22,345 nucleotides of DNA, taken from positions 1-22,345 of IMG/VR virus record IMGVR_UViG_3300044641_004693, one strand, 5' to 3'. Positions within the stretch are counted from its first letter, which is position 1. Each line of letters opens with the position of its first letter. Shown one piece after another: positions 1 through 22,345 of the stretch. Source of the stretch: a virus. A program made the translations under genes and the position numbers. The notes below the pieces were generated by a model, which made no database searches, was not told the DNA's origin, and saw only the letters and a list, made by a program, of their open reading frames with translations.

Positions 1-1132
1 GATACTGCTTGAGATCAAACATGTGTGGCAATAACACACGTTCCAGTTCACTTTGTAGGGCTCTTGCGCCGGTGCCAGATGTAATTGCACGGTCTACAAT
101 GGCCAAAATAGCCTGATCATCAAAGGCCAAATCTACTCCGTCCTGCTGAAACAACCAACGATACTGATCAATCAAGTTGTTTTTTGTTTCAATCAAGATA
201 CGCACAAGATCTGCTTTGTCCAGCTGCTGTAGGGCCACTGTAACTGGAAAGCGTCCAACAAATTCTGGAATCAAGCCAAATTTGACTAGATCGTCTGGGG
301 TGACTGTGCTGAGATCCACTGCGACATTTTTTGACTGCACATCTTTGCCAAATCCAATGCCACCGCCCACTGTACGTGCTTTGATAATTTTGTCCAGGCC
401 CACAAATGCACCACCTGCAATAAACAAGATATTGGTTGTATCAATTTCGACCATTTCACCCGATGGATGTTTGCGACCACCCGACACTGGCACACGACAT
501 ACAGTGCCTTCTACCATTTTTAGCAGGGCCTGTTGTACTCCTTCTCCCGACACGTCTCTGGTGATGCTGGCACTTTCACTCTTGCGTGATATCTTGTCAA
601 TTTCATCCACATATACAATACCACGCTGTGTCTTTTCCAAGCTGTTGCCGGAGTTGGCGTACAGTCTGGCAATAAGTGTTTCGACATCGTCGCCCACATA
701 ACCAGCTTCAGTGATACTGGTGGCATCAGCAATGGCAAATGGTACATCCAAGTACTTGGCAATGGTACGAGCCAGCATGGTTTTGCCGCAGCCACTGGGG
801 CCTACCATAAGGATATTGGCCTTGTTGATTTCGCGGTCGGGGTCTGAATTTGATATGCGTTTGTAGTGATTCACAATGGCCACTGCCAAGGTCATCTTGG
901 CTTGGATTTGCCCAACCACATATTGATCCAGGTATTGTTTTAGCTTCTTGGGATCTTGGCCATCTGCTTGTTGTTTTTGCACAGCATCAGCAGCATCATC
1001 GTTTTTCAGCAGGTCTTGGCAAAGATCCACACACTCGTTACAAATTGCCACTTCGTCACTGACTATCAACTTCTTTACTTCTTCTTTCTTCTTACCGCAA
1101 AAACTACACACATTCTTCAGTGTATCTGACAT
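1..1132 (-). CDS. clpX: ATP-dependent Clp protease ATP-binding subunit ClpX (C-terminus cut by window edge)
   Basis: AAA+ unfoldase that feeds substrates to the ClpP peptidase. I translated 377 codons from the ATG at 1132 with no stop; the reading frame runs off the window, and E. coli ClpX is about 424 aa, so little is missing. Visible in order: N-terminal zinc-binding domain (C9, C12, C31, C34); Walker A GPSGCGKT at 111-118; pore loop GYVG at 144-147; Walker B VYVDEID at 173-179; RKH-type loop at 220-222; IGF tripeptide at 259-261, the loop that docks on ClpP in characterised ClpX; arginine-finger segment IPEFVGRFP at 288-296; sensor-2-like GTGARAL at 353-359. All key motifs are intact, so it should be active and able to bind ClpP. 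Its ATG directly follows the TAG of the upstream gene (TAGATG), which suggests translational coupling. No clpP is seen here; the partner would be host ClpP or a phage gene elsewhere. Confidence 0.95.
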
Positions 1133-2893
1133 CTATTGACCTTTTGGTTTTAGTTTCAATTCAATTTGTTCTTGCTCAGCAGGACTCAGTAGTTCAGGAT
1201 CGTACTCACCGGTCACTATCTTGTCCATGAGGTAATCAATATATGCTGTGTTGTAAGCATAACTGTCTGTGAGAGTTTTGTCAACTTCTATCCACTTGGT
1301 TCCGTTGTATTTGAACAACTTGCTAGGTATATATCCTGTGTGCAGGAACTGATAACCTTTTACAGCATTGTCTGGCAACACCTGGCCAAATGGTGTGTGC
1401 TCAGTTTCGGGTAGATACGTTTCCCAAGGCAGGTGATCGATTGTGCCTTGTGCCAGTAAGTGTCGCTGTTCTTTTAGGGTCTTGTCGGGATGGTCGGCTT
1501 TCCACTGACGCTTGGCTTCTTTGATAGCAGCAGTTTCTTCCGGAAGGTCGTCAAAGTCTTCTTCCAGAACAGGCTCAGTTTTTTTTTGATCCAGATTCTG
1601 TAGTGCTTCAAGCTGGGCTTTTCTTCGGCGTCTTACACGGTTTCTTGGTCGTCTGGGTACAGGCTCATATTTGACAGAGGTTCTGACAGGGTTAGGTGGG
1701 GTGGGTTCTGTAGTAGGGGTCGCAGGAGGCGGAGGTATAATACCACGTACCCAACTTCGGCTTTCTGTGGCAGCCAACAGCATCATAACTGCCAAGGGAT
1801 CAAACACAGCCACAATTAAAATAATGACCCAGCGCACTGCTTTTTCCAATATAGTCTGATCTGTGGTATCGTATATGAGTTCAGCAATATATTTAATGGG
1901 GCCAACTTCAACTTCCAACTTGCGGAACTCGGCCTGCAGTTCATATTTTTTCCGGGTTAGAGATTCTATTTCCGTCGTGGCAGCCTTGATTCGATCCTGT
2001 TGCTCGTTGACCAAAGTTTCGACTGACGCTGTGTCGCCTTTGCCCAGTTGATTACGCAAGCGATCAATAAGTCGGTTTGATTCTGTGACCTGTGCTTCTA
2101 CTGTGCGCCGTACTCGAGCGATTTCTTCTCTGGCAGATCGTATGGTGGGATTGTTATTGGCCTGTTCCAGTTTCTCTACAGCCGCATCACGTTCTCGAGC
2201 ACGAGCAGCTTGCCAGTTTCTTACTGCTGCCGCAGTGCCAGGCCCCCAGTTTCCATCAACTGCTGTGCCCACCAAGGCCTGTGCTTTGTCAATCGCTTTG
2301 GCATCGATAAACCCCTGTAACTGTTGGGATTGTTGATCTATCTTGGCAATCTGATCTTGGTATATTTTTGTCTGTGCGTCAATGATCTTGTTTTGTTCAT
2401 CGATTGCCGGCTGTACACGGGCTAAAGCAGCATCAATACGATCTTGTTCAGTTTTAATCTGGCTGTTGACGTTGGCATCAGCACCAGTGCCGGTAGTTTC
2501 TAGTGTTCGAGCACGTGATTCGGCCTTGGTTACTATGTCTGCTTGTCGGCCAAGTTCGGCTTCAATGCGTTGTAGTTGTGCAGCGTTTTCCTGTCCTTGA
2601 CCTACCTGTTCAATGTGTGCTTTACTGAGGAATCCAAATATGCCCATACTTGTAATAAACATCAGGATGACCACGCTGGGTATTAGATATAGCCGCATGG
2701 CCCACTTGACCCGGCTCCAGTATTCGTGTAGCCATACAGTAATGGTCAACTTGGCCACTTCTAATATGGTGCCCATGATCACGACTGGAATCACTGACGC
2801 AGCGAAAATGGCTGTGAGTCCAACAATGGAATAAAAAGCAGCCACAGCACTAAGGCAAAGGGCTACTACCAGCATGAGATAAGTTAGGAACAT
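1133..2893 (-). CDS. Membrane-anchored coiled-coil protein with a peptidoglycan-binding-like motif
   Basis: 586 aa, function unknown. Three hydrophobic segments lie near residues 5-30, 31-55 and 66-90. A long Gln/Glu/Arg/Ala-rich coiled-coil region (about 95-330) follows, then a fourth membrane segment at about 352-376. A Pro-rich linker (PPPPATPTTEPTPP, from about 387), a basic RRPRNRVRRRRK stretch and a charged C-terminal domain complete it. Inside the coiled coil, at about 204-230, AQALVGTAVDGNWGPGTAAA resembles one PG_binding_1 repeat (the dG.wGp.T.aAv..wQ pattern). If that motif binds cell wall, the coil between membrane segments 3 and 4 would face the periplasm. The ATG at 2893 lies 6 nt after the upstream stop with no clear Shine-Dalgarno; the stop abuts the clpX start. 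Roles in lysis, superinfection exclusion or membrane remodelling are guesses. Confidence 0.85.
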   Translation of the reverse strand: MFLTYLMLVVALCLSAVAAFYSIVGLTAIFAASVIPVVIMGTILEVAKLTITVWLHEYWSRVKWAMRLYLIPSVVILMFITSMGIFGFLSKAHIEQVGQGQENAAQLQRIEAELGRQADIVTKAESRARTLETTGTGADANVNSQIKTEQDRIDAALARVQPAIDEQNKIIDAQTKIYQDQIAKIDQQSQQLQGFIDAKAIDKAQALVGTAVDGNWGPGTAAAVRNWQAARARERDAAVEKLEQANNNPTIRSAREEIARVRRTVEAQVTESNRLIDRLRNQLGKGDTASVETLVNEQQDRIKAATTEIESLTRKKYELQAEFRKLEVEVGPIKYIAELIYDTTDQTILEKAVRWVIILIVAVFDPLAVMMLLAATESRSWVRGIIPPPPATPTTEPTPPNPVRTSVKYEPVPRRPRNRVRRRRKAQLEALQNLDQKKTEPVLEEDFDDLPEETAAIKEAKRQWKADHPDKTLKEQRHLLAQGTIDHLPWETYLPETEHTPFGQVLPDNAVKGYQFLHTGYIPSKLFKYNGTKWIEVDKTLTDSYAYNTAYIDYLMDKIVTGEYDPELLSPAEQEQIELKLKPKGQ

Positions 2894-2899
2894 AGTTGA

Positions 2900-3238
2900 T
2901 TATTTACCGCTAAAATGCTTGACTTCACTGGCCACTTCTATACTGTACTTGACCGATATCCAAGTGGCAAAGGCCGGATCTGGTACTTCAAACCAAATGT
3001 AGTCTGGCATGTTCACAAACATCCATTGTTGTATGGCCTGACTGAGATTTTTTGCTCGCTTCCATCTCTTTAAAACATTGCGTTTGGCCCGCCAGTTACG
3101 ACCATACAGTTGTCGACATTCTGATATTACCGCATACCACTGAGTGGGCCCGTGTATTTTGAACCAAAATCTGTGCAGTGGCGGGGTCGTTACTTTAAGT
3201 GGATCCAGTGACATCGACATATTATAAGAGGTCTCCAT
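2900..3238 (-). CDS. Hypothetical protein, 112 aa
   Basis: Not recognised. A basic, aromatic-rich soluble protein: a Trp/Arg/Lys-rich middle (NWRAKRNVLKRWKRAKNLSQ) and a C-terminal segment with IWFEVPDPAFATWIS. The composition would suit nucleic-acid binding, but no motif is diagnostic. It starts at ATG 3238, immediately after a TAA stop (TAAATG), and ends 6 nt before the 586-aa membrane protein, so it belongs to the same minus-strand operon that leads to clpX. A second in-frame ATG at codon 7 has GGAG upstream and could be the real start. Confidence 0.7.
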   Translation of the reverse strand: METSYNMSMSLDPLKVTTPPLHRFWFKIHGPTQWYAVISECRQLYGRNWRAKRNVLKRWKRAKNLSQAIQQWMFVNMPDYIWFEVPDPAFATWISVKYSIEVASEVKHFSGK

Positions 3239-3370
3239 TTAGATACATAGCTTCATGCTTTTCACCAGGACTGTTCCACTGAAGGCATACCCTTGTATAC
3301 CGTTAACAAAAACGGTGCAAGTTTTGTCGGGATCTCGAGCAGTCAGATTCCAAACTAGCTGGTGCCACAC
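3239..3370 (-). pseudogene. Possible lectin/LamG-like domain remnant, 43 codons from GTG
   Basis: The open frame starts at GTG 3370, right after a TAG, and ends with TAA adjoining the next ATG. The translation WHQLVWNLTARDPDKTC followed by TVFVNG and FSGTVLVKSMKL resembles the late strands of concanavalin-A/LamG-like domains (the WHH-...-lyVNG pattern). No intact N-terminal part exists: the same frame further upstream holds several stops. An overlapping 34-codon ATG frame lies at 3355-3459 and has no recognisable content. It is either the tail of a degraded virion lectin gene or a coincidence; there is no good Shine-Dalgarno. The rest of 3371-3474 shows only a TATACT box just downstream of the terminator stem. 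Confidence 0.3.
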
Positions 3371-3474
3371 CTAATAAACTCTACTCGTACTTGCCACGGT
3401 GTAAGTAGCAAACTACACCAATACGTTGATTTATTATGACTATACCCTGTCACTGCCATAGTAGTATAACACAA

Positions 3475-3498
3475 AAAAGCCACTGCAAAGTGGCTTTT
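3475..3498 (-). terminator. Rho-independent terminator after the ligase unit
   Basis: A perfect 10-bp stem (AAAAGCCACT / AGTGGCTTTT) closed by a four-base loop (GCAA on the plus strand, TTGC on the minus strand). On the minus strand the stem runs into a T tract (GGCTTTTTTG). It lies about 36 nt after the stop of the 30-aa peptide gene and probably ends the ligase transcript. The plus-strand side also ends in TTTT, so it may work in both directions. Confidence 0.8.
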
Positions 3499-3533
3499 GG
3501 CTAAGTTGTTTTCTTCTTGATCTTGGCTATTTT

Positions 3534-3626
3534 TTATTCCTTAGTTAAATCAATAACTGCACAGACAACAAGACCGACACATACAATCATTACAACAGTA
3601 AATATAATATCAACGACTATACTCAT
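3534..3626 (-). CDS. Small membrane peptide, 30 aa
   Basis: Encodes a peptide beginning MSIVVDIIFTVVMIVCVGLV and ending AVIDLTKE: one continuous hydrophobic helix with a short charged tail, consistent with a single-pass inner-membrane peptide. Its ATG overlaps the ligase TGA (ATGA), and the ligase end supplies a strong Shine-Dalgarno (CGGAGAGAAAGA), so it is probably translationally coupled. Twelve consecutive mostly Val/Ile/Leu/Cys residues after a clean start codon and a terminator just downstream argue that it is real. Function unknown. Confidence 0.6.
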   Translation of the reverse strand: MSIVVDIIFTVVMIVCVGLVVCAVIDLTKE

Positions 3627-5014
3627 TCTTTCTCTCCGGTTAAGGCATCACGAAAGCGTTCGAAGCGAGGGAAACGCAAGCTATAGGTTCCGTCTTGGTT
3701 TTGTGTCACCGCATCAGCTTTGACTTCAACCACTCGACCAAGTAACTGATCACGATCTGCCCAGAAACTATCGCGATCACTATCAGTGAGCCCACTGCCA
3801 ACATTAACATTAATACGTCTATCATTGTCTACTCCTTCACATATTATAGCACCTAACCTGCCGGTATTGCGACCAGTGCCTTCTTCGAATCCCACAATGT
3901 TTAGATCCACAGTGATTACCGGCTTCCACTTCATCCAGAAGCTGCTACGTCTGCACTCATAAGGTGCGTCCTGGGTCTTGATCATAATGCCTTCGAAGCC
4001 GTCGGCAACAGCATCTTCTGCATAGCGACGCATGACATCGTGCCCTTGGGCAGTATCCAAGTCCACTTCAATACCGGGAGTGATCTGTACATCCGGTGCC
4101 AGTGTCGAATCATCTACTGAATTGAACATATCGTGTAAGGTACGAATGCGTTTATACTGCTGTGCATTACAGTGTCCTTCAAAAAATGCAGATTTGGGCA
4201 TGACATCAAACACAAAGTACTTACTGTCCTTGGCATTGACATTGGTCTTGCGTTGTGCCTGTTTCATCAAGGCTTGAAAACTTTCACCTATGATTTCGCC
4301 ATCCAACACAAAGTCTGTATACTGTCCAAATGCCGCAATGCTGAGTTCACGTGCTATTGATCCCAACTGTTCTTCGATATGAGGAAAGTTAGTGAACGGC
4401 TTACCATTGCGGCTAAACAGGTTGACACCGCCTTCCTTATAACAGACAGCAATCACACGCACACCATCCAGTTTGACTTCCAAGCGTTTGCAACCTCGAA
4501 GTTTGGCTGGATGGTCGTTGCTATCCTGTGCCAGCTGACAAGTAAAGACGGGGATTACCCAGTCGGTGTTTTTCAGCACTTTGTTGAGTGTCTTGTCTGA
4601 AATGCCACAGCGCAGGTCTTTGATCAACACACGGCGACACAAGTTGTTCCACTCCAAGGAATCAAACTGTAGACTAAGATCTGCAATAGCGTCTCTAGCA
4701 CGATGTCCTGTTATGCTACGAGTACGCAAGGCCTCTAACAGGGCCCAGAACTGTACCCACGGGTTGGGTCGGTCCTCGAGATCTTCTGTCTCAGGAACTT
4801 GCCGTACGTTATAAACAAAAAAAGGATTGTAAGCCAGGTAGCAGTTGTAAAGGAAACATTGTGCATTGGCACTGCCCAATTGAGCAGCCATCAGGGCCTT
4901 TTCAATTACCGATTCCTTGTGTAAACGGCTATCGCTAGACTCTAAATCTCTGATCCAATCAGCTGCCAATCGTAGTCCATTAAATTTTTCATTGTCTGTA
5001 AGGTTGTTTGACAT
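3623..5014 (-). CDS. ATP-dependent DNA ligase (T4 gp30-type)
   Basis: 463 aa. Seals nicks in replicating or recombining phage DNA through a lysyl-AMP intermediate. Nucleotidyltransferase motifs are clear: motif I KLDGVR at 181-186 with adenylated Lys181; motif III FVLDGEIIG at 235-243; motif IV DGFEGIMIK at 338-346; motif V WMKWKP at 360-365. An N-terminal helical region of about 170 residues and a C-terminal OB-fold-like part (about 368-463, GRLGAIICEG ... GRVVEVKADA) complete the family layout; T4 ligase is 487 aa. The start is ATG 5014. A sigma70-like promoter lies just upstream at 5045-5073, suggesting early expression. The stop overlaps the start of a 30-aa membrane peptide gene. Confidence 0.95.
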   Translation of the reverse strand: MSNNLTDNEKFNGLRLAADWIRDLESSDSRLHKESVIEKALMAAQLGSANAQCFLYNCYLAYNPFFVYNVRQVPETEDLEDRPNPWVQFWALLEALRTRSITGHRARDAIADLSLQFDSLEWNNLCRRVLIKDLRCGISDKTLNKVLKNTDWVIPVFTCQLAQDSNDHPAKLRGCKRLEVKLDGVRVIAVCYKEGGVNLFSRNGKPFTNFPHIEEQLGSIARELSIAAFGQYTDFVLDGEIIGESFQALMKQAQRKTNVNAKDSKYFVFDVMPKSAFFEGHCNAQQYKRIRTLHDMFNSVDDSTLAPDVQITPGIEVDLDTAQGHDVMRRYAEDAVADGFEGIMIKTQDAPYECRRSSFWMKWKPVITVDLNIVGFEEGTGRNTGRLGAIICEGVDNDRRINVNVGSGLTDSDRDSFWADRDQLLGRVVEVKADAVTQNQDGTYSLRFPRFERFRDALTGEKE

Positions 5015-5044
5015 TTATTTAAGTCCAAATGTTTAGTATAATGT

Positions 5045-5073
5045 ATTATACACAAGACCGTGTTTTTGGTCAA
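5045..5073 (-). promoter_or_regulatory. Sigma70-type early promoter of the ligase gene
   Basis: TTGACC (5068-5073) and TATAAT (5045-5050), separated by exactly 17 bp, read toward the ligase on the minus strand. The -35 box overlaps the late-type octamer of the divergent plus-strand gene at 5072-5079. Confidence 0.8.
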
Positions 5074-5079
5074 TAAATA
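5072..5079 (+). promoter_or_regulatory. T4-type late promoter octamer AATAAATA
   Basis: AATAAATA followed by CTGTATG. In T4, late transcription starts 6 nt after the last A of TATAAATA; here that is 5084-5085, the start codon itself. It is either a leaderless late promoter for the 317-aa gene or a chance match. Confidence 0.4.
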
Positions 5080-5083
5080 CTGT

Positions 5084-6037
5084 ATGACTCAATACTCCTA
5101 CGCAGATTACACACCCTTATACGATACCTTTTTTGCCGGCGCCATTGCCAGTTATGCTCCTCGCACCATTGATACTGCAGGAATGGGAACCAATGATCGT
5201 TGCCAAACCTGGGCAATGACCTTCCGTGTAGGATCAGATTGGGTCACTGAACCCACACGCATGTACCAAGGTTGTTTTCGCATGTACCAGAACTTTGATC
5301 AGGCTGGTACATTGATCCAGTTAAACCAAGGTGCTTGGGAACACAAGGGCAAAATAAACTTTGGGTATACATCTGATTATTTCCTAGGTATACAGTTTAC
5401 GCCCGAAGAGTTTGCGCCTTATCGCAACCGTTGGCTGGGCCTGGTGTCTGCTACCAGCGACAACAGAGCTGACTTCGAGCAATGGTATTCGGGAGATCGA
5501 ATCAAAAACAACTACTTTGTGCGAAATGTCTTGGTAGATTTAGAAACAAAAAAGATTATAAAAAAATCTGATCGCAGTGCTCATAACATAAAAGATGCTA
5601 TTGATTTTACTCAACCTTGGCAAGTGGCCAACAACACACAAACAGCCAGCACAGGTGAATACTACAATTCCAACTTCTTGCTGTTGGGTGCAAGAAATCA
5701 CAACGAAGAGATTGACGACATAAAATTCACTGCCGGGCAAACTCAATACCAATGTTTGAGTACATGGTGTGCTATGGGTTCTGCATTGGATCCCATGTAT
5801 CACTGGTCTTCCTTGACTGGAGCTGGCCTAGTCCATACAGTCGAATCAGTACGAGCTTGGCAGATACATCAATTTCCTGATACTGGACGTTGGGTAGATG
5901 ACACCTTTATGGGAAACACCAGATATGTTCCGTCCTTGGAAGAATCACCCACTACTAGGTGGCCATCTGACTTGGGATGGACCATCTTTAGTAGAAAGAG
6001 ATCTGACCTGGCCCAGTCCGTTTACCAGACTTACTAA
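5084..6037 (+). CDS. Hypothetical protein, 317 aa
   Basis: Not recognised. One of only two plus-strand genes. I prefer ATG 5084 over an upstream GTG because the protein then begins MTQYSYADYTPLYDTFFAGA and the GTG codons lie in the promoter region. It is a soluble protein rich in Tyr, Trp, Asn and Asp (for example RCQTWAMTFRVGSDWV, CFRMYQNF, RWPSDLGWTIF), with no signal peptide or membrane segment. The composition and the late-type octamer at its start would suit a virion protein, but no motif supports that. There is no Shine-Dalgarno before the ATG. Its stop overlaps the end of a convergent 35-aa gene by 3 nt. Confidence 0.8.
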   Translation: MTQYSYADYTPLYDTFFAGAIASYAPRTIDTAGMGTNDRCQTWAMTFRVGSDWVTEPTRMYQGCFRMYQNFDQAGTLIQLNQGAWEHKGKINFGYTSDYFLGIQFTPEEFAPYRNRWLGLVSATSDNRADFEQWYSGDRIKNNYFVRNVLVDLETKKIIKKSDRSAHNIKDAIDFTQPWQVANNTQTASTGEYYNSNFLLLGARNHNEEIDDIKFTAGQTQYQCLSTWCAMGSALDPMYHWSSLTGAGLVHTVESVRAWQIHQFPDTGRWVDDTFMGNTRYVPSLEESPTTRWPSDLGWTIFSRKRSDLAQSVYQTY

Positions 6038-6141
6038 ATCAATTCAATCAAGATCATGACGGCTGCAAATGCCACCAGTCCCAGGAATGTGCCAACAGCC
6101 CAGGCCAACACAGTCAATACAAAACGACCAATAGCGTTCAT
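6034..6141 (-). CDS. Small membrane protein, 35 aa
   Basis: Translation MNAIGRFVLTVLAWAVGTFL followed by GLVAFAAVMILIELI: one or two closely spaced hydrophobic helices, and almost nothing else. The ATG overlaps the TAA of the upstream 59-aa gene (TAATG), and the upstream gene ends in a Shine-Dalgarno-like GGAGATACGA. It converges with, and overlaps by 3 nt, the plus-strand 317-aa gene. Function unknown; the hydrophobic character and coupled start support it being real. Confidence 0.6.
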   Translation of the reverse strand: MNAIGRFVLTVLAWAVGTFLGLVAFAAVMILIELI

Positions 6142-6320
6142 TATCGTATCTCCATGACTTGTTCGTAATGTGGATCAAGTGAGCCAGAGTAAGCACCGGA
6201 CATTTTGACGGATTTGGGTATTTTTTTACACTTGCAAAACCAACCTACAAATTCGTCGTAGTAGCCTTCGAACCGGAAAGGTGTTAGTTCAGTCTTGCAA
6301 TGTGGGCATACGGGTTTCAT
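6141..6320 (-). CDS. Zinc-ribbon-like small protein, 59 aa
   Basis: Begins MKPVCPHCKTELTPFRFEGY and has a CPHC knuckle (C5, C8) and a second CKC cluster (C29, C31), which could bind one zinc ion, though the second pair is one residue shorter than the usual CxxC. Good Shine-Dalgarno AAGGAATCAAA before ATG 6320. It lies 9 nt after the lipoprotein stop and overlaps the next gene by TAATG. Function unknown; small zinc-ribbon proteins are common in early regions of T4-like phages. Confidence 0.65.
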   Translation of the reverse strand: MKPVCPHCKTELTPFRFEGYYDEFVGWFCKCKKIPKSVKMSGAYSGSLDPHYEQVMEIR

Positions 6321-6329
6321 TTTGATTCC

Positions 6330-6605
6330 TTAAAATCGAGAGCAAGTTATGTATGATCCGGACTGATGGCAAGTAGTTGTTTTAGGTCCATAAGATTCAT
6401 ATTGATATGATACTTGTGGTGCAGAAGCACGGTTGATCATATACTGTTCAAATGCCGTTCGTTTGGTTTGATTATTGATACAGCCTAGATACATATCAGA
6501 TCCAGGTTTGAATCCGGCTTTTTGACAGTCCGTTGAGGCTTGCTGGAAACTACTAGCGCATCCGCTTAATAACAAAATCACTGCCGCTAAGATGATCTTT
6601 TTCAT
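6330..6605 (-). CDS. Small lipoprotein, 91 aa
   Basis: The start chosen is ATG 6605, with GGAG six nt upstream, giving MKKIILAAVILLLSGCASSF: a classic lipoprotein signal peptide with lipobox LSGC, so Cys16 should be lipidated after cleavage. A longer frame upstream exists but would bury the signal. The mature part is about 76 residues with Cys at several places (C24, C42, C80, C88 approximately) that could form disulfides in the periplasm. In phages such lipoproteins may act as outer spanins or superinfection-exclusion factors; neither is shown here, and no holin/endolysin neighbour is visible. It follows the 93-aa gene by 1 nt. Confidence 0.8.
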   Translation of the reverse strand: MKKIILAAVILLLSGCASSFQQASTDCQKAGFKPGSDMYLGCINNQTKRTAFEQYMINRASAPQVSYQYESYGPKTTTCHQSGSYITCSRF

Positions 6606-6606
6606 A

Positions 6607-6888
6607 TTATCTCCGATCTGGAAAGTATTCAAACAGTACAAACTTGGCACGGTTCAACAGTTGACGCTGGTCTTCCAACAGGTTAGCAAGAGTGTCGCCG
6701 TCATACGGGCCATAGCTGACCATCTCTTGTGCATCGCTCAACATACTGGCCGCAACCATTGCGGGACCAGAGAACTTAAAAGTAGAGCTGGACTCCACTG
6801 CTTCACGCATGCCCGCTTCGGTCACTCCAAACATACGCACTTGGTTTTTTTCTTGCTCAGTTAGAGCTTGGTAAGTTGCTGTAGTCAT
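6607..6888 (-). CDS. Hypothetical protein, 93 aa
   Basis: Not recognised. The start MTTATYQALTEQEKNQVRMF at ATG 6888 is chosen because a Shine-Dalgarno (CAGGAGCAGAAA) precedes it and the longer frame would read through the promoter. The protein is acidic and probably helical, ending in RQLLNRAKFVLFEYFPDRR. It is first in the unit that continues into the lipoprotein, zinc-ribbon and 35-aa membrane genes, driven by its own early promoter at 6919-6947. Confidence 0.75.
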   Translation of the reverse strand: MTTATYQALTEQEKNQVRMFGVTEAGMREAVESSSTFKFSGPAMVAASMLSDAQEMVSYGPYDGDTLANLLEDQRQLLNRAKFVLFEYFPDRR

Positions 6889-6895
6889 TTTCTGC

Positions 6896-6977
6896 TCCTG
6901 TTTGTTCACTGTATATACATTATAGTGGATCTGGGATTTCTGGTCTACCGTTTTCTGAGTGTTGCCTAAATACAACA
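6896..6977 (-). repeat. Early promoter/stem-loop module, copy 1 (diverged)
   Basis: Upstream to downstream on the minus strand: a TGTTG/CAACA stem with 8-nt loop (6960-6977), a -35/-10 pair (6919-6947), and a leader resembling the two more conserved copies at 7450 and 7892 (TTTGT...CACTG...ACAGTGAACAAACAGGA). Confidence 0.7.
6919..6947 (-). promoter_or_regulatory. Sigma70-type early promoter, module copy 1
   Basis: TAGACC (6942-6947), 17-bp spacer, TATAAT (6919-6924), reading toward the 93-aa gene. The -35 differs from the TTGACC of its sister promoters by one base. Confidence 0.75.
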
Positions 6978-6978
6978 G

Positions 6979-7200
6979 TTAAATCAAGTGCCTATGTAGC
7001 AATCCTACCACATAAATCACCAATAATCCGGCGTTGATCACTACCAAACTCAACTCACGGATACGGATGGCCCAAATCAGGTACAAGGTACTTCCTACAT
7101 TTAACAGGTAAATGTTGAGTGGATCCATTTGTAGGCTTGTGGTCAGGGCACCGGCTAAGGTAAGAAAGCAGGCGGTCCACTTTAAGATATTATTCAGCAT
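6979..7200 (-). CDS. Small integral membrane protein, 73 aa
   Basis: Three hydrophobic helices fill the protein: about 5-24, 28-46 and 50-70, with a central Pro-Leu-Asn-Ile-Tyr (PLNIYLLNVGSTLYLIWAIR) followed by IRELSLVVINAGLLVIY. Short three-helix proteins of this type resemble half-transporters (SemiSWEET/PnuC-like), but that is only a topological similarity. Good Shine-Dalgarno AAGGAACCCG before ATG 7200, which overlaps the stop of the upstream 77-aa gene (CTAAGGA). It is followed directly by the stem-loop of module copy 1. Confidence 0.75.
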   Translation of the reverse strand: MLNNILKWTACFLTLAGALTTSLQMDPLNIYLLNVGSTLYLIWAIRIRELSLVVINAGLLVIYVVGLLHRHLI

Positions 7201-7208
7201 CGGGTTCC

Positions 7209-7442
7209 TTAGCTGTTGACAGTATTGAACGGGCTGTGATCTTCAAAGATCCACCCTTGCTCTTGCAAGTAGGCGCGATTGGCTGGATTTTTGGTAAACG
7301 CATCCAGGGCTTCTAAACGGCGCACAATAGCGCAACGGCCTGTGCCGTGTTGGCGATCACGATAACCTGTGACTGACTTTGAATAATCGCTGAGAATGTC
7401 TGCTAGGTCTGCATCGCTGTAACGGCTGTTGAACCAATCCAT
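7209..7442 (-). CDS. Hypothetical protein, 77 aa
   Basis: Not recognised. A small soluble protein starting MDWFNSRYSDADLADILSDY and rich in Asp, Arg and Tyr; the middle (RDRQHGTGRCAIVRRLEALDAF) looks helical. Strong Shine-Dalgarno CAGGAGTAACAA before ATG 7442, in the conserved leader of promoter module copy 2. It is cotranscribed with the 73-aa membrane protein. Confidence 0.75.
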   Translation of the reverse strand: MDWFNSRYSDADLADILSDYSKSVTGYRDRQHGTGRCAIVRRLEALDAFTKNPANRAYLQEQGWIFEDHSPFNTVNS

Positions 7443-7449
7443 TTGTTAC

Positions 7450-7519
7450 TCCTGTTTGTTTACTGTAAAAACAGTATAGCATTTTGGGTATTTCTGGTCA
7501 ACCAAAAAGTGTTGTATTA
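7450..7519 (-). repeat. Early promoter/stem-loop module, copy 2
   Basis: A 34-bp leader segment (7450-7483) is identical to 7892-7925 and includes the -10 box, an ACTGT/ACAGT mini-hairpin and the AACAAACAGGA Shine-Dalgarno region. Beyond the -35 it shares CAACACTTTTTGGTTGACC with copy 3. The upstream stem is weaker (TTGT/ACAA). Confidence 0.8.
7473..7501 (-). promoter_or_regulatory. Sigma70-type early promoter, module copy 2
   Basis: TTGACC (7496-7501), 17-bp spacer, TATACT (7473-7478) with TGC just before the -10 (extended -10), reading toward the 77-aa gene. Confidence 0.8.
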
Positions 7520-7882
7520 AAACAATATGTCCCACAAGAAAAGAGGTACAGCAAGGAAACACGCAATGAAAAATAGAATCAAAGTCCAAAGAAACTTGAC
7601 AAAGGTCACTATTCCCCAATGTGGGAAAAACAAGAATCCTATTACAACCACTGCAACCAAGATTAACAATGCTATGTAGATTGGCCATGGCGGAGGAGCA
7701 GTGTCGCTGTAACCACCACCAAAACCACCACCGGCTCCCGCCTGTTGGGACAACAGTTTGTTTTGTTGGTCTAGTTTTTCATTGGTCTGGCAACCCGCGC
7801 AAGTCAATGACCAACCGTATGGTTTTACTGTACCGCACCGAATACAGTTTGAATTATTTTTTAGGTAATTACCGTCGCTCAT
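7517..7882 (-). CDS. Zinc-ribbon membrane protein, 121 aa
   Basis: The start MSDGNYLKNNSNCIRCGTVK at ATG 7882 is chosen because the longer frame would read through the early promoter leader. It has an N-terminal zinc ribbon (CIRC ... CAGC, CX2C-X12-CX2C, residues 13-31), a Gln-rich segment, a Gly-rich linker (AGAGGGFGGGY) and two hydrophobic helices near the C-terminus (about 69-89 and 93-119). The layout is that of a membrane-anchored protein with a cytoplasmic zinc ribbon. Function unknown. It is alone between promoter copies 3 and 2. Confidence 0.8.
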   Translation of the reverse strand: MSDGNYLKNNSNCIRCGTVKPYGWSLTCAGCQTNEKLDQQNKLLSQQAGAGGGFGGGYSDTAPPPWPIYIALLILVAVVVIGFLFFPHWGIVTFVKFLWTLILFFIACFLAVPLFLWDILF

Positions 7883-7891
7883 GTTTGCCAG

Positions 7892-7980
7892 TCCTGTTTG
7901 TTTACTGTAAAAACAGTATAGCATTAGGGCGATTTTGGGTCAACCAAAATCTCAGCAAAAAGTGTTGTTTTTCAGCAACA
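7892..7980 (-). repeat. Early promoter/stem-loop module, copy 3
   Basis: It contains a TGTTG (7963-7967), 8-nt loop, CAACA (7976-7980) stem followed on the minus strand by CTTTTT, which may weakly terminate the 629-aa gene transcript. After it come the promoter (7915-7943) and the 34-bp leader (7892-7925) identical to that of copy 2. Confidence 0.8.
7915..7943 (-). promoter_or_regulatory. Sigma70-type early promoter, module copy 3
   Basis: TTGACC (7938-7943), 17-bp spacer, TATACT (7915-7920) with an extended TGC, reading toward the 121-aa zinc-ribbon gene. Confidence 0.8.
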
Positions 7981-7981
7981 A

Positions 7982-9871
7982 TTACGCAGAAGTTGCAGGT
8001 ATTTGGGTGTCAGAACCTATTCCAGCTGTGTCAAATACCTTGATATTTCTGCCTTCTCTAAAGCTGGCAATAATGGCTTGCCCGTACTGATTTGAAGTGT
8101 CAGTGATTGCTGTAAAGAAATCGTTTTGACCTTTTGGGGCCACATCTGTGCCAATGTCGTGCAGACTACTGCTGAGACTCATGACGCTGCTTCTGGAGTT
8201 GGCAGCAAGATCTGTAAATGTCACTTGTGCAAGAACCAAGTTATTTGTTTCTGCGCTCAACTGCTGAGCCATTGTGGTAAAGCTGGTATTGAGACTACTG
8301 GTGTTGCTGGCGTTGTTTGCGGCCACGTTGGCAATAAGGTTGGCAGCGGCTGGTATTAGACCGGTACTGAAAGCAGCATCCAAGTTGCCATATGTTCCTG
8401 CTCCCGGCAAGCCTGGTGGGATAGTGATGGTGATTTCGATGGGGCTGGGATTTACTACCGTGGTATAATCACCGTTTAGTGTGTCTTGCATTACGGTATA
8501 AACGCCGTTGGTGGCGTCAGTTAAGGTGTAGAGAGCATTGGCTGACTGCATGTAGTTTATGGTGCTGGTCACGGAAGTGAATTCAGCAGTATAAGGTACG
8601 CCAGCAGTGGCACCCATGAAGTCAAACAAGGTTAGTGTACCGTTTGGACCTGTTCCTGTGGCCAAGGTACTGTTGATGTTGGAAGCAACACTGGCAGGAA
8701 CAGGTTTTGTTAGGGCAGTAATATCTCCCAAGCCCGAGTTGGTTTCAGTTGTTGCTACTGTTCTGGCCAACACTGGCAAGGTCAGTTGAAAAATGTTTTT
8801 GACCTGTTGCAAACTGTCAGCAATGGCCTGCGCAGCTAAGGCCTGGTCTGGTGGTATAATCTTAGATAAACCAACGTAGGCTGGGCTGGTACCATACACT
8901 AACAGCAGATTGCTGTTGACAGTGGCAGCAGAAACATACACATTGCTGAGCACCGTGGCAGTGGGGCTGACATCAGTACCAGTGGGTGTTAAATTGGTCA
9001 GACCCAAGTAACTGTTGGGCAGGCTCTTTACTGGATTCAACAGGTCAGCCATTGTGGACAAGTTTTCAGTGGTCACACTCAACAGCAGCTTGACCTGATC
9101 TAGTAGGTCGCCTGTGACTTGAGTCATGACTTGATAAATCAACAGATCCACTGATCCAGCCACTTCAGATCCGCGTTGTATAGAACTGAGGTCATCTATA
9201 GTAACTCCAGCATTGATTAACTGTTGTGTCAATTCTGGCATGATACCGCCAGCTTGTGACATTTGATACAGTAACACCCAGGGATATCCAAACAGCGGTA
9301 ATTTGTTCAAGGCCCAAGCAGTTCCTAGTTTGGCCAAGTCTGCGCCAAATGTCGGCAAGTTTCTATTGATGTCGCTAATGCCACCTGTAGTTATGCTGTT
9401 CATACTGGTAAAGGTTGTGTCCAACACCGCAGAATTTTTTACACTGTTGATGATGGGATTGTTTTGTACAATATAGCCTTGACACTGACCATATACCTGT
9501 GCAAACTTGCCCAGGTCGCCGTTGCCCAAGATTAAGTTTGCCTGTGTGGTCACCAGACCCGAAAACCCTGTGGCACTGTTGCCAATAGGCAAGGTGTTGG
9601 CATACGCAGCAGGCACTGCATCAGTAATGGCTGGCAGTGTGTTGGCCGCCAGGCTCTGTAAAGAACTAAAAGTGCTGGTGGTGATTTGATCATTGGCTGT
9701 GCCCACATTGGCAGCAGCCGATGACAGTATACCAAGATAGTCACTGACCGCAGTGGTACTGGCATAAGCATTAATGGCCACTGTCAAGTTGCCACTGATC
9801 ACGAGACCTTGGTTTTGCAGTAGGCCATCAGTGGCAATCAACATTACTGAACTATAAGGACCTTGACTCAT
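7982..9871 (-). CDS. Probable virion structural protein, 629 aa
   Basis: Long, nearly Cys-free protein rich in Ala, Thr, Ser, Asn, Leu and Val, beginning MSQGPYSSVMLIATDGLLQN. Its composition is typical of phage tail or baseplate proteins. Many segments repeat the same style of Asn/Thr-Leu helices without exact repeats. It is 3 nt downstream of the PAAR gene and must share its late transcript, which supports a tail-tip or baseplate location. No enzymatic motif is visible and I do not recognise the family. It could instead be a secreted or injected effector carried by the PAAR spike. A weak stem-loop follows its stop. Confidence 0.75.
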   Translation of the reverse strand: MSQGPYSSVMLIATDGLLQNQGLVISGNLTVAINAYASTTAVSDYLGILSSAAANVGTANDQITTSTFSSLQSLAANTLPAITDAVPAAYANTLPIGNSATGFSGLVTTQANLILGNGDLGKFAQVYGQCQGYIVQNNPIINSVKNSAVLDTTFTSMNSITTGGISDINRNLPTFGADLAKLGTAWALNKLPLFGYPWVLLYQMSQAGGIMPELTQQLINAGVTIDDLSSIQRGSEVAGSVDLLIYQVMTQVTGDLLDQVKLLLSVTTENLSTMADLLNPVKSLPNSYLGLTNLTPTGTDVSPTATVLSNVYVSAATVNSNLLLVYGTSPAYVGLSKIIPPDQALAAQAIADSLQQVKNIFQLTLPVLARTVATTETNSGLGDITALTKPVPASVASNINSTLATGTGPNGTLTLFDFMGATAGVPYTAEFTSVTSTINYMQSANALYTLTDATNGVYTVMQDTLNGDYTTVVNPSPIEITITIPPGLPGAGTYGNLDAAFSTGLIPAAANLIANVAANNASNTSSLNTSFTTMAQQLSAETNNLVLAQVTFTDLAANSRSSVMSLSSSLHDIGTDVAPKGQNDFFTAITDTSNQYGQAIIASFREGRNIKVFDTAGIGSDTQIPATSA

Positions 9872-9874
9872 TGT

Positions 9875-10165
9875 TTATCCGATAAAGACACTTTCGCTGC
9901 CTTGAATTATTTGTGTGCATTCACTCATACGATCGCCTACAGTGGCAATGGGCTTTCCATTCACAAAAACAGAACTGCTACGAGCTATGATTTTGCTCAC
10001 ATGCGGTACGCACTTGTTGCCCTGTGGTTTTTGATGCACTGTGCTGGAATCGCCGTCGCGAGCCACAGGCCGCCCATCAACAAACACATCTGGGGATCCT
10101 GCAGCAATTGTGTATCCACTGCAATGTACAGCCCCGGCATCACCTTGTCTTGCTACTGCTGGCAT
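9875..10165 (-). CDS. PAAR-domain spike tip protein
   Basis: 96 aa. Forms the zinc-bound sharp tip on the central baseplate spike that pierces the outer membrane. Two PAAR-like repeats are clear: GSPDVFVDGRPVARDGD at 23-39 and SSSVFVNGKPIATVGDRMSE at 63-82. Candidate zinc ligands are H14, H44, H55 and C83. The length matches single-domain PAAR proteins. The ribosome binding site (GAGAGAAATACT) lies inside the 3' arm of a 12-bp inverted repeat, and a late promoter octamer sits in its loop, so translation is probably restricted to late transcripts. The downstream 629-aa gene is coupled. Confidence 0.95.
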   Translation of the reverse strand: MPAVARQGDAGAVHCSGYTIAAGSPDVFVDGRPVARDGDSSTVHQKPQGNKCVPHVSKIIARSSSVFVNGKPIATVGDRMSECTQIIQGSESVFIG

Positions 10166-10166
10166 A

Positions 10167-10206
10167 GTATTTCTCTCGTAAGTTGTATATTTATCGAGAG
10201 AAATAC
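10167..10206 (-). promoter_or_regulatory. 12-bp perfect inverted repeat enclosing the late promoter and covering the PAAR ribosome binding site
   Basis: Arms 10167-10178 and 10195-10206 (GTATTTCTCTCG / CGAGAGAAATAC) with a 16-nt loop. On the minus strand the downstream arm is the Shine-Dalgarno region of the PAAR gene. A transcript coming from the upstream oxygenase gene would fold the whole hairpin. Confidence 0.85.
10188..10195 (-). promoter_or_regulatory. T4-type late promoter GATAAATA for PAAR
   Basis: The octamer is GATAAATA followed by TACAACTTA. By the T4 rule, transcription would start near 10182, giving a leader of about 17 nt that lacks the upstream hairpin arm and leaves the ribosome binding site free. 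Confidence 0.7.
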
Positions 10207-10213
10207 AGGTGTA

Positions 10214-10861
10214 TTATGTATTGGCCAGTTGTGCAAGATACTGGTCAGTAGCCGGAGTTCGAACACCAGTTACTTGCAGCGTTACTCTTGGGTGATGGCT
10301 GGCATTGGCTGTGGCATGTGGTAGATTTTGCCAATCAAATGTGGTCACTTCGCCGGCACGCCAACGACTATGGCAGTAGTTGCCATAACTCCAAAACTGT
10401 CCAGATTCCCAATCAGTCAGCTGTATTTGTACACGAAGCACACTGTCGGGATCGTCGGGATTCCACTTTTCCAACTTGTCCAGGTGCAGGTTCCAAACTT
10501 GACCAGGCATTTGTACGTGAATACGAGCCATGGAATCTTCCAAGGCAAAGCGGTCAGCAATATCTTGTAACACAGGAGGAATTGCCCAGTTGAGATTGCT
10601 AATCACATAGTCTTTACCGTAGCCTTCACGTTCCAGGTCGTAGTCTTCAGCGGCTAGTTCTTCTTCAGGACGGCTTTTGCCCGCAGCACCCCGTGTGCGC
10701 CAAGTAGCAGACCGCGAGTTGGCCACAATGTCTGCCAACTCTGAATCCCAGCAGGGTTCAATAAATCCCAAGCGCACAACACGATCTTGATCGGGATCAA
10801 ATTGTTGATTATCAAAATGATATTGACTGCGTTTTTTTGTTTCGTCCCAGGAGCTTTTCAT
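10214..10861 (-). CDS. 2-oxoglutarate/Fe(II)-dependent oxygenase
   Basis: 215 aa. Expected to hydroxylate or otherwise oxidise a substrate using 2-oxoglutarate and O2. The double-stranded beta-helix signature is complete: iron ligands H126-x-D128 (NLHLDK) and distal H182 (NLPHATAN), and the 2OG-binding R192 (HPRVTLQVTG). The segment VLRVQIQLTDWESGQFWSYG matches the strands between them. Substrate not deducible; it could be a protein side chain, a nucleotide or a small metabolite. ATG 10861 overlaps the upstream sulfotransferase-like stop (ATGA), so it is the last gene of the tctA-tctC cassette. Phages of marine bacteria often carry such oxygenases. Confidence 0.88.
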   Translation of the reverse strand: MKSSWDETKKRSQYHFDNQQFDPDQDRVVRLGFIEPCWDSELADIVANSRSATWRTRGAAGKSRPEEELAAEDYDLEREGYGKDYVISNLNWAIPPVLQDIADRFALEDSMARIHVQMPGQVWNLHLDKLEKWNPDDPDSVLRVQIQLTDWESGQFWSYGNYCHSRWRAGEVTTFDWQNLPHATANASHHPRVTLQVTGVRTPATDQYLAQLANT

Positions 10862-11472
10862 ACGACTGTTACCTCTATGTCTGATTTTTTATAACTTTGA
10901 TAATACTCCATTGGCGGTGGTTCGATACCCAAGGTTCTTGCCAAGGTCAGGTTGTCACCAATGTAATAGCTGTCTTTCCATGCTGCCAAGATGTCACGAT
11001 TTTGATCTGCAATGATGCCGGCCATGTTTCTTAAGTTTACGTAATACTTATCATATTTGGGGTATGTGATGTCAAAGTGTCCGCACTTGACCCACCAGCC
11101 CAGGCAAGCATCGTCGTTTCTGTGTACCAGAATAACAGGACACTCGGGCCAATGCTGCTTTAAGAAATCAATATGATGCGCAAACACATGACTCTTAACA
11201 ATGCGTACACCTTCACCTGAAAATGGACGATCAAATTCTGCTTCACATTCAGCTTTGGTATATTCGTTTAGTCGATCAAAGAATCCGCCAAATTCCATGC
11301 CGGGATCAAAGTATGCGCCCATATGCATCAAATGTGGTTCTCCCCAAGCACTGTGCCAGTATTCGCGTTCAGGACTTGCGTCACTACGATCGATACTGGG
11401 ACTAAAGTAAATGTTCTTGCTGACACTGGACCACTTGGATCCCGGTGCACCTGCCATAAAAATATATTTCAT
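10858..11472 (-). CDS. Sulfotransferase-like protein
   Basis: 204 aa. It resembles PAPS-dependent sulfotransferases: a P-loop-like 5'-phosphosulfate segment near the N-terminus (MAGAPGSKWSSVSKNI, 6-21) and a 3'-phosphate-binding-like stretch (VILVHRNDDACLGWW, 113-127) preceded by the IVKSH strand (91-95). The P-loop GAPGSKWSSVSK departs from the usual GxPRSGTT, so PAPS use is not certain. Substrate unknown. It overlaps tctC upstream and the oxygenase downstream by 4 nt each (ATGA), so all are translated together. Alternative: a kinase-like P-loop protein. Confidence 0.7.
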   Translation of the reverse strand: MKYIFMAGAPGSKWSSVSKNIYFSPSIDRSDASPEREYWHSAWGEPHLMHMGAYFDPGMEFGGFFDRLNEYTKAECEAEFDRPFSGEGVRIVKSHVFAHHIDFLKQHWPECPVILVHRNDDACLGWWVKCGHFDITYPKYDKYYVNLRNMAGIIADQNRDILAAWKDSYYIGDNLTLARTLGIEPPPMEYYQSYKKSDIEVTVV

Positions 11473-12530
11473 TTGATCACCAATTCAGGTTTGTAAACGC
11501 TTTTGAATTGATAAGCATTGTCGTGCCACCAAACCAAAGTCTGCAATTTTTTCTCAGTGATATTTTTACGCAAGCGATCTACAACTTGATTACCGTCTGC
11601 GCCGACAATCCATGTGTAACGACCCGAGTCTGCTTCTAATGCTTTGACTGCGTCGGGATCGGCTAACATACTGCGAAGTGCTGCTCGCAATTTTTCTGCA
11701 TTGGGATTACCTTTGTTTACCCACAAAGCCTTTTGTAACACATCTCTAAAGTTTCTTTGCAGTGTATACGCTTCATACAATTCGCCACGAGGCTCTTGTC
11801 CGTATATGCGTTTGAAGACATCTTCAAATCGAAAACCTGGAGGAAAGTTAGGATCTTCTTGCTGCTGACCTGTTGCTAAATCTAACACACCGTGGTGATA
11901 CCAAATCTTGCTGTCGGGTTTGTTGACATAGTGTTTGATCCAAGCAGCCGGTGTTTCTCTCACTGTGTTGAGTTCTCCTCGCTGATATGCCAATCTGCGT
12001 TCTGAACCTTTGATTCCGTTGACCCAGGTCACATGTTTTTTCCAACATGCCAGGTAATTTTCTTTCTTGGGCAAGTTGCCGCAGACCAGCATGGCAATGG
12101 CCATGCCGTCGGGTTCAAGTCCCGAGCCACCAGCAATACGTATACGATCACGTTCAGGATTAGTTGTAGCTGCATGTCCTAATACAATGTTGAGATTCTG
12201 CATGCCAATGGAATCGTAGTGCTTGTAGTCATAGTCAATTTGGTCTACCAGATAACTGACGCCGTTGCCGCCGTGGCTGACCATGATCACTTTGGGATCT
12301 GTTCTTAGCTTGTTGTGAAACTCGTTAAAGCCAGGAATGTCTTTGGCCCCAGGAATGTGCTGGATTACAATTTTTTCTCCCAGATGCTTTTCTAAATGTC
12401 GGGCAACAATGTTGGCCCAAACACTGGTGCCACCTCCGGGTGCCTGTGGTACAATCATGCGATACTCAGCATGTGCTGTGCTGACTACAACAGCCAATCC
12501 AGCAATGATCAATTTTACTATGTTGCGCAT
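11469..12530 (-). CDS. tctC: Tripartite tricarboxylate transporter periplasmic binding protein (TctC/Bug family)
   Basis: 353 aa. The signal peptide (1-22, MRNIVKLIIAGLAVVVSTAHA then E) is followed by the Bug-family start YRMIVPQAPGGGTSVWANIV, where the G-rich loop binds the carboxylate ligand. Length is slightly above the usual 320. It should capture a di- or tricarboxylate or related organic acid in the periplasm and pass it to TctA. Shine-Dalgarno AAGGAGATTAAT overlaps the tctA stop; the gap is 11 nt. It also overlaps the sulfotransferase-like gene. The middle region (about 150-230) is less like ordinary Bug proteins, so the ligand cannot be guessed. Confidence 0.85.
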   Translation of the reverse strand: MRNIVKLIIAGLAVVVSTAHAEYRMIVPQAPGGGTSVWANIVARHLEKHLGEKIVIQHIPGAKDIPGFNEFHNKLRTDPKVIMVSHGGNGVSYLVDQIDYDYKHYDSIGMQNLNIVLGHAATTNPERDRIRIAGGSGLEPDGMAIAMLVCGNLPKKENYLACWKKHVTWVNGIKGSERRLAYQRGELNTVRETPAAWIKHYVNKPDSKIWYHHGVLDLATGQQQEDPNFPPGFRFEDVFKRIYGQEPRGELYEAYTLQRNFRDVLQKALWVNKGNPNAEKLRAALRSMLADPDAVKALEADSGRYTWIVGADGNQVVDRLRKNITEKKLQTLVWWHDNAYQFKSVYKPELVIK

Positions 12531-12541
12531 ATTAATCTCCT

Positions 12542-13981
12542 TTAATGATATGCTAACCCGCGATTGGGTCTAAAAATACTGTAAGTTACAATGACTAGAG
12601 AAATAACGGTTAGAGACACAAATATGGGTCGTGTTGCCAATTCGTTTATGGTGTACAAGGCTTGAGTTTGCTGAATGTAATTTTCCAGTTTCTCTACCAG
12701 GATAAATGCCACCATCACTGCTGGGCGTGAGATACCAAATTTTTTGCAAGCCACGCCCAACACACTGCACAATGCCAAAATATAAAGATCGTTCACAGTT
12801 CCAGTGTATTCCAAGCAACTCCATACAATAATGGACAAGATCACAACAGCGTAAATCCAGTAGGGTATTTCCAGCAGCTTGACCACAATGCGTGTGGTAA
12901 ACATTGCAATAAAAAATGCTAATACCGTGCTGGCAATAAATGCTCCGCCCAGGCTCCAGAAAAATGCAGTGTCTTTGAGTGTTTCAGGTGTGCCCAATTC
13001 CATTCCAAAGTAAACACATATGGCCATCATAATGGCTGCAAATGGTGCACCAGGGATGCCAAACAACACAGTAGGAACCATGCTGGAAGCTTTTTGTGCA
13101 TTGTTGGCACCTTCGCAGCCCAGCAAGCCTTTGATGTTGCCGTTGCCAAATGTTTCTCGGGGATTCTTAGCCACTGTGGCACCATAGGCCATGATGTCGC
13201 CTACCGATCCACCAATTCCTGGCAGCAGGCCTGAAACAAATCCAATGAATCCACCACGCAAAACTTCACGCCAATGCATCACACAATCTCTGAACCCACG
13301 AAACAGTTGCGGCCAATAATCTGTAATGGGTTCTGGGCGTACTGCAGATTTTCTAAATCCCGACATGACTTCTGGTATACCAAACAAGCCAGCAATCAAA
13401 GGAATCAATTGTATGCCGGCTCCGAGATATTCCCAACCACCGGTATAACGCACAACTCCCGTGGCAGGGTTTTGCCCAATCATACCTAGAAAACAGCCCA
13501 GGCCGATGGCCACCAAACTCAGCAGCACATTTTTGCTGGTAATGAATCCCACACAGGCCAGTGCCATCAACATGAACGCCATAAACTCCGGAATACCAAA
13601 TACCAATACCAATTTGGAATACCATGGCATCAGTGCAAATGCTATTGTGCCCCACAGCACTCCGTTTACAGTGGAATCCATAATGGCAATGCCAATGGCA
13701 CGAGCAGCCTGTCCTTGCTGCGACATCTTGTATCCATCAATAATGCTGGCAGCGGTGGAATTACTACCGGGTATTCCGGTCAAGATACTGGTGAAACTGT
13801 CGCCAGTTGACGATGCTGCTATTAGACTGGTTAAAAACACAATGCCCAAGTAAGGATCTGCAAGAAAGTAACTGCTGAGTCCAAACACAGTTAATAAACC
13901 TGTGGTGGCCCCAGCCATTGGCATGATGCCAATAATCATTCCATAAACAGTACCAAGCAGGCACCAAATCACATAATCCAT
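12542..13981 (-). CDS. tctA: Tripartite tricarboxylate transporter large membrane subunit (TctA family)
   Basis: 479 aa, about a dozen hydrophobic helices. Ion-coupled permease that takes a carboxylate from TctC. Family signatures are intact: GIPGS at 69-73, GLLPGIGGSVGDIMAYG at 251-267 and the CEGANNAQKASSMVP ... FGIPGAP segment at 289-313, matching the EAANNA ... LGIPGs motif of TctA. Length matches the usual 500. The small subunit TctB (about 150 aa, four helices) is not encoded anywhere in this window, although the next gene is directly tctC. The start ATG 13981 is preceded by 115 nt of AT-rich intergenic DNA holding a late-type octamer. Confidence 0.9.
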   Translation of the reverse strand: MDYVIWCLLGTVYGMIIGIMPMAGATTGLLTVFGLSSYFLADPYLGIVFLTSLIAASSTGDSFTSILTGIPGSNSTAASIIDGYKMSQQGQAARAIGIAIMDSTVNGVLWGTIAFALMPWYSKLVLVFGIPEFMAFMLMALACVGFITSKNVLLSLVAIGLGCFLGMIGQNPATGVVRYTGGWEYLGAGIQLIPLIAGLFGIPEVMSGFRKSAVRPEPITDYWPQLFRGFRDCVMHWREVLRGGFIGFVSGLLPGIGGSVGDIMAYGATVAKNPRETFGNGNIKGLLGCEGANNAQKASSMVPTVLFGIPGAPFAAIMMAICVYFGMELGTPETLKDTAFFWSLGGAFIASTVLAFFIAMFTTRIVVKLLEIPYWIYAVVILSIIVWSCLEYTGTVNDLYILALCSVLGVACKKFGISRPAVMVAFILVEKLENYIQQTQALYTINELATRPIFVSLTVISLVIVTYSIFRPNRGLAYH

Positions 13982-14096
13982 CGAGTTACCGTGTTGAGAG
14001 AGAAATATATTGCAGAAGATTTTGCAAGATAATTAATACTATATATCAAAAATTTATTTGTTTAACAAATTTATTTATCAAAATAGGAAATTTTTA
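13982..14096. promoter_or_regulatory. Divergent AT-rich intergenic region between tctA and methyltransferase genes
   Basis: No gene. It contains ATTTGTT-T-AACAAAT (14057-14071), an imperfect palindrome, plus repeats of AAATTTATTT. A possible weak -35/-10 pair on the minus strand (TTGTTA, 17 bp, TATATA) points to tctA. Confidence 0.5.
14072..14079 (-). promoter_or_regulatory. Late-type octamer GATAAATA upstream of tctA
   Basis: Same octamer as the PAAR late promoter, 91 nt before the tctA ATG on the minus strand. In such AT-rich DNA it may be a chance match. Confidence 0.4.
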
Positions 14097-14831
14097 ATGA
14101 ATAGCAAAATTTTTAATTGTATCTTAGAAAAATTACAAGATACCTGGCATTTACCAAAATACGCAGAAATTCGTGCCGATTTCAACAAAGACACTGTGTT
14201 AGATCAATTGCCTTGGACTCCGGCACGCAAACTAAAGTTTCAGCAAGATTTAAGTTCTACATTCAATGTACCTGTTGAAATAGAAGGCACTATTGCTAAT
14301 CTAGTTAACAGAACCGATGTACGTTACTTGTCGTGGTTCTTTGGTGAGATATGGAAGCCCCGTACAGAAAAATATCATTGGACTGGATATCGTGTTGCAG
14401 AAGAAATTTGTCGTATGAATCCACGAAAAGTATTGGATGTGGGTTGCGGATACAATCCCTTTAAAGGACGTATTCCTAATCTCATAGGTATTGATCCTTA
14501 CAACAACTGTGCTGACTTCATGGTCGACATCTTGGATTATCATGTAGAGCCTGCTAGCTTTGATCATGTGATTGCCCTGGGTTCAATCAACTTCAACAGC
14601 AGGGAAGATATTGAACTACGGTTCTCTGCCACTATCAACTTGCTGGCACCAGGCGGTCATTTGTGGATGCGTTGCAACCCAGGACACAGTCATAAAAATG
14701 GACCATGGGTTGAAATTTTCCCATGGTCCTTCGATGTTGCTTACGAGTTAGCCAAGCAGTTCGACTTAACTCTAGAAACTCTTAAACAGGATCAAGACAG
14801 ATTGTTTTTCCTGTTCAAGCGTAACGCTTAA
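14097..14831 (+). CDS. Class I SAM-dependent methyltransferase
   Basis: 244 aa from ATG 14097, chosen over an upstream TTG because AGGAAATTTTTA gives a good Shine-Dalgarno. Motif I VLDVGCGYNPF at 112-122 binds SAM; the acidic residue D133 (LIGIDPYNNC) follows strand 2; the post-I region DILDYHV and a later LLAPGGHLW (182-190) fit the Rossmann fold. An N-terminal helical segment of about 105 residues precedes it. Substrate unknown. It is one of two plus-strand genes, divergent from tctA, and its stop overlaps the convergent Sm-like gene by 3 nt (14829-14830 shared with that TAA). AT content appears higher than that of its neighbours, which may indicate recent acquisition. Confidence 0.85.
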   Translation: MNSKIFNCILEKLQDTWHLPKYAEIRADFNKDTVLDQLPWTPARKLKFQQDLSSTFNVPVEIEGTIANLVNRTDVRYLSWFFGEIWKPRTEKYHWTGYRVAEEICRMNPRKVLDVGCGYNPFKGRIPNLIGIDPYNNCADFMVDILDYHVEPASFDHVIALGSINFNSREDIELRFSATINLLAPGGHLWMRCNPGHSHKNGPWVEIFPWSFDVAYELAKQFDLTLETLKQDQDRLFFLFKRNA

Positions 14832-15130
14832 CCTACTAAGATCTTCTTCTCCGGCGGTACTACTACGCCGGTTGTTACTTCAATATATTTGGTTTTGATA
14901 TCATCCTTGGCGTCAGCAATCATGGAAACGGCTGCGCCATACAGAACAATTTCCTTGTCCAAGTTGCCGCTGAACATGCTGGGCATCATTTGCAGGCCTT
15001 GCTGAGTTGGTGCCATGCTGATGGGCTGTTTCAAAATAAACATACCATCAGTTACTTCCACAATCTTGGCAATCAGCTCTTCGCCGCTGTTTAATTTAAA
15101 AACCAATATTTCGTCTTTTTCAATCTTCAT
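14828..15130 (-). CDS. Sm-like small protein, 100 aa
   Basis: It starts MKIEKDEILVFKLNSGEELI; the pattern -vFkLnSGeElIAKIveVtdgMFILkqPi resembles the Sm1 strands of Lsm-type proteins that occur in T4-like marine phages, followed by a Met/Gln-rich loop (MMPSMFSG) and two more strands. A function in RNA binding is a family-level guess only. It follows glutaredoxin by 2 nt and is driven by the same consensus promoter. It converges with the methyltransferase gene. Confidence 0.6.
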   Translation of the reverse strand: MKIEKDEILVFKLNSGEELIAKIVEVTDGMFILKQPISMAPTQQGLQMMPSMFSGNLDKEIVLYGAAVSMIADAKDDIKTKYIEVTTGVVVPPEKKILVG

Positions 15131-15132
15131 TG

Positions 15133-15375
15133 TTATCCTTTAAGTTGTGTCCAAAATTCTTCGGGTTGTCCAGCAAGTCCTTGATAGCCACCTTGTAACA
15201 ATGTTGTACCGTTGAATACTTGTGGAACACTACGCAACCCTTGATCAACTAAAAAATCTCTAGCGTCAGGTTGATCCTCAAGATTAATGGTACGATATTC
15301 TACACCGCGGCTTTCTAGCAAAGCTTTCGCACGATCGCAAAATGGACAATTATTTTTTGTGTATACTGTTAACAT
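15133..15375 (-). CDS. Glutaredoxin (NrdC/GrxC-like)
   Basis: 80 aa. Reduces the disulfide formed in class Ia ribonucleotide reductase with glutathione or thioredoxin reductase. Active site C10-P-F-C13 (NNCPFCDRAK), cis-Pro segment SVPQV at 49-53 and the GG turn (QGGYQGL) at 62-68 are all present; length is that of a small glutaredoxin. RBS CTAGGAAATTGAT before ATG 15375. It heads a two-gene unit with a perfect consensus promoter 19-47 nt upstream, suggesting early, strong expression, and sits next to nrdB/nrdA. Confidence 0.93.
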   Translation of the reverse strand: MLTVYTKNNCPFCDRAKALLESRGVEYRTINLEDQPDARDFLVDQGLRSVPQVFNGTTLLQGGYQGLAGQPEEFWTQLKG

Positions 15376-15393
15376 ATCAATTTCCTAGTCTAA

Positions 15394-15422
15394 ATTATAG
15401 CAGTTTTTGTTTAGTGTGTCAA
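15394..15422 (-). promoter_or_regulatory. Consensus sigma70 promoter of glutaredoxin unit
   Basis: TTGACA (15417-15422), 17-bp spacer, TATAAT (15394-15399), with TGC before the -10 (extended). All 12 consensus bases match. It lies in the 49-nt gap after the 109-aa gene. Confidence 0.9.
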
Positions 15423-15424
15423 CA

Positions 15425-15754
15425 TCAAATGGATTTGTTTATCAATTCAAACGTGATGCCGTTTTCCGTTTGGTATCGGGTAAAAAATGCCAGCCATTCA
15501 GGATCAGTTCCTTTTCCTTGTGCAGCAGTGGTTTCGTCTTTCCAAACATATACTCTGTCATTGACAGCACCAGATCCTTCGACCACTACAAGATCGCCGC
15601 GAGCAACGGCCTGATCTCTCAAATCAAACTGTCGTAGTTCGGCAGCACGAAACTGAGCTTGCTCGGCCATGGGTAGAGTTTCTATCCATTTGTGTAGTGG
15701 CACAGCTGGCTGTCCATCTTGGGTCTTGTAAACAAATTCTTGTGCGACTGGCAT
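15425..15754 (-). CDS. Hypothetical protein, 109 aa
   Basis: Not recognised. An acidic soluble protein starting MPVAQEFVYKTQDGQPAVPL, with many Gln, Asp and Glu residues and a central GDLVVVEGSGAVNDRVYVWK beta-like segment. It starts 2 nt after the nrdB stop and ends next to the glutaredoxin promoter, so it is probably the tail of the nrdA-nrdB transcript. No motif allows a function to be assigned. Confidence 0.75.
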   Translation of the reverse strand: MPVAQEFVYKTQDGQPAVPLHKWIETLPMAEQAQFRAAELRQFDLRDQAVARGDLVVVEGSGAVNDRVYVWKDETTAAQGKGTDPEWLAFFTRYQTENGITFELINKSI

Positions 15755-15756
15755 GA

Positions 15757-16860
15757 TTATAAGCTGGGCAGCTGATCGTAATCAAGGTCATCGCTCATGA
15801 CACCAATTACATAATTTGTTGATTCTGTTTCTTGTAATGCTGACTGCTTCTTGTGTATATCTGTGTGCTTGTTAAACCAAGGAATTGGAGTGGTACGTGG
15901 GGCTGTGCCTTGATACTTGATGCCAATTTGTTTTAACGCATCTACTGCTGTGTAGTCTACAAAGTCCATCAAGATATTGGCGTTGAGTCCAATTACAGGA
16001 CCTTTCTTAAACAGGTACACAGCCCAATCTTTTTCTTCGCGGATAACATCTTTGTAGATTTCATACACTTCTGCTTCGCACTCGGCCTTGATTTCAGCAA
16101 AGCGTGGATCTTCTTTGACCACCTGATTGATCAAGAAAGCTGTCCAGCCTTTGTGCAACAGTTCATCTTGCAGGATCAGGCTAATGATGTTGCCGTTGCC
16201 GATAAAGATACGATTCTCAACCATTGCTAAACTTGTAGCAAACGAAACCATAAAGCGGAATGCTTCTAATGCATAGCTGGCGTGTAGTGCTAGCCAAATT
16301 GCCTTAATGTGTTCTTTCTCTGTGACATTATCAGGGTTGAGTTCTTTGCGGCAGTTTAATCTGTGTAAGTAGTCATAATACTTGCCCACGCTGCTTGCCA
16401 TGCCCACAATTTCTTCTGTGTCGTGAATTGTGTTAAACACATCTTTGGGCACGTTGTAGATGTTGCGAATGATATGACTGTAGCTGCGACTGTGAATATT
16501 TGTTTCAAAAAAGCTCCAGTTGTACATTAGGGCTTCCAGCTCAGGCAGGCTTACACAAGGTGTAAACACCTGTGCAGGGCCACGCCCTTGCAAACTGTCT
16601 AGGGCTGTTTGACGTAACAAGTTGCTGGTAAAGATATGCTTGACAGCATCGCTGGCATCCTTAAAGTCACCTGCATCTTTAGTCAGACTGATCTCTTCTG
16701 GTACCCAATAGAAACCACGTGCTGTAGTTTCAAAGTTGGCAACCTTGTTGTACTTGACTTCTTCAAAGCGTTGAATAGTGACCGGACCTGCTGGATCCAG
16801 AAACATCTTGCGATTTAGATAGTCTGTTTTTGTTTTTAAGTTGTATTGTGCGTTGCTCAT
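15757..16860 (-). CDS. nrdB: Ribonucleotide reductase class Ia, beta subunit
   Basis: 367 aa. Carries the diiron-tyrosyl radical that is passed to NrdA. The radical Tyr is Y127 (HSRSYSHIIRN). Iron ligands, by comparison with E. coli: D88 (ALDSLQGR), E119 and H123, E213-region helix (MVENRIFIG) and E233-L-L-H236 (QDELLHKG). Unusually, the first ligand pair reads E-x3-H (FETNIHS) where E. coli and T4 have E-x2-H. The C-terminal tail ends DLDYDQLPSL, which would dock in NrdA. Four nt separate it from the small membrane gene upstream. Confidence 0.95.
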   Translation of the reverse strand: MSNAQYNLKTKTDYLNRKMFLDPAGPVTIQRFEEVKYNKVANFETTARGFYWVPEEISLTKDAGDFKDASDAVKHIFTSNLLRQTALDSLQGRGPAQVFTPCVSLPELEALMYNWSFFETNIHSRSYSHIIRNIYNVPKDVFNTIHDTEEIVGMASSVGKYYDYLHRLNCRKELNPDNVTEKEHIKAIWLALHASYALEAFRFMVSFATSLAMVENRIFIGNGNIISLILQDELLHKGWTAFLINQVVKEDPRFAEIKAECEAEVYEIYKDVIREEKDWAVYLFKKGPVIGLNANILMDFVDYTAVDALKQIGIKYQGTAPRTTPIPWFNKHTDIHKKQSALQETESTNYVIGVMSDDLDYDQLPSL

Positions 16861-16863
16861 AAT

Positions 16864-17055
16864 TTACCAATTTTTAAGTATGTTTGCAATAATAAAAATG
16901 CAAGTTACCACATGTATAATGACCCAAAAAGTTTTAAGAAACAGTGCTATACGAGCTTCTCTAAGTGTAAGAATAGGAACATCTGGTCGATCATCGTCGG
17001 TATTACCCATCAAATGCCCAGTTGCCCTGGCCCATATCTTTTCAAAACTATTCAT
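16864..17055 (-). CDS. Small membrane protein between nrdA and nrdB, 63 aa
   Basis: Starts MNSFEKIWARATGHLMGNTD; a polar N-terminal half is followed by LREARIALFLKTFWVIIHVVTCIFIIANIL, giving one or two membrane helices at about 32-60. Placed between nrdA (2-nt gap) and nrdB (3-nt gap), so it is cotranscribed with both reductase genes. A role in anchoring or localising nucleotide synthesis is conceivable but unproven; I know no function for it. Confidence 0.75.
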   Translation of the reverse strand: MNSFEKIWARATGHLMGNTDDDRPDVPILTLREARIALFLKTFWVIIHVVTCIFIIANILKNW

Positions 17056-17057
17056 AG

Positions 17058-19376
17058 CTAGAGTTTGCAGGCCTCACAGTCTTCTGCATCATCAAAATCA
17101 ACAGCTTCTAGCATCACTGGTGCATCTTCTGCTGCGGCTTTGCTGCCTTGTTTGTTGATCAAGCTGTAGTAGAATGTTTTTAAACCCCAATGGTGTGCCT
17201 GCATCAAGTTTTTAGCAATCAATGTAGTTGGCACTTTACGATCTGCCCAGTGTGCCGGATTGTAGAATGTGTTGGTTGAAATTGACTGGTCGACATAAGC
17301 TGCCAACACTGCCGCAGTCTTTAAATAGCCAACACAGTCTGTTTGTTCCCACATCAGTTGATAACGATTCTTCAACTTTTGGTATTCTGGAACAACCTGT
17401 ACCAATGATCCGGCTTTTGATTCTTTGACAGTGATCAAGCTCATTGGCTGTTCAATACCGTTGGTACTGTTGATAACAACACTGCTGGATTCCACAGGAG
17501 CAATGGCCATTTGCGTGGCATTACGTACACCTGATTTAATCATGCGTTCACGCAATGGTTCCCAAGGAAGTTCTGCTGTGAAGTCTGCAAGTTCGTTGAC
17601 ACCGGCAGCACGTAATTCCCAAGGAAACTTACCTTGTCCGTAACGTGTCTGGCTACTGTGATCGCAAGCACCGCGTTCTTCCGCAAGCTCTACGCTGGCT
17701 TCTGTCAAATAGAACGCTTGATGTTCCATCCAGGATTTAACATCTGCTAAAGCATCGGCATCGCCGTACTTGAGTCCACGTTTGGCATGCCAGTAAGCCA
17801 GGTTGGTAATACCAATACCCAAGGGGCGAATCTCGTCATTGCTTAGTTTACTTTGTATTGATAAGAAGTCTTGATAGTCCAAGATGTTGTTTAAGCTGCG
17901 ATGAAGTATACGACAAGCACGACGCATGTCTTCCGGGTTACGGAATGCACCCCAGTTGATAGAACCCAGGGTACATAAGGCAATGCGACCTTGGTCGTCA
18001 TCGAGCCGTTGGAACGGCACTGTAGGCAATAAGATTTCACAGCACAAGTTGCTTTGATAGATGGTATGATACTCAGGGTCAAACGGACCTTGATTCATTA
18101 CGTTGTCAATAAACACAAGATAGATACGACCAGTGTCGGTGCGTTCTTTGAGCAAGCCCGACTTGAATACTTCTTCAGCACTCATTGTTTTCTTACGTAG
18201 GTCTTTGCGCTTTTCGTATCGGACATACAGCTCTTCGAACAATTTTGTATCGCTATAGAAAGCTTGATGCAGATCAGGTACTTCGTTGGGATCAAAGAAG
18301 GTAATGTTTTCTTTGTTCTTAAAGCGACGCCAAAATAACGCACTTAGAACAACACCGTAGTCCATGAAGCGCACACGAGTTTCTTCTGTGCCTTGGTTGT
18401 TCTTCAGCACAATCAAGTCATCAAACTGATAGTGCCATATGGGATAAAATACTGTAGCTGATGCATTACGAATGCCACCTTGGCTGCAACTACGTAGGTC
18501 ACCAAACCACTTTTTCAAGAATGGGATCATGCCTGTGTGCATGATCTCGCCACCGCGTATGGGTGCGCCTAGCGGGCGTAAGCGACCAATCTCCAAGCCA
18601 ATGCCGGCACGTTTGGCCGCATACTTGGCCATCATCTCGCCACTAGCAAAGATACTGTCAAGATTATCATCGCTACGAATAAGAACACAGCTACTAAACT
18701 GCTTAGTGGGTGTGCCAAGACCTGCAAGTACAGGAGTAGCAAGAGTGAATAAGCCATCCGACGCTGCATTATAATATTCTTTGATATAACGCATACGGAC
18801 TGTGTTGGGTTCTTCTCGATGAAATACTGTTGCTGCCGCAACCATGTATCGCACTTGTGGAGTTTCGTATGTTTCTTTTGTGGTACGATTGCGCACCAGA
18901 TACTTTTCGATCAGCTGTTCGATTGCAGCATATCCGTACTGTTCATCTTTCTCGTGATCGATGATGTCGTCCATGCGATTCCAATCATCTTCTGTGTACC
19001 AAGTCAGTAGTTCACTGGTATACACACCTGCTGCCACGTTCTTGCAAACGATTTCGTACAGGCGAGGAGGCTCGTAACTACCATATACGTCCTTGCGGAG
19101 CATACTCAAGCGTTGCTTGCCGGCTACATATTGATAATTTACATGTCCCACATCAGGATTGGATTCTACATCAATCAAATCCACTATAGCACGTAGAGTT
19201 ATTTCGTCGATTTCTTTTGTGGTAATGCCATCGTAAAAATGCGGCTGGCTTTTGATTTCTATCATCGATTGACTTACATCTGCTATGCCACTGCAAACTT
19301 TGGTAATTTGCGCTTGCCATTTATCGATGTTTAAAGGCTCACGATTACCGTTTCTTTTTTGAACTTGAATTGTCAT
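17058..19376 (-). CDS. nrdA: Ribonucleotide reductase class Ia, alpha subunit
   Basis: 772 aa. Reduces ribonucleoside diphosphates. The N-terminal ATP-cone (1-95) provides allosteric activity control. Catalytic residues by E. coli alignment: C230 (SSCVLI), N443, C445 and E447 (SNLCCEILLP), second catalytic Cys C468 (IALCTLGSIN), radical-transfer pair Y736-Y737 (TFYYSL) and the C-terminal C767/C770 pair (CEACKL) that receives electrons from glutaredoxin or thioredoxin. Nothing is missing. ATG 19376 follows the 141-aa gene by 7 nt; a Shine-Dalgarno is not obvious. It leads the nrdA-63aa-nrdB-109aa group. Confidence 0.97.
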   Translation of the reverse strand: MTIQVQKRNGNREPLNIDKWQAQITKVCSGIADVSQSMIEIKSQPHFYDGITTKEIDEITLRAIVDLIDVESNPDVGHVNYQYVAGKQRLSMLRKDVYGSYEPPRLYEIVCKNVAAGVYTSELLTWYTEDDWNRMDDIIDHEKDEQYGYAAIEQLIEKYLVRNRTTKETYETPQVRYMVAAATVFHREEPNTVRMRYIKEYYNAASDGLFTLATPVLAGLGTPTKQFSSCVLIRSDDNLDSIFASGEMMAKYAAKRAGIGLEIGRLRPLGAPIRGGEIMHTGMIPFLKKWFGDLRSCSQGGIRNASATVFYPIWHYQFDDLIVLKNNQGTEETRVRFMDYGVVLSALFWRRFKNKENITFFDPNEVPDLHQAFYSDTKLFEELYVRYEKRKDLRKKTMSAEEVFKSGLLKERTDTGRIYLVFIDNVMNQGPFDPEYHTIYQSNLCCEILLPTVPFQRLDDDQGRIALCTLGSINWGAFRNPEDMRRACRILHRSLNNILDYQDFLSIQSKLSNDEIRPLGIGITNLAYWHAKRGLKYGDADALADVKSWMEHQAFYLTEASVELAEERGACDHSSQTRYGQGKFPWELRAAGVNELADFTAELPWEPLRERMIKSGVRNATQMAIAPVESSSVVINSTNGIEQPMSLITVKESKAGSLVQVVPEYQKLKNRYQLMWEQTDCVGYLKTAAVLAAYVDQSISTNTFYNPAHWADRKVPTTLIAKNLMQAHHWGLKTFYYSLINKQGSKAAAEDAPVMLEAVDFDDAEDCEACKL

Positions 19377-19383
19377 TTGTCGC

Positions 19384-19809
19384 TTATTGTAAAAAACTTG
19401 CTAAATCTTTACTGTTGATACGTTGGAGCACAGTGAGTGGTGTTGAGTTGGTATTTAACACTTCACCAGGAGCCCAATTCAATATATATTTCCCAGAGTC
19501 GATCTGGACTAAATTGTCTTGGCCTGTTGAAATGATCTCAAGATCAGTATATAGCTGACGATCCAACAACAGTAAAGTATACACGATACCGAGAGCTTTT
19601 GCAAGATCACAATAGCCGTTATTCACTAATAAATCCCAGGGAGTTGGCCATTCAGCTGGGTTATCCCACGTTACTACTCTGTTGACAATAGGTGCGCGGA
19701 ACCACCAGGTGTTGATCAGTTGTAACTGCTCAGGAAGTTCTACCGCAGAGGCTGCTTGCCGAAGATGATACCAATCAGCAAGTCTTTCTTGATACAGGTG
19801 TTTCCACAT
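19384..19809 (-). CDS. Hypothetical protein, 141 aa, coupled to tail fibre
   Basis: Not recognised. Starts MWKHLYQERLADWYHLRQAA, rich in Trp and Leu, with helices at the N-terminus and a C-terminal segment SGKYILNWAPGEVLNTNSTP. The ATG overlaps the fibre stop by one base (TAATG), so it is translated with the tail fibre. Fibre-linked small proteins are often chaperones or adaptors, but no motif supports that here. Confidence 0.7.
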   Translation of the reverse strand: MWKHLYQERLADWYHLRQAASAVELPEQLQLINTWWFRAPIVNRVVTWDNPAEWPTPWDLLVNNGYCDLAKALGIVYTLLLLDRQLYTDLEIISTGQDNLVQIDSGKYILNWAPGEVLNTNSTPLTVLQRINSKDLASFLQ

Positions 19810-21386
19810 TAAGCTAGTCGTGCTAAGGAATATGTTATGGTTCCGGATAAACCTGTTGATGTACTTGAATAAAGTACACTGACTACATCGCCTGATCTAG
19901 TTACACTTAAAGTAATGCCCGAGCTGGCATCTTCAGTGTATTCATCAGCATAGCTTACTGCTGGCGATACAGATCCTGCTGTGACAACCAAGGTTCCAAA
20001 ACGAACTACAGTATCTCGTATGATAGTGTAAGTCATCTCGTAGGCTTTGATAGTGGATGTGTCGGTTGTAAAAATAGTTTGATTACTTTGGTTATCTGTC
20101 AGGGTGAAGATTCTACCATTCTCTCTGGCATAGTGACCCACTTGTATTTGTGTGCCAGTAGTGGTGGCAGAACCTGTAACTTCGACTCTGGGTTCTATCC
20201 GTGCATCAACATCGTCGCGTTCAAACATGTCGCTGATCGACACGTTGTTGTCACTGCCAAACAAAACAACTGGTGTTGCAGGACTGGACGAATATTGATT
20301 ACCTACATCGTAGAATACATTGTAAGCTGATACGTTGAGATCAACATTATCATATATAATGCCTTCAGAATATATTTCATCAAACAAGTTTTGTACTGCG
20401 CGGAATCCCGTTGCGCCTCCGTTGACAGGTGTGCCAGTACCCAGAGAGATACCCTGGTACAGTGTGACAAATGCACCATTGCTGACTGTGACAGAATTGA
20501 TTTCTTGATCTGTGTTGATACCGTATGTTAAGCCTTGGAAACGGCACTTGTCAAATGTGATTTGATTACATACCAAGCTGACTGTGCTGGCAAAACGCAC
20601 GCCGGCAATGTTGTCAGCACTGGGGGTGGCAATGATATCAGTTGCGGTCAACGGGCCCACAAAGTTCACGCTGTCAAAGTAACACTGTGTGGCATCTTCA
20701 ACTAAGAATACATCAGTGACTTCTGCTGTTTGAAATGTCATTGACGAGATTTCAATGTTGGTAGGAGCAGTGGCACCGTTGTTGCCTATGTTGACACCGG
20801 TCTGCTGTAGGCTATCACCGTAGCGAGCCACGTATGCGCTCAAGCTGGAAATATCGCTGCTGGTATCTAAATAAATTGTGGTACAGTTTGCACCTTCGCC
20901 TACTAATTTAGCATAGGCAGGAACGATAATAGTTTCTGTTATTTTGTAAGTACCGGCTGGGAAATACAAAGTACGGCGGATCTGTGTGTTGGCTTCTACA
21001 CAGTATAATTGGAACAAGGCACGATTAATGGCTGCTGTGTCATCAGCAGCACCGTCACCGACAGCACCAAAATCTCTAACATCTGCAAAGTCGTCCAGCT
21101 TGGCTTGTACTGTGCGTACCACTGGATCACTGGCTGTAGGACCTGTTTGTGCTGCATAGCCAACAGCAATGTCTTTGTAGGTGTAGTTGCTGACTGCTGT
21201 AATGTCTGAAAATTCTGTTAAGATCTCAGTATTTCCGATTACTGGGGCACCTTCTTGCAATGTACCGTTACCGATAAACAACTGTCGAGTATCAACAGCC
21301 CAGCCCAATTCAGCGCCAGCCAGCTGCGGCAGGTTTTCTATTAACCCTTTACGGTTGGTAATTCTAGAGATTTGTACAATGGCCAT
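19809..21386 (-). CDS. Tail fibre/tail spike protein with pectate-lyase-like beta helix
   Basis: 525 aa. Probable receptor-binding or depolymerase fibre. N-terminus (1-55, including AELGWAVDTRQLFIGNGT) matches the short phage fibre hub domain also seen in Mtd-type N-termini. Then VRDFGAVGDGAADDTAAINR at 103-122 is the start signature of the pectate_lyase_3 beta-helix, followed by KITETIIVPAYAKLVGEG and repeating short beta strands through about 400, and a beta-rich C-terminus. No clear catalytic residues. The Shine-Dalgarno (AGGTATACGTAA) is in the hairpin 21393-21412; a late promoter sits at 21410-21417. Confidence 0.88.
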   Translation of the reverse strand: MAIVQISRITNRKGLIENLPQLAGAELGWAVDTRQLFIGNGTLQEGAPVIGNTEILTEFSDITAVSNYTYKDIAVGYAAQTGPTASDPVVRTVQAKLDDFADVRDFGAVGDGAADDTAAINRALFQLYCVEANTQIRRTLYFPAGTYKITETIIVPAYAKLVGEGANCTTIYLDTSSDISSLSAYVARYGDSLQQTGVNIGNNGATAPTNIEISSMTFQTAEVTDVFLVEDATQCYFDSVNFVGPLTATDIIATPSADNIAGVRFASTVSLVCNQITFDKCRFQGLTYGINTDQEINSVTVSNGAFVTLYQGISLGTGTPVNGGATGFRAVQNLFDEIYSEGIIYDNVDLNVSAYNVFYDVGNQYSSSPATPVVLFGSDNNVSISDMFERDDVDARIEPRVEVTGSATTTGTQIQVGHYARENGRIFTLTDNQSNQTIFTTDTSTIKAYEMTYTIIRDTVVRFGTLVVTAGSVSPAVSYADEYTEDASSGITLSVTRSGDVVSVLYSSTSTGLSGTITYSLARLA

Positions 21387-21392
21387 TTACGT

Positions 21393-21412
21393 ATACCTAT
21401 TTGATTAGGTAT
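21393..21412 (-). promoter_or_regulatory. 7-bp inverted repeat covering the tail fibre ribosome binding site
   Basis: ATACCTA (21393-21399) and TAGGTAT (21406-21412) with a 6-nt loop. On the minus strand the downstream arm carries the AGG of the fibre Shine-Dalgarno and the upstream arm overlaps the last bases of the late octamer. Confidence 0.7.
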
Positions 21413-21417
21413 TTATG
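21410..21417 (-). promoter_or_regulatory. T4-type late promoter CATAAATA for tail fibre
   Basis: CATAAATA followed by CCTAATC; it also includes the TAA stop of the upstream exonuclease. A start near 21404 (T4 rule) would give an 18-nt leader without the 5' hairpin arm. Confidence 0.7.
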
Positions 21418-22123
21418 CTGTTAGATAGTACAGCTCAACTCGCTTGGTCCACTCATCAGTCCAGTAGTCAAATTCGTCACCTTCAATGACAAATTCCAAG
21501 TACTGTGGTTTAGTGTAGGTTTGATCTTCCAAGAGTTTGGGCTGCACAGCCATTAAAATAACACCGGTGTTGATGTCTGTTCCGTGCATTTCATTGTGGG
21601 CTTGTGCGTATGCTGCCAACTGCAAGAAGTAGTCAGTGATGTACTCACGCTTCTTGACCTTGTTGCTTTGTTTGAAGTCCATGATAGCAGGTCGGTCTTT
21701 CCATTTACCTACCAAGTCTGTAGTACCAGCATATAACCCACTATAATACACAGGAACTTCTGTACCCCAGAATTCTGTGGCATTTACCAAACCTTGCAAG
21801 ATAATTTCGGCTGCCATGAACCAACTTGGGTGTGCAAATGGGTTGCTGGGCAAAGGCTTCATTTCGTCCATCATCACATAAGTTTCCAAGTAGGCATGCA
21901 TGCGTGTGCCTCTGTTGGCTGCTTCTGTGGTGATTTGCTGGGCACGTTGTTCACCTACATTCTTGCGCCAGTTGGCCAAGGCGTCGCGATCTTTCTGCGG
22001 CTTGGTGCGGTCCAGGACGGTTGTTACACTGGGTACTTTCTTGCCATCAGGCAAGCAATAGTGTCTCTTGCCATCCACAGTGGTTCTGTCAATGGGCACA
22101 TAATTATATCGTTGTGTTATCAT
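21413..22123 (-). CDS. PD-(D/E)XK exonuclease, MGME1-like
   Basis: 236 aa from ATG 22123, preferred over a start eight codons earlier because it overlaps the upstream stop (TAATG). The PD-(D/E)XK core is visible: RGTRMHAYLE with H76, E122 (TEVPVYY), D136 (GTTDLVG), D149-F-K151 (IMDFKQS) and the LQLAAYA helix at 168-174. This resembles mitochondrial genome maintenance exonuclease 1 and phage exonucleases of T4-like marine phages, active on single-stranded DNA ends during replication or recombination. The stop lies within the fibre late promoter. Confidence 0.85.
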   Translation of the reverse strand: MITQRYNYVPIDRTTVDGKRHYCLPDGKKVPSVTTVLDRTKPQKDRDALANWRKNVGEQRAQQITTEAANRGTRMHAYLETYVMMDEMKPLPSNPFAHPSWFMAAEIILQGLVNATEFWGTEVPVYYSGLYAGTTDLVGKWKDRPAIMDFKQSNKVKKREYITDYFLQLAAYAQAHNEMHGTDINTGVILMAVQPKLLEDQTYTKPQYLEFVIEGDEFDYWTDEWTKRVELYYLTA

Positions 22124-22345
22124 TAGATTGTAAAACTCTCGCCACATCCGCAGCGAGCCGATTCCTTGGGGTTGGAAAAATCAAAGCCTTCGTTGAGACC
22201 TTGACGTGTGTAGTCTATTTCTAAGCCGTCGATATAGGCCAAATCTTTGCTATTGACCCAAACTCTGGCACCGTCTCGCTCATACTCAGTCCAGTCCCAG
22301 GTACAAGGTGCTTCATCCATATATTCTAGCACATAGGCCAAGCCC
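22123..22345 (-). CDS. A-type Fe-S carrier (IscA/ErpA/HesB-like), N-terminus outside window
   Basis: The last 73 or so residues of an A-type carrier that accepts and delivers Fe-S clusters. Visible: a GLAYVLEYMDE strand, DLAYIDGLEIDYTRQGLNEG, FDFSNPKESARCGCGESFTI ending with the CGCG pair that supplies two cluster ligands. The first conserved Cys lies outside the window. The reading frame is open to the window edge, so the annotated start is not real; the gene continues upstream. It ends in TAA overlapping the exonuclease ATG. Phage versions may supply Fe-S proteins such as host reductases, but its client here is unknown. Confidence 0.88.
   Translation of the reverse strand, partial: GLAYVLEYMDEAPCTWDWTEYERDGARVWVNSKDLAYIDGLEIDYTRQGLNEGFDFSNPKESARCGCGESFTI

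Follow-up and report, generated by a model that had tools for sequence, protein, structure and literature searches.

A copy of clpX cut by the end of a viral contig raises two questions: does the gene belong to the phage, and, if it does, with which ClpP would its product work? The window, by which we mean the whole stretch of DNA under analysis, is the entire IMG/VR record IMGVR_UViG_3300044641_004693, with a length of 22,345 bp.

A canonical ClpX at the edge of a contig

An earlier note, made from the letters alone, had proposed that this end of the window encodes a phage ClpX that keeps the zinc domain, the Walker motifs, the pore loop, the arginine finger and the IGF loop. All of them are present (Table 1), and the gene is confirmed as that of a canonical ClpX with every motif intact, including the claimed ClpP-docking loop. 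Despite the truncation, the protein scores 530.9 bits against the ClpX equivalog profile NF003745 (cut-off 359) and 507 bits against TIGR00382 (cut-off 370.75). Pfam recognizes zf-C4_ClpX (54.7 bits, cut-off 27), AAA_2 (104.4 bits) and ClpB_D2-small (28.4 bits), and solved ClpX structures align with residues 8-375 (phmmer E about 1e-127). Since the ClpX proteins of its relatives are about 400 residues long, and the full protein is estimated at about 401, the missing C-terminal residues reflect the end of the contig and not a broken gene. At the other end, where the start of clpX was said to be fused to the stop of a membrane coiled-coil gene, the two codons abut directly: the ATG stands immediately 3' of the TAG, with zero overlap, and AAAAGGT lies just upstream.

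Table 1. Positions of the features discussed in the text, in the numbering of the window.
Feature	Positions	Strand	Details
clpX	2..1132	(-)	377 aa; ATG at 1132; open at contig end, ~24 residues missing
Sensor-2 arginine R357 (TGAR)	62..64	(-)	ClpX motif comparison
Arginine finger R294 (VGRF)	251..253	(-)	ClpX motif comparison
IGF ClpP-docking loop	350..358	(-)	ClpX residues 259-261
RKH loop	467..475	(-)	ClpX residues 220-222, present in window
Walker B VDEID	596..610	(-)	ClpX residues 175-179
Pore-1 loop GYVG	692..703	(-)	ClpX residues 144-147; unchanged in 96/96 viral ClpX
Walker A GPSGCGKT	779..802	(-)	ClpX residues 111-118
Zinc-binding domain of ClpX	1031..1108	(-)	C9/C12...C31/C34; PF06689 54.7 bits
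Membrane coiled-coil protein gene	1133..2893	(-)	586 aa; phage-specific, unnamed family; directly upstream of clpX
Small conserved gene	2900..3238	(-)	112 aa; upstream of membrane gene
NATAAATA late-promoter motif	10188-10195	(-)	just upstream of PAAR gene
NATAAATA late-promoter motif	21410-21417	(-)	just upstream of pectate-lyase-like gene

The motifs were compared with those of 80 bacterial and 96 viral ClpX. The zinc cysteines are present in all 80 bacterial and in 95 of the 96 viral sequences. Substitutions in the Walker B motif or in the IGF loop of close relatives would have spoken against the proposal of the earlier note, by its own account: Walker B is conserved in 96/96 viral ClpX and an IGF-type loop is retained in 95/96. 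The sole viral sequence without the loop is L029:7968-9125; in the record that carries it, 125 kb long, no ClpP was detected, and the gene cluster described below is absent too.

The RKH substrate loop behaves differently: it is found in 80/80 bacterial sequences but in 65/96 viral ones, and in the remaining 31, about a third, it is changed to RKN, KKS, RRG and others. Judging from these changes, the divergent viral ClpX may select other substrates.

Viral or bacterial origin

The closest relatives of the window's ClpX are viral: the contigs L002 and L003 encode proteins with 93% identity, followed by sequences at about 70% and lower. Bacterial ClpX reach 50-56% identity at best among the matches listed, in a scan that takes one genome per species and samples the bacteria sharing short peptides with the window's protein. 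The phylogeny against bacterial ClpX that had been proposed as a check gives the same picture: in a tree of 177 ClpX sequences, that of the window does not fall among bacteria but pairs with L002 within an all-viral set, and viral and bacterial sequences lie on opposite sides of one branch with an SH-aLRT of 99, in a tree built by a quick method and with some viral rows on very long branches. At the DNA level, the clpX genes of the window and of L002 show 84.7% identity; dN is 0.046 and dS 0.90, which gives dN/dS about 0.05, and the protein is therefore under strong purifying selection.

The T4-like major capsid protein Gp23 was found in 9 of the 21 records searched, mostly large relatives, and in none of the control genomes; none was found in the 22-kb window. 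ClpX is nearly universal among bacteria, and the contig also carries tctA/tctC-like genes of bacterial type, but the idea that clpX is bacterial contamination or a recent host capture has next to no probability and is ruled out by the identities (93% viral against 56% at best for bacteria among the matches listed), by the virus/bacteria split in the tree (SH-aLRT 99), and by a gene order common to contigs bearing Gp23.

The neighbourhood of viral clpX genes

Two scans yielded 96 distinct viral ClpX loci, whose neighbours were sought with profiles derived from the first set. Upstream counts refer to the 89 loci whose sequence extends 2.5 kb or more upstream of clpX, and downstream counts to the 78 loci that extend 4 kb or more beyond it. 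In 85/89 loci, clpX is preceded on its own strand by a homologue of the membrane coiled-coil gene, a slightly conservative figure given that the distance rule misfiles L155, where the genes overlap. The distance is within 60 nt in 54 loci, between 61 and 900 nt in 13, and larger in 18. No other neighbour of phage ClpX is as constant as the membrane gene. On the other side, the gene for ribosomal protein bS21 directly follows clpX, within 60 nt and on the same strand, in 64/78 loci; Hsp20 is found in 66 of the 78, and ClpS in 67. The proteins of the closest relative are recognized by Pfam as bS21 (49.1 bits), HSP20 (60.6 bits) and ClpS (78.8 bits). The cultured Salicola phage SCTP-2 has the membrane homologue, ClpX, a bS21-like protein and ClpS, and also encodes ClpP. 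The window lacks bS21, hsp20, clpS and clpP because it stops inside clpX, and these genes are assigned to it by synteny with its relatives.

When the search is anchored on the membrane protein, clpX is found downstream in 31 of the 71 loci with enough downstream sequence, and is absent in 40. Many of the loci without it read membrane gene - bS21 - Hsp20 - ClpS: ClpX is optional within the cluster.

Several loci carry unusual genes in this region. In L307, a gene that reads as DnaK-like (635 aa) lies 406 nt after the membrane gene and before hsp20-clpS, in the position occupied elsewhere by clpX. In L231, the stretch 637-2260 nt beyond the membrane gene contains a GMP-reductase-like gene split over two reading frames, the second of which has an intein-like C-terminal end (VVVHNS) followed by the remaining enzyme. 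Downstream of ClpS, L007:8538-11404 and L019:11584-15669 contain genes that read as CsgF-, CsgG-, curlin- and FecR-like; related curli-like clusters, named in the same way, stand near a CHASE2/adenylate-cyclase-like gene in L030 and L046. No tRNA or tmRNA gene was found near the cluster, either in the window or in 60 loci. In L223 (Pelagibacter phage Mosig), a tmRNA (ssrA) gene at 10260-10598 stands about 3.3 kb away from the homologue of the membrane protein; ssrA tags count among the classical substrates of ClpX.

Late-promoter motifs and other genes of the window

The T4-type late-promoter motif NATAAATA occurs upstream of hsp20 in 61 of 77 cases, against 77 of 1011 for other genes. It is found at 28 of 87 membrane genes, mostly 10-16 nt before the start, which is an odd spacing, and at 1 of 94 clpX genes. 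Since the signal is clear only upstream of hsp20, we do not claim late expression of clpX.

The window also contains, at 11469-13981 (-), a TctA gene (PF01970, 307 bits) preceded by a gene for a TctC-like binding protein: these are parts of a tripartite tricarboxylate transporter, on a phage contig. BLAST finds no relatives of them among the viral loci fetched, and phage records reach only about 26-28% identity.

The membrane coiled-coil protein

The steadiest neighbour of phage ClpX has no curated family name in the Pfam or NCBI profiles. Its N-terminal transmembrane helices, one of which extends into a long coiled coil, are followed by a final transmembrane helix and a tail; by the positive-inside rule, the coiled coil would be periplasmic and the tail cytoplasmic. 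The predicted fold of the full protein is poor (pLDDT 66.5, pTM 0.29); an AF2 model of a shorter homologue, from 83 rows, reaches pLDDT 81 and pTM 0.64. A search of the PDB with the latter gave no match at E<=0.001, and the clear fold matches of the family are unnamed or uncharacterised viral proteins. Weak Pfam matches to DUF4407, tetraspanin and PG_binding_1, and a weak PHROG match at the C-terminus of 12/18 members, serve as leads only. The 112-aa gene that precedes it in the window has BLAST relatives in 11 fetched loci, where they adjoin the membrane gene.

It is tempting to conjecture that this protein is a dedicated phage partner which tethers phage ClpX, or ClpXP, to the inner membrane, for instance through its tail; during infection, the tethered complex would act on proteins of the membrane or on those involved in entry or lysis. 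We know of no dedicated ClpX membrane anchor of such a kind, and consider this rather improbable. The family is broader than ClpX, so its function is not necessarily tied to ClpX. The homologues in Pelagibacter phage Mosig and in Flavobacterium phage immuto have no adjacent ClpX and stand near cell-wall hydrolase genes, which makes a role in lysis or in the envelope possible.

Which ClpP?

The earlier note had suggested searching for clpP elsewhere in the genome. The search found none in the window or in the 34-kb relatives; viral records may be fragments, and the absence of a gene is weak evidence. The gene does appear in a contig that overlaps the closest relative and, often twice per record, in 27/31 large viral records, which were selected chiefly by length; in the first set, in which many records are short, 10/31 have it. 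The closest relative shares 80-87% DNA identity with the window, and its contig stops 13 codons into a gene. Contig 3300021963_007743, retrieved by an exact 31-mer scan, has a 6,668-bp overlap with it, at 99.5%, and runs on into ClpP2, in the orientation of clpX and about 8 kb downstream of it. The lack of clpP in the window is thus best explained by truncation.

Two types of ClpP can be distinguished, a canonical one scoring 203-277 bits and a diverged one scoring 92-110 bits; the record G004, for example, has two ClpPs by Pfam, at 261.8 and 107.6 bits. The Ser, His and Asp of both types align with those of solved ClpPs. Full-length ClpA is encoded in 12/31 large viral records, and ClpX, ClpA, ClpS and ClpP occur together in all eight records of at least 200 kb.

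We thus consider it probable, on the strength of sequence and gene order, that the window's ClpX serves as the unfoldase in a Clp protease system that the phage itself owns, within a translation and proteostasis cluster of large T4-like phages. It is encoded in tandem with the inner-membrane coiled-coil protein, and its relatives show a cluster that runs membrane protein - ClpX - bS21 - Hsp20 - ClpS, with one or two ClpPs some kilobases on and ClpA often elsewhere in the phage genome. ClpX hexamers would most likely dock through the IGF loop onto phage ClpP rings, possibly also onto host or mixed rings, and would, in the course of infection, unfold and degrade proteins alongside phage ClpA-ClpS-ClpP, Hsp20 and bS21. 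The phage would thereby take control of three processes at once: translation through bS21, folding through Hsp20, and turnover through ClpXP and ClpAPS. This reading presumes that the window's own genome carries ClpP and that phage ClpX pairs with it; substrates and timing are presumed likewise.

A first rival holds that phage ClpX mainly docks host ClpP and so redirects host proteolysis, as the earlier note had suggested. The half of that suggestion that concerns docking stands, the IGF loop being intact, and host and phage ClpP could mix; the choice of partner fares less well, for the closest relative, through its overlapping contig, and most large relatives encode their own ClpP, often two. 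For the window, this rival is unlikely. In the clade around L024, the search of ten contigs of up to 158 kb found no ClpP above the family cut-off, and the IGF-type loops are retained: phage ClpX is thus not always accompanied by phage ClpP, and this clade is the most plausible candidate for the use of host ClpP, a better one than the window's ClpX.

A second rival takes ClpX as a chaperone or remodeller that acts without ClpP, in replication or in virion assembly. ClpX can indeed remodel proteins without ClpP, for example Mu transposase, and clpX adjoins topoisomerase genes in some jumbo phages, including SCTP-2. Roles in replication or assembly have also been proposed for jumbo-phage ClpX (PMC6102473, PMC7824862). 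However, the docking loop, which is required only for ClpP, is kept in all but one of the 96 viral ClpX, and the single loss, in L029, is found in a record without a detected ClpP; we regard this second rival as very unlikely.

With a phage-owned Clp system as the preferred reading, what looked like a phage copy of ClpX becomes part of a conserved translation and protein-quality-control cluster of large phages, in which an uncharacterised membrane protein is singled out. Since the docking loop is common to lineages with and without detected ClpP, whether phages replace or borrow host proteolysis is now testable.

Comparison with known systems

Bacterial ClpX, from E. coli and others, have the same catalytic, pore and docking motifs as the window's protein; they differ in that the latter belongs to a separate viral clade, in which about a third of the sequences, the window's excepted, lack the RKH motif. 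Published work already covers phage ClpX as well as jumbo phages that encode several Clp proteins (PMC6102473, PMC7824862, PMC11242549): ClpX, ClpA, ClpB, ClpP and ClpS are annotated in Agrobacterium phage Atu_ph07 (PMC6102473), and ClpA is a core gene in another aquatic jumbo lineage (PMC12619734). ClpX also occurs in Bacillus phage G, PA5oct and Lak phages. Like the window, the jumbo phages Atu_ph07, Sinorhizobium phage AP-J-162 and SCTP-2 carry a full phage-borne ClpX, whose identity with the window's protein does not exceed about 55%. In SCTP-2, the order membrane homologue - ClpX - bS21-like - ClpS is that of the window's relatives; jumbo-phage annotations list the membrane homologue as a hypothetical protein.

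In the parts of the bS21-phage studies available to us (PMC9723584, PMC6375957), aquatic phages have bS21 with Hsp20 and Clp genes, as here; a count of the genes within ten of bS21 gives Hsp20 (n=127) and two Clp protease groups (n=50 and 47) (PMC9723584). The five clades described in those parts have bS21 beside capsid genes and on the opposite strand, whereas in the loci analysed here it comes after clpX, with both genes on one strand; we found no mention there of the pairing of ClpX with the membrane protein, nor any description of this pair in the open-access literature. Phage ClpX and bS21-Hsp20-Clp neighbourhoods are thus known; the membrane gene, for which we found no description, joins them as a strongly conserved partner gene.

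Follow-up and report, generated by a model that had tools for sequence, protein, structure and literature searches.

A phage gene cassette around a TctC/Bug-fold binding protein with an optional TctA-type permease

The classical TctA-TctB-TctC transporter (TTT) needs TctB. A stretch of viral DNA of 22,345 nucleotides (the window) encodes a TctA-type permease and a TctC/Bug-fold binding protein with no TctB beside them, followed by a sulfotransferase-like and an oxygenase-like gene, which raises the question of what such a set of genes does for a phage. The window proved to contain one version of a cassette that is widespread in phages, and the presence of phage genes for a binding protein, with or without a permease, suggests that the uptake of the infected cell is changed.

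Genes and layout of the window cassette

The four genes lie on the minus strand between positions 10214 and 13981, with an 11-nt gap between tctA and tctC and 4-nt overlaps between tctC and the sulfotransferase-like gene (ST) and between ST and the oxygenase gene. The open reading frames thus agree with the first-pass annotation, which had described the four genes with this spacing. The permease gene, tctA (12542 to 13981, minus strand), encodes 479 amino acids that matched PF01970 over the full length in a Pfam search (E 2.2e-91, 307 bits), represents the TctA component of a TTT system, and carries no fused TctB. Its neighbor (11469 to 12530, minus strand) encodes a 353-amino-acid periplasmic binding protein (SBP) that had no TctC match in Pfam, NCBIfam or PHROGs, with a subthreshold GDSL hit as the sole Pfam result; Pfam recognized just 2 of 43 phage TctC members. 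Its sequence likeness to the TctC/Bug component is weak (PDB profile match to BugD, 8e-5), and the assignment comes from the fold. The structure model (pLDDT 93.6) has a Bug/TctC fold, with Z scores of 19.2 to 22.4 to 11 TctC/Bug entries among the matches listed and of 13.6 to the next entry. The window protein has a predicted signal peptide, as do 41 of the 43 phage TctC members and 27 of 29 related lone Bug proteins (see below), against 166 of 1,500 control proteins, by a simple home-made rule (as is our membrane-span rule) that one protein reading as cytoplasmic also passed. A TctB encoded alongside was absent from the window, as the first-pass annotation had noted, and a search of the window's record, itself a fragment, gave no match.

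ST (10858 to 11472, minus strand) encodes a sulfotransferase-like P-loop protein of 204 amino acids. It matched PF13469 weakly (E 0.0036; 18 bits, under the cutoff of 27). Across the family, 21 of 53 proteins match this model at E ≤ 0.01, the lowest value being 2.6e-5, and a comparison with PDB sequences gave no notable match. The last gene (10214 to 10861, minus strand) encodes 215 amino acids with no Pfam match; among 55 family members, one matched Asp_Arg_Hydrox (0.0029). In a Foldseek search with its model (pLDDT 96.1), the leading matches were prolyl-4- and proline hydroxylases, with E values of 4e-6 at best and TM-scores of 0.39 to 0.53, and H126, D128, H182, and R192 are invariant across the 55 members. 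We take the first three to be the H-x-D...H motif and R192 to be the 2-oxoglutarate (2OG)-binding arginine. The double-stranded beta-helix fold and these residues place the protein in the 2OG/Fe(II) oxygenase superfamily, and the model points to a 2OG/Fe(II)-oxygenase-like, putative enzyme. A gene missing from the first-pass cassette, divergent from it at 14058 to 14831 (plus strand) and resembling a SAM methyltransferase (weak PF13649 match, 0.0055), adjoins the cassette in most relatives and belongs to its neighborhood.

Co-occurrence and exchange in related viruses

We scanned up to 80 loci nearest to each query, out of 126 TctA, 241 TctC, 224 ST, and 286 Bug viral relatives; the oxygenase query yielded 27 loci and the methyltransferase query 36. 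The counts therefore apply to the closer relatives of the window's proteins, and those of genes within 4 kb cover unique proteins with at least 2.5 kb on both sides, others being dropped. The co-occurrence in related phages on which the proposed cassette stood or fell was found: within 4 kb of phage TctC, TctA was present in 78 of 78 unique nearest-relative loci, the methyltransferase in 67, the oxygenase in 58, and ST in 52, and the latter three became rare beyond 5 kb from tctC. The tctA/tctC pairs were on the same strand in 103 of 104 cases and at most 30 nt apart in 95, and the protein distances of TctA and TctC were correlated (n = 101, r = 0.84, 0 of 2,000 permutations). Purifying selection acts on the transport genes: dN lay well under dS in the comparisons, although dS was saturated in 7 of 14. 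This selection and the 78 of 78 loci place the adjacency of TctA and TctC beyond chance. The set is wider than the first-pass annotation described, taking in the methyltransferase and a version with a single binding protein, and the order of the four genes in the window is only one among several. The neighborhood varies, and many other enzyme-like genes are present in it.

In many relatives, a single canonical Bug/TctC protein (lone Bug) occupies the slot between the methyltransferase and ST, and TctA is absent. A blastn comparison of the window with one such relative, L188, placed the breakpoints at gene ends (11474 and 14047), so that window positions 11475 to 14046 are exchanged for a stretch at 6969 to 7998 of L188, where the lone Bug gene spans 7021 to 8004. 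Among the 49 nearest unique loci of the Bug-anchored scan, ST was found within 4 kb in 43 (directly downstream of Bug in 34), the methyltransferase in 47, the oxygenase in 35, and TctA in none. Thirty Bug loci reached via other cassette genes gave 30, 30, 29, and 0, respectively, counts that lean toward the genes used to fetch them, the Bug-anchored scan being fairer. Over whole records with a lone Bug, many of them fragments, TctA was present in 1 of 44 and no permease was found in the other 43. In one record, G484, TctB and TctA genes form a pair roughly 19 kb away from the lone-Bug cassette. The SBP is therefore the usual part of the cassette and the permease optional.

Additional binding-protein genes without a permease were found: 18 of 47 records carry such genes of the TctC family and 5 of 47 carry DctP genes, with no DctM permease in 12 records. 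Three full-length DctP proteins were checked, all lacking a signal peptide by the simple rule, which fits poorly with periplasmic capture. In two loci (L200 and L228), binding-protein genes also adjoin genes resembling those of PP-loop ATPases (no Pfam match), so a role outside transport is possible.

TctB is rare: one of 85 virus records has a match (0 of 50 and 1 of 35). The records may be fragments, and the TctB model failed to recognize 2 of 4 fused TctB-like ends. A small membrane protein replacing TctB was considered and rejected, since such short genes occur near tctC in some loci and not generally: three membrane-protein-like clusters (16, 21, and 22) were present in 16, 14, and 14 of 132 loci, a set that leaves out 25 further loci on contigs already represented and counts near-identical contigs separately, and L072 has a DUF6552 gene. 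The gap in L073 and L074 encodes not TctB but another protein with a signal-peptide-like start.

Origin of the transport genes

The carriers are many uncultured T4-like viruses of bacteria, of aquatic origin to judge from the record titles. Some of the cassette-bearing records reach 300 kb and more. The T4 capsid protein gp23 was detected in 18 of 40 records, covering both cassette versions (one match being short and weak), though not in G484. Host contamination or chimeric assembly, by which the genes would not be phage genes at all, draws on the fact that all virus sequences are metagenomic and that, among 50,697 isolated-phage records, none matches TctC or the lone Bug, two match ST, and one matches the oxygenase. 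We give it almost no credence, given the hundreds of viral relatives, the gp23 genes, the phage genes surrounding the cassette, and collinear contigs from other samples; moreover, only 2 loci with phage-type transport proteins were found in a collection of 84,980 genomes, a scan using two short peptide patterns that distant relatives may escape. Seven isolated-phage records match TctA, at no more than 28% identity. Marine virus AG-345-D19 has ST, while TctA and TctC are absent from the 16.5 kb examined.

The phylogenetic placement proposed in the first-pass annotation was made for TctA: the phage proteins form one clade, which a long branch with full support separates widely from the 29 bacterial sequences sampled. 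The latter are the top-scoring ones from 398 Pseudomonadota genomes, the tree is midpoint-rooted, and bacterial L321 carries a long-branch warning, so the deeper placement of phage TctA is not fixed. Together with the 2 loci in 84,980 genomes, the separate clade makes both phage TctA and TctC look phage-specific. The best-scoring bacterial TctAs are about 650 to 680 amino acids long with a C-terminal extension (14 loci), TctB-like by Pfam in 2 of 4 checked, one of them below the cutoff. A loss of TctB from a TctA-TctB fusion was rejected, as phage TctA sits apart from these extended proteins in the tree with the 29 bacterial sequences.

Possible roles of the cassette and its likeness to known systems

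The explanation that we find probable, though far from certain, is a phage organic-anion uptake module around the periplasmic TctC/Bug-type binding protein that supplies or redirects import. The exported binding protein would catch a carboxylate-type solute during infection and hand it over to a TctA-type permease. The window phage's own TctA would work without TctB or with a host TctB, and the binding protein of lone-Bug relatives would plug into host TctA/TctB, G484 encoding TctB and TctA itself. ST, the oxygenase, and the methyltransferase would probably act on, or be fed by, the imported compound. A working uptake route, held plausible in the first-pass annotation, is supported by the purifying selection, the TctC-family fold, and the predicted signal peptides (41 of 43); however, the absence of TctB beside the cassette, given the classical need for it, counts against an uptake module. 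A fuller version, which we consider less likely than not, would be an old, phage-specific, TctB-free TctA-TctC transporter that can be swapped for a lone Bug working through the permease of the host, feeding phage enzymes (ST, the oxygenase, and the methyltransferase) that convert the import.

Other explanations account for part of these observations. The binding protein may retain or sense a periplasmic ligand, or it may modify the cell surface or the traffic of receptors, for instance to fend off a second phage, with TctA serving that role. The 43 permease-free lone-Bug records (many of them fragments), the several binding-protein genes per record, and the DctP proteins without a signal peptide would fit, but phage TctC has a permease gene nearby in all 78 loci and G484 has TctB and TctA genes, which makes this unlikely. 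Two unrelated sets, transport genes and small tailoring enzymes for surface, nucleic acid, or small-molecule modification, might instead share one variable region. Many other enzyme-like genes in this neighborhood, and ST and oxygenase relatives without a nearby binding protein, agree with this: 7 of 58 ST loci lack one within 4 kb, two of which (L029 and L038) have tctC farther off and one (L208) a DctP gene, with none found in L218, L239, L240, and L245. However, ST starts directly behind the lone Bug in 34 of 49 loci and overlaps tctC in the window, and the three enzyme-like genes are rare beyond 5 kb from tctC, so we consider separate sets improbable. The first-pass proposal that the transporter feeds 2-oxoglutarate, or a precursor, to the oxygenase fared worse, and we now judge it quite improbable. 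It gains from the oxygenase-like gene near phage tctC (58 of 78) and the lone Bug (35 of 49), and from TctC relatives that bind malate and oxoadipate according to PDB entry titles (6hke and 5oei). Against it, host cells make 2-oxoglutarate themselves, no such oxygenase lies within 4 kb in 20 of 78 phage-TctC and 14 of 49 lone-Bug loci (for phage TctC, roughly one-quarter to one-third of the loci lack the oxygenase or ST in that range), the lone Bug is tied more tightly to ST than to the oxygenase, and both enzymes stay with the binding protein even where TctA is gone.

If the uptake explanation is true, T4-like phages alter the set of dissolved organic acids that an infected cell takes up, and the slot swaps a host-dependent binding protein for a self-supplied transporter. 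The widespread phage TctA lineage with no TctB found beside it would also be a natural test of the need for TctB. Like the TctA-TctB-TctC transporter, the cassette has a TctA family member adjoining a TctC/Bug-fold protein; unlike it, it has no adjacent TctB, a very divergent TctC, and a phage-type TctA. We know of no cyanophage with PstS that carries the rest of the Pst system. The lone-Bug relatives likewise encode a binding protein without a permease (TctA near 0 of 49), whereas the window has TctA. As described in passages of one study, cyanophage PstS is a periplasmic phosphate-binding protein of T4-like phages thought to help infected cells take up more nutrient (PMC3429862), a likeness to the cassette, which differs in its protein family and solute, its permease gene (window version), and its three enzyme-like genes. 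In the open papers covered by our searches on tct genes and phage transporters, we found only one related mention: passages on SUP05 viral contigs in 2014 named a tctA domain and a 2OG oxygenase as AMGs, calling the tctA role unknown (PMC4164917), as repeated for the tctA domain in a passage of a 2019 review (PMC6359870). Both kinds of gene are thus shared with those marine viruses, and the 2014 passages on tctA contain no TctC, cassette, exchange, or phylogeny. The first-pass annotation knew of no described phage system of this composition; the papers covered gave none for the cassette, but a viral tctA domain as such had been mentioned.

In Bug-rich bacteria, TctC-family binding proteins outnumber permeases (orphan Bug proteins), and a first look gave up to 201 Bug candidates in one genome. 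The lone Bug resembles these orphans in lacking its own permease. A host origin was rejected, however: phage lone Bugs score about 490 to 540 bits on their own profile, whereas the best bacterial protein reached 131 bits on a like profile, with 36 of 299 genomes matching at 1e-20.

Gene layout and encoded proteins

In the window, a virus record of 22,345 bases, ORF reading gives a cassette of four minus-strand genes: tctA (13981-12542), a gene for a 353-aa binding protein with a signal peptide (12530-11469), a gene for a sulfotransferase-like protein, ST (11472-10858), and an oxygenase-like gene (10861-10214). These coordinates confirm the spacing reported in the first-pass annotation, an 11-nt gap followed by two 4-nt overlaps. 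A methyltransferase-like gene (14058-14831) lies on the plus strand, opposite tctA, and starts 76 bases upstream of it. The cassette is flanked by phage-type genes, encoding PAAR, ribonucleotide reductase, DNA ligase, exonuclease, and a tail-spike-like protein. Judged from its translation, a ClpX-like ATPase gene (2-1132, minus strand) is truncated by the window edge.

Pfam identified TctA as a full-length PF01970 protein. We failed to find any family match above cut-off for the 353-aa protein in Pfam, NCBIfam, or PHROGs. Its PDB matches were weak, both with its sequence alone (every one of the Bug/TctC type) and with its family profile (6 of 7 of this type). Its predicted structure (pLDDT 93.6) matched the 11 listed TctC/Bug entries with Z scores of 19.2-22.4 across 267-278 residues, the next entry scoring 13.6. 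The oxygenase model (pLDDT 96.1) had prolyl and proline hydroxylases as its top structural matches, with modest TM-scores, and H126, D128, H182, and R192 were kept throughout the family. ST appears sulfotransferase-like by sequence, at low significance.

Neighborhood conservation and exchange for a lone Bug gene

Viral-contig scans yielded 126 TctA and 241 TctC relatives, the best 80 of each being retained, so that the counts describe relatives close to the window's proteins. Among the resulting 132 loci, the gene clusters were TctC (127), TctA (126), methyltransferase (101), ST (79), and oxygenase (79). When only unique proteins with flanks of at least 2.5 kb were counted, tctA lay within 4 kb of the phage tctC in 78 of 78 loci, the methyltransferase in 67, the oxygenase in 58, and ST in 52; these four were seldom found more than 5 kb away. 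Across pairs, protein distances for TctA correlated with those for TctC. The order of tctA and tctC varied (64 versus 39 of 103 same-strand pairs), and the window's four-gene order was preserved in its nearest relatives. A carbamoyltransferase gene (PF16861, PF02543; L036:4034-5545) was close to the cassette in one locus, its cluster being present in 9 of the 132.

Scans anchored on ST, the oxygenase, and the methyltransferase found many loci without phage tctA-tctC. In the first six read, one canonical Bug/TctC gene occupied the slot between the methyltransferase gene and ST (PF03401, E 1.1e-20, in L200). Locus L188 is collinear with window 19136-3623, with 82-85% identity on either side of the slot, and its positions 6969-7998 stand in place of window 11475-14046. 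The same span holds three further differences, near window 16870-17120, 15430 (where L188 is longer by ~1.2 kb), and 6320-6600. A Bug-anchored scan, with the best 80 of 286 relatives retained, gave 49 unique loci with flanks, of which 47 had the methyltransferase, 43 ST (directly downstream in 34), and 35 the oxygenase; TctA and phage TctC were found in none of the 49. Rubrerythrin/diiron-like and class-I glutamine-amidotransferase-like proteins recur between the methyltransferase and the binding protein (L200:5776-7033, L208:5692-7999, L240:5210-6461).

Permease source and possible role

Whole-record searches found no TctA in 43 of the 44 ST-bearing records without cassette-adjacent TctA, many of them fragments. 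The single exception, the 158-kb record G484, carries adjacent TctB and TctA at 113147-115062, ~19 kb from its Bug-ST-oxygenase set. The contig also carries a phage clamp loader and a tail-fibre-like gene; a search of it for the T4 capsid protein gp23 gave no match. This TctB/TctA pair (L334:7148-9063) is canonical, with a 4-base overlap, and is shortly preceded by a tryptophan-halogenase gene (PF04820, 1.4e-84; L334:5100-6677). Apart from G484, no TctB was found in 85 virus records with a TctB model that is insensitive, missing 2 of 4 fused ends.

Extra TctC-family genes were present in 18 of 47 records, at most three per record, and TRAP-type DctP genes in 5 of 47; no DctM permease was found among 12 records searched. 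The three full-length DctP proteins checked had no signal peptide, unlike the Bug proteins, and look as though they were kept in the cytoplasm. DctP or DctP-like (TRAP-type) proteins without a signal peptide are encoded at L200:12074-13015, L228:1639-2598, and L208:13250-14194. Genes with an SGG(G/S)DS motif, PP-loop ATPase-like by reading and with no Pfam match, adjoin or overlap binding-protein-like genes in L200 (10717-15286) and L228 (3353-5379 and 8745-13307), as repeated pairs.

The binding protein is the usual element of the cassette, with a permease coming from phage TctA, from phage TctB-TctA as in G484, or presumably from the host. A binding protein with a variable permease source is consistent with an uptake module, and cyanophage PstS offers a parallel as a phage-encoded binding protein (PMC3429862). 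ST, the oxygenase, and the methyltransferase stay near either version, which suggests that in both their substrates would be identical or similar solutes. The cassette may possibly supply 2-oxoglutarate to the oxygenase.

The cassette probably belongs with the genes for nutrient uptake already known from phages. In a 2014 paper on SUP05 viral contigs, tctA and a 2OG oxygenase are among four putative AMGs, tctA by domain match only and with its role termed unknown (PMC4164917); both are relisted in a 2019 review (PMC6359870). In the open papers searched, we found no description in phages of TctA paired with TctC, of the exchange for a lone Bug gene, or of the set of enzymes.

Origin and viral nature

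A scan of the genome collection found phage-type TctC at two loci. One (L301) is a 7.9-kb contig within a Pelagibacter MAG, with a complete cassette. The other (L300) is a marine MAG contig in which the surroundings of the phage-type tctA, tctC, and ST (6527-9686) read as bacterial, possibly through phage-to-host transfer or misassembly. The phage TctAs, including that of L300, formed one clade, and a branch of 2.14 changes per site separated it from the 29 bacterial TctAs sampled, all from Pseudomonadota. Therefore, a recent host origin was not seen among the genomes sampled (Pseudomonadota for the tree). A T4-type capsid protein was found in 18 of 40 records, among them some with tctA-tctC and some with a lone Bug gene.
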